Below, one piece after another: positions 1 to 52,532 of a stretch of 52,532 nt of DNA. The notes below the pieces were generated by a model. That model was not told where the DNA came from, made no database searches, and saw only the letters and a list, made by a program, of their open reading frames with translations. Each line of letters opens with the position of its first letter. Position 1 is the stretch's first letter. The DNA is taken from contig CADCTQ010000621.1 of the NCBI GenBank assembly GCA_902805615.1, positions 1 through 52,532 on the forward strand. The letters run 5' to 3'. The translations under genes were made by a program, and so were the position numbers. This stretch comes from an uncultured Cytophagales bacterium. GTDB lineage: Bacteria > Bacteroidota > Bacteroidia > Cytophagales > 172606-1.

Positions 1-1
1 C

Positions 2-175
2 CTGGAAGGCTATTCCCACGAGGAAATTGCCAAAACCCTGGGCATCAGCGAAAACACGTCAAAATCGCAACTGAGCCGGGCCCGTGCCCTGTTGCAGAAG
101 CAACTGGCAGCCCAGGAAAAAAAAACAACGATTGAACCCCAAGTGTATGAGCAAAGCGCAGCAGCCCATAGATAA
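2..175 (+). CDS. ECF-type RNA polymerase sigma factor, C-terminal fragment (partial at window start)
   Basis: The open frame enters from the window edge and ends at TAA 173-175, leaving 57 residues. It holds the region-4 helix-turn-helix of a sigma-70/ECF factor: a GYSHEEIAKTLGISENTSKS stretch followed by SQLSRARALLQKQL, the usual signature that reads the -35 element. Regions 1-3 lie outside the window, so the subfamily cannot be named. The next gene starts inside its last codons (29-nt overlap), a layout typical of sigma/anti-sigma operons. Confidence in the family is high; specificity is unknown. Confidence 0.9.
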   Translation: MEGYSHEEIAKTLGISENTSKSQLSRARALLQKQLAAQEKKTTIEPQVYEQSAAAHR

Positions 176-998
176 GTTATTCGCCCGGAAGCTGGATGAA
201 CTGGAAGGGACGCCGTCCCCCCAGGCCTGGAACCGGCTCGAATCGCGGCTGGGACAAAAAAAAACCCGTAAGGGGGGAATGATCTGGCTTTCGTACGCCG
301 CGGCGGCTGCCGTGGTGCTGTTGCTGGGCGCCCTGTGGGTAATTTTCAGCAGCGAAACGCCTAGTTCACAGCCCGGCATCGCCGCCCGGGAAACGACCAA
401 GGGAACGACGGCTCACCCCAAAGCGAACCCGCCCAAGGCCGAAACGCCCCGCCCGTCGGCTACCCAACCCGCCGCGGAAAACCTGGCGCAAGCACCGGCC
501 CCGCAGCCGGAGGAGGCACCGGCGGCCCCCGCAACGGCAATGCCGCCCGCTGCCGAAAAGACGGAAACAAAAACCGAACGGTTGGCCCACGCCGGCTCGC
601 CGCGCGGACGGCAGCCCGTCGTGACCACCCCTGACGAGCAGCCCGTCCGCCGCCCGGAAGCCCCGGCCCCGCTGCCGGCACCGGAAGAACAAATGGCCCG
701 CAACCCCGTTCGTACCGCCGAACCGGCCAGGGAACTGCCCACGCCCGAAGAGCAGACGCTGGTGGTGGTGGTGCAACTGCCGGCCGATACCGGCGCCCCG
801 AAAACGGCCTTTGCCGGGGAAGCCGTTGCGGAAGAAGAGGAACTTGCCGAAGCCGAAGCAACGCCCCGCACCCGCACGGGCCGCCTGCTGCAGGGTCTCA
901 AAAAAGCCAAGCGCGGCGAGTTCCGCGAACTGGGCCTCACCCCCGACCACCTGCTGGCCCGGTTCCGCGACAAGGCAGACAAGGCCGCTGAGGATTAA
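147..998 (+). CDS. single-pass membrane protein with Pro/Ala-rich extracytoplasmic region, possible anti-sigma partner
   Basis: This 283-residue protein is not recognised by sequence. I chose the ATG at 147, inside the sigma-factor gene, because the frame upstream of it is only the shadow of that gene. It has about 50 charged cytoplasmic residues, a motif like DELEGTPSPQAWNRLESRL, one hydrophobic segment at about residues 48-69, then some 190 low-complexity residues rich in Pro, Ala, Glu and Thr. It ends in a basic/acidic C-terminus (LGLTPDHLLARFRDK). The short cytoplasmic head plus one membrane span, translationally coupled to an ECF sigma factor, fits an anti-sigma role. No zinc-binding anti-sigma motif is visible, so that role is inferred from position only. 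Confidence 0.75.
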   Translation: MSKAQQPIDKLFARKLDELEGTPSPQAWNRLESRLGQKKTRKGGMIWLSYAAAAAVVLLLGALWVIFSSETPSSQPGIAARETTKGTTAHPKANPPKAETPRPSATQPAAENLAQAPAPQPEEAPAAPATAMPPAAEKTETKTERLAHAGSPRGRQPVVTTPDEQPVRRPEAPAPLPAPEEQMARNPVRTAEPARELPTPEEQTLVVVVQLPADTGAPKTAFAGEAVAEEEELAEAEATPRTRTGRLLQGLKKAKRGEFRELGLTPDHLLARFRDKADKAAED

Positions 999-1060
999 TG
1001 GTCTGAACCAGGATTTGCTTCAACACACATACACACCCTCACTTTCTACTTTACCAAACC

Positions 1061-2080
1061 ATGAAAACTGCATTGTTGACTGCACTCTTTTTGGGAGTGT
1101 TCGGGATAGCCTTTGGCCGAACGGAGCCGGCCCCCAAAGATTCCGTGGTGATCTTGTTCGGCAAGAGCACCCGCATCACGATCCACGCCAAGGACCGCGA
1201 AGAACTCAAAGCCCTCAAAGACTACGATTTCAACGCCCTGATCGGCCAGCTCATCACCGTGATGGAGGAAGACCGCCGCGACACGAGCTTCGTCATGGAC
1301 GGCGACACCATCGTGATGAAGGACGGACAGGTGGTCATCAAGGGCGGCGCGAAGAAGGAGCCGGTCACGTTCTCCATTAAGATCGGTGGGGGCGGCGACG
1401 TACAGGTAACGGGCAACGATACGACGTTTGTGGTGCACCGGGACCGCAAGTCGAGGGTAACCCGCACGGAATTCATATTTGACTTGGGCCTCAACAACTA
1501 CCTGGAGGACGGCCGGTTTCCCGCCCCCGACGCCGAATACGTCCTCCGCCCGTGGGGTTCGCGGTACCTTGCGGTTGGGTACCTCTTCAAAACGCGGTTG
1601 GGTGGGCGCAAAAGTCCCCTGTACCTGCACTATGGCCCGGAGGTGAGTTTCAACAACTTCATGTTCGACAGCAACCAGCGGCTCACCCAGACCGACAACG
1701 GCGTGGCCTTCACCGATGTGCCCAACGTGTCCGAACTGAGGAAGAGCAAACTCACGGCCATTTACGCCAGCCTGCCCGTAATGCCCGTGCTGGACTTCAG
1801 CCGCTCCCACAACACCCGCTTCCGGATTGGCCTGGGGGGCTTCATCGGGTACCGCCTCCACAGCTACACCAAGATCATGTACTTCCAGAGTGGCGACAAG
1901 CAGAAGGACCACGAAGCCGGCAACTTCGCCCTCAGCAACGTCCGGTACGGCGTGCAGGCCCTACTCGGGTTCCGGGGCATCAACCTCTTCGCCAAGTACG
2001 ACCTCAACCCGCTCTTCGCTTCCGGCCGCGGCCCCGCCGCCAACGACCTCAACGCGTTCAGCTTCGGGATAAGGTTGTAA
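1061..2080 (+). CDS. secreted outer-membrane beta-barrel-type protein, unknown function
   Basis: This 339-residue protein has a clear signal peptide (MKTALLTALFLGVFGIAFG) and starts 62 nt after the membrane protein, probably in the same transcription unit. Residues 25-125 are charged and include two DTxVMxDG-like stretches. The second half has alternating hydrophobic and aromatic residues (YLAVGYLFKTRLGG, FRIGLGGFIGYRLHSY) and ends LNAFSFGIRL, a pattern typical of small outer-membrane barrels of the porin/OmpW-like type in Bacteroidota. The pairing of sigma factor, membrane protein and barrel suggests an envelope-related regulon. No enzymatic motif was seen. Family assignment beyond barrel-like is not supported. 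Confidence 0.8.
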   Translation: MKTALLTALFLGVFGIAFGRTEPAPKDSVVILFGKSTRITIHAKDREELKALKDYDFNALIGQLITVMEEDRRDTSFVMDGDTIVMKDGQVVIKGGAKKEPVTFSIKIGGGGDVQVTGNDTTFVVHRDRKSRVTRTEFIFDLGLNNYLEDGRFPAPDAEYVLRPWGSRYLAVGYLFKTRLGGRKSPLYLHYGPEVSFNNFMFDSNQRLTQTDNGVAFTDVPNVSELRKSKLTAIYASLPVMPVLDFSRSHNTRFRIGLGGFIGYRLHSYTKIMYFQSGDKQKDHEAGNFALSNVRYGVQALLGFRGINLFAKYDLNPLFASGRGPAANDLNAFSFGIRL

Positions 2081-2082
2081 AA

Positions 2083-2600
2083 AGAGTCGTAAGTCGTAAG
2101 TCGCCAGTCGTAAGTGGATCGGGAAGGAATCTTTCCCGTTTACCACTCAGGACTGGCGGCTTTGTTTTGGAGGAGGTGTTTGTCGTAATTGGCAAGAACC
2201 GGTAATTCCCGGTTTAGATTGTATCCCACATTGTATTGTTATTGTGGAAAGTCCCGGAGGGACGCCCTGTTCCTAGCACACACCTTCGCTTCCTCACGCA
2301 AGAGCTCCGTAGGAGCGACCTGTTATCCTTGAACACCTGTTGGCTGACAACATTTGAACAGGACGCTCCTACGGAGCTTGTGTCTGATTTGATGGTCCTT
2401 TCTAGGAACAGTACGCTCCTACGGAGCTTTGCCCGCTATTCCCTTCAACAACCTCACTTCCGTCAAAGGCGTCGCTTCAATCAAGGGTTTGCTTCCTATT
2501 CTCAAAACGCACACCCTGTTCACCCGCCCAAATGCCAAACCGGGAATTGCCGGGCAAGACCCCTTCCCGATCCACTTACGACGCTGGACTTACGACTGCT
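2083..2600. repeat. nested inverted-repeat element C1, fills the convergent gap completely
   Basis: The whole 520-bp space between two convergent stop codons is one nested palindrome. The outer arms are AGTCGTAAGTC with CCAGTCGTAAGTGGATCGGG (2087-2126) against CCCGATCCACTTACGACGCTGG and GACTTACGACT (2566-2598). Inside lie AATTCCCGGTTT (2203-2214) against AAACCGGGAATTGCC (2538-2552). The core has GTCCCGGAGGGACG, CTCCGTAGGAGCG and two CGCTCCTACGGAGC palindromes (2250-2430). The core is shared with the element at 14622-14977. No coding function is seen. A MITE-like or REP-like identity is inferred. Confidence 0.75.
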
Positions 2601-3656
2601 CTAAAACTCATTATTCTTCCTGGCTGCCTTGTCCGTGGAAGTGGTGAAGGCGTTGTTGGATTTGTCGGTTTCGAGTTCGTAGCCTTTCAGTTTCCCGGTG
2701 CCGCCGGGCGTGGCTTCGGGCAGCATTTCGTTGATGAAGCCCATCACGTCGGCGACGAAGCCCGGGGCAACGCCGTGGATGGCGTCCAGCAGCCGGCCCG
2801 AGAACGTAAGGGCCACTTCGGCTTCGCCCTGCTCGATGGCCGTGATGATGCGGGCGGCGGCGGCTTCGGCGCTCTGCGTGAGCAGCGGCAGCGAATCGGC
2901 AATCTTGAACCACGCGTACTCCGCCTGGTGGTCGCCCTTCACCAAGACGTTGCGCGGGCTGCCCGTCCGGGTAAGGTCGGGCACCACGGTGGTTACCAGC
3001 ACGTTGTCCTTCTTGAGTTCCGAGCGCATGCCTTCCGAGAGGCCCACCAGGGCAAACTTGCTGGCGCTGTAGGGCACCATGTGCGGCAGGGCGATTTTGC
3101 CCCCCACCGACGTCACGTTCACAATGCGGCCCTCGCCGCGCTGCTTCATCTGCGGAATCACCGACATCATCGTGTAGAGCGGCGCCCAGAAGTGCGCCTT
3201 CATCGCCTCTTCGTAGTCCTCGATCGTCATCGTTTCGAGCGGCCCCACCTGGATCACGCCGGCGTTGTTGATGAGCACGTCAATGCGGCCGTAGTGCTGG
3301 CGGATGTTGCTCATCATGCTGTGGACCTGCGTGCGGTCGGTCACGTCGCAGGTGAACGCAATGACCTGGGCGCCCATGCCTTCGAGTTCCTGGCGGGCCC
3401 GGTCGAGTTGGTCGGAGGTGCGGGAACAGATGGCGAGTTTGGCGCCTTTTTTCGCCAGTTGCCGGGCCAGCACCAGGCCCAGGCCGCGGGAGCCGCCCGT
3501 GATGAGCACCACTTTGCCGCGCAGTTTGTACTTGGTGGCTTCTTTGTAGATCGCGTTGGCGACGATCAGGGCGCCGAGGCCCACCGCGGCCCAGAGGGCT
3601 TTGCCGGGACGGTCGGGGGTGTTGCCGGCGGTGGCCGCCTGTTGCTTCATGGTCAT
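2601..3656 (-). CDS. SDR-family oxidoreductase, membrane-anchored
   Basis: This is a classical short-chain dehydrogenase of 351 residues that uses NAD(P)H for oxidation or reduction of an unknown substrate. Visible motifs are the Rossmann TGGSRGLG (53-60), NNAG (130-133), catalytic Ser183 and YSASK (Tyr196, Lys200). An N-terminal segment at about residues 20-35 (ALWAAVGLGALIVANAIY) looks like a membrane anchor, and about 80 residues follow the core fold. The protein is therefore longer than the usual 250-residue SDR. The start could be the ATG at 3656 or the one at 3650. It follows porD in the same orientation but is separated from it by about 415 bp containing a palindromic repeat, so co-transcription is doubtful. 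Confidence 0.9.
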   Translation of the reverse strand: MTMKQQAATAGNTPDRPGKALWAAVGLGALIVANAIYKEATKYKLRGKVVLITGGSRGLGLVLARQLAKKGAKLAICSRTSDQLDRARQELEGMGAQVIAFTCDVTDRTQVHSMMSNIRQHYGRIDVLINNAGVIQVGPLETMTIEDYEEAMKAHFWAPLYTMMSVIPQMKQRGEGRIVNVTSVGGKIALPHMVPYSASKFALVGLSEGMRSELKKDNVLVTTVVPDLTRTGSPRNVLVKGDHQAEYAWFKIADSLPLLTQSAEAAAARIITAIEQGEAEVALTFSGRLLDAIHGVAPGFVADVMGFINEMLPEATPGGTGKLKGYELETDKSNNAFTTSTDKAARKNNEF

Positions 3657-3747
3657 AAGGGTAAACGATTAGGGGTTGATTGAATAGCAGTTCAACGACT
3701 ATTCCCCTACCTACGCAAGGGCCTGCCCAACGGTTGTAACCAAAAGA

Positions 3748-3911
3748 TTTACCACGGAGACACGGAGGGCACGGAGTCACACGGAGAAAAGCGCATTACA
3801 ACAAAAAGAACTGAACCGCAAAGGGCACAAAGAAGACGCAAGGACCGCAAGGCGTACGCGTATCTCTTTGCGCCCCTTGCGCCTTCTCTTTGCGATCCTT
3901 GCGGTTAAGTT
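3748..3911. repeat. composite palindromic repeat: family D arm plus family A copy A1
   Basis: Bases 3748-3790 carry an ACCACGGAGACACGGAGG-type repeat (family D) that recurs in reverse at 6381-6425 and 27545-27578. Bases 3809-3911 are a ~100-bp imperfect palindrome (family A): AACTGAACCGCAAAGGG on the left, CTTTGCGATCCTTGCGGTT on the right, with ACGCGT at the centre. The rest of the 415-bp gap (3657-4072) is CT-rich, with a CCCAACTCCCAAACTCCCC run near 4027, and has no visible gene. Confidence 0.8.
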
Positions 3912-4072
3912 TATTTCTCAAGCTTCTCCGGGTAAACCTACCCGTTGCTCGTCACCCACGAACAGCCCCAAAAAAACAGGCCACATCCCGGGGACATGAC
4001 CTGTGTTTCTTCAAAACGTTCTACCCACCCCAACTCCCAAACTCCCCAATTCCCTAACTCCGATGCTCCCTT

Positions 4073-5002
4073 CTACCGCGTCAGCCGCCGGTACTTCTCG
4101 GTCTGCGTGGGGTCGAGTTCAACGAGAATGTTGTAGGCCTGCATTTTTTCCCCCGGCGCCGCCTGGGAGAATACGTTCACCAGTTCGCTGGACTTGGAGT
4201 CGAAGAACGTGTTGGTGAGCACGGCCTGGGGCTTCAACTGGTTCACTTCCCGCAGCGTATTGAGCACGCCCAGAATCTGGCCGCGGGCCTGCTCGGGGTT
4301 TTCGAGGAGGTTGTCCATGCCCTGCCGGTGGTAAATGTAGAGCCCTTCCCGCAGGGGCTGCATCTGTTGATTGTTGAGGTTTTCGATCAGCCAGTACCGG
4401 TTGCGGATGTCGTCCGACGACCGCCAGCCCGGACCGGAGTTGGGGTCCTGTCCGGCGTTGTTGGCGATGTTGAAGGCCCGCTGCAAGTACGTGTTGCCGC
4501 CCAGCCGGCCGAACGAATCGTAGTCGAGGCCGATGATCACGTTGGCGTAGAAGCCCAGCAGGGTCGTGAGGGCCGAGGTGACGATGTTTTCGTTGAAATC
4601 CATCGGTTGGCCCGGCGTGAACTGGAACGCGCAGTTGCGGTCAATGTAGTTGAGCACGATGGACTCGTAATCCGTGCCGTACACCGGCCGCGACGACTGG
4701 ACCTGCACGTTGGCCTCGAAGCTGTTGATGGTGGGCACCTTGATGATGTTGATCACCAGGTTGCAGTTGATCCGTTCACCGGCGCCGAACTTGTCTTCCG
4801 TCCAGCGGCGGGTGTTCATGAAGTCGGCAATGGCCTGCTGCAAATCCCGGAAGATCTGCTTGTCGGCAATCTGCCCGGTCTCCTGGATCTGGTTGGTATT
4901 CACCACCACGTTGCAGCGCAGCTCCTGGGCCGCGGCCCCCAGGGCGGCAAACAGCACCAGGGCAAGGGTGCAAAGGCTACGAAACGGATTTTTCTCTTTC
5001 AT
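4073..5002 (-). CDS. porD: type IX secretion system protein PorD (DUF4835)
   Basis: This 309-residue secreted protein has a signal peptide ending around AALGAAAQ and a body rich in Asn/Gln and aromatic residues (DLQQAIADFMNTRRWTEDKF, YIDRNCAFQFTPGQP, GLDYDSFGRLGGNTY, YIYHRQGMDNLLENPEQAR). These match the DUF4835/PorD family of Bacteroidota. PorD is implicated in gliding and type IX secretion, but its mechanism is not well defined. The ATG at 5002 is preferred over a TTG at 5008. The gene overlaps the end of coaBC by 26 nt, which is the conserved coaBC-porD arrangement of the phylum. A T9SS-sorted protein gene lies 3 kb away. Confidence 0.9.
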   Translation of the reverse strand: MKEKNPFRSLCTLALVLFAALGAAAQELRCNVVVNTNQIQETGQIADKQIFRDLQQAIADFMNTRRWTEDKFGAGERINCNLVINIIKVPTINSFEANVQVQSSRPVYGTDYESIVLNYIDRNCAFQFTPGQPMDFNENIVTSALTTLLGFYANVIIGLDYDSFGRLGGNTYLQRAFNIANNAGQDPNSGPGWRSSDDIRNRYWLIENLNNQQMQPLREGLYIYHRQGMDNLLENPEQARGQILGVLNTLREVNQLKPQAVLTNTFFDSKSSELVNVFSQAAPGEKMQAYNILVELDPTQTEKYRRLTR

Positions 5003-6200
5003 GTCCAAACTTTTGGATTACAATATCAACGATGGTACGGGCAATTTCTTTTTTCGGCTGCAAACCCGATTCGTACGTGCGGCCGTCGCGGCCGAAGATG
5101 GTCACCCGGTTGGTTTCGTGGCCGAAGCCGGCGCCTTCGTCGCGCAGCGAGTTGAGCACGATCAGGTCCAGGTTCTTGCTTTGGAGCTTGGCCAGGGCGT
5201 TTTCGCGTTCGTTGTCCGTTTCCAGCGCAAAGCCCACCAGCAGTTGCCCGGGGCGCTTGTCCTGGCCCAGCGTGGCGGCAATGTCCACGGTCTTCTCCAG
5301 TACCAACGAAAAAACGGCCTCTTTCTTTTTGATCTTCCTGTCGGCCTGGTGGGCCGGGGCGTAGTCGGCCACGGCGGCGGCCAGCAGCACCAGGTCCGCA
5401 GTTGGGAAAATCCCGCTTGCCGCCTCGTACATCTGCCGGGCGGAAGTGACGCGGTGCAGCGTGATGCCCGGGTGCCCCGCCGAAAGGTGCGTGGGGCCGC
5501 TCACCAGGTGCACCGTGGCGCCCTGCGCGGCGGCGTACTCGGCCAGGGCGTAGCCCATTTTGCCCGTGGAGTGGTTGCCCACGAAGCGCACCGGGTCAAT
5601 GGCTTCGTAGGTAGGGCCGGCCGTCACCAGCACGGTTTTGCCCGCCAGCCGGCCGTTTTGCGCGAAGTGTCCCCGCAAGGTTTCGACGATCTGTTCGGGT
5701 TCGGCCATGCGTCCTTCGCCGCTGAGTCCGCTGGCGAGTTCACCGGTGCCGGCCGGGATGATGTGGTTGCCGTCGGCGAGGAGGGTTTCCAGGTTGCGGC
5801 GGGTGGCCGGGTGGCGGTACATGTCCAGGTCCATGGCCGGGGCGAAAAACACGGGGCAGCGGGCCGACAGGTAGGTGGCCGTGAGCAGGTTGTCGCAGAG
5901 GCCGCCGGCGCACTTGCCTAAGGTATTGGCGCTGGCGGGGGCCACCACGAAAGCGTCGGCCCACAGGCCCAGCTCCACGTGGTTGTGCCATGCACCGCTA
6001 TCCGGATCGGCAAATTCGGTGAGCACCGGGTTTTTGGCGAGGGTTGCCAGGGTGAGTGGCGTAATGAACCCCGCGGCCGACCGGGTGAGGATGACCTTTA
6101 CTTCGCAGCCCTCTTTCACCAGCAGCCGGGTCAGCAGGGCCGCCTTGTAGGCCGCAATGCTGCCGCTGACGCCGAGCAATATTTTTTTCGCGTGGAGCAT
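4977..6200 (-). CDS. coaBC: bifunctional phosphopantothenoylcysteine decarboxylase / phosphopantothenate-cysteine ligase
   Basis: This 407-residue enzyme performs two steps of coenzyme A biosynthesis. The CoaC half has the flavin-binding GVSGSIAAYK (10-19), catalytic His74 in NHVELG, PASANT (88-93) and PAMDLDMY (121-128, the PxMNxxMW-equivalent). The CoaB half starts near TVLVTAGPTYEAIDPVRF, with GNHSTGKMGYALAE, AAAVADY and a KIKK segment. The start is placed at ATG 6200 because the preceding in-frame residues come from a palindromic repeat. Where E. coli Dfp has its catalytic Cys158 in a GxxACG loop, this protein reads ASGLSGEGRM; this may be a phylum-wide variant. It is coupled to porD downstream. 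Confidence 0.95.
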   Translation of the reverse strand: MLHAKKILLGVSGSIAAYKAALLTRLLVKEGCEVKVILTRSAAGFITPLTLATLAKNPVLTEFADPDSGAWHNHVELGLWADAFVVAPASANTLGKCAGGLCDNLLTATYLSARCPVFFAPAMDLDMYRHPATRRNLETLLADGNHIIPAGTGELASGLSGEGRMAEPEQIVETLRGHFAQNGRLAGKTVLVTAGPTYEAIDPVRFVGNHSTGKMGYALAEYAAAQGATVHLVSGPTHLSAGHPGITLHRVTSARQMYEAASGIFPTADLVLLAAAVADYAPAHQADRKIKKKEAVFSLVLEKTVDIAATLGQDKRPGQLLVGFALETDNERENALAKLQSKNLDLIVLNSLRDEGAGFGHETNRVTIFGRDGRTYESGLQPKKEIARTIVDIVIQKFGHEREKSVS

Positions 6201-6231
6201 GGAAGGGGAAGCCTCAGGTAAAGGTACGGGG

Positions 6232-6425
6232 AAAAAAAGGAGACGGGAGGAAGGGAGACCGGAAACTGGATGACTGAACCGCAATGATCGCAAGGGGGAA
6301 CGCAAAGGGCGCAGAGAAATACGCGTTTTCCTTGCGGTCTTTGCGTCTCCTTTGCGCCCTTTGCGGTTCAGTTTCTCTTCTTTTTCTCCGTGAAACTCCG
6401 TGCCCTCCGTGTCTCCGTGGTGAAT
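6232..6425. repeat. composite palindromic repeat: E arm, family A copy A2, family D arm
   Basis: Between coaBC and rpoZ lie a GGAGACGGGAGGAAGGGAGA run (6239-6260, family E), a family A palindrome (6273-6374: TGAACCGCAATGATCGCAA on the left, CCTTTGCGGTTCAGTTT on the right, ACGCGT at the centre) and a reversed family D arm (6381-6425) that ends directly at the rpoZ stop codon. The same order (stop codon, D, E, A) recurs at 27398-27578. No gene is visible here. Confidence 0.8.
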
Positions 6426-6802
6426 TAAACGCCGGGCGTTTCTTCCACGTCGCCGCGGCGGTGCATGAGCTTGCCGGCCAGGAATTCGTCGGTGGCGACG
6501 CTGGTGGCCTTGGGCAGTTTTTCGTAGTAGCGGGAAATCTCGATCTGCTCCCGGTTTTCGAACACTTCTTCCAGGTTGTCCACGCTCGAAGCGAATTCAG
6601 CCAGTTTGGAGTTGAGTTCCTCCTTCATTTTCAGCGAAATCTGCCGGGCCCGCTTGGCGACTACGGCAATGGATTCGTACACGTTGCCGGTGGGCGCGGC
6701 AATCTTGTCAATGTCGCGGGTCACCAGGGAGGCGGGTACGTTGGGATTCAGCTTGCTGCTGGGCAGGTTGCTGTTGATATCTTTGCTATTGGTAACGGCC
6801 AT
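6425..6802 (-). CDS. rpoZ: DNA-directed RNA polymerase subunit omega (Bacteroidota type)
   Basis: This 125-residue protein matches the omega subunit that helps assemble and stabilise the beta-prime subunit. The recognisable core is IDKIAAPTGNVYESIAVVAK followed by RARQIS, the counterpart of the GNRYELVLVAAKRARQ motif in other bacteria. The N-terminal 30 residues and the C-terminal extension (EEVFENREQIEISRYYEKLP) are typical of Bacteroidota. It lies 50 nt downstream of bamD and upstream of coaBC, the conserved order. A 220-bp repeat block now separates it from coaBC, so coaBC may need its own promoter. Confidence 0.9.
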   Translation of the reverse strand: MAVTNSKDINSNLPSSKLNPNVPASLVTRDIDKIAAPTGNVYESIAVVAKRARQISLKMKEELNSKLAEFASSVDNLEEVFENREQIEISRYYEKLPKATSVATDEFLAGKLMHRRGDVEETPGV

Positions 6803-6852
6803 GGTATGGATTGAAATGGGTTCTAAACGATTAAAGTTGGACGTACGAACGA

Positions 6853-7686
6853 CTACTTGTTGTTGTTGCTGCTTTGCAGGTCCGGGTTGGCGCCGAGGCC
6901 GCCTACTTCCTGCACCGAGTCGGAGTAGTACTTCTCGGCGTCCTTCAGGTAACGGCTCTGCGGGTACTGGTCAATGAACGTCTGGTAGTAGCCGATGGCC
7001 TCGCGGAAGCGGTCATTCTTCTTGGTCTGGATGCTTTGCTTGGCCAGGTTATAGGCGCTCTGCACGCGCAGGAAGGCAATCTCCTCGTTGTAGTCGGAAT
7101 CGGGGTAGCCGCGCTGGAAGTTGTTGAACGCGACCACGGCGGCCTTGTAGTCACCGATCTTGGCGTAGAGCACGGCCTGCTCGTAGGCTTTTTTCTCCAG
7201 CTTGCCGCGCAGTTCCCGCAGCAGGTTGGTGGCCCGTTCCACCCGCTTGCTCTCGGGGTAGGCGTTGATGTACGTTTGCAGGGCCGTGATGGCGGCCAGC
7301 GTGCTGGTCTGGTCGAGTTCGTAGGTGGGCGACTGCTCGTAGAGCGACAGGGCCCGCATGTGCATGGCTTCTTCAGCCATGTCGCTCCGCGAGAACGTTT
7401 CGTAGAACCGCTTGAAGAGGTATTCGCTCTCGATGAAGTTGCCCAGGTTGTACTTGCAGTACGCCTGGTAGAACTGGGCCAGTTCCGACTCCCGGTTGCC
7501 TTTCAGCAGGGGAATGATTTCTTCGAACAGCAGGTCCGCCTTGTAGTATTCCTTCTTCTCGTAGTAGGACACGGCTGCCTGGTACTTTTCGTTGATATCC
7601 GTGCTCTTCTGGATACGCGAAAATTTACTGCAACTGCTTGCCAACACAACCAGGATGACCGCGGCGAAACGGATGAATGTACGCAT
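6853..7686 (-). CDS. bamD: outer membrane protein assembly factor BamD (YfiO), lipoprotein
   Basis: This 277-residue TPR protein belongs to the BAM complex that inserts beta-barrel proteins into the outer membrane. A signal peptide with lipobox (VLASSCSK) is followed by TPR-like helices: KYQAAVSYYEKKEYYKADLL, QFYQAYCKYNLGNFIESEYL, FNNFQRGYPDSDYNEEIAFL and AIGYYQTFIDQYPQSRYLKD. The ATG at 7686 is preferred to an in-frame TTG at 7695 because the lipoprotein signal starts there. It is first in the bamD-rpoZ-coaBC-porD series. A TAACTTTG element sits only 7 nt before the ATG, so the transcript may be nearly leaderless. Confidence 0.95.
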   Translation of the reverse strand: MRTFIRFAAVILVVLASSCSKFSRIQKSTDINEKYQAAVSYYEKKEYYKADLLFEEIIPLLKGNRESELAQFYQAYCKYNLGNFIESEYLFKRFYETFSRSDMAEEAMHMRALSLYEQSPTYELDQTSTLAAITALQTYINAYPESKRVERATNLLRELRGKLEKKAYEQAVLYAKIGDYKAAVVAFNNFQRGYPDSDYNEEIAFLRVQSAYNLAKQSIQTKKNDRFREAIGYYQTFIDQYPQSRYLKDAEKYYSDSVQEVGGLGANPDLQSSNNNK

Positions 7687-7692
7687 AGAATG

Positions 7693-7700
7693 CAAAGTTA
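7693..7700 (-). promoter_or_regulatory. candidate Bacteroidota -7 element (TAACTTTG) of bamD
   Basis: On the minus strand TAACTTTG exactly matches the Bacteroidota consensus TAnnTTTG and lies 7 nt upstream of the bamD ATG. The -33 TTTG part is not clear. It would give a very short leader. Confidence 0.4.
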
Positions 7701-8036
7701 CGGAAATACAGAGTAAATCGCAGGAAGGAGACCTTAGAATTTGGACAAGAGACGGGCGACATCAGGCGGGCGGCGCAAGTCTGATCCTCACGGCAGTATC
7801 CATAATGGTTACAACGTCCGGCCCCTTGCCTTCGGTCTAATGCGCCACGTTTAAATTCTGACGTCTGCCTTCGTCTCTCTTCAAAAACCAGGCCGTTTCC
7901 CAGTCCGCGCCGGCCGTTGCCGGTACGGACCGGGAAACCGGTTGCCGTGTGCAGGCATAAACAGTTTCGCCAAAAAAAAGTGCCGCGGGAGAATCCCTGC
8001 GGCACCGGAAAAGGAGAATATTTTGTGGAGAAGCCC
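7701..8036. other. intergenic stretch without recognisable gene
   Basis: The 335 bp between bamD and the small T9SS protein gene hold the bamD upstream region and, at 7972-8005, a terminator. I see no conserved ORF, RNA gene or member of the repeat families in the remainder, apart from a short GC-rich CCGGTT/AACCGG symmetry near 7905-7945. Confidence 0.6.
7972..8005 (-). terminator. rho-independent terminator of the small T9SS protein gene
   Basis: Stem GTGCCGC (7980-7986) pairs with GCGGCAC (7999-8005), with an inner GGG/CCC. On the minus strand the stem is followed by a run of eight T (7972-7979). It starts about 30 bp after the stop codon of the gene at 8037-8495. Confidence 0.85.
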
Positions 8037-8495
8037 CTAGGAGGGATGCCGGACGATCAGCTTGCGGGTCACCACGTTGCGGCCGTCGAGCGAAAGGGTG
8101 TAGAAGTACACGCCCGAAGCCAGGGAACTGGTGGTGATGTGCAGTTCGGTCATGTCCCGCGTCTCGCGGGAGAGCCGGTACTCCCCGACCACGTTGCCCA
8201 GTACGTTGCACAGTACAATTTTGGCATCCCGCAGCCCGCCCGTGAACCGGTACCTGATGGCGGCCGACGTGCTGGCCGGATTAGGATAAATGCTTGACAC
8301 ACTGATGTGTTCGTTGTTGAACAGCAACTCGTTCGAACGGGGCTCGTCCGCACTCAGCAGGGTAGCCACTTTCGGAAATTCCGTTGCGGCGGGGGCTTGG
8401 GACGGCTCCTGCCGGAGCGCCGCATCCCGCTCCCAGGCAATGGTCGCCCCGGCGAGTTGGGTGGTAACAATCAGGAATAGTATAAATTTTTTCAT
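8037..8495 (-). CDS. small secreted protein consisting mainly of a T9SS type A sorting domain
   Basis: This 152-residue protein has a signal peptide (MKKFILFLIVTTQLAGATIA), about 45 unconserved residues, and then a C-terminal sorting domain recognised by the type IX secretion system. The domain starts at ISVSSIYPNPASTSAAIRYR, continues through NVLGNVVGEYRLS and ASGVYFYTLSLDGRNVVTRK, and ends LIVRHPS. No cargo domain is present, whereas T9SS substrates normally carry a large enzyme or adhesin before this module. It could be a remnant of a longer gene, a small surface protein or a sorting-domain decoy. The ATG at 8495 is chosen over a preceding TTG. A strong terminator follows. Confidence 0.85.
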   Translation of the reverse strand: MKKFILFLIVTTQLAGATIAWERDAALRQEPSQAPAATEFPKVATLLSADEPRSNELLFNNEHISVSSIYPNPASTSAAIRYRFTGGLRDAKIVLCNVLGNVVGEYRLSRETRDMTELHITTSSLASGVYFYTLSLDGRNVVTRKLIVRHPS

Positions 8496-8609
8496 CAAGA
8501 TCAGATCAGGGTTCTATTGTGATAAACGTAAAAGTAGAAAAGATGTACGAACTTTGGTACAAAAAATTGTACGCCATGTAAGTTTTTTTCATTAATAGGT
8601 TTCAACGGG

Positions 8610-10262
8610 TCAACTCGCCCCGCGTTTGGCTACCACGGTCTTTTTTTTGCCCTTCGCGGGAACGGCAGGTTTGGCCGGCTTTTCGACCGCTTTTTGCTCT
8701 ACCACTTTGGGCTTGGCCGCGGCCCGCACGTCTACGTCGGCCTTGGCCGGTTTCTCCTCCACGCGCCACTTGAACCCCTTCAGGCGGGTGGACGGCTCTT
8801 CGATCTCGTGCGGCGGGATGAACAGGGCGTCGGGCTTGTTGAGGAACGCCACGCGGTTGATCTTGCCCTCGATGAATTTGAGGATCATGTTGCTGCATTC
8901 CACCTTGTTGACGCCGCGCAGCTCGGTGTTCTGGTCGTTGAGCACGAAGGTGATGTTTTCGCCGTTGCCGTTCACGTTCACGCGGTCCATCTGGCTCTTG
9001 GGGTTGAAAAAAGCCACCATCTGCCGGCCCTTCACCTGGTTGTAGTGCTCCAGGCTGTCGAGGGAGATCACGAAGGCGTTGGTGCGCAGGAACATCTTGT
9101 CCATCTTGTTGTTGGCCAGCTGGATGTTGATCGTGTCGCCGGTCAGTTGGCTGCGTTCGTTCCAGAGCACGGGGTCTCGGTAGAAAAAGATCGTGGAATC
9201 GGAGTAGTTGTAGATCAGCGAGTCGCACTTGCCCTGGAGGTCGCGCTTGAAAATCTTCACGCGGTTGTAGGCGAACATCCGCCGGGTTCCCTGCACTTTG
9301 TCTTCAACCGAAAGCAGCGTGTCGGCGGTGAGGTACAGCGTGTCGCCGCCCACGACGTTCTTGGCGACGGCGTTGCCGTACACCCTCGAAATGCCCTGCT
9401 GGCCGAAGTACCGGCCGATGTCGCCTTCAATGATGGTGCTGTCTTCCTTGGCGACCATGACCACGTTGCCCTCGGCGTAACCCACCTGGTTGGCCTTGTC
9501 GTAGTTGAGGATGTCGCCGGTGAGGGTGTACTTGCTGTATTCCACGGTGCTGCGACTCGTGAAGTTGGACACGCCGGTGGCGGTGTTGTACTCGCCGTTG
9601 TTGGCAACCAGGGTGCCGTCTTCACCCACGATCCGCGTGGGTGTGTTGAAATACGCCACCTTGGTGATGGAATTATAGGTCAGGTTTTCGGACGTGAGTT
9701 CGTATTTGGGGTTCACCATCTTCACGTTTTCCTTAAAGGTGAAGATCTTGGTATTGGTGTTGTAGTAGCCCTGGCGGCTGGTGAGGGTGTTTTCGCCGTC
9801 CACGATGGTGCCGCTGTCGGGGTAGAAGGCCACGTTGTCCTGCATGTTGTAGTCGAGCTGCTCGGTGGTGAGCGTCTTCTGCCCGTCGTTGAGCACCACG
9901 TTGCCGTACATGCGGGACAGCCGGCTGCGGCCGTCGTAGGTGCCGCGGTTGCCGGTCACGGTCACCGAGTCGCCCTCCACGATCTTCACGTTGCCGAAAG
10001 CTTCGATGAAGTCGGTGGCCTGGTGCAGGTAGGCCGAGTCGCAGTAGAGCAGCGTGGCGTTCTGCCGGAAGCGGGCCGGGCCGATGATCTTGCGGACTTC
10101 CTTGCCGTTGCGCACCTCGCCGATCAGTTCGGAAGCCTGCTCAAGCTGCACTTTGTTGTTGGTATTGTTGGGGTCCTGGGCCGGGGGGTTGGTCTGGGCA
10201 AAGGCGCCGGTACCGGCCAGGGCCAGGAGCAAGAGGATTCGTCCAAAAAACGCAATTCGCAT
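8610..10262 (-). CDS. OstA-like protein (LptD N-terminal/LptA-type domain)
   Basis: This 550-residue exported protein starts with the signal peptide MRIAFFGRILLLLALAGTGA. Its body is a long run of beta-jellyroll repeats of the OstA/LptA type (ATLLYCDSAYLHQATDFIEA, FGNVKIVEGDSVTVTGNRG, MYGNVVLNDGQKTLTTEQLD, YPDSGTIVDGENTLTS), followed by a Lys/Ala/Pro-rich basic tail. OstA-like proteins bind or help transport lipopolysaccharide across the periplasm. Bacteroidota carry this barrel-less form next to tilS, as here, divergently. Residues upstream of ATG 10262 are not part of the gene. The exact role in LPS export is inferred from the fold. Confidence 0.88.
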   Translation of the reverse strand: MRIAFFGRILLLLALAGTGAFAQTNPPAQDPNNTNNKVQLEQASELIGEVRNGKEVRKIIGPARFRQNATLLYCDSAYLHQATDFIEAFGNVKIVEGDSVTVTGNRGTYDGRSRLSRMYGNVVLNDGQKTLTTEQLDYNMQDNVAFYPDSGTIVDGENTLTSRQGYYNTNTKIFTFKENVKMVNPKYELTSENLTYNSITKVAYFNTPTRIVGEDGTLVANNGEYNTATGVSNFTSRSTVEYSKYTLTGDILNYDKANQVGYAEGNVVMVAKEDSTIIEGDIGRYFGQQGISRVYGNAVAKNVVGGDTLYLTADTLLSVEDKVQGTRRMFAYNRVKIFKRDLQGKCDSLIYNYSDSTIFFYRDPVLWNERSQLTGDTINIQLANNKMDKMFLRTNAFVISLDSLEHYNQVKGRQMVAFFNPKSQMDRVNVNGNGENITFVLNDQNTELRGVNKVECSNMILKFIEGKINRVAFLNKPDALFIPPHEIEEPSTRLKGFKWRVEEKPAKADVDVRAAAKPKVVEQKAVEKPAKPAVPAKGKKKTVVAKRGAS

Positions 10263-10285
10263 CAGTCGTGTCGTATGATATAACG

Positions 10286-10293
10286 TATTTTTG
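10286..10293 (+). promoter_or_regulatory. candidate -7 element (TATTTTTG) for tilS
   Basis: TATTTTTG matches TAnnTTTG exactly and points towards tilS, about 80 bp upstream of its ATG. No good -33 TTTG is seen at the expected distance. Confidence 0.3.
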
Positions 10294-10294
10294 C

Positions 10295-10302
10295 CAAAGT
10301 AA
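10295..10302 (-). promoter_or_regulatory. candidate -7 element (TTACTTTG) for the OstA-like gene
   Basis: The minus-strand sequence TTACTTTG matches TAnnTTTG at 7 of 8 positions. It lies one base from the oppositely directed TATTTTTG of tilS, so the two divergent promoters would face back to back and compete. Confidence 0.3.
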
Positions 10303-10372
10303 CACTCGGAGCAACAATCAGGCCCAAGGGGGGCCGGACCCGCAAAACTACCCATAAAATGCCCAATCGTTT

Positions 10373-11698
10373 ATGCTCGACAGGTTTATAACATACATCC
10401 GGGAAAAAGCGTTGTTCGGACCGGAAGAAAAAGTGCTGCTTGCCGTCAGCGGGGGCATTGACTCGGCGGTGTTGCTGCACCTGTTCGCCGAAGCGGGCTT
10501 TTCGTTCGGCGTGGCGCACTGCAACTTCGGCCTGCGCGGCGAGGAGTCGGACGCCGACGAGGCGTTCGTGAAAAAACTGGCCAAGAAATACAAGGTGCCC
10601 GTGTACACCGAGCAGTTCGAGACGGCGGCGTTCGCGGAACGGGAAAAAATCTCGGTCCAGATGGCCGCCCGGGCGCTGCGCTACGAATGGTTCGGCCAGT
10701 TGCTCCGCACGGAAGGGTACGCGTACGTGGCCACGGCCCACCACCGCAACGACACCGTGGAGACGGTGCTGCTCAACCTCGTCCGGGGCACGGGCATTGC
10801 GGGCCTGCACGGCATTCTGCCCAAAAACGGCCACGTCATCCGCCCGATGCTGTTCGTGGACAAGGAAACGCTCTACGACTTCGTGGTCGAAAAGCAACTC
10901 GTGTGGCGGGAGGATTCTTCCAACGAGTCGAACGGGTACGGGCGGAACCTGGTGCGCAACGAGGTGGTGCCCCTGCTCAAAGGACTCAACCCCAACCTGG
11001 AGGAAACGCTGGCCGGGACGACCGAACGGGTCGGGGCCGTCGAACGGGTGTTTGCGGCCCGCATCGAAGCCCTCCGGGGGTCGGCGCTGCGGACCGACGG
11101 CGAGGTGCACTACCTGAGCCTCTCCGTCCTGCGCACGGAGCCCGAGCCGCGCATCGAACTCCACGAACTCCTCAAAGCGTACCACTTCAACTACGCGCAG
11201 GCCGGGGACGTGGCGGCGGTGCTGGACGCCGAGCCGGGCAAACGGTTCGAATCGCCCACGCATACCCTGGTGAAGGACCGCGACCAGCTCGTGATCACGC
11301 CCAAGCCCCTGGCTCCTTTCCGGACGGGCAAGCTGGACGCCGACCAGACTTCATTCGAAAACGAAGTGTTCCGCCTGGCGGCCGGGACGGTGCCGGTGGC
11401 CGGCTACAAGATTTCCACCTCGCCCAAAGTGGCGGCCCTCGATTTGCAAACCCTCCGGTTCCCGCTCCGCATCCGGCGCTGGAAGGAGGGCGACTGGTTC
11501 TGCCCGCTGGGGATGACGAGCAAGAAAAAGATCAGCGACTTTTTGATTGACGAGAAAGTGCCCCTCAACCTCAAGGAACGCGTCTGGGTGCTGCTCTCCG
11601 GCGACTCGATTGCCTGGATCATCGGCCACCGCATTGACAACCGCTTCAAGATCACCGAAAAAACGGAAAGCGTTTTCGAGTTGAGCATGGTACACTGA
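10373..11698 (+). CDS. tilS: tRNA(Ile)-lysidine synthase TilS
   Basis: This 441-residue enzyme converts cytidine 34 of the CAU-anticodon tRNA-Ile to lysidine using ATP and lysine, so that AUA is read as isoleucine. The N-type PP-loop SGGIDS (26-31) is intact, followed by AHCNFGLRGEESDADE, ATAHHRNDTVETVLLNLVRG and the TGIAGLHGI segment. The C-terminal TilS domain is present (RIRRWKEGDWFCPLGM, KKKISDFLIDEKVPL). The length is usual for the family. The stop codon TGA is inside the left arm of a palindromic hairpin repeat (family B, from 11687), so the last residues, MVH, are encoded by the repeat. Confidence 0.95.
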   Translation: MLDRFITYIREKALFGPEEKVLLAVSGGIDSAVLLHLFAEAGFSFGVAHCNFGLRGEESDADEAFVKKLAKKYKVPVYTEQFETAAFAEREKISVQMAARALRYEWFGQLLRTEGYAYVATAHHRNDTVETVLLNLVRGTGIAGLHGILPKNGHVIRPMLFVDKETLYDFVVEKQLVWREDSSNESNGYGRNLVRNEVVPLLKGLNPNLEETLAGTTERVGAVERVFAARIEALRGSALRTDGEVHYLSLSVLRTEPEPRIELHELLKAYHFNYAQAGDVAAVLDAEPGKRFESPTHTLVKDRDQLVITPKPLAPFRTGKLDADQTSFENEVFRLAAGTVPVAGYKISTSPKVAALDLQTLRFPLRIRRWKEGDWFCPLGMTSKKKISDFLIDEKVPLNLKERVWVLLSGDSIAWIIGHRIDNRFKITEKTESVFELSMVH

Positions 11699-11791
11699 TC
11701 TTTTATGATGTTTATGATTTTTTATGATTTTTTTAGAATCCTTTTTTGATCAGTTCCGGTCATAATCATCCTATAAAGATCAGTGTACTAT
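11687..11791. repeat. family B hairpin repeat B1, overlaps the tilS stop codon
   Basis: Left arm ATGGTACACTGATC, then TATGATGTTTATGATTTTTT; right arm TCATAATCATCC and GATCAGTGTACTA. The arms pair over most of their length, and the loop region contains TTGATCAGTTCCGG. It is related to copies at 42382-42497, 46724-46860 and 47353-47473. It lies between tilS and the PagL-like gene and could act as a terminator. Confidence 0.8.
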
Positions 11792-11808
11792 TCTATTCCT
11801 TAGATTAA

Positions 11809-12921
11809 ATGCGTCGCGTTGCTTTACTATTGCCCGCTTTGTTGCTTTTTGGGGTAGCGGTGGCTGCTCCCCCGGCCGATACGACGGCCAAAAATAACAA
11901 CCGCCCGGCCTTTTCGCTGGGGCTGCGTTCGCACTACGGCTTCATCATTCCGCATTCGTCCACCATCCGGGACGTGTCGCGGTCCAGCCCGTGGGGACTG
12001 GAACTGGACGCGGCCCTGCTGCTGACGGGGGACCGGGCCTGGGACTACTGCTTTTGCTACCCGCGCATGGGCCTGTCGCTCTCTTATTTCAACTACGCCA
12101 ACCCCCGCGTGCTGGGCAACGGCTACACGCTGGCCTACTACGTGGAACCCTTCATGAGCTACCGCCGGCGGCTCAACTTCTCGTTCCGGGCCGGCGGGGG
12201 CCTGGCGTACCTCGATACGCCGTACCACCCGGTGAACAACCCGACGAACCTTTTCTACAGTGCGCCGCTCAGCTTCCTGTTGCAGGTCAACCTGGGCCTC
12301 AACTACCGCCTTTCGCCGCACCTGAACCTGCGGGCGGCGGGGTATTACAGCCACATTTCCAACGGCGGCATGCGCGAACCCAACAAGGGCATCAACTTTC
12401 CCACGGCCAGCCTCGGCCTCGACTACACCTTCCGGCCGCCGGTGCTGACCGAACGTTCCCGCACGCACACCGGGCAGATGGGTACGGATACCCGGAAAAA
12501 TTACTTCGAGGCGGCAGCCGGCTTTACGGCCAAACCCGCCAACCCGGGAGAACGGCAACGCCATCCCATCGTGGGCCTGCTGGGCACGTACCACCGGACC
12601 GTGAGCCGGCGCAGCGTGCTGCACGGCGGGGCGGCCTGGGAATCGGACTGGACCCTGAAGGAAAGGGCCGAACGCAACAACGAAACCACCGGCTTCCACC
12701 GGGCTTCCCTGCTCGTAGGCCACGACCTGCTCATCGGCCGCTTCGAATTTTCGCAGGCCGTGGGGGCGTACGTCTACTCGCCCTTCCGGGCGCGGGACCC
12801 GGTTTACCAGCGGTACGCCCTCAAATTCCGCCTCAACCGCCGCCTGTTCACCGCCGTTACGCTCAAGGCCCACCGCCAGGTCGCCGACTACCTCGACGGC
12901 CGGATCGGGGTGCGGTTTTGA
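11809..12921 (+). CDS. acyloxyacyl hydrolase / PagL-like lipid A 3-O-deacylase homologue
   Basis: This 370-residue secreted protein (signal peptide MRRVALLLPALLLFGVAVAA) has an outer-membrane beta-barrel pattern throughout. Residues 180-196 read YSHISNGGMREPNKGIN, which fits the PagL active-site signature H-x-S-N with His182, Ser184 and the following N-x-G (Asn192, Gly194). PagL removes the 3-O acyl chain of lipid A. The protein is about twice the size of Pseudomonas PagL, so it carries an extra C-terminal barrel-like half (residues 220-370). Such longer homologues are common in Bacteroidota. It does not obviously form an operon with tilS, from which a hairpin repeat separates it. Substrate is inferred. 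Confidence 0.82.
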   Translation: MRRVALLLPALLLFGVAVAAPPADTTAKNNNRPAFSLGLRSHYGFIIPHSSTIRDVSRSSPWGLELDAALLLTGDRAWDYCFCYPRMGLSLSYFNYANPRVLGNGYTLAYYVEPFMSYRRRLNFSFRAGGGLAYLDTPYHPVNNPTNLFYSAPLSFLLQVNLGLNYRLSPHLNLRAAGYYSHISNGGMREPNKGINFPTASLGLDYTFRPPVLTERSRTHTGQMGTDTRKNYFEAAAGFTAKPANPGERQRHPIVGLLGTYHRTVSRRSVLHGGAAWESDWTLKERAERNNETTGFHRASLLVGHDLLIGRFEFSQAVGAYVYSPFRARDPVYQRYALKFRLNRRLFTAVTLKAHRQVADYLDGRIGVRF

Positions 12922-12932
12922 GGAGAAGAAAA

Positions 12933-13066
12933 GAACTTAACCGCAAGGATCGCCATGGAGACGCAAAGGGCGCAAAGCAATACGCGTTCTCCTTGCGCCC
13001 CTTGCGTCTCCATGGCGACCCTTGCGGTTAAGTTCCTCCGGTCTCCCTTCCTCCCGTCTCCGTTGT
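12933..13066. repeat. family A copy A3 with adjacent E arm
   Basis: Palindrome 12933-13035: GAACTTAACCGCAAGGATCG on the left, CGACCCTTGCGGTTAAGTTC on the right, ACGCGT in the centre. It is followed by a reversed E arm, CTCCGGTCTCCCTTCCTCCC (13037-13056). It lies between the PagL-like gene and the glycoside hydrolase gene. Confidence 0.8.
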
Positions 13067-13110
13067 AAATCTTTTCCCCATACAACTTCAGTTAATTCAC
13101 GCAACGACCC

Positions 13111-14568
13111 GTGCACTCAGAGATTCGCCCCGGCATTAATGCCACTGCTGCCCCCGCCGGCAAGGGACTGCCCTGGATCGGGGTAGCCCGCGGCGCCCCG
13201 TATTTCGTCACCGACCAGGGCGAAAACTGGACCCCCATCGGGCAAAACGACGCCCTCACCTGGCCCGACCTGCTGGGCGCGTACCGGCGGAAGGACCCAA
13301 CCCGCGTGGAACGTTACTTTGCCATGCTCGCCGCCCACGGCGTCACCTGCATGCGGCTCATGCTGGAATACTGCCAGGGGGAACACCGCTACCTGGAGCG
13401 GCCGGCCGGGGTGTTTGCACCGGCAATGGTTGCCCTCTGGGACGACGTGTTCGCCTGGTGCGAGCGGTACGGCATCCGCCTGCTGCTGACGCCGTTCGAT
13501 ACCTTCTGGATGAAGCGCCGGTGGGCCAGGCATCCCTACAACGCGCGAAACGGCGGCCCGTGCCGCAAGCTGTCCGCATGGTTCCGCTGCCCCGCCACCC
13601 TGGCGGCCACGCAGCAGCGCCTCGCCTTCGTCACCCGGCGGTGGGGCGGCAGCGGCGTCATTTTCGGTTGGGACCTCTACAACGAGATTGATCCGCGCCA
13701 GGCCGGCGGAGAGGCAGCGGCCCTGGGCGCGTGGATCAGCGGGGTAAGCACGTTCCTGCGCCAGGAGGAAATGACCTTGCACGGCCGGGCGCACCTGCAA
13801 ACCGTCTCCGTGTGGGGACCCCTGCTCAGGCAGTATCCGCAACTGAACGCGGTCGTGTTCCGCCACCCCCTGCTCGACTTTGCCAGCGTCCACTTCTACG
13901 ATGCGCCGCTGCGCAAACCCACCCACCCGGTCAAAGCGGCGCTGCGGGCCGGGGAACTGACGGGGCAGGCCCTCGGGCAAATCACCGACGGGCGGCCTTT
14001 CCTGGATTCGGAACACGGGCCGGACCAGCTCTACCGGCAAACCAGGGGGCGAATCCCGGCCGACTTCGACGAGGCGTACTTCCGCGGCGTGCAGTGGGCC
14101 CACCTGGCCGCGGGCGGGGCCGGCGGCGGCCTGCGCTGGCCCTACCGCCATCCCCATTCGCTGACCCCCGGCATGCGCCTCGCCCAGCGGGCCTTGTCGC
14201 AAGTGGTGGCGCACATTGACTGGCAACGCTTCCACCGGCGGCACCTGGGCGGGCAGTTCACCGTGTCACCCCGCACGGTAAAGGCATTCGCCTGCGGCAA
14301 TGACGGGCAAGTGCTGCTCTGGCTGACGGCTACCGATCCGGCCTTTCTTCAACATCCCGCAGGCACTGCCCCCGATGCTCCTTCAGTAACCCTCCGCCTG
14401 CCTTTCCTGGACGCGGCCCCTTACCGGGTACGGGCCTGGAACACCCAATCGGGGCAGTTGGCGGCGGATGCCCGGCACGTCCTCCCTTCCCAACGGGCAC
14501 TCTCCCTGCCGGCGTCCCTGCTCCAACCCGACGTGGTGCTCCTCCTGACCCGGGAATGCGGTCAGTAG
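13111..14568 (+). CDS. GH5-like (cellulase/mannanase superfamily) glycoside hydrolase, no signal peptide
   Basis: This 485-residue protein has a TIM-barrel glycosidase pattern: HGVTCMRLMLEYCQG, YGIRLLLTPFDTFW, IFGWDLYNEID with candidate acid/base Glu192 after Asn191, FASVHFYD (His261, Tyr263) and PFLDSEHGPDQ with candidate nucleophile Glu301. This order matches retaining clan GH-A enzymes, which cleave beta-mannan or beta-glucan type chains. A C-terminal sheet-like region follows from about residue 395. The start is a GTG (13111), and the N-terminus lacks a signal peptide, unusual for a polysaccharide hydrolase. Either the true start is missed or the enzyme acts on imported oligosaccharides. 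Exact GH family and substrate are not determinable here. Confidence 0.8.
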   Translation: MHSEIRPGINATAAPAGKGLPWIGVARGAPYFVTDQGENWTPIGQNDALTWPDLLGAYRRKDPTRVERYFAMLAAHGVTCMRLMLEYCQGEHRYLERPAGVFAPAMVALWDDVFAWCERYGIRLLLTPFDTFWMKRRWARHPYNARNGGPCRKLSAWFRCPATLAATQQRLAFVTRRWGGSGVIFGWDLYNEIDPRQAGGEAAALGAWISGVSTFLRQEEMTLHGRAHLQTVSVWGPLLRQYPQLNAVVFRHPLLDFASVHFYDAPLRKPTHPVKAALRAGELTGQALGQITDGRPFLDSEHGPDQLYRQTRGRIPADFDEAYFRGVQWAHLAAGGAGGGLRWPYRHPHSLTPGMRLAQRALSQVVAHIDWQRFHRRHLGGQFTVSPRTVKAFACGNDGQVLLWLTATDPAFLQHPAGTAPDAPSVTLRLPFLDAAPYRVRAWNTQSGQLAADARHVLPSQRALSLPASLLQPDVVLLLTRECGQ

Positions 14569-14621
14569 TCATTGGTACAGTGGTCATTGGTACATTGGTC
14601 GTTGGTTATCAGAAGGCGACG

Positions 14622-14977
14622 ACTTCGGCAATTCCCGGTTCAGCATTGCAGGTTGTCGGTGGGAAGTTGTCGTTTGGGAAAGTCCCGGAGGGACGCCCTG
14701 TTCCTAGCATACGTCCTCGCCCCCTCACGCAAGCGCTCCGTAGGAGCGACCTGTTGGCTTCCAACATTTGAACAGGACGCTCCTACGGAGCTTGTGTCTA
14801 ATTTTATAGTGCTTTCCAGGAACAGGACGCCCCTCCGGGGCACCGGAGCTTTCGACTGCGCTTCTACCAAGGGCATTACTGTAAAGGGCATCACTGGAAC
14901 CAGGAGCGTCCCTTCATCTTCCAAAGCTGCACCATCTTTCCGTCGGAATTACCAGACCGGGAATTGCCCCGACGACT
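14622..14977. repeat. nested inverted-repeat element C2
   Basis: The ends are CGGCAATTCCCGGTTC (14626-14641) and GACCGGGAATTGCCCCG (14957-14973), inverted. The core (14680-14850) resembles element C1: GTCCCGGAGGGACGCCCTG, CGCTCCGTAGGAGCGACCTG, ACGCTCCTACGGAGCTTGTG and a CCCCTCCGGGGC hairpin. Before it, 14569-14615 holds an imperfect CATTGGTACA tandem. It fills most of the gap between two convergent genes; 15023-15194 shows nothing further. Confidence 0.7.
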
Positions 14978-14987
14978 TGTACTGCAT

Positions 14988-15022
14988 AAAAAAGCCGCTG
15001 ATTCACAATGAACCAGCGGCTC
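14988..15022 (-). terminator. rho-independent terminator of mdh
   Basis: Stem AGCCGCTG (14993-15000) pairs with CAGCGGCT (15014-15021). On the minus strand it is followed by a T run (14988-14993). It lies about 170 bp after the mdh stop codon. Confidence 0.75.
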
Positions 15023-15194
15023 TGCAACCGGTCTGAGGGCAGCAGACCCGGCGCTTATAAAACTGTGGGTTGACGCTCAGCCCGGTTCGCCCGGATTGCC
15101 GTTCCGCAAACCCTTCCATTACCGGGCCATACCCGCATCTGCGCCGAAATCCTGGTCATCCTTTCATCCTGCGAATCCTGATCCGTCTCCCTTT

Positions 15195-16130
15195 TTACAG
15201 CGAAAGCGTGGCCAGCACGTCGTTCATGTTGCGGACGGCGTCGCCGGACTTGCGGAAGAGCTCCTGTTCTTCGGCGGTGAGTTTGTAGTCCACGATGCGG
15301 GTCCAGCCGGTGCGGCCGATCTCCACGGGCACGCCCAGGCAGATGTCGCTTTGGCCGTATTCGCCTTCCAGGTATACGCTGCACGGGTACACGTGGCGCT
15401 GGTTGCGCACGATGCTCTCCACCAGCAGGGCCACGGCCGCCCCGGGGGCGTACCACGCCGACGTACCGATCAGCTTGGTGAGGGTTGCGCCGCCCACCAT
15501 CGTGTCGGCGGCCACCTTGCTCAGCTGGTCGGCCGGCAGGAACTGGCTCACCGGCACGCCGTTGACCGTAGCCAGGCGCGTGAGCGGAATCATCGTGGTA
15601 TCGCCGTGGCCGCCCACCACCGTGCCGTGGATGTCGTTGGGCGAACAGTTGAGGGCCAGCGAAAGATAGCACTTGAAGCGGGCACTGTCGAGGATGCCGC
15701 CCATGCCGATGATGCGTTCCTTGGGCAGGCCGGAAGATTTCAGCGCCAGGTACGTCATGGTGTCCATGGGGTTCGACACGATGATGAAGACGGCGTTGGG
15801 GGAATGTTGCAAGCTGTTGGTGATTACGCCTTTCACGATGCCCGCGTTGATGCCGATCAGTTCTTCGCGGGTCATGCCCGGCTTGCGCGGAATGCCCGAG
15901 GTGATGACCACCACGTCCGAGCCGGCCGTTTTGGCGTAGTCGTTGGTAGAGCCCGTAATTTTGGTGTCGAACTCCAGCAGGGCCGCCGTTTGGAGCATGT
16001 CGAGGGCTTTTCCTTCGCTGAGGCCTTCCTTGATGTCGAGCAGGACTACTTCCTCGGCCAGTTCCCGGCGGGCAATGTTGTCGGCACAGGTAGCACCCAC
16101 GGCGCCTGCGCCTACCACGGTAATTTTCAT
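15195..16130 (-). CDS. mdh: malate dehydrogenase
   Basis: This 311-residue NAD-dependent malate dehydrogenase of the lactate dehydrogenase-like type interconverts malate and oxaloacetate in the citric acid cycle. Visible are the dinucleotide fold GAGAVG (7-12) with Asp32 choosing NAD over NADP, and the mobile-loop IPRKPGMTREEL with Arg82 and Arg88, which gives oxaloacetate specificity. VSNPMDTMTY, Arg151 and catalytic His175 in GGHGDT follow. Length and motifs are complete. It stands alone, with a terminator downstream and a divergent molybdenum hydroxylase operon upstream. Confidence 0.97.
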   Translation of the reverse strand: MKITVVGAGAVGATCADNIARRELAEEVVLLDIKEGLSEGKALDMLQTAALLEFDTKITGSTNDYAKTAGSDVVVITSGIPRKPGMTREELIGINAGIVKGVITNSLQHSPNAVFIIVSNPMDTMTYLALKSSGLPKERIIGMGGILDSARFKCYLSLALNCSPNDIHGTVVGGHGDTTMIPLTRLATVNGVPVSQFLPADQLSKVAADTMVGGATLTKLIGTSAWYAPGAAVALLVESIVRNQRHVYPCSVYLEGEYGQSDICLGVPVEIGRTGWTRIVDYKLTAEEQELFRKSGDAVRNMNDVLATLSL

Positions 16131-16428
16131 GCGGCGTATTGATTTAAAGGTTGAGTAACAGTTGTCTAATTGCCGGTAAAATTAGGACACAATTCGGGTA
16201 CCACCCAACCCGGGCGGTCATTCCTTTGGAATAGCCCCCAGATTTTTCTTAGCCAGGCCCGGCAGGCGGTCATTAACAACGCGTTAACACCCTTTCTCCC
16301 GATTTTTGGGCATCATTGTTCTGGCCCGGAAACCGTTCGTGTAATTGCCGGCGGGCCGGGTTCCGGGTTAGGTCCGTTTTGGTTAATTTCCGGGACGCTT
16401 ACCGGCAACCGGTCCAACCATCCCTTTT
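16131..16428. other. divergent intergenic region between mdh and the molybdenum hydroxylase operon
   Basis: These 298 bp must hold both start regions. I see a GTTAAC-type inverted pair near 16273-16287 (TTAACAACGCGTTAA) and GC-rich symmetry around 16345-16405, but no convincing full promoter and no dispersed repeat. Confidence 0.5.
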
Positions 16429-16914
16429 ATGGCTTCCTTTACTTTATCCATCAACAACCAGCCGCACGCGGTAGACGTGGACCCGCAGATGCCGCTGCTC
16501 TGGGTGATCCGCGACGTGGCGGGCCTCACCGGCACCAAGTTCGGCTGCGGCATGGCCCAGTGCGGCGCCTGCACGATCCACCTCGACGGCACGGCCGTCC
16601 GTTCGTGCGTGCTGCCCGTGTCGGCCGTGGCCGGCAAAAAGATCACCACCATCGAGGGCCTCTCCCCCGACCGCAGCCACCCCGTGCAGAAAGCCTGGGT
16701 CGAACACCAGGTGCCCCAGTGCGGCTACTGCCAGTCGGGCCAGATCATGTCGGCGGTGGCCCTGCTCAAGGGCAACCCCAAGCCCACCGACCCCGACATT
16801 GACGCGGCCATGCAGGGCAACATCTGCCGCTGCGGCACCTACCCGCGCATCCGCAAGGCCATCCACAGCGCCGCCTCCGCCCTCGCCTCCAACCCCAAAA
16901 CCGGCCAGCCATGA
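16429..16914 (+). CDS. (2Fe-2S)-binding subunit of a molybdenum hydroxylase (isoquinoline 1-oxidoreductase alpha type)
   Basis: This 161-residue electron-transfer subunit has two [2Fe-2S] clusters. The plant-ferredoxin-like cluster has Cys40, Cys45, Cys48 and Cys60 ([17 protein letters not shown]). The second uses Cys98 and Cys101 (QCGYCQSGQ) with Cys133 and Cys135 ([12 protein letters not shown]). It passes electrons from the molybdopterin subunit encoded next, whose start overlaps this stop as ATGA. There is no signal peptide, as expected if it is exported together with the Tat-targeted partner. The natural substrate, an N-heterocycle or aldehyde, is unknown. Confidence 0.95.
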
Positions 16915-19094
16915 ACCCCGAAATCCAGGACAAACCCCTCAACCGCCGCCGGTTCATCAGACTCTCCGGCCTGTCGGGCGCCGTGCTGGCGCTGGGCTTT
17001 TCGTTTCCGGCAACGGGCCAGGAAGGCGCCACGCTCCACAACCTGAGCGAAGACATTCCCGCAGCCAGGGAACTCAACCCCTTCATCCTCATTGACGCTT
17101 CGGGCAAGATCACGCTGATGCTGCACAAGCCCGACATGGGACAGGGTACCTACCACGCCATGCCGGCCATTCTCGCCGAAGAACTCGAAGTGCGCCTCGA
17201 CCAGGTAGTCATCCAGCCCGCCGTGGCGCACAAGAAGTACGGCGACATGGGCGTGGGCGGCAGCAACAGCGTCAAGGGCTCCTGGGATACGCTCCGCAAG
17301 GCCGGGGCCGCCGCCCGGGAAATGCTCACCAAGGCCGCCGCCAGGCAGTGGAACGTCCCCGAAAGCGACCTGTACGCCCGCGAAGGCAAAATCTACCACA
17401 AACCTTCGGGCAAGAGCCTGGGCTACGGCGAACTGGTGGAAGCGGCCGGCAAGCTTCCCGTGCCCAAAGAACCCAAACTCAAAGACCCCAAGGACTTCCG
17501 CCTGGTGGGCAAATCCACGCAGCGCCCCGACGTACCCCTCAAGGTGGACGGCACCGCGCAGTTCGGCATTGACGTGAAAATTCCCGGGATGCTCTACGCC
17601 TCCATCGAACGGTCGCCGGCCTACCACGGCAAAGTGCGGGACTTCGATGATGCCGCCGCCAAGGCCGTGCCCGGCGTGAAGCACGTGCTGAAGGCCGAAC
17701 GCAAGCTCAACAAGAACGTGTTCGAGGGCGTAGCCGTGGTGGCCGACAACTACTACGCGGCCACGCAGGGACGCAAAGCCCTCAGGATCATCTGGGAAGA
17801 CGGTGCCGCCGCGGGAGTGAACACATCCGCGATGTACGCCCGGTTCAGGGAGCTGGCCAGGACCGAAGGGCACGTGGACAAGCAGGCCGGTGACTTCGAC
17901 GGCGCCTACGCCAAGGCGGCCAAGAAGCTGGAAGCCGTGTACGAACTGCCCTTCGCGGCCCACGCCCCGATGGAACCCCAGAACACGGTGGCCCACGTGC
18001 AGGGCGACACCTGCGAAATCTGGTCGCCGACGCAGGTGCCCGACTGGGCGCGGGGCGAACTGGCGAAGTACCTGAACATCCCGGAAGACAACATTACGCT
18101 GCACTTTACTTTCCTGGGCGGAGGCTTCGGCCGCCGGCTGTTCTTTGATTCGATCCTGGAAGCGGCCTACCTGTCCAGGCAACTCGGCGTGCCCATCAAG
18201 TCCGTGTGGAGCCGCGAAGACGACATGACGGCGGGTCCGTTCCGGCCGGGCACGCTGAGCAGCCTCCGCGGCGGCCTCGATGCGGCGGGCAAGGTCGTGG
18301 CCCTGCAACACAAGGTGGTGGCGCCGTCCATCAGCTTCAACAACTTCGGCGCCCGCGACCCCAAACACCCCGAGGACGAAGGGGCGATGGAAGGCATCAA
18401 GGACAGCCCCTACGAAATCCCGAACCACAAGTACCACAACATTTACGCCGAAACGCCCCTGCCGCTGGGCTGGTGGCGGGCCGTGTACTCGACCACCACG
18501 GCGTTTGCGCACGAATGCTTCGTGGACGAAATGGCGCACGCGGCCAAAAAGGACCCCTTGCAGTTCCGGCTGGACCTGATCGGCGCGAACACGCGCATGA
18601 AGCAGCTCTACGAGGCGCTGCGGGAAAAGAGCGGCTGGGACAAACCGCTGCCGCCGGGCTGGGGCAAGGGCGTGGCGGCCTGGCAGTTCTTCGCCGGGCA
18701 GGCCGGGCACGTGGTGTTCGTGTCCAAAGCGGCCGAAGGCGGCGTGAAGATCGAAAAGATCGTGGCGGTAATTGACTGCGGCACGGCCCTGAACCCCGAC
18801 AACGTGAAGGCGCAGGTGGAAGGGGCTACGGTGATGGCCCTGACGGCCGCCCTCAAGGACGAGATCACGTTTGAAGGCGGCAAGCCGGTGCAGAAGAACT
18901 TCGACCGCTACCGGATGCTGCGCATGGACGAGGTGCCGCCCATCGAGGTGCACCTGGTGGCCGGCCGCGAAAAACCCGACGGGGTGGGTGAGCCGGGCCT
19001 GCCGCCCCTGGCCCCGGCGCTGGGCAACGCCATCTTCGCCGCCACCGGCAAGCGGGTCCGCAAGCTGCCGTTCGACATCAGCCGGATTTCGTAA
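16911..19094 (+). CDS. molybdopterin cofactor-binding subunit, xanthine dehydrogenase family (isoquinoline 1-oxidoreductase beta type), Tat-exported
   Basis: This 727-residue catalytic subunit hydroxylates a carbon centre with water as the oxygen source. The N-terminus [20 protein letters not shown] is a twin-arginine signal, so it acts in the periplasm. Seen are [49 protein letters not shown] and, near the C-terminus, [19 protein letters not shown] with the probable catalytic Glu694. The single-chain MoCo subunit with two alternating domains matches the IorB/aldehyde oxidase group. It is translationally coupled to the 2Fe-2S subunit. XdhC and a MocA-like protein encoded downstream would insert and mature the cofactor. 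Confidence 0.93.
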
Positions 19095-19197
19095 ACCCAA
19101 CCGCAGAGGGCGCAATAGAGACGCAAAGGGCGCAAGGAGAACGCGTACCCCTTTGCGTCCTTTGCGTGAATCTTTGCGATCTTTGCGGTTAAGTTTA
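19094..19197. repeat. family A palindrome copy A4, starts at the iorB-type stop codon
   Basis: Left arm AACCGCAGAGGGCGCAATAG, right arm TCTTTGCGATCTTTGCGGTT, centre ACGCGT. It begins at the last base of the preceding stop codon and ends 12 bp before the GxxExxY ATG. Confidence 0.82.
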
Positions 19198-19208
19198 CAA
19201 TACTGGAT

Positions 19209-19586
19209 ATGACCGAAAATGGACTTTCAAAAGTAATTTTTGATTCAGCCCTGAAAATTCACCGGGTATTGGGACCGGGGTTGCTGGAGTCGGCTTACGA
19301 AAAGTGTTTGTATTATGAGTTGATCCAAGCAGGCTTGCTGGTTGAGAAACAGAAGCCTTTGCCTCTGGTTTACGAAGCCATAAAGCTTGAAGTCGGATAC
19401 CGGGTAGACTTGATGGTTGAGAAAAAGGTGGTTGTTGAAGTAAAAGCAGTTGAAGCAATTACGGATGTGCATTTACCCCAGGTGCTTACTTACCTTAAAT
19501 TATCCGGCTGCAAACTGGGTCTGCTCATTAACTTCAATGTAACTATGCTCAAGAATGGCGTCCGCAGAATTGCAAATCAATTGTAG
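19209..19586 (+). CDS. GxxExxY protein (PD-(D/E)XK nuclease-like)
   Basis: This 125-residue protein has the family signature G24-LL-E27-SA-Y30 and a PD-(D/E)XK-like core: Asp67 in YRVDLMVEKK, then E77-V-K79, and a later Gln91/Tyr95 (LPQVLTYL). This suggests a nuclease fold; biochemical function of the family is not established. The gene is visibly AT-richer and uses different codons (TTT, AAA, TTG, GAA) than its GC-rich neighbours. It is bracketed by two copies of the same palindromic repeat (A4, A5) and sits between otherwise functionally linked molybdenum hydroxylase and cytochrome genes. All this points to insertion as a cassette. Confidence 0.88.
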   Translation: MTENGLSKVIFDSALKIHRVLGPGLLESAYEKCLYYELIQAGLLVEKQKPLPLVYEAIKLEVGYRVDLMVEKKVVVEVKAVEAITDVHLPQVLTYLKLSGCKLGLLINFNVTMLKNGVRRIANQL

Positions 19587-19590
19587 AAAA

Positions 19591-19694
19591 GAACTGAACC
19601 GCAAAGGGCGCAAAGAAGACGCAAGGATCGCAAGGAGAACGCGTATCTCTTTGCGCCCTTTGCGTGAATCCTTGCGATCTTTGCGGTTCAGTTC
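19591..19694. repeat. family A palindrome copy A5
   Basis: Left arm GAACTGAACCGCAAAGGGCG, right arm TCTTTGCGGTTCAGTTC, centre ACGCGT. This is one of the best-paired copies. It closes the repeat-GxxExxY-repeat arrangement. Confidence 0.85.
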
Positions 19695-19743
19695 CTATTT
19701 CCTCCAAAAGACGCCGGAAATCCTGTATCACCTGTACAATTCT

Positions 19744-20145
19744 ATGACCAAAACATTTCTTCTCTTTCCCGTTTTATTCCTTCTGGTTTCCGCCTTCTCC
19801 CCCGCCGATGAACTGGCCGACAGCGTCAAGCGGGGCGGGGCGGTATACACGTCCACCTGCGTCTCCTGCCACCAGGTAAACGGCGCCGGCGTCCCCGGCG
19901 TGTTTCCGCCCCTGGCCAAATCCGACTACCTGATGGGCGACGCCAAAAGGGCCATCCGCACGGTGCTGCACGGGCTGGAAGGCGAAATCACCGTCAACGG
20001 CGAACCCTACAACCAGCAGATGCCCGCCCAGAGCCACCTCACCGACGAACAAGTGGCCGACGTGCTCAACTACGTCCGCAACACCTGGGGCAACAAGGGC
20101 CCCGCCCTCACCCCCGCCCAGGTCAAAGCCGAACGGCAGCCGTAA
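19744..20145 (+). CDS. periplasmic c-type cytochrome
   Basis: This 133-residue exported cytochrome begins at ATG 19744 with a signal peptide (MTKTFLLFPVLFLLVSAFS). One haem site, CVSCH (39-43), is followed by the usual GVPGVFPPLAKSDYL segment and a probable axial Met93 in NQQMPAQSHL, then VADVLNYVRNTWGN. This is the class I short cytochrome type that accepts electrons from periplasmic dehydrogenases. Its place after a Tat-exported molybdenum hydroxylase suggests it is that enzyme's electron acceptor, although the GxxExxY cassette now separates them. Confidence 0.93.
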   Translation: MTKTFLLFPVLFLLVSAFSPADELADSVKRGGAVYTSTCVSCHQVNGAGVPGVFPPLAKSDYLMGDAKRAIRTVLHGLEGEITVNGEPYNQQMPAQSHLTDEQVADVLNYVRNTWGNKGPALTPAQVKAERQP

Positions 20146-20195
20146 CGCCGTCCCAACCCCTCTCAAACTCCTTAATTCCTAACCCCACAACTCCC

Positions 20196-21338
20196 ATGAA
20201 GGAGATCAGCCGCATCCTGGAAGTGTACGGGCAACTCGATGTTGCGCAGCGGAAAGTGGCGCTGGCAACCGTGGTGTGGGTGGAAGGCTCCTCGTACCGC
20301 CGGCCCGGGGCCCGGATGCTCATCAGCGACGACGGCCGCTGGGAAGGCGCCATCAGCGGCGGCTGCCTGGAGGGCGACGCCCTGCGCAAGGCCCGCCAGG
20401 TGATGCTCGACGGCACGCCCCTGCTGGTCACTTACGACACGATGGACGACGACGCCAACAGCCTCGGCGTGGGCCTGGGCTGCAACGGCATCATTGACGT
20501 GCTCATCGAACCCATCAACCCGCAGGACCCGCACAACCCCGTGGCGCTGCTCCGGGAGTTCGTGCAGCGGCGCGACGTGCGGGTGATGGCGACCGTCGTC
20601 AGGGGCAACGGCGACCTGCTGCCGGGCCGGCGGTTCGTGCTGACCGAGGAAAACGCCGAAGGGGTGCCCGCCTGGCTGGCCGGCGAGGCCCGCGAAGTAC
20701 TCCGCTCCGGCAAGCCCGCCACGCGTACGTTCTCCCTGCCGGCCGGCACCGTTGACGTGTTCCTCGAACGCATTGACCCGGGCATCGAACTGGTGATCTT
20801 CGGGGCGGGCTACGACGTGATTCCCCTGGCCCGGCTGGCCCGGGAGATCGGCTGGCAGGTGACGGTCACCGAGGACTGCATTGCGCACCTGGCGCCGAAA
20901 CGTTTCCCGCCCGCCACCTGCGTGCTGTACGCCGACCGCCACGCCGTGCTCGACAAAATCACCATCACCGACCGCACGGCCGCCGTGCTCATGTCGCACA
21001 ACTTCAAGTACGACCAGGCCGTGCTGGCCGACCTGCTCACCACGGCGGTGCCGTACATCGGCATGCTCGGCCCCCGGAAACGCTTCGAGAAGATGCTTGG
21101 CGAATTCGAAAAAGCGGGAAAAAGGTTTCCGGAAGCGGCCCTGGCGCGGGTGCACGCCCCGGTGGGCCTCGACGTGGGCGCCGAAACCCCCGACGAAATT
21201 GCCCTTTCCGTGGTGGCCGAGGTCAAAGCCTTCTTCAGCCGGCGGCCCGGCGGCTTCCTCAAAGACAAGCCCGGCCCCATCCACGAACGAACCGACCCGG
21301 CCCCGGCCGCCGTGGGCGTGGACGACCAGGAAGAATAA
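20196..21338 (+). CDS. XdhC family molybdenum hydroxylase maturation protein
   Basis: This 380-residue protein of the XdhC/CoxI family binds molybdenum cofactor, sulfurates or protects it, and hands it to xanthine dehydrogenase-type enzymes. The N-terminal domain reads ATVVWVEGSSYRRPGARMLI, then GAISGGCLEGDAL and GLGCNGIIDVLIEP. The C-terminal Rossmann-like domain has LVIFGAGYDVIPLARLARE, VLMSHNFKYDQAVL and VPYIGMLGPRKRFEK. A charged tail extends past the usual end. It starts 50 nt after the cytochrome gene and serves the periplasmic hydroxylase encoded upstream. Confidence 0.93.
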   Translation: MKEISRILEVYGQLDVAQRKVALATVVWVEGSSYRRPGARMLISDDGRWEGAISGGCLEGDALRKARQVMLDGTPLLVTYDTMDDDANSLGVGLGCNGIIDVLIEPINPQDPHNPVALLREFVQRRDVRVMATVVRGNGDLLPGRRFVLTEENAEGVPAWLAGEAREVLRSGKPATRTFSLPAGTVDVFLERIDPGIELVIFGAGYDVIPLARLAREIGWQVTVTEDCIAHLAPKRFPPATCVLYADRHAVLDKITITDRTAAVLMSHNFKYDQAVLADLLTTAVPYIGMLGPRKRFEKMLGEFEKAGKRFPEAALARVHAPVGLDVGAETPDEIALSVVAEVKAFFSRRPGGFLKDKPGPIHERTDPAPAAVGVDDQEE

Positions 21339-21433
21339 AGGTTGTTTTGCGAAAGACCCGGCAAAGTACTCACGACCAAATGCTTGCAAAAGTGAAGGCG
21401 CCCCGGTAGCTTTACCGCCCTCCCCTATCCTTT

Positions 21434-22048
21434 ATGGACAAGCTGACTCCTTCCACCCCCGTTGGCCTGGTAATCCTGGCGGCGGGCAGTTCCTCGCGCA
21501 TGGGCCAGCCCAAGCAGTTGCTTCCGTACGACGGGGAAAGCCTGGTGCGGCGGAGTGCCCGGCTGGGCCTGCTGTCGGGCTGCTTCCCGGTAACGGTGGT
21601 GCTGGGCGCCAACAGCCTGCTCATCGGCACCGAACTGGAGGATTTGCCGGTGTTCGTTGTCCAAAACCCGGATTGGGAAGCGGGCATGGCGTCGTCCATC
21701 CGGGCTGGGCTCGCCAACACGCTGCACGTACTGCCCACGGTCGGGTCGGTCATCGTTTCCCTCTGCGACCAACCCCTCGTTACGCCCGCTTTCCTGCACG
21801 GCCTCACCGACGCGTTTGCGGCCACGGGAAAGCCGGTCATTGCCACCCGGTACGGCAACACCACGGGCGTGCCGGCCCTGTTCAGCCGGGAGCTGTTCGA
21901 CGCGTTGCAAGGACTGAACGGCCAGGAAGGGGCCCGCAAGCTCATTGCCATGCACCCCGACCGGGTACACGCCGTGCCCTTTCCCGAGGCCGCCCTCGAC
22001 GTGGATACGCCGGAGGATTATTTAAAGCTCATTGGGGGGTTGATTTGA
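21434..22048 (+). CDS. MocA-like molybdenum cofactor cytidylyltransferase (NTP transferase)
   Basis: This 204-residue nucleotidyltransferase of the MobA-like fold has the nucleotide-binding signature VILAAGSSSRMGQPKQLLPY near the N-terminus, then NPDWEAGMASSIRAGLA and VSLCDQPLVTPAFL with its metal-binding Asp. VPALFSRELFD and DVDTPEDY complete the pattern. In this operon setting it most likely attaches CMP to molybdopterin for the xanthine dehydrogenase-type enzyme (MocA role) rather than GMP. It is the last gene of the module, and a large palindromic region follows its stop codon. Confidence 0.88.
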   Translation: MDKLTPSTPVGLVILAAGSSSRMGQPKQLLPYDGESLVRRSARLGLLSGCFPVTVVLGANSLLIGTELEDLPVFVVQNPDWEAGMASSIRAGLANTLHVLPTVGSVIVSLCDQPLVTPAFLHGLTDAFAATGKPVIATRYGNTTGVPALFSRELFDALQGLNGQEGARKLIAMHPDRVHAVPFPEAALDVDTPEDYLKLIGGLI

Positions 22049-22139
22049 GGTTTCTTCTGGGGAGTGAGGTTAGATATTTTGGGGTGGCGGTGAGGGAGAT
22101 TTGTAAGGGTTAAGGAGAAGGGATTTCTCGGGGATGGCG

Positions 22140-22742
22140 CAGGAAGGGTTTCTCGCAGATGACGCGGGGAAAGAAAGGGGTTCTCGCAGATTATCGCGGA
22201 TCAGGGCGCAGATGAACGCAGATTTTTTGATTGGAGGGGAGTTTGGCGGGTGGCCTTGCAAGTGCCCAAGGATTCGATCCCGCAGATGGGTGCGTGCCGG
22301 CTTTGCTCGAATGATCTTCAGGAGGTGCCGTAGCTTGGATCGCGCAGATGGAGTGCGTACCGGTTTGCCCGAATGATTTCTGAGCGGAGCCGTGGATGGA
22401 TTCGCGCAGAGGTTGGGTGGAATTGAACCGGGCCGATGCTCTGCTTGCAGGATGTAGCTACGAAGACACCAAGGCACCAAGTAGAGCCGCTTCGTGTTCC
22501 TTGGTGTCTTCGTGCCTTGGTGGCCCAACATGCAGCCCCGGCTATTGATTGTTGATCGGGAGAAAATCTGCGCACTCCAACGCTACGGCACCTACCGTCA
22601 ATCATTCGAGCAAAACCGGTTCGCACCCATCTGCGGGATCGAATCCTGCGACACCTACAGGATTTCCACAATCGACAACCAAGCGAATCAAAAATCTGCG
22701 TCCATCTGCGCCCTTATCCGCGATAATCTGCGAGAAACCTCT
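22140..22742. repeat. 600-bp nested inverted-repeat region F
   Basis: The outer arms are about 58 bp: 22176-22234 (TTCTCGCAGATTATCGCGGA onward) against 22684-22742 (ending TCCGCGATAATCTGCGAGAA). The second pair is 22269-22315 (GGATTCGATCCCGCAGATGG onward) against 22598-22647 (ending CATCTGCGGGATCGAATCC). The centre holds ACGAAGACACCAAGGCACCA (22460-22479) against CCTTGGTGTCTTCGTGCC (22499-22516). It occupies most of the 715-bp convergent gap, and no gene is visible in it. Confidence 0.75.
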
Positions 22743-22763
22743 TCCTGCGCAATCCCCATTCCA

Positions 22764-23768
22764 CTATTGATTCGAAACCCTTTCGGGGCGGAAGTACTCC
22801 TTGATGGCGCTTTTGGTAATGATTTTACCCTCATCCTCCGTGCCGCCGGGCGAATAGACGGCCAGCAAGGCCCCGTTGGCCGCGTTCAGCACCAGGTGCA
22901 AATAATTGACCTTGATCTTTGCCCGCTTGGAAATGACTTCGGGGATGATCTGCACGTAGGCGTAGGCAGCGTCGCCGCCCACCCGGGACTGGTACGTGCC
23001 GGCGTCCACCACGTCGTAGGCGTACGGGTAGAGCGACTTTACGTTGTGCTCATTCAGGTACGGGTGCAGCCAGTCCTTGCGGAGCAGCAGCGTAGTGCTG
23101 TCCGATTTAGCCCCCACGAAGCTCAGCACGTCCTGCATCTGGGAGCATTTTTCGGCTTTGGCCTCGTCGGCTTTGATGTACCGGTTGAGGATTTGCAGGC
23201 CAAACACCAGGTCGGCCTTGTCGGGCAGCACGTTGGAGAGGTTCTGGCTGAACACCGTGTTGTGGTTGCCCAGGTCCTCGATCAGTTTCAGTTCCATCAC
23301 CGCGTACGTGTCCCAGTGTTCGCGTTTTTTATTCACTTCCGTGAAATTTTCCGCCCACACCAGGCCCGCGTGGCGCCGCGCCCCTTCGTTGCCCTTGGTC
23401 ATGAAATTTTCCACGTGGGCGCAGTACAGCACCGCGTACTCCTTCGACTTGGTACCCCGCCGCAGCCGGTCGGCCTCCGAAAAAGTCATGTACTGGACGT
23501 GTTCCGCGTCGTAGGGCCAGTAGCGGGTCACCGCTTCTTTGATCCAGGCGTTGTACTGCACAACGGCCGCCTTGTAGAGTTCAATCTCCCTGGTTTTGCG
23601 CTTGCGGCGCAGCAGTTCGATCAGCCGGGGCGAATCCATTTCGGTCACCACAATGAGTTTGCGGGCCGGCAATTCCCGCAGCCGGGCCGGTTCGCAGACG
23701 CCGAACTGCGCCTGGCTTACCCGGGCCAGCAACAATAAAAAAAGGGTCCAAAACCACCGCCTCATCAT
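22764..23768 (-). CDS. secreted protein of unknown function
   Basis: This 334-residue protein is not recognised. ATG 23768 (or 23765) starts a signal peptide, MMRRWFWTLFLLLLARVSQA, followed by a mature region with Tyr/Trp-rich helical stretches (LYKAAVVQYNAWIKEAVTRY, YAVMELKLIEDLGNHNTVFS). Later come LQILNRYIKADEAKAEKC and a beta-rich C-terminus (KVNYLHLVLNAANGALLAVY). There are few cysteines, no lipobox and no catalytic motif. It stands alone between a palindromic region and a flavoprotein gene in the same orientation. A periplasmic or surface location is likely; function unknown. Confidence 0.8.
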   Translation of the reverse strand: MMRRWFWTLFLLLLARVSQAQFGVCEPARLRELPARKLIVVTEMDSPRLIELLRRKRKTREIELYKAAVVQYNAWIKEAVTRYWPYDAEHVQYMTFSEADRLRRGTKSKEYAVLYCAHVENFMTKGNEGARRHAGLVWAENFTEVNKKREHWDTYAVMELKLIEDLGNHNTVFSQNLSNVLPDKADLVFGLQILNRYIKADEAKAEKCSQMQDVLSFVGAKSDSTTLLLRKDWLHPYLNEHNVKSLYPYAYDVVDAGTYQSRVGGDAAYAYVQIIPEVISKRAKIKVNYLHLVLNAANGALLAVYSPGGTEDEGKIITKSAIKEYFRPERVSNQ

Positions 23769-23862
23769 AGCAGGTTCCTCGCAGGTAAATTGTGATAGGA
23801 ACGTCAAAATATCACTATTCGTGTTAACCGCCGGCAAAAGAAAAAAGGTCCCGCGTGGGAAA

Positions 23863-25101
23863 TCAGGCGTTAAGTAAAAGTTTGAGGTAGAAGAGCGGCT
23901 TTTTCAGTTGGGCGCGCACATCCAGGTCGTTGAACATGCACGAGAGCAGGTCGGCAAAAGCGGCGTTGCGGGCGGCTTTGCGGGCCACCGCGTTGAAAAG
24001 CCACGGGAAACGGAGCAGTTGCTGCATCCGGTAGCTCAATTGGAGTTCGCGGCCCAGCCGCCGGTACACCGCCTCGTCGTACCCCCGCAGCCGGCGGGCC
24101 GAAAAGTCACCCGCCCCCAGGGCCAGGGCCGCCTGTTCGGCCGCCCACCGCCCGCTGATCATCGCGTTGCTGATGCCCTCGCCGGTAAACGGGTCCACCA
24201 GGTGCGCCGCGTCGCCCACCAGCAGGTAGTGGTCGCCCGAGAGGTTGTGCCGCCGGCTGCCCAGCGGCAGGCCGTAGCCGCCGATGTCGCCCACCCGTTC
24301 GGCCGCGGCAAACCGGTCCCGGAGCGCCGGGTGCGTGGCAATCAGGTCCAGCATGGCCGCGCGGAGGTTGATGCGTTTGCGGCTGACGTGGCTGCTGAGC
24401 ATGCCCACGCCCACGTTGGCGTAACCGCCGGGCAGGGGAAAAATCCAGAAATACCCCGGCAGCACGGGCTTCAGAAAGTGCAGTTCGATAAAATTCTCGC
24501 GGGAACTGCCCGCCACGTTGCGGTAGTACGCCCGCAGCCCCGCGCAGTGGTGTTCGGGCCGCAGGCCGAGGCCGGCAGTCTTGCGGCTAAAGGCTGATTG
24601 GGCCCCGTTGGCGACGATGAGCAGCCTCGCCCGGACGCAAGGGGCGCCGTCGGCACCGGCCAGCGACCAGCCGCCGTCCGCGAAATCGAACGTTTTGACA
24701 GTCAGGCCTTCCAGCAGGGTGATTTGGGGGCGCCGCCGGGCCTCGTTCACCAGCAGGTTGTCGAAGTCCATCCGCCGGGCCACGTAGCCGGGAGCGGCTT
24801 CGGCGCCGGGGTCGTAGCCGGTGCGGAAGGGAATGCGCAGGGGTTGCCCGTCGGGGGCCGTCAGTTGCATGCCCCAGGCGGGCAGGCTGACGGCGCTGCC
24901 CGCCAGTTGGGCCGGCAGGGCGTCGTCAATGCGCCGGAGTTCGTTGAGTACCTTGCCGCTCAGGGCGTCGCCGCACACCTTGTCGCGCGGGAAGAATGCC
25001 TTGTCCACCAGGGTGCAGGGGATGCCCCGGTTGGCCAGGTGCAGCGCAGCCGTCACGCCGCCCGGCCCGGCCCCTACAATGCACACGTCGGTCTGCTGCA
25101 T
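23863..25101 (-). CDS. FAD-dependent oxidoreductase, geranylgeranyl reductase family
   Basis: This 412-residue flavoprotein has the N-terminal FAD motif GAGPGG (10-15) with Asp33 in TLVDKAFFPRDKVCGDALSG, the PRDK-CGD signature of geranylgeranyl reductases. The second FAD contact is LVGDAAHLVDPFTGEGISNA. Such enzymes reduce double bonds of isoprenoid chains or related lipids; some act as tRNA- or polyketide-type hydroxylases, so substrate is open. The C-terminal 80 residues are basic and hydrophobic, fitting a membrane-associated enzyme. It is possibly co-transcribed with the secreted-protein gene 94 bp downstream. Confidence 0.88.
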   Translation of the reverse strand: MQQTDVCIVGAGPGGVTAALHLANRGIPCTLVDKAFFPRDKVCGDALSGKVLNELRRIDDALPAQLAGSAVSLPAWGMQLTAPDGQPLRIPFRTGYDPGAEAAPGYVARRMDFDNLLVNEARRRPQITLLEGLTVKTFDFADGGWSLAGADGAPCVRARLLIVANGAQSAFSRKTAGLGLRPEHHCAGLRAYYRNVAGSSRENFIELHFLKPVLPGYFWIFPLPGGYANVGVGMLSSHVSRKRINLRAAMLDLIATHPALRDRFAAAERVGDIGGYGLPLGSRRHNLSGDHYLLVGDAAHLVDPFTGEGISNAMISGRWAAEQAALALGAGDFSARRLRGYDEAVYRRLGRELQLSYRMQQLLRFPWLFNAVARKAARNAAFADLLSCMFNDLDVRAQLKKPLFYLKLLLNA

Positions 25102-25164
25102 GAATGGCGAAACGGTAGGGCTGAAAGCTACGAAAAAACGGAGACAGAAAATACGGAGACGGCA

Positions 25165-25381
25165 GACCGGAGGAAAGGAGACCGGAGGAGGGCGTACCCA
25201 TACAAAGCGGAAACGGGTATAAGGAGCCGACCCGGCGGACCAACAGGAAGAAGGGAAAAAGGATTACCGGGGCCATCCGCTTGTTCTTCTCACCTCCCTT
25301 TTCCCATTCTCCCCTTCACAAGCCAGCACCGCATCCCCGGGTTGTACAGGCACGCCTCCTCCGGTCTCCTTTCCTCCGGTC
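25165..25381. repeat. inverted repeat of family E around a 160-bp spacer
   Basis: The left arm 25165-25194 contains GACCGGAGGAAAGGAGACCG and the right arm 25353-25381 contains CGGTCTCCTTTCCTCCGGTC. The arms match almost perfectly. The spacer has AAGCGGAAACGGGT and GGAAGAAGGGAAAAAGG runs but no gene. It lies between two tandem minus-strand genes. Confidence 0.7.
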
Positions 25382-25399
25382 TCCGGTCGTTCCGGTCTC

Positions 25400-25999
25400 C
25401 TAATTTTCAGGCAGTTCGCAGCCGTAGGCGGTGGTGGCGGTTTCGCCGAAGTGGGGGGAAGGCGTGCCGGCCAGCAGGGAGTCAAGGGCCATCTGGGCGA
25501 AGTTGCTGTGGGGCGTGGTGCAGTAGCGGCTTTTGTTGTAGTTGCCCCGGTAGTAAAGTTTCCCGTGCGCATCCACCAAAGCGGCTTGCGGCGTAGCGTA
25601 CACCCCGCAGGCCCGGGCCAGTTGCTTCCCCCCGTCGGCCACCACGGGCATGGGCAGGTCGTACTCCCGGCGGATCTGCCCGGTGCGGGCCCCGAAGCGT
25701 CCGGGCACCACGGCCAGGAAAGAAACGGCTTTTTCGTAGTGTTTCGCCAACCTTTTCACGTGCTTCAGGTTGAACCGCGAACAGGGGCAATCCGGGTTGA
25801 AAAAATGCAGCAGCACCGGTTTGGGGGCCGTACCGGCCGGTGCGGGGACCACCACCCGCTGGCCCGGCCGCACCGACACGTAGTGCGCCGGCACGGGGGT
25901 AGGACGTACGTATTGCAATTCCTGCTGCCAGAAGACGGCGGCAATGCCGCATGCAATCAAAATCAGGGCGGCAACGGCCAGCCAGTGGTTGGGTTTCAA
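25400..25999 (-). CDS. membrane-anchored thioredoxin-fold protein with CPC motif
   Basis: This 199-residue protein has an N-terminal anchor (residues 7-23, LAVAALILIACGIAAVF) and a thioredoxin-like domain exposed outside the cytoplasm. The active-site region reads HFFNPDCPCSRFN with Cys71 and Cys73, a CxC in place of the usual CxxC. VVADGGKQLARACGVYATPQ supplies the cis-Pro loop (TPQ), and ALVDAHGKLYYRGNYN follows. It could be a periplasmic disulfide reductase or peroxiredoxin-like protein; it resembles redoxins grouped under DUF6436, but that name is tentative. The divergent neighbour is an acyl-CoA dehydrogenase gene. Confidence 0.8.
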   Translation of the reverse strand: MKPNHWLAVAALILIACGIAAVFWQQELQYVRPTPVPAHYVSVRPGQRVVVPAPAGTAPKPVLLHFFNPDCPCSRFNLKHVKRLAKHYEKAVSFLAVVPGRFGARTGQIRREYDLPMPVVADGGKQLARACGVYATPQAALVDAHGKLYYRGNYNKSRYCTTPHSNFAQMALDSLLAGTPSPHFGETATTAYGCELPEN

Positions 26000-26154
26000 G
26001 CAGTGTGGAAGTAGTGAGCGGGTAAAGCCGGACCGGCACCGGGGGCCGCATCCAAAAAGTAACCCAAAAGTAACCCCGTTCGCCGCGCCATAAACGGGCG
26101 GATTGGCTCGTTTTGTAGAAGATGTAATGTTTCAAAAAGAAAACCCGCTTTCCC

Positions 26155-27363
26155 ATGCGCAACCCGTTTACCACGCCCCGCCTGCAAACCCTGCTGCCCG
26201 CCATCCGCCAGTTCGTCGAACGGGAAATCCTCCCGCTGGAAGCCCCCTTCCTCAACGGCCCGTTCAGCCGCGTGGAACCGCTCCTGCGGGAAAGGCGGGA
26301 AGCGGTAAAACGACTCGGCTGGTGGGCCCCCCACCTGCCCGAAGCGGAAGGCGGCCTGGGCCTCTCCCTCACCGAGTTTGCGCAGGTCAGCGAGGAACTG
26401 GGCAAGACGCCCATCGGGCACTACGTGTTCAACTGCCAGGCGCCCGACATCGGCAACATGGAACTGCTGCACAAGTTCGGCACCGAAAGCCAGCAGCGGC
26501 AGTTTTTGCATCCCCTCACTGAAGGCCGCATTCGTTCGTGCTTCTCGATGACGGAGCCCGACCTGGCGGGGTCCAACCCGGTGCTGCTGCGCACCACGGC
26601 CGTGCGGGACGGCGACGGGTACGTGATCAACGGGCACAAGTGGTTCACGACGGCCGCCGACGGGGCCGCTTTTGCCATCGTCATGGCCGTCACCAACCCC
26701 GACCACCCCAATCCCTACGCCCGGGCCAGCATGCTCATCGTGCCCACCGCTACGCCCGGCTTCCGGCTGGTGCGCAACATCCCGATCATGGGCGAGGCCG
26801 GCGACGGCTACAACAGCCACGCCGAAATCCGCTACGAACACTGCCGGGTGCCGGCCGCCTACCTGCTCGGTCCCGAAGGGGGCGGTTTCAAGCTGGCCCA
26901 GGAACGGCTCGGCCCGGGCCGCATTCACCACTGCATGCGCTGGATCGGCATCTGCGAAAGGGCGTTCGACATGATGTGCGGGCGGGCCGCCTCCCGGCAG
27001 GTGGCCCCCGGCGAGTACCTGGGGCACCGGCAGACGGTGCAGGGGTGGATTGCCGAAAGCCGCGCGGGCATCAACGCCGCCCGGCTCATGGTGCTGCACA
27101 CGGCGCAGGGCATGGAACGCGACGGCCAGGAAGCCGTGCGCGACGAGGTGTCTACCATCAAATTCTTCGTCGCCAACGTGCTGCAAACGGTGGTGGACCG
27201 GGCCATCCAGGTGCACGGGGCGCTGGGCCTCACCGACGACACGGTGCTCTCGTTCTGGTACCGCCACGAACGCGGCGCCCGCATCTACGACGGCCCCGAC
27301 GAGGTGCACAAGTCGGTGCTGGCCCGCCGCATCCTCAAGGGGTACGGGCTGGATGTGAGGTAA
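26155..27363 (+). CDS. acyl-CoA dehydrogenase family protein (ACAD10/11-type)
   Basis: This 402-residue flavoenzyme oxidises or processes acyl-CoA thioesters. The pattern is complete: GLSLTEFAQVSEELG, CFSMTEPDLAGSNP, INGHKWFTTAADGAAFAIVM, GPGRIHHCMRWIGICERAFD, QVHGALGLTDDTVLSFWYRH and IYDGPDEVHKSVLARRIL. The GRIHHCMRWIG and DGPDEVH segments resemble the bacterial relatives of human ACAD10/ACAD11. In those human proteins the dehydrogenase is fused to an aminoglycoside-phosphotransferase-like kinase, and they act on 4-hydroxyacyl-CoAs. A separate kinase of that type is encoded at 38992-40044, beyond two SusCD pairs. Confidence 0.92.
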   Translation: MRNPFTTPRLQTLLPAIRQFVEREILPLEAPFLNGPFSRVEPLLRERREAVKRLGWWAPHLPEAEGGLGLSLTEFAQVSEELGKTPIGHYVFNCQAPDIGNMELLHKFGTESQQRQFLHPLTEGRIRSCFSMTEPDLAGSNPVLLRTTAVRDGDGYVINGHKWFTTAADGAAFAIVMAVTNPDHPNPYARASMLIVPTATPGFRLVRNIPIMGEAGDGYNSHAEIRYEHCRVPAAYLLGPEGGGFKLAQERLGPGRIHHCMRWIGICERAFDMMCGRAASRQVAPGEYLGHRQTVQGWIAESRAGINAARLMVLHTAQGMERDGQEAVRDEVSTIKFFVANVLQTVVDRAIQVHGALGLTDDTVLSFWYRHERGARIYDGPDEVHKSVLARRILKGYGLDVR

Positions 27364-27397
27364 GGGGAATGGGTATTCGGTACTGAGAATTGGGGTA

Positions 27398-27578
27398 TTG
27401 AAGGATCGCGACAGAGACGCAAAGGGCGCAAAGAAATACGCGTACGCCTTGCGGTCCTTGCGTCTCCTTTGCGCCCCCATTACGATCTTGGCGGTTCAAT
27501 TCTTCTGGTCTCCGGTCTCCGGTCTCCCTTCCTCCCGTCTCCCCTTTTCTCCGGGTACCTCCGTGTCTCCGTGGTAAA
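27398..27578. repeat. composite repeat: family A copy A6, E arm, family D arm
   Basis: A diverged family A palindrome (27398-27502, centre ACGCGT, arms around AGACGCAAAGGGCGCAAAG and CTCCTTTGCGCCC) is followed by CTGGTCTCCGGTCTCCGGTC (27505-27524, family E). A CTCCGTGTCTCCGTGGTAAA arm (family D) then reaches the stop codon of the lipoprotein gene. It fills the convergent gap. Confidence 0.78.
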
Positions 27579-28118
27579 CTACAGATCAGCCGTAACGCCG
27601 AAGGTCATTTTGGCCGTTACGTGGGTGTCCTGGAAGACGGCCTGGCGGGTCACTACCTCGGTGCGCACCTGGAAGCTTTCGCGCTTCACGTAGGCGTCCA
27701 TCTTTTCGCCCGTCACGTCCAGGGAGAGCGTACTTCCGACGTCCGTGGGGATATTCTCCTTCGAGGCCAGCAGTTTCTCCTCCACCCCGGGGGCCGAAAT
27801 GTAGAGCCGCACCGCTTTCACGGGGGCAAAGGTGGCGTTGGCCGGGCCCGTGATCGAGAGCACCAGCGACTCGAGCCGGATGTCTTTGACCTTGTTGACG
27901 TCAGTGTTGTTGTTTTTGAACGTCTGGCTGGCGTTGGTGGTCACGTCGGGCGTCGGCAGCAATACGGGCGCATTCAACCCGATGGCCGAGGGCACGGTAA
28001 AGCTGGTTTCGTTGCTGATCTTGAAGCGGAGCAGGTCTTCTACTTTTTGGCAGGCGGCCAGGCCGGCCAGCAGCATCAGGGCGGCAAAGGCGCCCAGGCG
28101 GAAGAATCGTTTTTGCAT
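27579..28118 (-). CDS. lipoprotein of unknown function
   Basis: This 179-residue protein has a lipoprotein signal (ALMLLAGLAACQK, Cys23) and a beta-rich mature part with many Thr, Val and Asn residues (FKISNETSFTVPSAIGLN, LESLVLSITGPANATFAPVK, VRLYISAPGVEEKLLASKEN). This suggests a small beta-sandwich on the outer-membrane surface or periplasmic face. No family is recognised. It lies downstream of the SusD terminator and so is probably a separate transcript, though SusCD loci often include such surface lipoproteins. Confidence 0.78.
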   Translation of the reverse strand: MQKRFFRLGAFAALMLLAGLAACQKVEDLLRFKISNETSFTVPSAIGLNAPVLLPTPDVTTNASQTFKNNNTDVNKVKDIRLESLVLSITGPANATFAPVKAVRLYISAPGVEEKLLASKENIPTDVGSTLSLDVTGEKMDAYVKRESFQVRTEVVTRQAVFQDTHVTAKMTFGVTADL

Positions 28119-28212
28119 GAGTTGATGATTTAGCGTTTAGCGGCCGTAAAATACCCATCCTTCCCCTGCTTCGCCCGGTTGCCCCGCCGCGGCCCCTGCG
28201 CCCGTACGTAAT

Positions 28213-28241
28213 AAAAAAGGCTTCCCTACGTGGGAAGCCCT
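28213..28241 (-). terminator. rho-independent terminator after SusD copy 1
   Basis: GGCTTCCC (28219-28226) pairs with GGGAAGCC (28232-28239). On the minus strand the stem is followed by TTTTTT (28213-28218). The same stem sequence terminates the second SusCD pair at 33745-33773. Confidence 0.85.
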
Positions 28242-28326
28242 TTCCGGTGTTGCATTTCACTCTTAACGTATTACAGATACTGAGAAATGCTGCGCATTGT
28301 CTTTCAACTCATTTTTAAGCCGGGCA

Positions 28327-30093
28327 TCAGTTGTAGCCGGGGTTCTGCTGCAACACGTCCGCGCCGTTCACCTTCGTGTTGACGATTTCCTGCAAGGGGA
28401 TGGGGTAATACTCGTGCTGGCCTTTGATGAACTGGGCGCCGTTCAGGTACGTACGTCTTTGCTGTTCCTTCGTCACGTACGCATTGAGGGTTTCGGCGGC
28501 AATCCCCCAGCGGACCAGGTCGAAGAAACGCGTTCCTTCCATCGCAAATTCGAGCCGGTGTTCGAAACGGACGGCTTTGCGGGCCTGCCCGGCGTCGGCA
28601 AACTGGGGCGCCCCGGCCGGGTACTCCCGGACCAGGTAGTTGGCCGCCGGCCTGCCGTCAATCGTCACGAACCCTGCGGGGTCGGCCGCCCGGTTGCGCA
28701 CCTGGTTGACGTACTCCCGGGCTTTTTCGAGGTTGCCCAGTTCAACTTCGCATTCGGCCGCCCACAGCAGTACGTGGGCGTAGCGCAGGTAACGGTAGTT
28801 GTTGCCGCTCCGCTTGAGGTTGCTGGATACCCCCGAGTTGCGCTTTTCGGGAATGTGCTTTTTGGGGGAGTACGGCCCGGCATACGCCTGGTCGCGAATC
28901 CAGTCGCGGCCCGGGTGCGTGCCCCAGTCCAGGTACGGGATGCCCCGGCGGCCCACGCTCCAGTCGAGCCGGGGGTCAAGGGTGCCGGCGTGCGGCGTGA
29001 AGGCGTCTTTGGAGTTGACGCCCTCGTCGCTGGTGACGTCCGTATTGTTGAAGGTGTCAATCAGGGGCAGGCCGTTCTCATCGGTTTTATGGGCGTTCAC
29101 CAGGTTCTGGGAAGGCTGGTAAAACCCGCAGCAACCGCCCGGACCGCTGTTGTAAGGCCAGGCCAGGTCAAGGCCGGCGTTGCCGCCGCCGTCGGCCGCC
29201 GCCGTCACCGAGTACTGGATCTCAAAGATGGACTCCTTGTTGTTGCGGTTGCCCGGGTCGGCCGACCAGTTGTCGTGGTACTTGACCCCGCTGAGCGTGT
29301 ACCGGCCACTGGCGATGATCTGATCAAGGTATCCTTTGGCCTTGTTGATGTTTTCCAGCCGGGCCGCGCCGGTTTTAACGTCAAACGCCTGGAACATGTA
29401 ACACTTGGCCAGCATCCCCATGGCCGCGTACTTGGTGGGACGGCCCGCGAAGCCGGGCTGCGTTGCGGGGAGTACCCGCATGGCCTCTTCGAAATCCTTG
29501 ATGATCAGGGGCCACGCGTCTTCGGTATTCGATATTTTCACGCTGGCGGGCTCCGTGGTACTGTAGGTCACCTCGTCGTAATACGGGACGTTGTTCCACA
29601 TTTTCTTGGCCTCGAAGTGATAAAAGCCCCGCAGGAACCGGGCTTCGGCGGTGATCTGGGCCACCCGGTCGTCGGGCACGTCGGTTGCTTTCGCCAGGAA
29701 CTGCAACACCTGGTTGGTGCGGGCCACCCCGTTGTACAAAGCGCCCCACTTGCCGCGCACGTGGCTGTTGGTGGTGAGCCACTGGTAGGTTTCGATGAAA
29801 GTCTGTTCGGGCTGATCCCCGGCGTCGGTACCCTTGTAGGCATCGTCGGAAGGAATGTCGCCGAACACCCAGGCGTGCATCGAGCCATGCCATTCGGGGC
29901 CTTGCACCGGCACGCCGTCGAGGGCGCCGTAAGCCCCCACCAGCAGGCCTTCCACGCCGGAAGCATTTTGCAGGACGGAAGAAGCGTATTGTCCTTTGGG
30001 CACCCGTTCGAGGAATTTATCGCCGCAGGCCTGCGTGAAGAGCAGCCCCGGCACCAGCAGGGCCGCCGTAATCCATCTATTGCTATTGCGCAT
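28327..30093 (-). CDS. RagB/SusD family nutrient uptake outer membrane lipoprotein (copy 1)
   Basis: This 588-residue SusD-type protein forms the surface lid of a TonB-dependent transporter and binds the nutrient. A lipobox (LLFTQACGDKFLERVPKG) is followed by the SusD pattern: ASGVEGLLVGAYGALDG, WGALYNGVARTNQVLQFL, ITAEARFLRGFYHFEAKKMW, NVPYYDE and, near the end, YRYLRYAHVLLWAAECEVEL, then AREYVNQVRNRA and HRLEFAMEGTRFFDLVRWG. It starts 41 nt after the SusC gene that precedes it in transcription. No hydrolase gene neighbours the pair, so the ligand cannot be guessed. Confidence 0.95.
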   Translation of the reverse strand: MRNSNRWITAALLVPGLLFTQACGDKFLERVPKGQYASSVLQNASGVEGLLVGAYGALDGVPVQGPEWHGSMHAWVFGDIPSDDAYKGTDAGDQPEQTFIETYQWLTTNSHVRGKWGALYNGVARTNQVLQFLAKATDVPDDRVAQITAEARFLRGFYHFEAKKMWNNVPYYDEVTYSTTEPASVKISNTEDAWPLIIKDFEEAMRVLPATQPGFAGRPTKYAAMGMLAKCYMFQAFDVKTGAARLENINKAKGYLDQIIASGRYTLSGVKYHDNWSADPGNRNNKESIFEIQYSVTAAADGGGNAGLDLAWPYNSGPGGCCGFYQPSQNLVNAHKTDENGLPLIDTFNNTDVTSDEGVNSKDAFTPHAGTLDPRLDWSVGRRGIPYLDWGTHPGRDWIRDQAYAGPYSPKKHIPEKRNSGVSSNLKRSGNNYRYLRYAHVLLWAAECEVELGNLEKAREYVNQVRNRAADPAGFVTIDGRPAANYLVREYPAGAPQFADAGQARKAVRFEHRLEFAMEGTRFFDLVRWGIAAETLNAYVTKEQQRRTYLNGAQFIKGQHEYYPIPLQEIVNTKVNGADVLQQNPGYN

Positions 30094-30134
30094 ATGTCGT
30101 GTGATTGGAAGGTAGAAGTGTGGTGATGAAGAGA

Positions 30135-33100
30135 TTAGAATCCTAAGCTGAACCCGAACAGGTATATTCTGGAAGTAGGCGTAATGGCTTCGTCCACCCC
30201 GAGCTGGTTGTCGTTGTTGCTTCGCAGCTGCATTTCGGGGTCCAGGCCCGTGTACTTGGTAATGGTGAACAGGTTCTGCGCCTGGGCGTATACCCGCAGG
30301 TTGCCCATCCCGAGCTTTGAAACGATCGTCTGGGGCAGGCTGTAGGCCAGTTGCAGGTTCTTGAGCCGGGCGTACGAGCCTTTTTCGATGAAATAGGTGG
30401 ACGGCTGGCTGCTCACTGCATCCTTCTCGTTGAGAATGGGCAGTTTGGCGTCGCGGTTGGCCGGCGTCCAGGAATCGTACAGCACGCGCTGGTCGCGGTT
30501 GCCCTGGAAGGTGTTGAAGTCGGTCCAGTAGCGCACGTAGTTGAACACGTCGTTGCCCGAAACGCCTTGCAGGAAGGCGGTAAGTTCCAGCCCTTTGTAG
30601 CCCAGGCTGAGGTTCACGCCGTAGTTGAACTTGGGCTGCGGGTTGCCGATGAACGTCTGGTCGTCGGCATTGATGCGGCCGTCCCCGTTCACGTCGCGGT
30701 ACTTGAACCGGCCCACGCCTTTGCGGGGCTCCCGCACGCCGTCGCCGTCCAGGTCGGTGTACACCACCGCGTCGTAGTAGCCCGGGTAGGCCACGCCGTC
30801 CACTTTTCCATCCGTTTCGTCGGTGGGTTCCTGCACGATGCCGTCCACGATGTAGCCGAAGTAGGAGGCAATCGGGTAGCCCTTCTGCGAACGGGTCACG
30901 GCCGGGATGCGCAGGCCGAAGCCGGTGATGAACGCCGCGTCGTTGAGCGGGTCAATCACGGTGACCTCGTTGCCGTACTGCGAGAAGATCAGGCCCAGGT
31001 TGAAGTCAACCGCGTTCATGACCCGGTCGCGGTAGTTGATGCTCAGGTCCACCCCTTTGTTGCGCACGCCGGCCGCGTTGAAGAACGGGTTTTCGGCGTT
31101 GCCCAGGGCCAGCGGCTGGGCGATCTGCAGCAGTACGTCGTCGGTCTGCCGGGTGTACCAGTCAAAGTTCACTTCCACCTTGTTGTTCCACAGGCCCAGG
31201 TCGAAGCCGGCGTTGATGGAGGTAGTGGTTTCCCACCTGCCCGCCGGGTTGCCGAACTTGCGCAGGGAGTAAGCCACGTCGTAGGCGTTGGCCAGGCCCT
31301 GCACGCTGTAACCACCCCGGTAGATGTCGGGGTTATAGAATTCGAAAGAGTTGTAGTCGTTGATGCCGTCCTGGTTCCCCGTCTGCCCCCAGCCGGCCCG
31401 CAGTTTGAGGTCGCTCAGCCAGGTCAGGTTTTCCATGAAGCGCTCGTCGGACAAGCGCCACCCCACGCTGACGGCCGGGAAGGTCGCCCAGCGTTCGGCC
31501 GCCAGGAAGCGGGAAGAGGCGTCGCGGCGCAGCGTGGCCGAGAACAGGTACTTGCCCAGCAGCGAGTAGTTGAGTTGCCCGAAGTAGGAGAACAACGCGT
31601 TGTCGTTGCGGATCGAGTTGCTCACGCTTTGGAACGTCGGGCTGGCCGCGTCAATCAGCCGCAGGTAATCGGGGAACTGGGCCGCCGTACCCGGCACCAC
31701 GTAGCGGTCGCGGGAGCCGCCCTGGTTTTCGCCGTACTGCCGGATGGCCTCGGCGCCCACCGTCGCGTTGATGTCGTGCACCTCGTTGAGATTCAGCTTG
31801 TAATTGAGCGTGTTGGTCCAGGTCCAGCTGTTGCGGTAGTTGAAGTCGGCCGAGTAGCTGTAGAAACGGCCGGCCTCGGAGCTTTCCCAGTCGGGGGTGT
31901 TGGCGTACCGGCCGCGGCCGATGGTGCCGTCCACGCCGAAGCTGGTGCGGGCCGTGAGCCCCTTCAGCAGGTCCAGTTCCGTGTACACGTTCCCGAAGAT
32001 GCGCACGTCCTGGTAGCCGTTGTCCTTGTTGCGGTAGAGGCGGGCCAGCGGGTTGCGGGCGTTGCCCAGGTTGTTGCCCAGCGTACCGGCCCAGTTGCCC
32101 TGAATGTCGTACACGGGCACGATGGGCTGCATGCGCAGGGCGAAGGATACCTCGTTGCTTTCGTTCTGGTCGCCGTAGTTGCCCGTCCGCCTGGCGTACA
32201 ATACCTGCAGGTTCTCCCCGATGCGGAGGCGCTTTTTAATGGTAAAGTCGGTATTGGCCCGCACGGTGAACCGCTCGAAGCCGTTGTAGCGGATGATGCC
32301 CTGCTGGTTGAAATAGCCCGCCGAGAACGCGTACCGGGAGCCTTCGGTACCGCCCGAAACGCCCAGCTGGTAGTTCTGCATGGGGGCGGGGTCAAATACT
32401 TCGTCAAGCCAGTTGGTGCCTTCCTTGTTGGCCCTGGTAATTTGGAATACGTCGCGGCCGAAAGCGGGGTTGTTGCCGCCGTCGGGCAGGTAGCGTACGT
32501 AGCCGTATCTGGAGGGATCAACCTGCGGATTGGGCGTACCGTCCGGAAGCGTTGCAGAAGCGCCGCTGGGGACGATGTAATCCGGAATGACCGGGGTTGG
32601 ACCATTGCCGTACTGCCCGTGGGAAGGGTTGCCCGTCTTGGGGTCTACCACGTTGGCGTTGAGCTTGCTCTGCCACAGGTACTCGCCGTACTCCTGCGTG
32701 TTGAGCAGGTCGAGCAGTTTGCCCGGCCGCTGCGTCCCGTAGTAGGCGTCGAAAGTGAATTTGGGCACCCCGCTCTTGCCCTTCTTGGTGGTGATGATCA
32801 CCACCCCGTTGCCGGCCCGGGCGCCGTAGATGGAGGCCGACGTCGCATCTTTCAGGATCTGGATGGACTCGATGTCGTTCTGGTTGAAGTTGGCCAGGTT
32901 GTCTTTGGTGGGCACCCCGTCAATCACGTACAGCGGGTCGTTGTTGCTCAGCGTGCCGATGCCCCGGATGCGGACGTTGGCCCCCTGGCCCGGTACGTTG
33001 CTGTTGAGTACCATTACGCCCGCGGCCCGGCCCTGCAATTGCTGCTGCACGCTGGTGGCGGCTACGGCCAGCAGGTCCTTGGGCGAAACCACGGCTACGG

Positions 33101-33572
33101 CGCTGGTAATGTCTTTCTTCTGCTGGGTGGTGTACCCGGTCACCACTACTTCTTCCAGCGCCTTCACGTCGGGTGCCAGCCGCACGTCCACGGTGCTGCG
33201 GGTGCCCACGGGCGTTTCCTGGGCGGTGTACCCAATGAAACTGAACACCAGGATGGCGTCGTTGCCGGGCACGGAAACGCTGTACCCGCCGCTGCCGTCG
33301 GTGATGGCCCCGGTGGTGGTCCCTTTTACCAGCACGTTTACCCCGGGGATTCCGCCCCCGTCGTCCTGGGAGGTCACTCGGCCCGTCACGGTGCGGGACT
33401 GCGCGAGGGCGGCCGTACCGGCAACCAGCAACAGCGCCGCCACGCACGTGGCGCTTCGTAATGCGCGTAGCAAAGCCGGACGCACCGGGGCCGGCTTCTT
33501 CAAACGGGCCAGGCCGCGAACGGACGCATCCTTCGACGGCTGACCCTCCTGCAGGGTGTAGAGGTTCTTCAT
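30135..33572 (-). CDS. SusC/RagA family TonB-linked outer membrane protein (copy 1)
   Basis: This 1145-residue TonB-dependent transporter has a carboxypeptidase-regulatory-like domain (residues 60-140, RTVTGRVTSQDDGGGIPGVN onward). It continues with the TonB-box region ALEEVVVTGYT, the plug (LQGRAAGVMVLNS, VRIRGIGTLSNNDPLYVIDG) and a long barrel ending SRIYLFGFSLGF. The ATG at 33572 starts a 40-residue polar leader before the hydrophobic signal (41-57), longer than normal. The same leader type occurs in copy 2, so the two are paralogues. A TACGTTTG element lies upstream. Confidence 0.95.
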   Translation of the reverse strand: MKNLYTLQEGQPSKDASVRGLARLKKPAPVRPALLRALRSATCVAALLLVAGTAALAQSRTVTGRVTSQDDGGGIPGVNVLVKGTTTGAITDGSGGYSVSVPGNDAILVFSFIGYTAQETPVGTRSTVDVRLAPDVKALEEVVVTGYTTQQKKDITSAVAVVSPKDLLAVAATSVQQQLQGRAAGVMVLNSNVPGQGANVRIRGIGTLSNNDPLYVIDGVPTKDNLANFNQNDIESIQILKDATSASIYGARAGNGVVIITTKKGKSGVPKFTFDAYYGTQRPGKLLDLLNTQEYGEYLWQSKLNANVVDPKTGNPSHGQYGNGPTPVIPDYIVPSGASATLPDGTPNPQVDPSRYGYVRYLPDGGNNPAFGRDVFQITRANKEGTNWLDEVFDPAPMQNYQLGVSGGTEGSRYAFSAGYFNQQGIIRYNGFERFTVRANTDFTIKKRLRIGENLQVLYARRTGNYGDQNESNEVSFALRMQPIVPVYDIQGNWAGTLGNNLGNARNPLARLYRNKDNGYQDVRIFGNVYTELDLLKGLTARTSFGVDGTIGRGRYANTPDWESSEAGRFYSYSADFNYRNSWTWTNTLNYKLNLNEVHDINATVGAEAIRQYGENQGGSRDRYVVPGTAAQFPDYLRLIDAASPTFQSVSNSIRNDNALFSYFGQLNYSLLGKYLFSATLRRDASSRFLAAERWATFPAVSVGWRLSDERFMENLTWLSDLKLRAGWGQTGNQDGINDYNSFEFYNPDIYRGGYSVQGLANAYDVAYSLRKFGNPAGRWETTTSINAGFDLGLWNNKVEVNFDWYTRQTDDVLLQIAQPLALGNAENPFFNAAGVRNKGVDLSINYRDRVMNAVDFNLGLIFSQYGNEVTVIDPLNDAAFITGFGLRIPAVTRSQKGYPIASYFGYIVDGIVQEPTDETDGKVDGVAYPGYYDAVVYTDLDGDGVREPRKGVGRFKYRDVNGDGRINADDQTFIGNPQPKFNYGVNLSLGYKGLELTAFLQGVSGNDVFNYVRYWTDFNTFQGNRDQRVLYDSWTPANRDAKLPILNEKDAVSSQPSTYFIEKGSYARLKNLQLAYSLPQTIVSKLGMGNLRVYAQAQNLFTITKYTGLDPEMQLRSNNDNQLGVDEAITPTSRIYLFGFSLGF

Positions 33573-33638
33573 ACTTGACTGTTTGTTGTTAGGAAATAGA
33601 GATGCTGCTGAAAAGGGAAGGGCAATGGGCAAGCTTTC

Positions 33639-33646
33639 CAAACGTA
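33639..33646 (-). promoter_or_regulatory. candidate -7 element (TACGTTTG) for SusCD pair 1
   Basis: The minus-strand sequence TACGTTTG matches TAnnTTTG exactly, in an AT-rich stretch about 65 bp upstream of the SusC ATG. A TATT/ATTT 19-20 bases upstream is only a weak -33. Confidence 0.45.
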
Positions 33647-33744
33647 TGGTACTATTCTTATAATAAATATAATTTGGAATATGCAATAAAAAAAGAATAT
33701 TCTTTACGTGCAAAAGAAGTTGGCAAAATAATTTTCGGTATAAC

Positions 33745-33773
33745 AAAAAAGGCTTCCCGGGGGGAAGCCTTTT
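33745..33773 (-). terminator. rho-independent terminator after SusD copy 2
   Basis: GGCTTCCC (33751-33758) pairs with GGGAAGCC (33762-33769). T run on the minus strand at 33745-33750. It separates the two SusCD operons. Confidence 0.85.
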
Positions 33774-33819
33774 CAACAGTTGGATTTCGTGCCGGCATTT
33801 CGGCCGGCGGCCCGCCGCG

Positions 33820-35379
33820 TTACTGCGGGTAGCCCGGGTTCTGGGTCTTGAGGTTCGGGTTGTTCTGCATTTCCGGCACGGGAATGGGGAACAACAGGTG
33901 CTTTTCCTGGAGCGGCTGGTTGGAACTCAGGTTGACGTGCCCCGCGAAGTTGTCGAAGCCCTGCGTGGTCTCGTTGTATACCTTCCGCAGGCGCACCATG
34001 TCGAACCAGGTGATGAACTCGTAACAGAACTCGTGCCAGCGTTCCCGCCACACGGCCTCCCGGAAGGACGCCTGCGTGAAGTCGCCGGGGGGCGGCGTGG
34101 TGAGCCTGGCCCGGTCGCGGATGCTCTTGAGGGCGTTGTAGGCCATGTCGTTGGGGCCGCCGATCTCGTTCTGCGCCTCTGCGTAAATGAGCAGCACCTC
34201 CGCGTACCGGATGAGCGGCACGTTCAGGTTGTCGTTGCGGGAACCGGGCACCCCGGCCGTCCCGTTGGCCACCACGTTGAAGTGTTTGTAGATGTAAGGC
34301 GCCCCCAACTCGAAAAGCGCCCCGTTGCCGTTGGTGTAGTAGCTGGTGTAGAAGTACCCTTCCCGGTCCTTGGTCCGCCGGTCGCCGGGCTCGTAGGAGT
34401 TGTAGAACGACATCGTGGGCACCGTGCTGCCCGTGCCCGAAGCGCCGCGGTAGGTCACGGGCTTGAAGTTGGGGAACATGTTGGACATCGGGTTTTCGGC
34501 CACCACCCGGTTGTACTGGAGCATGAAAATGTGTTCGCCCCGGTTTTTGAGACTCTCCTGGTGCACCTCGTCGTAGGTATCAAACAGCTTGATCGCCCCG
34601 CCGCTGGCATTGGCGTACGTAATCACCTCCGCGGCTTTCTGGGCCGCCAGTTGGTAGTGCGAGGCGCCCTTGTTGAGCGGGAACCCGGCCATGGTCAGGT
34701 ACACCTTGGCCAGTTGCGATTTAACGGCGGCCAGGCTCACCCGGCCGCTCACGTCCGTCCAGGGCAGCCCGGCACTTTCGGCCACCAGCAGGTCTTCAAC
34801 GATCAACTGGTATACTTCTTCCTGGGAGGCGCGCACCGGCATGAAATCCGGCGATTCGATGGTTTGCGGCTTGGTGATCAGCGGAATGTCGCCCCACAGC
34901 CGGACGGCGTAGAAATACGCCCAGGCCCGGAGAAAACTGGCTTCGCCGAGCACTTTGGCTTTCTGCGCTTCGTTCATCGGCGTAATGCCCGGAACGCGCT
35001 CCAGCACCAGGTTGGCCTGGGCAATCACTTTGTAGAGGCCGTTCCACCAGTTGATCACGTGCCCGTTGTTGCCGTCGTACACCAGCCCGTACAGGTTGTT
35101 GAGGTCGGAGTTCTGGGCGGTTTCCGTGGTGGAAGTCCCGGTAGGCGCTTCGAGCAACTGCCAGTTGGACGAGAAAATGCCGGCCCCGTCGCCGATGAAC
35201 CGGGCGTCGGTGTACACTGCGGCGAGGCCCGCCTCGGCGTGTTCGGGAATGTTGAAGAAATTATCGGGGCTCAGGTTGGAAAGGTCCTCTTCTTTGAGGA
35301 AATCCGAGCAACCCGCCGCCAGCAGTACCGCTCCGCAAAGCAATAGTTTGCCGGCCTTTGCCTTTATGTTCAGCTTCAT
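33820..35379 (-). CDS. RagB/SusD family nutrient uptake outer membrane lipoprotein (copy 2)
   Basis: This 519-residue SusD-type lipoprotein begins at ATG 35379 with the lipobox AVLLAAGCSDFLKEEDLSNL. The family pattern is clear: FNIPEHAEAGLAAVYTDARF, WWNGLYKVIAQANLVLERVP, LGEASFLRAWAYFYAVRLWG, DIPLITKPQT, VPLIRYAEVLLIYAEAQNEI, then FREAVWRERWHEFCYEFITW and FDMVRLRKVYNE. It is quite different in sequence from copy 1, so it probably binds another ligand. It follows its SusC by 34 nt and ends before a strong terminator. Confidence 0.95.
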   Translation of the reverse strand: MKLNIKAKAGKLLLCGAVLLAAGCSDFLKEEDLSNLSPDNFFNIPEHAEAGLAAVYTDARFIGDGAGIFSSNWQLLEAPTGTSTTETAQNSDLNNLYGLVYDGNNGHVINWWNGLYKVIAQANLVLERVPGITPMNEAQKAKVLGEASFLRAWAYFYAVRLWGDIPLITKPQTIESPDFMPVRASQEEVYQLIVEDLLVAESAGLPWTDVSGRVSLAAVKSQLAKVYLTMAGFPLNKGASHYQLAAQKAAEVITYANASGGAIKLFDTYDEVHQESLKNRGEHIFMLQYNRVVAENPMSNMFPNFKPVTYRGASGTGSTVPTMSFYNSYEPGDRRTKDREGYFYTSYYTNGNGALFELGAPYIYKHFNVVANGTAGVPGSRNDNLNVPLIRYAEVLLIYAEAQNEIGGPNDMAYNALKSIRDRARLTTPPPGDFTQASFREAVWRERWHEFCYEFITWFDMVRLRKVYNETTQGFDNFAGHVNLSSNQPLQEKHLLFPIPVPEMQNNPNLKTQNPGYPQ

Positions 35380-35413
35380 ACGATATAAATGTCGGTTGTA
35401 AGGAGAGAATGGA

Positions 35414-38400
35414 TCAGAGGGCAACGTTGATGCCCACCAGGAAGATGGTCGGGCGGGGGTAGCTGTGCCAGTTCATGCCCTGGGAAAACACGTTGTTTTC
35501 TTCGCTGGCGTAGCCGCCCGTGGGGGTGGTTTCCGGGTCGCCGTTCACCTCGTCGTGCGTCAGCAGGAAGAAGTTCTGCACCGAGCCGTACACGCGCAGG
35601 TTGCTCAGCTTGAGGCGGCCGGAGAGGGCCTGCGGCACGTTGTAGCCCACCAGCAGGTTCCGGCCGCGGATGAACGAGCCGTCCTTGATCCAGTGCGTAT
35701 CCACGTTGGTCACGTACCCGGCCCGGGTGTCGCGCACTTCGGCGATCATCGTGTTCTGGTTCTCGGGCGTCCAGGCATCGAGCACGGTGGCGTAGCTGTT
35801 GGCCAGGGCCTGGCGGTCTTCGCTCGAGTGCAGGGTCATGTCGAGGATGTCGTTGCCGTAGGAGTACTGCAATTCGACGATCAGTTCCAGGCCGCCGTAC
35901 CGGAAGGTGTTGCTGAACCCGCCCAGGCCCCGGGGGCTGCCGTTGCCGATGATCATGCGGTCGGCGTCGGTGATGGCGTAATCCCCGTTCACGTCCAGGT
36001 ACTTGATGTCGCCCGGCAGGATCGTGCGGCCGGCCCGGTAGCTCACGAACTTGGCGGCTTCGTCGCGTTCGGCTTCGCTCCAGGTGCCCAGCCGCACCAG
36101 CCCCCAGAACGACCCGGCCGGCTCACCCACGCGGATGATGTTGGTGGGGTTGGTGAAGTTGGCCCCGCCCACGCCGAAGATGTCGGCCGGGGTAGCCAGC
36201 GACAGGATCTTGTTGCGGTTCATGGCGATGTTGAAGTTGGTGTTCCAGGTGAACTTCCCGGCCTGCACCGGCGTGGCGTTCAGCGACAACTCCAGCCCCT
36301 TGTTCTCCATCGAGCCGATGTTTTTGCGGATGTTGGGGTAGCCGCTGGTGCGGGGCACGGGGGCGTCGAGCAGCATGCCGGTGGTCTTGCGGTAATACAG
36401 GTCGGCTTCCACCGAAACGCGGTTGTTGAACAGTCCGAGTTCGAGGCCTACGTCGCTCTGCGCCGTTCTTTCCCACCGCAGTTCCCGGTTCGCCAACCGG
36501 TTGATGCCGGTGCCGCCCACGCGGGCCTCGTTCCAGATGGTGGCGTAATTGGACCGCAGGAGGGGCAAAGAAACATAGGCTGGTATTTCGGAGTTGCCGG
36601 CCAGGCCGTAGCTGGTGCGCAGCTTCAGGTTGGAGACCACGCGGCTGTTTTTCAGGAAGGGCTCTTCGGAAATGCGCCAGGCCAGCGCCGCCGAGGGAAA
36701 AACCGCGTACTTGTTGTTAAGGCCAAATTTAGAGGAGCCGTCGGCCCGGCCGGTGAAGGTGACCAGGTACTTGTCCAGCAGGATGTAATTGAACCGGGCA
36801 AAGTACGAGTTCAGCGCCTGTGCCGTTGCGTTGGATTCGACGCGGGGGTTGGTGCTGCCGGCCCCCAGGTTGTTGTAGGAAAAGTAGTCGGTCGAAAAGC
36901 TTTCGACCAGCGAGGCGATCCGGAAGAAGCTGGTCTGCTGCCACGACATGCCGAGCAACCCCTGGATTTCGTGAATGTCGCCAAACCGCTTGTTGTAGGT
37001 CAGGAAATTTTCCAGCGACCAGAAACTTTCTTTCCGGTTGCGGGCGGCGGCAATGCCCTGCTGCGTGATGTTCAACGTACGGCCGCTGTACTCATTCCGT
37101 TCCTGGGTAATCACGTTGGCCCCCAGGATCGTTTTCATTTCCAGCCCTTTGGCCAGGGTGATGTTGGAAAAAAAGCTGCCCAGGGCCGTCTGCGTACCAA
37201 CGATGAACTTGGTCTGCTCCAGCCGGTGCACTACGTTGAAGCGGCCCTCGGCGTTGCGGTAGTCCCGGTTGTCGGCGTAGGTGCCGTCTTCGTAGCGCAC
37301 CGGCATGAAGGGGAAATCTTCCACGATGCTGCGCGCCACCTGGTCGCTCTGGTCCACCAGGTTTTCGCGCTGCGCCGTGTAGCTGAGCGTCCCGCCGATT
37401 TTGAGCCATTTTTTGATCTGGCTGTCGAGCGTGAACCGGCCCGAGTACCGCTTCAGGAAAGACGTTTTGATGAGTCCCTGGTCGTTGCGGTAGCCCAGCG
37501 ACACCGCGAAGGTAGTCCGTTCGCTGCCGCCCGTAAAGCCCAGCTGGTGGTTCTGCGACACCCGGTGCTGGGTGGCTTCCTCCAGCCAGTCGGTGTCGTA
37601 GCGCGGGTTGCCTTCGGCGTCAAAGAGCCGGGGGTCGGTCCGGGCCAGCGCCGGGTTGCGCGAAACGTACCGGCCCGCCAGCCAGCCGGCGGGGTCGTAC
37701 TTCTCCATGTTCCGGTAGGCCAGGTCTTCGGTCGCCAGGAACTCCCGGGCGTTGAGCCGCCGGGGAAAGTTGGGCCCCACCGTGGGCACGCTGAAGTCGG
37801 CGGCGTACGTTACCTGGCCGTCGCCGGATTTGCCCCGCCGGGTGGTGATGAGAATGACCCCGTTGGCGCCCCGCGACCCGTAAATGGCCGTTGACGAAGC
37901 ATCTTTGAGCACTTCCACCGACACGATATCGTTGGGATTGATGAAGTCAATGGCCTGGCTGGTCTGGGCCTGGCTGGTCGCGGCGGTCGGGTCCTGGTTG
38001 CTCACGGGCAGCTGCACGCCGTCCACTACGTACAGGGGGTTGTTGGATGAGTTGATCGAACTGAAACCCCGGATGCGGATGTTGGACCGTCCGCCGGGAC
38101 GACCCGAGTTGGTGTTGACCTGCACGCCGGCCAGGCGGCCCGCCAGCGCCTGGTTGAGGGAAGCGGCGGGCCGCTCCTGCAACTGCGCGGCTTTCACCGA
38201 ACCCACCGAACCGGTCAGGTCGGATTTGGTTGTCGTGCCGTAGCCGATGACCACTATTTCGTCGAGGCTGTTTTCGACCGTCGCCAGTTGCACGTCAATG
38301 GTACTGCGGTCCCCCACGGGCACCTCCTGCGTGGCGTACCCGATGAAGGAGAAAACCAGGGTGGCGCCGTTGCCGGGTACCGACACGGAGTACGCCCCGT

Positions 38401-38674
38401 CGGCGTCGGTGATGGCCCCGGTGGTGGTTCCTTTTACCAGTACGTTCACGCCCGGGATGTTCCCGCCCTCCGTGCCCGAAGTCACCCGGCCGGTGACCGT
38501 GCGGGATTGCGCCAGGGCGGCGGTGCCCATTGCCAGGAAAAGGGCGACCAGGGCCGCCGCGCCGCGCAGGCGGGAAAACACCCGGCACCGGTCCGGGTGG
38601 GTTGCCGCGACTTGGCCGGAAACGGATGTTCCTTCCGCCGGCTGTCCCTTCTGGGGAGTGTAGAAATCCATCAT
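35414..38674 (-). CDS. SusC/RagA family TonB-linked outer membrane protein (copy 2)
   Basis: This 1086-residue TonB-dependent transporter has an extended polar leader (residues 1-38, MMDFYTPQKGQPAEGTSVSG onward) before the hydrophobic signal at about 39-55 and the AQ-SRTVTGRVTS start of the mature part. The regulatory-like domain, SLDEIVVIGYGTTTKSDLTG, the plug (LAGRLAGVQVNTNSGRPGG, IRIRGFSSINSSNNPLYVVD) and the barrel (ending RPTIFLVGINVAL) are complete. The first 60 mature residues are nearly identical to copy 1, while plug and barrel diverge. Two adjacent ATGs (38674, 38671) are possible starts. Confidence 0.95.
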   Translation of the reverse strand: MMDFYTPQKGQPAEGTSVSGQVAATHPDRCRVFSRLRGAAALVALFLAMGTAALAQSRTVTGRVTSGTEGGNIPGVNVLVKGTTTGAITDADGAYSVSVPGNGATLVFSFIGYATQEVPVGDRSTIDVQLATVENSLDEIVVIGYGTTTKSDLTGSVGSVKAAQLQERPAASLNQALAGRLAGVQVNTNSGRPGGRSNIRIRGFSSINSSNNPLYVVDGVQLPVSNQDPTAATSQAQTSQAIDFINPNDIVSVEVLKDASSTAIYGSRGANGVILITTRRGKSGDGQVTYAADFSVPTVGPNFPRRLNAREFLATEDLAYRNMEKYDPAGWLAGRYVSRNPALARTDPRLFDAEGNPRYDTDWLEEATQHRVSQNHQLGFTGGSERTTFAVSLGYRNDQGLIKTSFLKRYSGRFTLDSQIKKWLKIGGTLSYTAQRENLVDQSDQVARSIVEDFPFMPVRYEDGTYADNRDYRNAEGRFNVVHRLEQTKFIVGTQTALGSFFSNITLAKGLEMKTILGANVITQERNEYSGRTLNITQQGIAAARNRKESFWSLENFLTYNKRFGDIHEIQGLLGMSWQQTSFFRIASLVESFSTDYFSYNNLGAGSTNPRVESNATAQALNSYFARFNYILLDKYLVTFTGRADGSSKFGLNNKYAVFPSAALAWRISEEPFLKNSRVVSNLKLRTSYGLAGNSEIPAYVSLPLLRSNYATIWNEARVGGTGINRLANRELRWERTAQSDVGLELGLFNNRVSVEADLYYRKTTGMLLDAPVPRTSGYPNIRKNIGSMENKGLELSLNATPVQAGKFTWNTNFNIAMNRNKILSLATPADIFGVGGANFTNPTNIIRVGEPAGSFWGLVRLGTWSEAERDEAAKFVSYRAGRTILPGDIKYLDVNGDYAITDADRMIIGNGSPRGLGGFSNTFRYGGLELIVELQYSYGNDILDMTLHSSEDRQALANSYATVLDAWTPENQNTMIAEVRDTRAGYVTNVDTHWIKDGSFIRGRNLLVGYNVPQALSGRLKLSNLRVYGSVQNFFLLTHDEVNGDPETTPTGGYASEENNVFSQGMNWHSYPRPTIFLVGINVAL

Positions 38675-38991
38675 GAGGAAGTAAAGTGATTAAAGAGTAA
38701 GGTGGGCAGGCAGAAAAGCACAGGGAATAAACGAGACAGGGAATAAGCGGGAGAAATATAATTATTCCAATGTCAAGTATGATTCAACACCCGCAATAAG
38801 TGAAATTAATTGGTGGACTGCAAAAACTGGAGCCTAAATTTGTTTTAAATTATTGTGTCCATCCGCTAACATTGCCAGAAAGGCGCCCAAATAGTGGATT
38901 TTCGGCAGGCATCGGCTACAAGCGGCTTACGTTACGGTGTTACCTTCCGGCAAGTGCCGGCTTGCAATCCATCCTTCTTCCCCTGTCCCGT
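38675..38991. promoter_or_regulatory. AT-rich divergent control region between SusCD pair 2 and the kinase gene
   Basis: These 317 bp are much richer in A/T than the flanking genes. On the plus strand TAAATTTG (38835-38842) is an exact TAnnTTTG element with a TTG 22 bases upstream, about 150 bp before the kinase ATG. On the minus strand TATATTTC near 38757-38764 is a weaker candidate for SusC. A small CCGGCAAGTGCCGG hairpin occurs at 38947-38960. Confidence 0.4.
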
Positions 38992-40044
38992 ATGCCACAC
39001 GACCCGCAACCCGTTCGCCCCGGCGAAGAACTGCCCCTCCCGGCCCTGGGCGCTTACCTGCAAAGCCGGTTGGGCCACGCCGAACCGCTGTCGGTGCGCC
39101 AGTTCCCGGGCGGCTACTCCAACCTGACGTACCTGCTGCGGCTGGGCGACCACGAATACGTGCTCCGCCGGCCGCCGGTGGGGGCCCGGGTAAAGTCGGG
39201 CCACGACATGGAACGGGAATTCAACGTGCTCTCGGCCCTGCGCCCGCAGTACGCCAAAGTGCCCCGCCCGGTGCTCTACTGCGGCGACGACGGGGTGATC
39301 GGGGCGCCTTTCTACCTGATGGAGCGGGTGGATGGGCTCATTCTCCGCGGCAACCGGCCGTCCGGGTTCACGGCCGACACGCCCACCATGCGGCGCCTGT
39401 CGGAGGCGCTGGTGGACAACCTGGCGGACATTCACACGCTGGACGTGACGCGGCCGGAGGTGGCGGCGCTGGGACGGCCCGGGGGCTACGTGGTCCGGCA
39501 GGTGGAGGGCTGGACCAGGCGGTACGGGCACGCCCGCACCGACGACTTGCCCGAGATGGACCGCGTGGCCGCGTGGCTGGCCGGCAACCCGCCGCCCGAA
39601 CGGTACGTGGGCCTGGTCCACAACGACTACAAGTACGACAACGTGGTGTTTGCGCCCGGCCCGGGGGAGATCCGGGCGGTGCTGGATTGGGAAATGGCGA
39701 CGGTGGGCGACCCGCTCATGGACCTGGGCACCACGCTGGGCTACTGGGCGGAACCGGGCGACCCGGCTCCCCTGCTGGGCTTCGGCCCGACGGCCCTGCC
39801 CGGCAACCTCACGCGCCGCCAGGTGGCCGACCGCTACGCCGGGCGCAGTGGCCGCGACCTGGGCGACGTGGTGTTCTACTACGCCTTCGGCCTCTTCAAG
39901 ATCGGCGTGATCGTGCAGCAGATTTACTACCGCTACCGCCAGGGCCTCACCCAGGACCCCCGCTTTGCCGGCCTCATCCACGTGCTGCGGGCCTGCGCCG
40001 TCCAGGCCGACCGGGCCATTGCCTCGGGCAAAATCGGCGCGTAA
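38992..40044 (+). CDS. aminoglycoside phosphotransferase-like kinase (ACAD10/11 N-terminal domain type)
   Basis: This 350-residue phosphotransferase has the APH-type ATP and catalytic motifs: GGYSNLTYLLRLGDHEYVLR (40-59), LVHNDYKYDN with catalytic Asp212 and Asn217, and VLDWEMATVGDPLMDLGTTL with metal-binding Asp232. DREFNVL-like EREFNVLSAL and the YLMERVDGLILRG segment are typical of the phosphotransferase-family proteins fused to acyl-CoA dehydrogenases in eukaryotic ACAD10/11. There they phosphorylate 4-hydroxyacyl-CoA before elimination. A matching dehydrogenase is encoded at 26155-27363. Drug resistance is unlikely. ATG 38992 is chosen where similarity begins. Confidence 0.9.
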   Translation: MPHDPQPVRPGEELPLPALGAYLQSRLGHAEPLSVRQFPGGYSNLTYLLRLGDHEYVLRRPPVGARVKSGHDMEREFNVLSALRPQYAKVPRPVLYCGDDGVIGAPFYLMERVDGLILRGNRPSGFTADTPTMRRLSEALVDNLADIHTLDVTRPEVAALGRPGGYVVRQVEGWTRRYGHARTDDLPEMDRVAAWLAGNPPPERYVGLVHNDYKYDNVVFAPGPGEIRAVLDWEMATVGDPLMDLGTTLGYWAEPGDPAPLLGFGPTALPGNLTRRQVADRYAGRSGRDLGDVVFYYAFGLFKIGVIVQQIYYRYRQGLTQDPRFAGLIHVLRACAVQADRAIASGKIGA

Positions 40045-40245
40045 AGGAGGAGACCGGAGGAGCAGGATGAACTGGATTGAAAGACTAACCGGATTCCGGC
40101 GGGGCCGGTACGAAGTTGAGCATGAGGCCGTTTCAAGCAAAGTTCCTGCTTAACAACGGACAACCACGTACCTGCCGGACTTACCCGGCGGTTGGGGGAG
40201 CAATATGGGAGACGATACAGCAGACGGTGGCATGACGGTGGAGAA

Positions 40246-40520
40246 AGTCCCGTAGGGACACAATATTGGTAGAACAGGCACCACCCTCCTGACGGCTAGT
40301 CCCGTAGGGACGAAAAAATATAGGTAGAACACGCGTTTGTCCATTCGTGCATCAGTCCCGTAGGGACGACATATTGGTAGAACACGCATCAATGCGTTAG
40401 GCCACAGTCCCGTAGGGACGAAATATGGGTAAGGCCCCTACCACAGGAATAATCACCCGATGGACAATTCCGCACCCGTTTCGGCGCTACGCGTTACCAA
40501 TATTTCATCCCTACGGGACT
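40246..40520. repeat. short-period cluster of 34-bp repeats (4 direct, 1 inverted)
   Basis: The unit is AGTCCCGTAGGGACGAAATA continuing to TTGGTAGAACACGC. It starts at 40246, 40298, 40354 and 40406 (spacings 52, 56 and 52) with small differences each time. An inverted copy sits at 40491-40520 (CCAATATTTCATCCCTACGG). Each unit begins with the palindrome GTCCCgtaGGGAC. The variable parts between units are 18-24 bp. It lies between two convergent genes; 40045-40245 otherwise holds only a GGAGACCGGAGGAG run (family E, 40048-40061) and no gene. Confidence 0.8.
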
Positions 40521-40566
40521 AACCCTGCTGCCATTACCACTCCTGCTCCCTGGCGTAAGTCCTGAA

Positions 40567-41538
40567 CTATTTGAGCCAGCTCTCCGCGTCGGTCAGCTGG
40601 TTCGGCACGGTGGGGCTGTAGACGGCGTAGTTGAAGCCGGGCTGGAGGGCGTAGGCGCCGTACTGGCCGTTCTTGTGGAGGGCCACGAAGCCGATCTGGA
40701 TGTCGCGGTAGGCCGGAAACTTTTTGGTGATGCGTTCGACGGCCTGGCGGCAAGCCTCTTTGGGCGTTTTGCCCTGCCGCATCAGTTCCACCACCAGGAA
40801 GCTGCCCACCGTGCGGATCACTGCTTCGCCCAGGCCGGTAGCCGTGGCGGCGCCCACCTCGTTGTCCACGTACAGCCCGGCCCCGATGATGGGCGAGTCG
40901 CCGACGCGGCCGTGCATCTTGTAGGCCAGGCCGCTGGTGGTGCAGGCCCCCGAGAGGTTGCCGGCCGCATCCAGGGCCACCATGCCGATGGTATCGTGGT
41001 TCTCGGCGTTGATCTTAGGGGCGTACCGGGCCGTCTTGAGCCACTCCTTCCACGCTTTTTCCGCCGCCGGCGTGAGCAGGTTCTGCTTCTTGAAGCCTTT
41101 GCTGAGGGCAAATGCGAGGGCCCCTTCCCCCACCAGCATCACGTGCGGCGTGTCTTCCATCACCCGGCGGGCCACCGAGACCGGGTGCAGGATGTGTTCG
41201 AGCCCCGCCACCGACCCGCAGTTGCCCCGTTCGTCCATGATGCAGGCGTCCAGCGTCACCCGGCCGTCGCGGTCGGGCAGGCCGCCGTAGCCCACGCTGT
41301 TCACCTTGGGGTCGGCTTCGGGCACCTTTACGCCGGCCTCCACGGCATCCAGCGCCCGGCCGTTCTGGCTCAGCACGGCCCAGGCGGCGGCATTGGCCGG
41401 CACGCCGTGGTCCCAGGTGGAGATCACCACCGGGCCGGCGGCCTTGCCGGAAACCGGGGCCGCCCGGGCGCCGGCAACGCGGGTGAGGAACAGGGAACTC
41501 AGCGCCGAAAGACGCAGGAAGTCACGACGTTTTTTCAT
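40567..41538 (-). CDS. N4-(beta-N-acetylglucosaminyl)-L-asparaginase family Ntn hydrolase, Tat-exported
   Basis: This 323-residue protein is made as a precursor that cuts itself before Thr183 (HD-TIGM), the N-terminal nucleophile of glycosylasparaginases. Supporting motifs are STWDHGVPANAAAW, ALDAVEAGVKVPE, SVGYGGLPDRDG, DACIMDERGNCGSVAG, SGACTTSGLAYKMHGRVGDS and GATATGLGEAVIR. The N-terminus KKRRDFLRLSALSSLFL is a twin-arginine signal, so it is folded before export. It removes the asparagine from N-linked GlcNAc-Asn or cleaves beta-aspartyl bonds, suggesting use of glycoprotein debris. It is divergent to cutC. Confidence 0.92.
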   Translation of the reverse strand: MKKRRDFLRLSALSSLFLTRVAGARAAPVSGKAAGPVVISTWDHGVPANAAAWAVLSQNGRALDAVEAGVKVPEADPKVNSVGYGGLPDRDGRVTLDACIMDERGNCGSVAGLEHILHPVSVARRVMEDTPHVMLVGEGALAFALSKGFKKQNLLTPAAEKAWKEWLKTARYAPKINAENHDTIGMVALDAAGNLSGACTTSGLAYKMHGRVGDSPIIGAGLYVDNEVGAATATGLGEAVIRTVGSFLVVELMRQGKTPKEACRQAVERITKKFPAYRDIQIGFVALHKNGQYGAYALQPGFNYAVYSPTVPNQLTDAESWLK

Positions 41539-41631
41539 GGGCGGGGCGAACGGTTGAAAGTTTGGCTGGCTGAAAGCACGCGGCTGCGTAATTTTAGGGG
41601 AATATTGGAAATTATTCGCCCGAAACAAAAC

Positions 41632-42405
41632 ATGCACTCACCCCGCCCCCTCATCGAAATCTGCGTAAACTCCGTCGAATCGGCCCTGCGGGCCCAGCAG
41701 GGCGGCGCCGACCGGGTAGAACTTTGCGAAAACCTTTTCGAAGGCGGCACCACGCCCGGCGCCGGCAGCATCGTCGTGGCCCGCCGCCACCTGACCACCG
41801 CCGGCCTGATGGTGATGGTCCGGCCCCGCGGCGGCGACTTCCTGTACTCGGACCTCGAATTTGAAATCATGCGGCAGGACGTGCGGATGGCAAAGGAGCT
41901 GGGCGCCGACGGCATCGTGCTCGGCCTGCTCACCCCCGACGGCCACGTGGACGTGCCCCGCACCGCCGAACTGGCGGCCCTGGCCGGGCCGCTGCCGGTC
42001 ACTTTCCACCGGGCCTTCGACATGGCCGCCGACCCCTTCCGGGCCCTGGAAGACCTCGCCGGGCTGGGCATTGCCCGCATCCTCACGTCGGGCCGCGAAC
42101 GGTCGGCCTTCGAAGGTGCCGCCCTCATTGCGCAACTGGTGCGGCAGGCGGCCGGCCGCATCATCCTCCTGCCGGGCGGCGGCATCCACGAACGCAACGC
42201 GGCGGCAATCCTGGCCCAGACCGGCGCCATGGAAATCCACCTCTCGGCCAATTCCCGCCAGGCCAGCGGCATGACCTACCGCAACCCGTCCTTACACCTG
42301 GGCTCGGCCCTCTACCCCCCCGAGTACGAGATCACCCTCACCGATGCGGGGAAGGTGAGTGCGGTGCGCGATGCCGCCAGGGAATGGTACACTGATGGGT
42401 TATGA
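41632..42405 (+). CDS. cutC: copper homeostasis protein CutC family
   Basis: This 257-residue TIM-barrel protein of the CutC family has the N-terminal signature LIEICVNSVESALRAQQGGA followed by DRVELCENLFEGGTTP. MVRPRGGDFLYS, FHRAFDMAADPFRALEDL, ILTSGRERSAFEG, ILLPGGGIHERNA and EIHLSANSR complete it. The link of CutC to copper comes from early genetics in E. coli and is debated, so the molecular role is uncertain. The last residues (WYTDGL) and the stop codon are encoded by the left arm of a family B hairpin repeat, meaning the repeat has extended or replaced the original C-terminus. Confidence 0.92.
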   Translation: MHSPRPLIEICVNSVESALRAQQGGADRVELCENLFEGGTTPGAGSIVVARRHLTTAGLMVMVRPRGGDFLYSDLEFEIMRQDVRMAKELGADGIVLGLLTPDGHVDVPRTAELAALAGPLPVTFHRAFDMAADPFRALEDLAGLGIARILTSGRERSAFEGAALIAQLVRQAAGRIILLPGGGIHERNAAAILAQTGAMEIHLSANSRQASGMTYRNPSLHLGSALYPPEYEITLTDAGKVSAVRDAAREWYTDGL

Positions 42406-42497
42406 TAACTATGGTTGGTTATGATCTTTTTTCTGATTCCTCTTCCACTCAAAATCAGTCCCAATCATAATCATCATAATAGATCAGTGTACCATTC
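42382..42497. repeat. family B hairpin repeat B2, between convergent stops
   Basis: GAATGGTACACTGAT (42382-42396) pairs with ATCAGTGTACCATTC (42483-42497). The inner arms TTATGATAACTATGG and AATCATAATCATCATAA also pair. The element contains the cutC stop codon and ends one base before the yihY-type stop codon (42498), filling the convergent gap. Likely works as a two-way terminator. Confidence 0.85.
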
Positions 42498-43418
42498 CTA
42501 CTTCTCGACCATCCTGATCTCGTATTCTTCGGCGAAGGGTTTGACCAGGAAAGGCAGGCCGGCGTACTCGGCGTAGGCTTTGGTGAAGGCGGCGCCGTAG
42601 TAGAGGATGAAGGAGGAATAGAAAATGAACAGCAGGAGCAGGATCACTGAGCCGGCCGCCCCGTAGATGGAATTGATGTTGCTGTTGACCAGCAGCTGGC
42701 GGAGGATGAATTTGCCCACCGAGAAAAGCACGGCCGTCAGCGCCGCCCCGAACCAGATGGCCCGCCACGGCACCCAGGCATCGGGCAGGTAGCGGAACAG
42801 CAGCGCGAACCACACGGCAATGATGCCCAGCGTAATGACCTGGTTCAGCAGCAGGAGCACGAACACGCCGTAGTCGGGCGTACTCTTTTGCAGCCAGTCC
42901 CAGGCAAAGGCCAGGAACACGTCCGCCACCAGCGCCGCCACCACCAGCGAACCGCTGACCAGGATCAGCAGCAGGGCCGTGAACCGGTGCCGCAGGTGGG
43001 CCAGGGCCCGCTGCCCCTCCTTTACCTGCACGTTCCAGAGCTGGTTGATGGACCGCTGCACCACGATGAACAGCGTGGTGGCAATGAAGATCAGGAAGAG
43101 AAACCCAACCACCGTGTAGACCCAGTTCCACACCAGGTCTTCCATGTTGCGGAACACCAGCCTCACCTGGCGGGTGGCCCCTTCGCCCACCACGTCGCGG
43201 ATTTCCTTGAAGATTTCACCGCTGATGATTTCCTTGTTGAACACGATGCCCAGGGCGGTGACGGCCACGAGCAGAATGGCCGGCAGGGAAAATATGGTAA
43301 AAAAGGCCGTTGCCGCGCCCAATCGCAACGGGTCGTTGTAATTGAGTTCTTTGTAGGCCATCACGAACACCTGCCGGAACGAACGGCCCGGGGGTGCATC
43401 CAAGGTTTTTATCCGCAT
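42498..43418 (-). CDS. YihY/virulence factor BrkB family inner membrane protein
   Basis: This 306-residue polytopic membrane protein has about six hydrophobic segments, starting with AATAFFTIFSLPAILLVAVT (residues 35-54). The family motif NDPLRLGAATAFFTIFSLPA occurs early, VQRSINQLWNVQ follows the second segment, and SNINSIYGAAGSVILLLLFI with YGAAFTKAYAE lies near the end. BrkB/YihY proteins were once called RNase BN or serum-resistance proteins; their function is unsettled, and a transport or envelope role is possible. No operon partner is evident. Confidence 0.92.
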   Translation of the reverse strand: MRIKTLDAPPGRSFRQVFVMAYKELNYNDPLRLGAATAFFTIFSLPAILLVAVTALGIVFNKEIISGEIFKEIRDVVGEGATRQVRLVFRNMEDLVWNWVYTVVGFLFLIFIATTLFIVVQRSINQLWNVQVKEGQRALAHLRHRFTALLLILVSGSLVVAALVADVFLAFAWDWLQKSTPDYGVFVLLLLNQVITLGIIAVWFALLFRYLPDAWVPWRAIWFGAALTAVLFSVGKFILRQLLVNSNINSIYGAAGSVILLLLFIFYSSFILYYGAAFTKAYAEYAGLPFLVKPFAEEYEIRMVEK

Positions 43419-43559
43419 AGCTAACCGCTGGGGGTACGCAAGCCCTGCCCGGAAAAAATGGAAACGAACGGGAAAAACAGGGGGCTGCCCACACCGTAAC
43501 GTGCGTACACGGATTGCCGGTTCCCGGGTTCGGGAAAAGTGCCGTCCGGGCGGTGGCCC

Positions 43560-44150
43560 TCAGGGGCGGTACTGGTTGGCGCGGATGTTTTGGGCGGCCA
43601 GCGTCGCGGTTTCTTCGATCCGTTTGCGGCGGGTTTCGGGCTTTTTGGCGTTCAGAATCCACTCCAGGATGCCCCGTTTGGCGGACCGCGGGAACGCTTC
43701 GAAGCATTGCAGGGCCGGGGGATTGGCCCGGAGGGCGGCTTCCAGGTCGGGCGGCAGGGTGAGGTTTTCGACGTCGTCGAGGGCGGTCCAGGTGCCGCGC
43801 TGCCTGGCGGCTTCGATGGCGGCCAGGCCGGCCGGGGCGATGCGTCCGGCGGCCAGCAGGACTTCCACTTTTTGTTTGTTCACGCGGCTCCAGTTGCTGC
43901 GCGGGTTGCGCCGGGTGAAGAACTGGTAGAAGCTTTCCCCGTCCCGCTTGTTGCCCTTGCTGTCAATCCAGCCGAAGCAGAGGGCTTCGTCCACGGCTTC
44001 CGGGTAGTACACGCTGGGGGTGCCGCTCTCCTTGCGGTAAATGATCAGCCACACGCTCTGGGCCGAGTCGTGGTGGGTTTCGAGCCACTGCCGCCACGCT
44101 TGCCGGTCCCTGGCATAAAACGCCGGCACGCCGTCTTTTTCCGTTTCCAT
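43560..44150 (-). CDS. YdeI/OmdA family protein
   Basis: This 196-residue cytoplasmic protein matches the YdeI family: FYARDRQAWRQWLETHHDSA, VWLIIYRKESGTPSVYYPEA, VDEALCFGWIDSKGNKRDG, FFTRRNPRSNWSRVNKQKVE and, near the end, FEAFPRSAKRGILEWILNAK with KKPETRRKRIEET. The family is linked to stress and membrane-permeability phenotypes in some bacteria, but its biochemical function is unknown. Length and motif order are normal. It stands alone; a nested inverted-repeat element lies just downstream of the gene in the other direction. Confidence 0.92.
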   Translation of the reverse strand: METEKDGVPAFYARDRQAWRQWLETHHDSAQSVWLIIYRKESGTPSVYYPEAVDEALCFGWIDSKGNKRDGESFYQFFTRRNPRSNWSRVNKQKVEVLLAAGRIAPAGLAAIEAARQRGTWTALDDVENLTLPPDLEAALRANPPALQCFEAFPRSAKRGILEWILNAKKPETRRKRIEETATLAAQNIRANQYRP

Positions 44151-44211
44151 GGGTGGGGGATTTCGATGCTCGGGGGATGAAGGTATTGGGGTATTAAGGG
44201 ATTAGGGTATT

Positions 44212-44566
44212 GGGGCGGAACCACCCCTGTCCCTTCCTTGATGGAGGCAGGGAACGCTACGGGTACGGCTGCGCGGCAAGGCAAAACGCACGTCACGGGT
44301 TCCTTCGACCATCGGCTAGGCGCATGGGTACGGCTCCCCTCCTCCATCAAGGCTACGATTAGGACACATCTTTGAAATGAGCAAAAAGGCGGTCAGTGAA
44401 GACACTGACCGCGGCAACAGCGATGCTGACCAAGACATGGAACCACGCTTACAAATATCACCACGCCGCCGTCAGTGTCCCACTGACGGCTTCGAACGGC
44501 GTTTCAAAGCCATTTTACAAACGTGTCCTAATCGTAGCCTCCATCAAGGAGGGGCCGGGGGTGGTT
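44212..44566. repeat. 355-bp nested inverted-repeat element, MITE-like
   Basis: The outer arms GGAACCACCCCTGTCCCTTC (44217-44236, continuing CTTGATGGAGG) pair with CCTCCATCAAGGAGGGGCCG (44536-44555, continuing GGGGTGGTTCC). The inner arms CCATCAAGGCTACGATTAGG (44344-44363) and CCTAATCGTAGCCTCCATC (44525-44543) pair as well. The centre contains two hairpins: GCGGTCAGTG AAGA CACTGACCGC (44389-44412) and GCCGTCAGTGTCCCACTGACGGC (44468-44490). No gene is visible in the 460-bp gap. Confidence 0.75.
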
Positions 44567-44610
44567 CCTTCGAACATCGAGCATCGAACATCGAAATCCC
44601 CCACCCCCCG

Positions 44611-45477
44611 CTATTTCTTCCCCGCCAGGCCCTTCAGGTACGCAATGCTCCGGGGCACCTGCACATCCACGGTGGGGCTTTCGTCCTCGATGTAGAAGTA
44701 CTCGATGGCCGTGTTGCGGGCGGCCTTCATCACGGCGGCAATGTCAATCTGCCCGGTGCCCAGGGCCACGTCGTTCTCCACCGGCGTGCCGCCCGACAAG
44801 TCGCCCTTCACGCCTTTTTTGAGGTCCTTCACGTGCATGAGCTTGAACCGCTGCGGGTACTTTTTGAGCAGTTTCACCGGGTCCTGGCCCGGGTGCGCCA
44901 CCCAGAGAATGTCCATTTCGAAGCCCACCGCCGACGGGTCCGTGTTCTGCACCAGGTAGTCGAACAGCGTGCCCTTGCCGTAGGGCTGGAACTCGTAGCC
45001 GTGGTTGTGGTAGCAGAACGTGAGGCCGTTGTCGCGCAGGGCTTTGCCGGCCCGGTTGAAGTCTTCAACCGCCTTTTTGGCCGTCTCCAGCGTAAAGTCC
45101 CCCTCGTGCGGAATCCAGGCCACGCGGACGTACCTGGCCCCCAGCGTTTTGGCCGTCTGGACCACCTCGTCGGTTTTGGTCAGTACGTCGTTGTAGCCGG
45201 TGCCGTAGGAAGTACACACCATGCCCCGGGCGTCGAGCAGGGCCCGGAGTTCGGCCGCCGTCTTGCCGAACAGGTTCGAAAACTCGATGTTAATGATGCC
45301 CAGGGCCTTGATCTTGTCGAGCGTGGCCGGCACGTCCTGCTTGAAACTTTCGCGGAACGTGTACGACACGACGCCCGTGCGGCCGGGAAAAAACGGTTCC
45401 TTCGCCTGGGCAGTGGCCGCCCGCGCCGCCAGCAGCAGGCAGCACAGGGCAAAAAGGGTGCGGATGGTCTGAACCAT
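44611..45477 (-). CDS. secreted sugar phosphate isomerase/epimerase-like TIM-barrel protein
   Basis: This 288-residue protein has a signal peptide (MVQTIRTLFALCCLLLAARA ending ATA-QAK) and an AP-endonuclease-2/xylose-isomerase-like TIM barrel: YTFRESFKQDVPATLDKIKA, LGIINIEFSNLFGKTAAELR, FCYHNHGYEFQPYGKGTLFD, VGFEMDILWVAHPG and FKLMHVKDLKKGVKG. The metal-binding Glu and His positions (HNH, FEMD, HVKD) are conserved. Exported members in Bacteroidota are thought to act on sugars or inositol-type compounds in the periplasm, but the substrate is unknown. ATG 45477 is chosen because the signal peptide starts there. Confidence 0.9.
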   Translation of the reverse strand: MVQTIRTLFALCCLLLAARAATAQAKEPFFPGRTGVVSYTFRESFKQDVPATLDKIKALGIINIEFSNLFGKTAAELRALLDARGMVCTSYGTGYNDVLTKTDEVVQTAKTLGARYVRVAWIPHEGDFTLETAKKAVEDFNRAGKALRDNGLTFCYHNHGYEFQPYGKGTLFDYLVQNTDPSAVGFEMDILWVAHPGQDPVKLLKKYPQRFKLMHVKDLKKGVKGDLSGGTPVENDVALGTGQIDIAAVMKAARNTAIEYFYIEDESPTVDVQVPRSIAYLKGLAGKK

Positions 45478-45804
45478 GATGTACAAATGGAAAGGATGAC
45501 GGGTGTGTCTGAACCTCGGGTTAAAGGATGAAAGAACAACCGGAAAAGAGGGGTCGGGCGGAAATATACTCAAAATCAGGCATGCACCACCCCGCCGGCA
45601 TTGTCGTACCCGCCGTTGCTGCTGAACCCTGGTTCCGTCTCCGGCGGGGTGCCGTTCCGGTGGGACGCCACGGAGCCGGCGCCGCCCGGGGGTTGCGGCC
45701 AGGTGCATTTCGGGCCGGATTTCCGGGCCGGCGACACAACCCTGGCGCGGCCCGCCAAGTAAAATGACTATTGGGGAAAAATTTTCATTTTTAGCTACAC
45801 ACGT
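45478..45804. other. divergent gap with an unexplained GC-rich block
   Basis: The 327 bp between the isomerase and CHAD genes include a very GC-rich block (about 45580-45760) that differs from the AT-rich upstream regions elsewhere. Short frames cover it on both strands but none has a start context, family signature or length that supports a gene. It could be a decayed gene. The last 45 bp before the CHAD ATG are AT-rich and may hold its promoter. Confidence 0.5.
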
Positions 45805-46725
45805 ATGGGGTACGAGCTGAACAGGGAGGAAACGGTAGCCGACAACGTCACGCGCATTCTCCGCGAAGAACTGGCGTCGGCCATCGCGTCGCTGGAAGAC
45901 CCGGGCGACGACAAAGCGGACACGATCCACAGCGTCCGCAAGCGCATCAAGAAGATCCGGGCCCTGCTGCGGCTGGTCCGCAGCGACCTCGACGAGGAAA
46001 CCTTCCGGCGCGAAAACGTGCGGTACCGCGACATCGGCAACCGGATGTCGCACCTGCGCGACGCCACGGTGATGATCAACACGCTCGACAAATTGCGGGA
46101 AACGCACCCGGACGGGCTGCCCGAAACGGCTTTCGCGGCGGTACGCGGGGCGCTGGTGACGCGTCAGGAAGAAGTTTCGGCAGCATTTTTTGCCGGTGAA
46201 AACCGGATCGGGGAAGTGATTGCGGCGTTCCGGGAGGCCGAACAACACCTGCCCGAACCCTCCGGCCGGGATTCTTTCGCCGTGTTTGCGCCCAACATCA
46301 AGGGCATTTACCGGCGCGGGGTGAAGGCGTTTGCCCTGGCGATTTCGGAGCCGACGGCCCACAACTTCCACGAACTGCGCAAGGAGGTCAAACACCTGGG
46401 CTACCACACGCGCCTGCTGCAACCGGTGTGGCCGGGCCTCTTCGAAGCGTACGAACACGAACTGGGCACGCTGGCCGAACTGCTGGGCGAGGACCACGAC
46501 CTGGGGGTGCTGGCCGACGAGATCGAGTCGGGCCGCCTGGGCCGGGACGACGAAGCGGGCAACGCCCGGCTGGTGACGCTGCTCCACGAGGAGCGGGAAA
46601 ATGTGCAACGGCAGTTCTACCCGCTGGCGCAACGGCTGTTTGCCGAAAGGGCGTCCGACTTCGTGGGCCGCTTCCGCCTCTACTGGCGCATCTGGCGGGG
46701 CGAGGCCGAAACGGTAAAGGAATAG
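45805..46725 (+). CDS. CHAD domain-containing protein (polyphosphate-binding)
   Basis: This 306-residue alpha-helical protein has the conserved basic and histidine positions of the CHAD domain: DTIHSVRKRIKKIRALLRLV (about 40-59), YRDIGNRMSHLRDATVMINT, AHNFHELRKEVKHLGYHTRL and LGEDHDLGVLADEI. CHAD domains bind inorganic polyphosphate through such Arg/Lys/His surfaces. A CYTH-domain gene follows 162 bp later, the usual partner. The stop codon TAG is the first part of a family B hairpin repeat lying between the two genes. Confidence 0.93.
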   Translation: MGYELNREETVADNVTRILREELASAIASLEDPGDDKADTIHSVRKRIKKIRALLRLVRSDLDEETFRRENVRYRDIGNRMSHLRDATVMINTLDKLRETHPDGLPETAFAAVRGALVTRQEEVSAAFFAGENRIGEVIAAFREAEQHLPEPSGRDSFAVFAPNIKGIYRRGVKAFALAISEPTAHNFHELRKEVKHLGYHTRLLQPVWPGLFEAYEHELGTLAELLGEDHDLGVLADEIESGRLGRDDEAGNARLVTLLHEERENVQRQFYPLAQRLFAERASDFVGRFRLYWRIWRGEAETVKE

Positions 46726-46860
46726 TACACTGGTGGTACACTGATTTGTTATGATGATTATGATTGATTATGATCTTTTCTGCCCATTCCGCTGCAATTG
46801 ATTCCGCTTCCATTAAAATCAGTCCCAATCATAATCATCATAAAAGATCAGTGTACCATT
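46724..46860. repeat. family B hairpin repeat B3, starts in the CHAD stop codon
   Basis: The left end TAGTACACTGGTGGTACACT (46723-46742) carries a duplicated GTACACTG. The body TATGATGATTATGATTGATT pairs with AATCATAATCATCATAA, and the right end is GATCAGTGTACCATT (46846-46860). It separates the CHAD and CYTH genes. Confidence 0.83.
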
Positions 46861-46887
46861 GACGTTTAACCGCTTATCTCTTCAACC

Positions 46888-47355
46888 ATGGGTGTAGAAA
46901 TCGAAAGGAAATATCTCGTGCGGGGGAATGCCTGGAAGGAAGGGGCTACGGGCGTAGCCTACCGGCAGGGCTACCTGAGCAGCCACCGCGAACGGACCGT
47001 GCGCATCCGGACGGCCGGCGACAAGGGCTACCTCACCATCAAGGGCATCACCACGGGGGCGGCCCGCCCGGAGTACGAGTACGAAATCCCCTACGGCGAG
47101 GCGGTGGAAATGCTGGCTACGCTCTGCGAAAAACCGGTCATCGAGAAGGTCCGCTACAAAATTCCCTTCGCGGGGCTGCTCTGGGAGGTGGACGAGTTCG
47201 GGGGCGAAAACCAGGGCCTGGTCATTGCCGAAGTGGAGCTGACCGACGAAGCCCAGTCCGTCACGCTGCCGCCCTGGGCCGGCGCCGAAGTCACGGCCGA
47301 CACCCGCTACTACAACGCCAACCTGTTCAAACACCCGTATTCAAAATGGGGGTAG
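46888..47355 (+). CDS. CYTH domain-containing protein
   Basis: This 155-residue protein starts with the signature GVEIERKYLV and continues with the alternating charged strands of a triphosphate tunnel: RTVRIRTAGDKGYLTIKG, EYEYEIPYGEAVEML, VIEKVRYKIPFAGLLWEVDE and VIAEVELTDE. CYTH enzymes hydrolyse or bind triphosphate compounds (tripolyphosphatase, thiamine triphosphatase or adenylate cyclase types). Next to a CHAD protein, a polyphosphate-related role is most likely. Its stop codon TAG is again the first three bases of a hairpin repeat. Confidence 0.94.
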   Translation: MGVEIERKYLVRGNAWKEGATGVAYRQGYLSSHRERTVRIRTAGDKGYLTIKGITTGAARPEYEYEIPYGEAVEMLATLCEKPVIEKVRYKIPFAGLLWEVDEFGGENQGLVIAEVELTDEAQSVTLPPWAGAEVTADTRYYNANLFKHPYSKWG

Positions 47356-47473
47356 TACACGGATGGTACACTGATCGGTTATGATGATTATGACGGGTTA
47401 TGATCTTTTCCGCCCATTCCGCTTCAGGCTAAAATCAGTCCCAATCATAACCATCATAATAAATCAGTGTGCC
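47353..47473. repeat. family B hairpin repeat B4, between convergent stops
   Basis: TAGTACACGGATGGTACACT (47353-47372) on the left, AATCAGTGTGCCC (47462-47474) on the right, with TATGATGATTATGACGGG and CAATCATAACCATCATAA inside. It contains the CYTH stop codon and reaches the stop codon of the bestrophin-like gene. Confidence 0.83.
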
Positions 47474-48268
47474 CTACAACGGTTCTGACAACTGCCGGCG
47501 GAGGTCGAGCAGGGGTTGGGGCGATGGGCTGGGGTGAAGGAGGCTGCGGCGCGGCTGGTCGAGGTCGAGGGTGACGAACACGAGGCCCGCCACCACCAGG
47601 CAGAAGCCACCCATCACCGGCCAGTGCAGGCGGCCCCGCGCCCCGGCAACGTAGCCGGCCACCCCGGGGGCAACCAGGGCCAGGACCAGCAGCAGGTACA
47701 CCACGGCCGCCGGCAGCCGCTGCGCTTCCCCGGCGTGCCGGGCGGCGGCGCGGGCCAGCATCTCGTTCACCGCCGGAATCATCTGGCCCGAAGCGGTGCC
47801 GTACGCGGTATCCCCCGCCAGCCCGGCCGTGCGGGCCCAGATGCGCTGCCCGTTGGTGCGGGCCGTTTCGAGGGCGGTACCGGCTACGGCCGGCGGGGTG
47901 CCGGGAGTCCCGTAGGCAATCCGCGCCTCCACGTAGTTTTTGAAATCTTCCCGGAACGCCTCCCGTTCCTCCTCGGGGTACAGCGCCACCCGCCGCAGGG
48001 CCGTCTCAATGGCATTGGCCTCCCCCACGACGGTCTGCTGCCGGTTGTCGAGGCGGACGGCCACCTGGGCGAAAGCCACCGTGAGCAGCAGCACCAGCAG
48101 GCCCAGCGTAGCCGCCGCCACCGGGTCGCTGCCCTCCCGGCGTTTGACGGCCGTGCGGCGGACGGCGAGGGCGGCCTGGTAGCCGGCAAAAGCCACCAGC
48201 AGCATCAACTGAAACAGGACGGCTGCCACCAGCCACGTATCCAGCCGGTAAATCCATGCATTTTCCAT
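47474..48268 (-). CDS. bestrophin-like (DUF4239) membrane protein
   Basis: This 264-residue membrane protein has hydrophobic segments at about 12-32 and 50-70, then a soluble middle with ANAIETALRRVALYPEEERE and FKNYVEARIAYG. Two further segments lie near 190-235 (AAVVYLLLVLALVAPGVAGY, GGFCLVVAGLVFVTLDLDQP), and the C-terminus is DQPRRSLLHPS. This is the DUF4239 pattern of bestrophin-like proteins, which are possible anion channels; no function has been shown here. The divergent neighbour is the sensor kinase gene. Confidence 0.85.
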   Translation of the reverse strand: MENAWIYRLDTWLVAAVLFQLMLLVAFAGYQAALAVRRTAVKRREGSDPVAAATLGLLVLLLTVAFAQVAVRLDNRQQTVVGEANAIETALRRVALYPEEEREAFREDFKNYVEARIAYGTPGTPPAVAGTALETARTNGQRIWARTAGLAGDTAYGTASGQMIPAVNEMLARAAARHAGEAQRLPAAVVYLLLVLALVAPGVAGYVAGARGRLHWPVMGGFCLVVAGLVFVTLDLDQPRRSLLHPSPSPQPLLDLRRQLSEPL

Positions 48269-48600
48269 GTGCGGTGCGGGGTAAGGGGTGCGGCGGCCCG
48301 GCGATCACCCACCGGGCCGGGTACTGATACGTCGTTACCCGTCCTTATGATTCACCGGGCACCGGCCCGCGGGAAGTACCCCGGAGAGGGACGGCAGGAG
48401 ATGCGCCCCCATCGCCCGACCGGCGTGGCAGGCCGGACGCCCGCCGCCGTTGAGAAAAAGGAACGCCCGTAAAGGGAGTAAAATTCTCATGGGTGTGAAT
48501 GATTTAACGGCGAAGACCGGGCGGAGGCCGGGGCCGTCAGCGGACAAAGCGAATTTTTTAACGAACCGCGGTTCGGGGTTCGGAAAACATTTGTCACTTA
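48269..48600. other. divergent intergenic region, no gene seen
   Basis: These 330 bp are GC-rich in the first half (CACCGGGCACCGGCCCG near 48350) and AT-richer towards the sensor gene. Short frames exist but none has coding character that I can support. No dispersed repeat family member is present. Confidence 0.5.
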
Positions 48601-48631
48601 TTTGTAAAAAGTTTACAATCCGGTACTTTAG
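48601..48631 (+). promoter_or_regulatory. candidate promoter of the propeller sensor kinase gene
   Basis: TTTG (48601-48604), a 19-bp spacer and TACTTTAG (48624-48631) fit the Bacteroidota promoter layout TTTG-N19-21-TAnnTTTG with one mismatch. The ATG follows 16 bp later, giving a very short leader. Confidence 0.4.
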
Positions 48632-48647
48632 GGAATACGCATAAAGT

Positions 48648-51600
48648 ATGCCGCCATTTTTACGCCTATTTGCGACGTTCCTCTTCTTCCCGTACGTTCT
48701 TCCCGCCCAGCCCGTCCGCATCGAGCACCTGACCACCCGGCAGGGCCTCTCCCACGACGTGGTCACCAGCATCATGCAGGACCGGCAGGGCTACCTCTGG
48801 CTGGGCACCACCAACGGCCTCAACCGCTACGACGGCTACGGGTTCCGGGTGTTCAGCCAGACCTACGGCGACACCACCTCCCTGCCCGTGGGGCTCATCC
48901 GCACCACGTACCTCGACCGCCGCGGCGCGTTCTGGATCGGCATGGACGGCCACGGCCTCATCCGCTTCGACCCGCTTACCGGCCGCTGCCGGAGCTACCG
49001 GCACGACCCGGCCAACCCGCGCAGCCTGGGCCACGACGACGTGTACTACGTGGGCGAAGACCCGAAAGGCAACTTCTGGGTGGGTACCTACGGCGCCGGC
49101 CTGAACCGCTTCGACCCGGCCACGGGAACGTTCACCCGCTTCGTCCACGACCCCGCCGACCCGCGCAGCCTGAGCAGCAACACCATCGAAGCCGTCCACG
49201 TGGACCGGGCCGGCATTCTCTGGATCGGCACGCAGGCCGGCGGGCTGGACCGCTTCGACCCCGCCACCGGGGGGGTCACGCGGTACCGGCCCTCCCCCGT
49301 GGCCACCCCCGCGCCCCTGACCGACATCGCCGAAGACCGGGCGGGCGCCCTGTGGCTGGGCACCGACGGCGACGGCGTGTTCCGGTTCAGCAAAGCGACC
49401 GGCCACTGCGAACGCTTCTTCCACGACCCCGCCGACGCGCACAGCCTGGGCCACAACAACGTGAGCAAACTGCTCCTGGACCGGAACGGCGCCCTGTGGG
49501 TCGGTACCCGGGGCGGGGGCCTGAGCCGCCGCGACCCGCGCACGGGCCGCTTCAGCCAGTACCAACACCACCCGCTGCGGCCCGACACGCCCAGCAGCAA
49601 CACGGTCTTTTCCCTCTGCGAAGACCGCGCCGGGCTCATCTGGGTGGGCACGCAGGGGCACGGGCTGGACAAGATCAACCCCAACCGCCCCAACTTCGAC
49701 ACCTACGCCCACAGCCCGCTGGACCCCGACGGCCTGAGCGACAACGCCGTGCGGGCCATCTATGAAGCCGATCACCACACCGTGTGGGTGGGCACCAACG
49801 GGAGCGGCCTCGACTGCCTGCAACCGGCCACCGGCAAAGCCCGCCACTTCCGCCCCGACTCCACCCGGCCGGGAAGCATCAATGGCCTGGCGATCATGGC
49901 CCTGCTGCCCGACGGGGCCGGCGGGCTCTGGGTGGCGACCTACGACGGCGGCCTGGACCGCCTCGACCCGAAGACGGGCCGCGCCACCCACTTCGTCCAC
50001 GACCCGGCCGACAGCAGCAGCCTGTCCGACAACCGCGTGCTGGCCCTGTGGCCCGACCGCGACGGCAGCCTGTGGGTGGGCACCTACGAGGGCGGGCTGG
50101 ACCGCCTCGACCCCCGCACCGGCAAGTTCACCCACCACCGCCACCGGCCCGGCGACCCCCACAGCCTGAGCAGCGACGGCATCCGGTGCCTCTACGAAGA
50201 CGCGGGCGGCAACCTGTGGGTGGGCACGGCCCACGGCCTCAACGTGCTCGACCGGCGGACGGGCCGCTTCCGGCGCTACCACCACGACCCCAAAGACCCG
50301 CACAGCCTGAGCGGCGACGCCATCCGCTGCCTCTACGAAGACGTGGGCGGCACTTTGTGGGTGGGCACCACCGACGGCGGCATCAACGGCTTCCGCCCTC
50401 CCGACGGCCGCTTTGCCCGCTACACCCGCAAGGACGGCCTGCCCGGCGACGGCATCTTCGGCATCCTCGGCGACGACCGGGGAAACCTGTGGATCAGCAC
50501 CAACAACGGGCTGGCAAAGTTCGGCCCACGCGGCAAACGCTTCCAGGTGTACGAGGAAGGGGACGGCCTGCAGGGCAATGCCTTCAGTTTCGGCAGTTAC
50601 CACCGCGGCCGGAGCGGCAAGCTGTACTTCGGCGGCAGCAAGGGCTTCAGCGCCTTTTACCCCGACAGCGTGCGGGCAGACCCGTTCGTTCCTCCCGTGG
50701 TGATTACCAACCTCGAAGTGCAGGACCGGCCCCGGCCCGAGCTGCTGGCAGGCGGCCCCGTCCGGCTCGAAGCCTCGGAAAATTCCCTCACGTTCGAGTT
50801 TGCCGCGCTGGGCTTTAACCAGCCCGAAAACCAGCAGTACGCCTACCGGCTGGAGGGCGTGGACGCCGACTGGGTGTACACGCAGGGCCGCCGGTACGCC
50901 CGGTACCCCAACCTCGACGGGGGCTCCTACGTGTTCCGGGTGATTGCCTCCAACGGCGACGGCGTGTGGAACCGGTCCGGGGTGCGCCTGCCGGTGTACA
51001 TCACGCCGCCCCTGTGGGAGCAACGGCCGTTCCGGGCGGCCCTGGTGCTGCTGGCCGGGCTGGGCCTGTGGGGCGTGTACCGGGTGCGGGTCCGGCACGT
51101 GGAGGAGAGCAACCGGCAACTCGAAGCGCTGGTCCGGAGCCGCACGGAAGCCATGCGTCTCCAGAGCCGGGACTTGAAAGAGGTGCTGCTCATCACGCGG
51201 CGGCAGCAGCGGGAAGCCGAAATCCTGCGCCGGCAGGCCGAAGAAGCCAACCGCATGAAAACGGAGTTGATGAACATTGCCGTGCACGACCTCAAAAACC
51301 CGCTGGGCGGCATCATGCTCTACGCCGACCTGGTGAAAGACGCGGTGACCGACCCCGACCGGGCGGTACGCCTCACGCAAACGATCAAAGACACGGCGCA
51401 GGGGATGTTCGGGCTGATCTCCAACCTGCTCACGCGCAGCCGACTGGAGGGCAACAGCATGTCGCTGGAGAAGGACCGCCTCGACGTGGCCCGGCTGGTG
51501 CAGGCGGCAGTGGCCCGCAACACGCCGATGGCGCAGCTCAAGGGGCAGCAACTGCTCTACCAGGAGGAGCCCGGCTGCACGGCCGACGTGGACCCGGACC

Positions 51601-51968
51601 TGTTGGCCGAGGCCTTCGAAAACCTGGTGAGCAACGCCATCAAGTTTACGCCGAAGGGCAAGCGCATCTGGGTAAGCGTGGGCCGCACCGGCGACAAGAT
51701 CCACGTGACGGTGCGCGACGAAGGGCTGGGCATCCGCCCGGATGAGTTGGGGAAGTTGTTCGTGCCCTTCGGGCGGCTGTCGGCGCGGCCCACGGGCGGC
51801 GAGTCTTCCAACGGCCTGGGGCTGGTGATCGTCAAGCGCATCCTGGAGTTGCACGGCGGCACGGTGGCCGCGGAGAGTCCGGGCCGTCACCAGGGTGCTG
51901 CCTTTACGGCTACGCTGCCCGCGGCGGCTCCCTCGGGCAGCGACCAGCCGGGGTGTGCTTCGGGGTAA
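48648..51968 (+). CDS. two-component propeller sensor histidine kinase
   Basis: This 1106-residue sensor has a signal peptide (FATFLFFPYVLPA) and about fourteen Reg_prop blades of the form LWVGTxxxGLxRFDPxTG (residues 25 to about 665), enough for two seven-bladed propellers. A Y_Y_Y domain (FEFAALGFNQPENQQYAYRL) follows, then one membrane span (about 790-812), a coiled coil, and HisKA with phospho-acceptor His880 in AVHDLKNPLGG. The kinase domain has N-box NLVSNAIKF, DEGLGI and GLGLVIVK. It has no receiver or AraC domain, unlike classical hybrid two-component systems, and no response regulator gene is adjacent. The ligand sensed by the periplasmic propellers is unknown. Confidence 0.95.
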   Translation: MPPFLRLFATFLFFPYVLPAQPVRIEHLTTRQGLSHDVVTSIMQDRQGYLWLGTTNGLNRYDGYGFRVFSQTYGDTTSLPVGLIRTTYLDRRGAFWIGMDGHGLIRFDPLTGRCRSYRHDPANPRSLGHDDVYYVGEDPKGNFWVGTYGAGLNRFDPATGTFTRFVHDPADPRSLSSNTIEAVHVDRAGILWIGTQAGGLDRFDPATGGVTRYRPSPVATPAPLTDIAEDRAGALWLGTDGDGVFRFSKATGHCERFFHDPADAHSLGHNNVSKLLLDRNGALWVGTRGGGLSRRDPRTGRFSQYQHHPLRPDTPSSNTVFSLCEDRAGLIWVGTQGHGLDKINPNRPNFDTYAHSPLDPDGLSDNAVRAIYEADHHTVWVGTNGSGLDCLQPATGKARHFRPDSTRPGSINGLAIMALLPDGAGGLWVATYDGGLDRLDPKTGRATHFVHDPADSSSLSDNRVLALWPDRDGSLWVGTYEGGLDRLDPRTGKFTHHRHRPGDPHSLSSDGIRCLYEDAGGNLWVGTAHGLNVLDRRTGRFRRYHHDPKDPHSLSGDAIRCLYEDVGGTLWVGTTDGGINGFRPPDGRFARYTRKDGLPGDGIFGILGDDRGNLWISTNNGLAKFGPRGKRFQVYEEGDGLQGNAFSFGSYHRGRSGKLYFGGSKGFSAFYPDSVRADPFVPPVVITNLEVQDRPRPELLAGGPVRLEASENSLTFEFAALGFNQPENQQYAYRLEGVDADWVYTQGRRYARYPNLDGGSYVFRVIASNGDGVWNRSGVRLPVYITPPLWEQRPFRAALVLLAGLGLWGVYRVRVRHVEESNRQLEALVRSRTEAMRLQSRDLKEVLLITRRQQREAEILRRQAEEANRMKTELMNIAVHDLKNPLGGIMLYADLVKDAVTDPDRAVRLTQTIKDTAQGMFGLISNLLTRSRLEGNSMSLEKDRLDVARLVQAAVARNTPMAQLKGQQLLYQEEPGCTADVDPDLLAEAFENLVSNAIKFTPKGKRIWVSVGRTGDKIHVTVRDEGLGIRPDELGKLFVPFGRLSARPTGGESSNGLGLVIVKRILELHGGTVAAESPGRHQGAAFTATLPAAAPSGSDQPGCASG

Positions 51969-52035
51969 GGGATCAGGATTTACAGGATTTACTTGTCTGA
52001 ACCTTGATGGGCTTGATGAAGGGATGACCAGGATT

Positions 52036-52105
52036 GCGGCGCAAAGGGATACGCGTACGCCTTGCGTGCTTTGCATCTTCTTTGCGGCCTTTGCGGTTCA
52101 GTGCT
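52036..52105. repeat. family A copy A7, left arm truncated
   Basis: Only the centre (ACGCGT) and the right arm (TTCTTTGCGGCCTTTGCGGT) are complete; the left arm is reduced to GCGCAAAGGGA. It lies downstream of the sensor kinase gene. The remainder of 51969-52226 has no visible gene. Confidence 0.7.
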
Positions 52106-52226
52106 TTCTTCTCAATCCTCTGCTTCTCAATCTTCAATACATCCTGGCGGACAGGATACCACGGGATGGTATGCCCGCCCGGCTTTGCTTGTTTTGGGCA
52201 CAGGATTACAGAGAATACATACCGCC

Positions 52227-52266
52227 GTATAAGCAAAGTCCTTCGGGACTTTGCCTATACTTATTT
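52227..52266. terminator. UUCG-loop hairpin, probable terminator
   Basis: GCAAAGTCC (52233-52241) pairs perfectly with GGACTTTGC (52246-52254) around a TTCG tetraloop. The stem is extended by GTATA/TATAC. TTATTTT follows on the plus strand. It sits between the convergent sensor gene and the partial minus-strand frame. It also resembles the GTCC...GGAC palindromes of the repeat family near 40.3 kb. Confidence 0.55.
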
Positions 52267-52292
52267 TCTCCGCTGCTGCCTCGCCCCGCCGC

Positions 52293-52532
52293 CTACGCTT
52301 CTCCTATTCTGCCCAGCCCGAAAGCCGTCATGAAGCCCGCCACCATGATGAGGCCCGTAAAACTGTGCACCTTTCGGTAAGTTTCGGGAATCATCGGGTC
52401 AGCCAGCATGGACAGCACGGCGCATGGCGGGAAGGCGGCGCATCGCGGGAAGGCGTCGCATGGCGGGAAGGCGGCGCATCGCGGGAAGGCGGCGCATCGC
52501 GGGAAGGCGGCGCATCGCGGGAAGGCGTCGCA
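52293..52532 (-). CDS. partial reading frame, possible C-terminus of a membrane protein, fused to a hexapeptide repeat
   Basis: On the minus strand a frame ending at TAG 52293-52295 is open to the window edge (79 residues). The last 38 residues (MLADPMIPETYRKVHSFTGL, then IMVAGFMTAFGLGRIGEA) look like real protein with one hydrophobic helix. Upstream the frame runs through the 18-bp tandem repeat, giving a hexapeptide repeat of the type AAFPRC. I do not recognise a family. Either the repeat is translated, or the gene starts at one of the internal ATGs (for example 52409), or this is a gene remnant disrupted by the repeat. Confidence 0.4.
   Translation of the reverse strand, partial: CDAFPRCAAFPRCAAFPRCAAFPPCDAFPRCAAFPPCAVLSMLADPMIPETYRKVHSFTGLIMVAGFMTAFGLGRIGEA
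52422..52532. repeat. 18-bp tandem repeat array (about 6 copies, continues past the window)
   Basis: Units of GCATSGCGGGAAGGCGKC start at 52422, 52440, 52458, 52476, 52494 and 52512, with variants only at the S and K positions, and a seventh begins at 52530. The 18-bp length keeps any reading frame open. Units alternate between a GCATGG and a GCATCG start. Confidence 0.85.

Follow-up and report, generated by a model that had tools for sequence, protein, structure and literature searches.

The sequence analysed here, referred to as the window, is a stretch of 52,532 nucleotides (positions 1–52,532 of contig CADCTQ010000621.1) from an uncultured Cytophagales bacterium, whose genome is designated G000. 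It contains an imperfect palindrome of 628 bp (22130–22757) that is flanked by two convergent genes (Table 1). The best inverted repeat scored 143 bits, compared with a maximum of 39.2 bits in 200 dinucleotide-preserving shuffles. A palindrome of about 600 bp with at least three layers of inverted repeats had been proposed in a first-pass annotation, and all three arm pairs were found. The layers were also described as concentric. A gapped alignment merged the outer and middle pairs into one continuous inverted repeat of 176 columns (22178–22349 / 22566–22739, 79.5% identity). In one respect the description needs correction: the core lies off the geometric centre (22486.5 vs 22458.5 for the arms). 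The core occupies the tip, where it is flanked by the inner ends of arms that contain unequal numbers of middle units. The order in the left arm is outer module, connector and tandem units about 62 bp apart. An ORF that overlaps the palindrome (22070–22531) gave no family in a Pfam search, and an Rfam search of the window returned no match at the gathering threshold. Several copies of this element end at contig ends, which is usual for repeats in draft assemblies. As the two arms of the window palindrome differ by about 20% and its neighbours are single-copy genes, an assembly duplication is unlikely.

Table 1. Features of the nested palindrome, its neighbours and the nearby GxxExxY cassette (window positions; paired arms are separated by a slash)
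Feature	Position	Strand	Remarks
Left arm of the window's own GxxExxY cassette	19110–19215	+	CGCAAAGGGCGCAAGG type; 3 kb away, separate from the palindrome, same design
GxxExxY / PDDEXK_3 nuclease gene	19209–19586	+	between inverted repeats
Right arm of the window's own GxxExxY cassette	19587–19700	-	
Left neighbour gene, MobA-like nucleotidyltransferase (PF12804)	21434–22048	+	convergent with right neighbour
Short outermost pair	22130–22151 / 22736–22757		22 nt, 86%; extends the palindrome
Left outer arm of family A plus connector	22130–22256	+	TTCTCGCAGATTATCGCGGATCAGGGCGCAGATGAACGCAGAT at 22181–22223; module also flanks GxxExxY genes in G001 and G002
Outer pair	22173–22227 / 22690–22744		55 nt, 91%
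Left middle arm	22257–22440	+	tandem ~62-bp units (ATTCGATCCCGCAGATGG...TTTGCTCGAATGAT), then tip flank; unit spacing 62 (repeat families D1, D3)
Middle pair	22257–22334 / 22582–22659		78 nt, 83%
Core, family B palindrome	22457–22524	none	at tip; GCTACGAAGACACCAAGG ... GTGGC
Core pair	22460–22477 / 22496–22513		18 nt, 94%
Right middle arm	22556–22659	-	fewer units than left
Right connector plus right outer arm	22660–22757	-	
Right neighbour gene	22764–23837	-	no Pfam family; matches at 67% (G001) and 58% (G002) identity

The window palindrome belongs to a dispersed family, designated A. At least 162 stretches in G000 matched the window element (40 of 67 candidates scored), and the outer module had at least 40 matches at 30 or more places, a lower bound as 40 of 54 candidates were scored. 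Both arms were present on one contig in 15 of the 31 A stretches examined, with the outer modules always outside and converging. The two-armed palindromes span about 400 to 850 bp and are longer when they contain an insert or a gene. The tips differ among copies: six contain palindrome B, and four (C252, C591, C316, C401) share an ~80-bp tip, T1. On C324 the tip is occupied by a relative of the 44.2-kb family of the window, and on C229 by a GxxExxY gene. The inverted alignment continued through the centre at 66–76% identity in six A copies (C316, C438, C232, C659, C236, C161). The middle unit contains a CGCAGAT word that is also present in the outer arm. Some departures from this plan were observed. 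Contig C379 (L039) contains tandem middle units without the outer module. Some A copies (L035 on C324, L012 on C267, L017 on C232 and L042 on C222) have a mini-palindrome, CAGACCTGCCCTGTAAGGGTCT, where the outer arm would otherwise begin. Both arms are affected on C324, and one arm each on C267 and C232. A copy from another genome, G001 (L304), has a similar mini-palindrome.

B is an independent palindrome of about 80 bp, which was alone at 11 of the 17 loci read and at A tips at the remaining six. Apart from few changes, the six nested copies had the same B-in-A junction (TGTAGCCACGAAGACAC). Because one junction is present in six copies, B was probably nested once in A and the composite was then copied. 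An A tip of the B-bearing type that lacked B was not found among the 31 A stretches. A second case of nesting was seen in G001, which is of the same genus. Family D (GGGTGCAGGACAAGTTT, up to two mismatches) had 32 matches in this genome compared with 2 for the reversed control. Eight convergent pairs were formed, five of which enclose an A copy (chance expectation 0.0045). At two of the ten D loci read (L295, L296) D was alone or had a short core, and a CGCAGAT-type sequence was inside D at the other eight. The D–A junction was common to six of these ten loci, and such shared junctions suggest copying of the composite. As both the B–A and the D–A junctions are shared among copies, few independent insertions are evident. 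The bare D palindrome at L296 retains part of the D–A junction on one side, so it could have arisen by deletion instead of being a site that was never filled. At L301 (also L178) in G001, the D arm is separated from the A core by an insert of about 180 bp with 22-nt inverted ends (CTCAGCTCGACTTTAGCATTTT), which is possibly a separate MITE.

The layers differ in their distribution among relatives. The outer module had at least 40 matches in G000, 22 in G001 and 6 in a second same-genus genome, G002, and none in five other genomes of the family (G003–G007). The middle ~62-bp unit had at least 62 matches in G000 (40 of 51 candidates scored) and none in the seven relatives, and core B had 23 matches in G000 and likewise none in the seven. 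G001 and G002 are therefore taxa with the outer layer only, and the core is an independent family. We conclude that the layers are not coeval and did not originate as a single unit. At the site of the window copy, the ortholog of the left neighbour in G001 adjoins a palindrome-free gap of about 170 bp, in which an inverted-repeat search at E 0.01 found none. In G002 no left neighbour was detected in the 1.5 kb next to the right one.

A GxxExxY gene is present at an orthologous locus, between two conserved genes, in three species (C229 in G000, C23 in G001, C81 in G002). The outer arms are flush with the gene in G001 and G002. In G000 the arm and the gene are separated by several middle units on either side, and outside there is another mirrored stretch; among the three species such units between arm and gene occurred in G000 only. 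Judged from this locus, the middle layer is most simply the younger one, the alternative being loss from both congeners, which is less simple. The middle units have arrived on either side of a gene that did not move, which is better accounted for by copying between arms, or from other A elements, than by insertion of a central palindrome. As the tandem unit lies on both sides between arm and gene, the middle layer fits arm expansion combined with inter-arm copying. The original proposal that palindromes were inserted at the centres of older palindromes thus survives in part. It agrees with the core being an independent family and with the recurrence of tip nesting (C324, and five of the eight D pairs in G001), but not with a middle layer that is a tandem unit in both arms, and the shared junctions leave few independent insertions.

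Arm-to-arm likeness was examined with 44 arms, including 15 pairs with both arms on one contig. Arms of the same element were on average more alike than arms across elements (0.753 vs 0.691 for the outer module plus unit; 0 of 20,000 permutations), and were nearest neighbours in 6 of the 15 elements. The partner arm ranked 14th to 41st of 43 in the window copy, C334, C267, C232, C659 and C236. The outside 60 nt of the two arms of the window copy ranked last in likeness (43 of 43). In C252, C276 and C229a, the likeness extended outside the family's common sequence, where the outside 60 nt were 83–94% alike compared with 36–46% to other arms. No clear arm-to-arm likeness was detected in the inner-unit region (1047 of 20,000 permutations). 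The window copy and C334 tentatively appear to have the same unlike pair of arm types in common. On a tree of 41 of the 44 arms, grouping the B-bearing arms as a clade took 3 changes, and 30 of 500 shuffles were as low.

G000 has four GxxExxY genes, and the site of the window palindrome is not among them. Three of the four have inverted arms at their borders, which belong to three dispersed families, CGCAAAG, GTACACTGATC and CGCAGAT (family A), all with gene-less copies in the window as well. Such borders were not found at the fourth gene (L021), and B-type arms were at none of the four. The GxxExxY genes at 19.2 kb of the window and on C229 have the same location in congeners, so these two genes are not hopping at present. 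Elsewhere in the window, CGCAAAGGGCGCAA palindromes are located at 6273–6372, 12922–13046 and 19110–19700, one of which encloses the window's GxxExxY gene while the others are gene-less. Palindromes of the GTACACTGATC...ATGATGATTATG type are found at 11680–11800, 42381–42498, 46734–46860 and 47355–47415, and this family borders the GxxExxY gene on C41 (L023). A 34-nt inverted repeat pair of the GACCGGAGG type, 163 bp apart, was seen at 25158–25388.

The association between gene and border was quantified in larger sets of loci. Among 74 of 80 GxxExxY loci from other genomes, a AACCGCAAAG-like word was present within 300 bp upstream in 48, its complement was present downstream in 51, and both were present in 37. 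In the opposite orientation the word was found upstream in 18 and downstream in 9 of the 74. Control windows 1.2–1.5 kb away contained the word upstream in 0, downstream in 1 and on both sides in 0 of 66 loci. An inverted repeat of at least 40 bits linked the flanks at 29 of 89 loci, compared with 9 of 351 mismatched and 0 of 64 shifted flanks. For this test three of 92 loci were dropped for short flanks, the gene bounds of 12 own-family loci were approximate, and the fragments L063 and L064 were left out; L021, L056 and L058 gave no convincing inverted repeat. In an order-wide sample that was chosen regardless of flanks (25 of 28 loci, among the matches listed), at least 30 bits were reached at 6 of 25 GxxExxY loci, compared with 0 of 119 mismatched and 0 of 25 shifted flanks. 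The other 19 loci scored below 30 bits, so most are without a clear border. TIGR02436, which we take to be the S23p family, was sampled in the same order and reached at least 30 bits at 7 of 27 loci (27 of 29, among the matches listed) vs 0 of 132 mismatched and 1 of 27 shifted. The borders of these four-helix-bundle genes (L238–L266) are at times inverted tandem repeats of short words, which differ from locus to locus. Tandem-word inverted repeats (AGTCGTAAGT) resembling the borders of some TIGR02436 genes lie at 2085–2597 of the window, 412 bp apart around an ORF. A TIGR02436 gene inside this palindrome was considered and rejected, as ORF 2236–2601 matched no NCBIfam family.

The type of arm also followed the gene. 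The arm alphabet tracked the GxxExxY tree with 4 changes (minimum 3, shuffled mean 8.9, 0 of 200 shuffles as low), with the caveat of dense sampling, as the named loci are the best 80 of 136 relatives of one query and hence over-represent one GxxExxY subfamily. This test used 114 of 120 loci, six being without a recognised frame; 81 were labelled (47 by both flanks and 34 by one) and 33 were unlabelled. One locus, L059, was mislabelled AGGATT, its arms actually being type A. The GxxExxY family exceeded the cut-off in 38 of the 79 genomes of the order sampled.

The window GxxExxY (TIGR04256) protein belongs to PF13366 (PDDEXK_3). The GxxExxY motif, E27, R65, D67, E77, K79, Q91 and Y95 were invariant in 50 sequences (59–77% identical to the first), and we take these residues to be the catalytic residues and the QxxxY motif of RecB/Cas4-type nucleases. 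A sequence search of solved structures with this protein found none at E 5. The structure model (pLDDT 91.8) gave no Foldseek match at E 0.001 or better. The best E value was 0.0097 (LHK-Exo, lambda exonuclease), and SSO0001, presumably a Cas4 protein, was matched with a probability of 1.00 at E 0.016. When the model was aligned with Foldseek's own matches, SSO0001 was best (Z 8.8, rmsd 4.5, 101 aligned), followed by other restriction-endonuclease-like folds including Hjc resolvases (Z 6–7.4). Measured against the aligner's own scale, the match of the predicted fold is middling. One paper mentions a report of a GxxExxY domain at a position that CRISPRone assigned to cas4 (PMC8934634). The passages returned by a full-text search for GxxExxY contained nothing on repeats (PMC8934634, PMC12085832). 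A wider literature search, at the level of titles and abstracts and with most subscription papers outside its scope, found nothing on a pairing of GxxExxY with palindromes.

Several known systems resemble these elements. MITEs are dispersed, gene-less sequences whose inverted repeats are related to the ends of a gene-bearing element. The window family is likewise dispersed and gene-less with arms related to the ends of a gene-bearing element, but differs in its nesting at tips. In the REPtron/REPIN system, a TnpA(REP) (RAYT) gene is bordered by inverted REPs and gene-less copies are dispersed (PMC2817692, PMC6006769). In both cases one gene lies between inverted repeats, gene-less palindromes that share its repeat sequence are dispersed, and the repeat type tracks the gene subfamily. 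However, the gene here encodes a PD-(D/E)XK nuclease (PF13366) rather than an HUH transposase, the arms consist of short tandem words and can be long, and the palindromes are nested. A REP is defined as a palindrome of 20–40 bp with a GTAG or CGTC tag (PMC3733652), whereas A modules begin with TTCTCGCAG and the palindromes, read by eye, are about 95 to 850 bp. Intervening sequences of 23S rRNA contain a small S23p ORF in an inverted-repeat hairpin that replaces a hairpin loop (PMC4990558). These share a small ORF inside an inverted-repeat hairpin, and TIGR02436 genes of the order are at times similarly bordered. In contrast, the window copy is gene-less and intergenic, lying between protein genes with no rRNA at the site and no Rfam match, and GxxExxY is another protein family. 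Finally, the insertion sequences IS1397, ISKpn1 and IS621 target REPs (PMC1525189). These too are mobile DNA landing in palindromes, but they are transposase-bearing, whereas small gene-less palindromes are found at the tip here.

One alternative is that the palindromes are REP-like and moved by a TnpA(REP)/RAYT-type HUH transposase, with GxxExxY as a passenger. G000 has five Y1_Tnp matches, one of which (L027) is bordered by inverted CCGTAGGGAC repeats that are also present in the window, a classic REPtron layout. Inverted repeats also lie near the other four Y1_Tnp loci. Moreover, atypical flanking structures are described for TnpA(REP) subclass 2.6, which is mostly from Bacteroidetes (PMC6006769). 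Nevertheless, A or B sequence bordered none of the five Y1_Tnp genes, being absent within 1.5 kb on either side. The CGCAAAG palindrome at L027 lies downstream, outside the CCGTAGGGAC borders, and arms of three dispersed families, A included, are instead at three of the four GxxExxY genes. We consider this explanation unlikely. As L027 pairs with CCGTAGGGAC while none of the five loci carries A or B, G000 seems to hold two parallel gene–repeat systems. CCGTAGGGAC is the window's 40.3-kb family (palindromes at 40290–40525), and together with L027 it is a probable classic REPtron.

A second alternative involves no targeting of tips. Long palindromes without a spacer are unstable, and their hairpins are cleaved by SbcCD. 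If DNA landed anywhere, inserts in the arms would destroy the palindrome and mainly tip inserts would survive, without any targeting of the tip. The instability is general knowledge, and A tips of at least four kinds (B, T1, the relative of the 44.2-kb family and a gene) are consistent with this explanation. On the other hand, a foreign spacer is not required, as six A copies align in inverted orientation through their centre. It also leaves unexplained why the tip inserts are palindromes of dispersed families, and why the tip gene is so often GxxExxY, with border words on both sides at half of the 74 loci. Selection for a central spacer could give part of the pattern without targeting, but as the whole explanation we regard it as rather improbable. 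Alternatively, the layers could have grown in place by template switching inside quasi-palindromes and tandem duplication, with only B inserted. The arm likeness beyond the family's common sequence in C252, C276 and C229a, and the CGCAGAT word shared by the middle unit and the outer arm, would be expected in this case. Since the 62-bp unit is common to many places, copying between places would be needed as well, and growth in place seems to us quite improbable.

The window palindrome is a gene-less composite repeat with A arms, a ~62-bp unit multiplied in both arms (in G000 only among the genomes compared) and an unrelated palindrome, B, at the tip; the composite is present at six places. Its outer module is homologous to the arms that border the GxxExxY gene at C229, at C23 of G001 and at C81 of G002, and palindrome B is at its centre in place of a GxxExxY gene. 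The explanation that we favour, and for which we see an even chance, is that the window feature is a nested, gene-less relative of GxxExxY–palindrome cassettes, which would be copied by GxxExxY and would resemble TnpA(REP)–REP pairs with a nuclease of another fold. The arm and the GxxExxY gene would then be cognate, in the way that a TnpA(REP) gene belongs with its REPs. The PD-(D/E)XK protein may act on hairpins or cruciforms that the arms extrude, and may help to copy the gene-less palindromes in trans. To our knowledge, a RecB/Cas4-like nuclease alone does not join DNA, so a partner would be needed for copying. The hairpin tip would be the best acceptor of foreign DNA, as it would be nicked and open and neither arm would be disrupted by an insert at this point. 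The arms of an element would correct each other, by which new units could spread to both sides.

These findings hint at an undescribed family of gene-plus-repeat elements. It is a more tentative idea, which we think somewhat doubtful, that GxxExxY proteins are the enzymes of a widespread gene-plus-palindrome class, with a repeat alphabet specific to each subfamily, copying of gene-less palindromes and a preference for tips that leads to concentric piling. If true, the task performed by an HUH enzyme in the TnpA(REP)/REP system would have a second solution, based on a Cas4/RecB-like nuclease. The genes found in rRNA intervening sequences, the family of which has similar borders, may also be connected. 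Large intergenic palindromes are often left unexplained or labelled REP-like, and here several families of one window can be tied to a gene. If the pairing is causal, it would explain the source of many palindromes, give GxxExxY a function and provide a layered record of the order of insertion.
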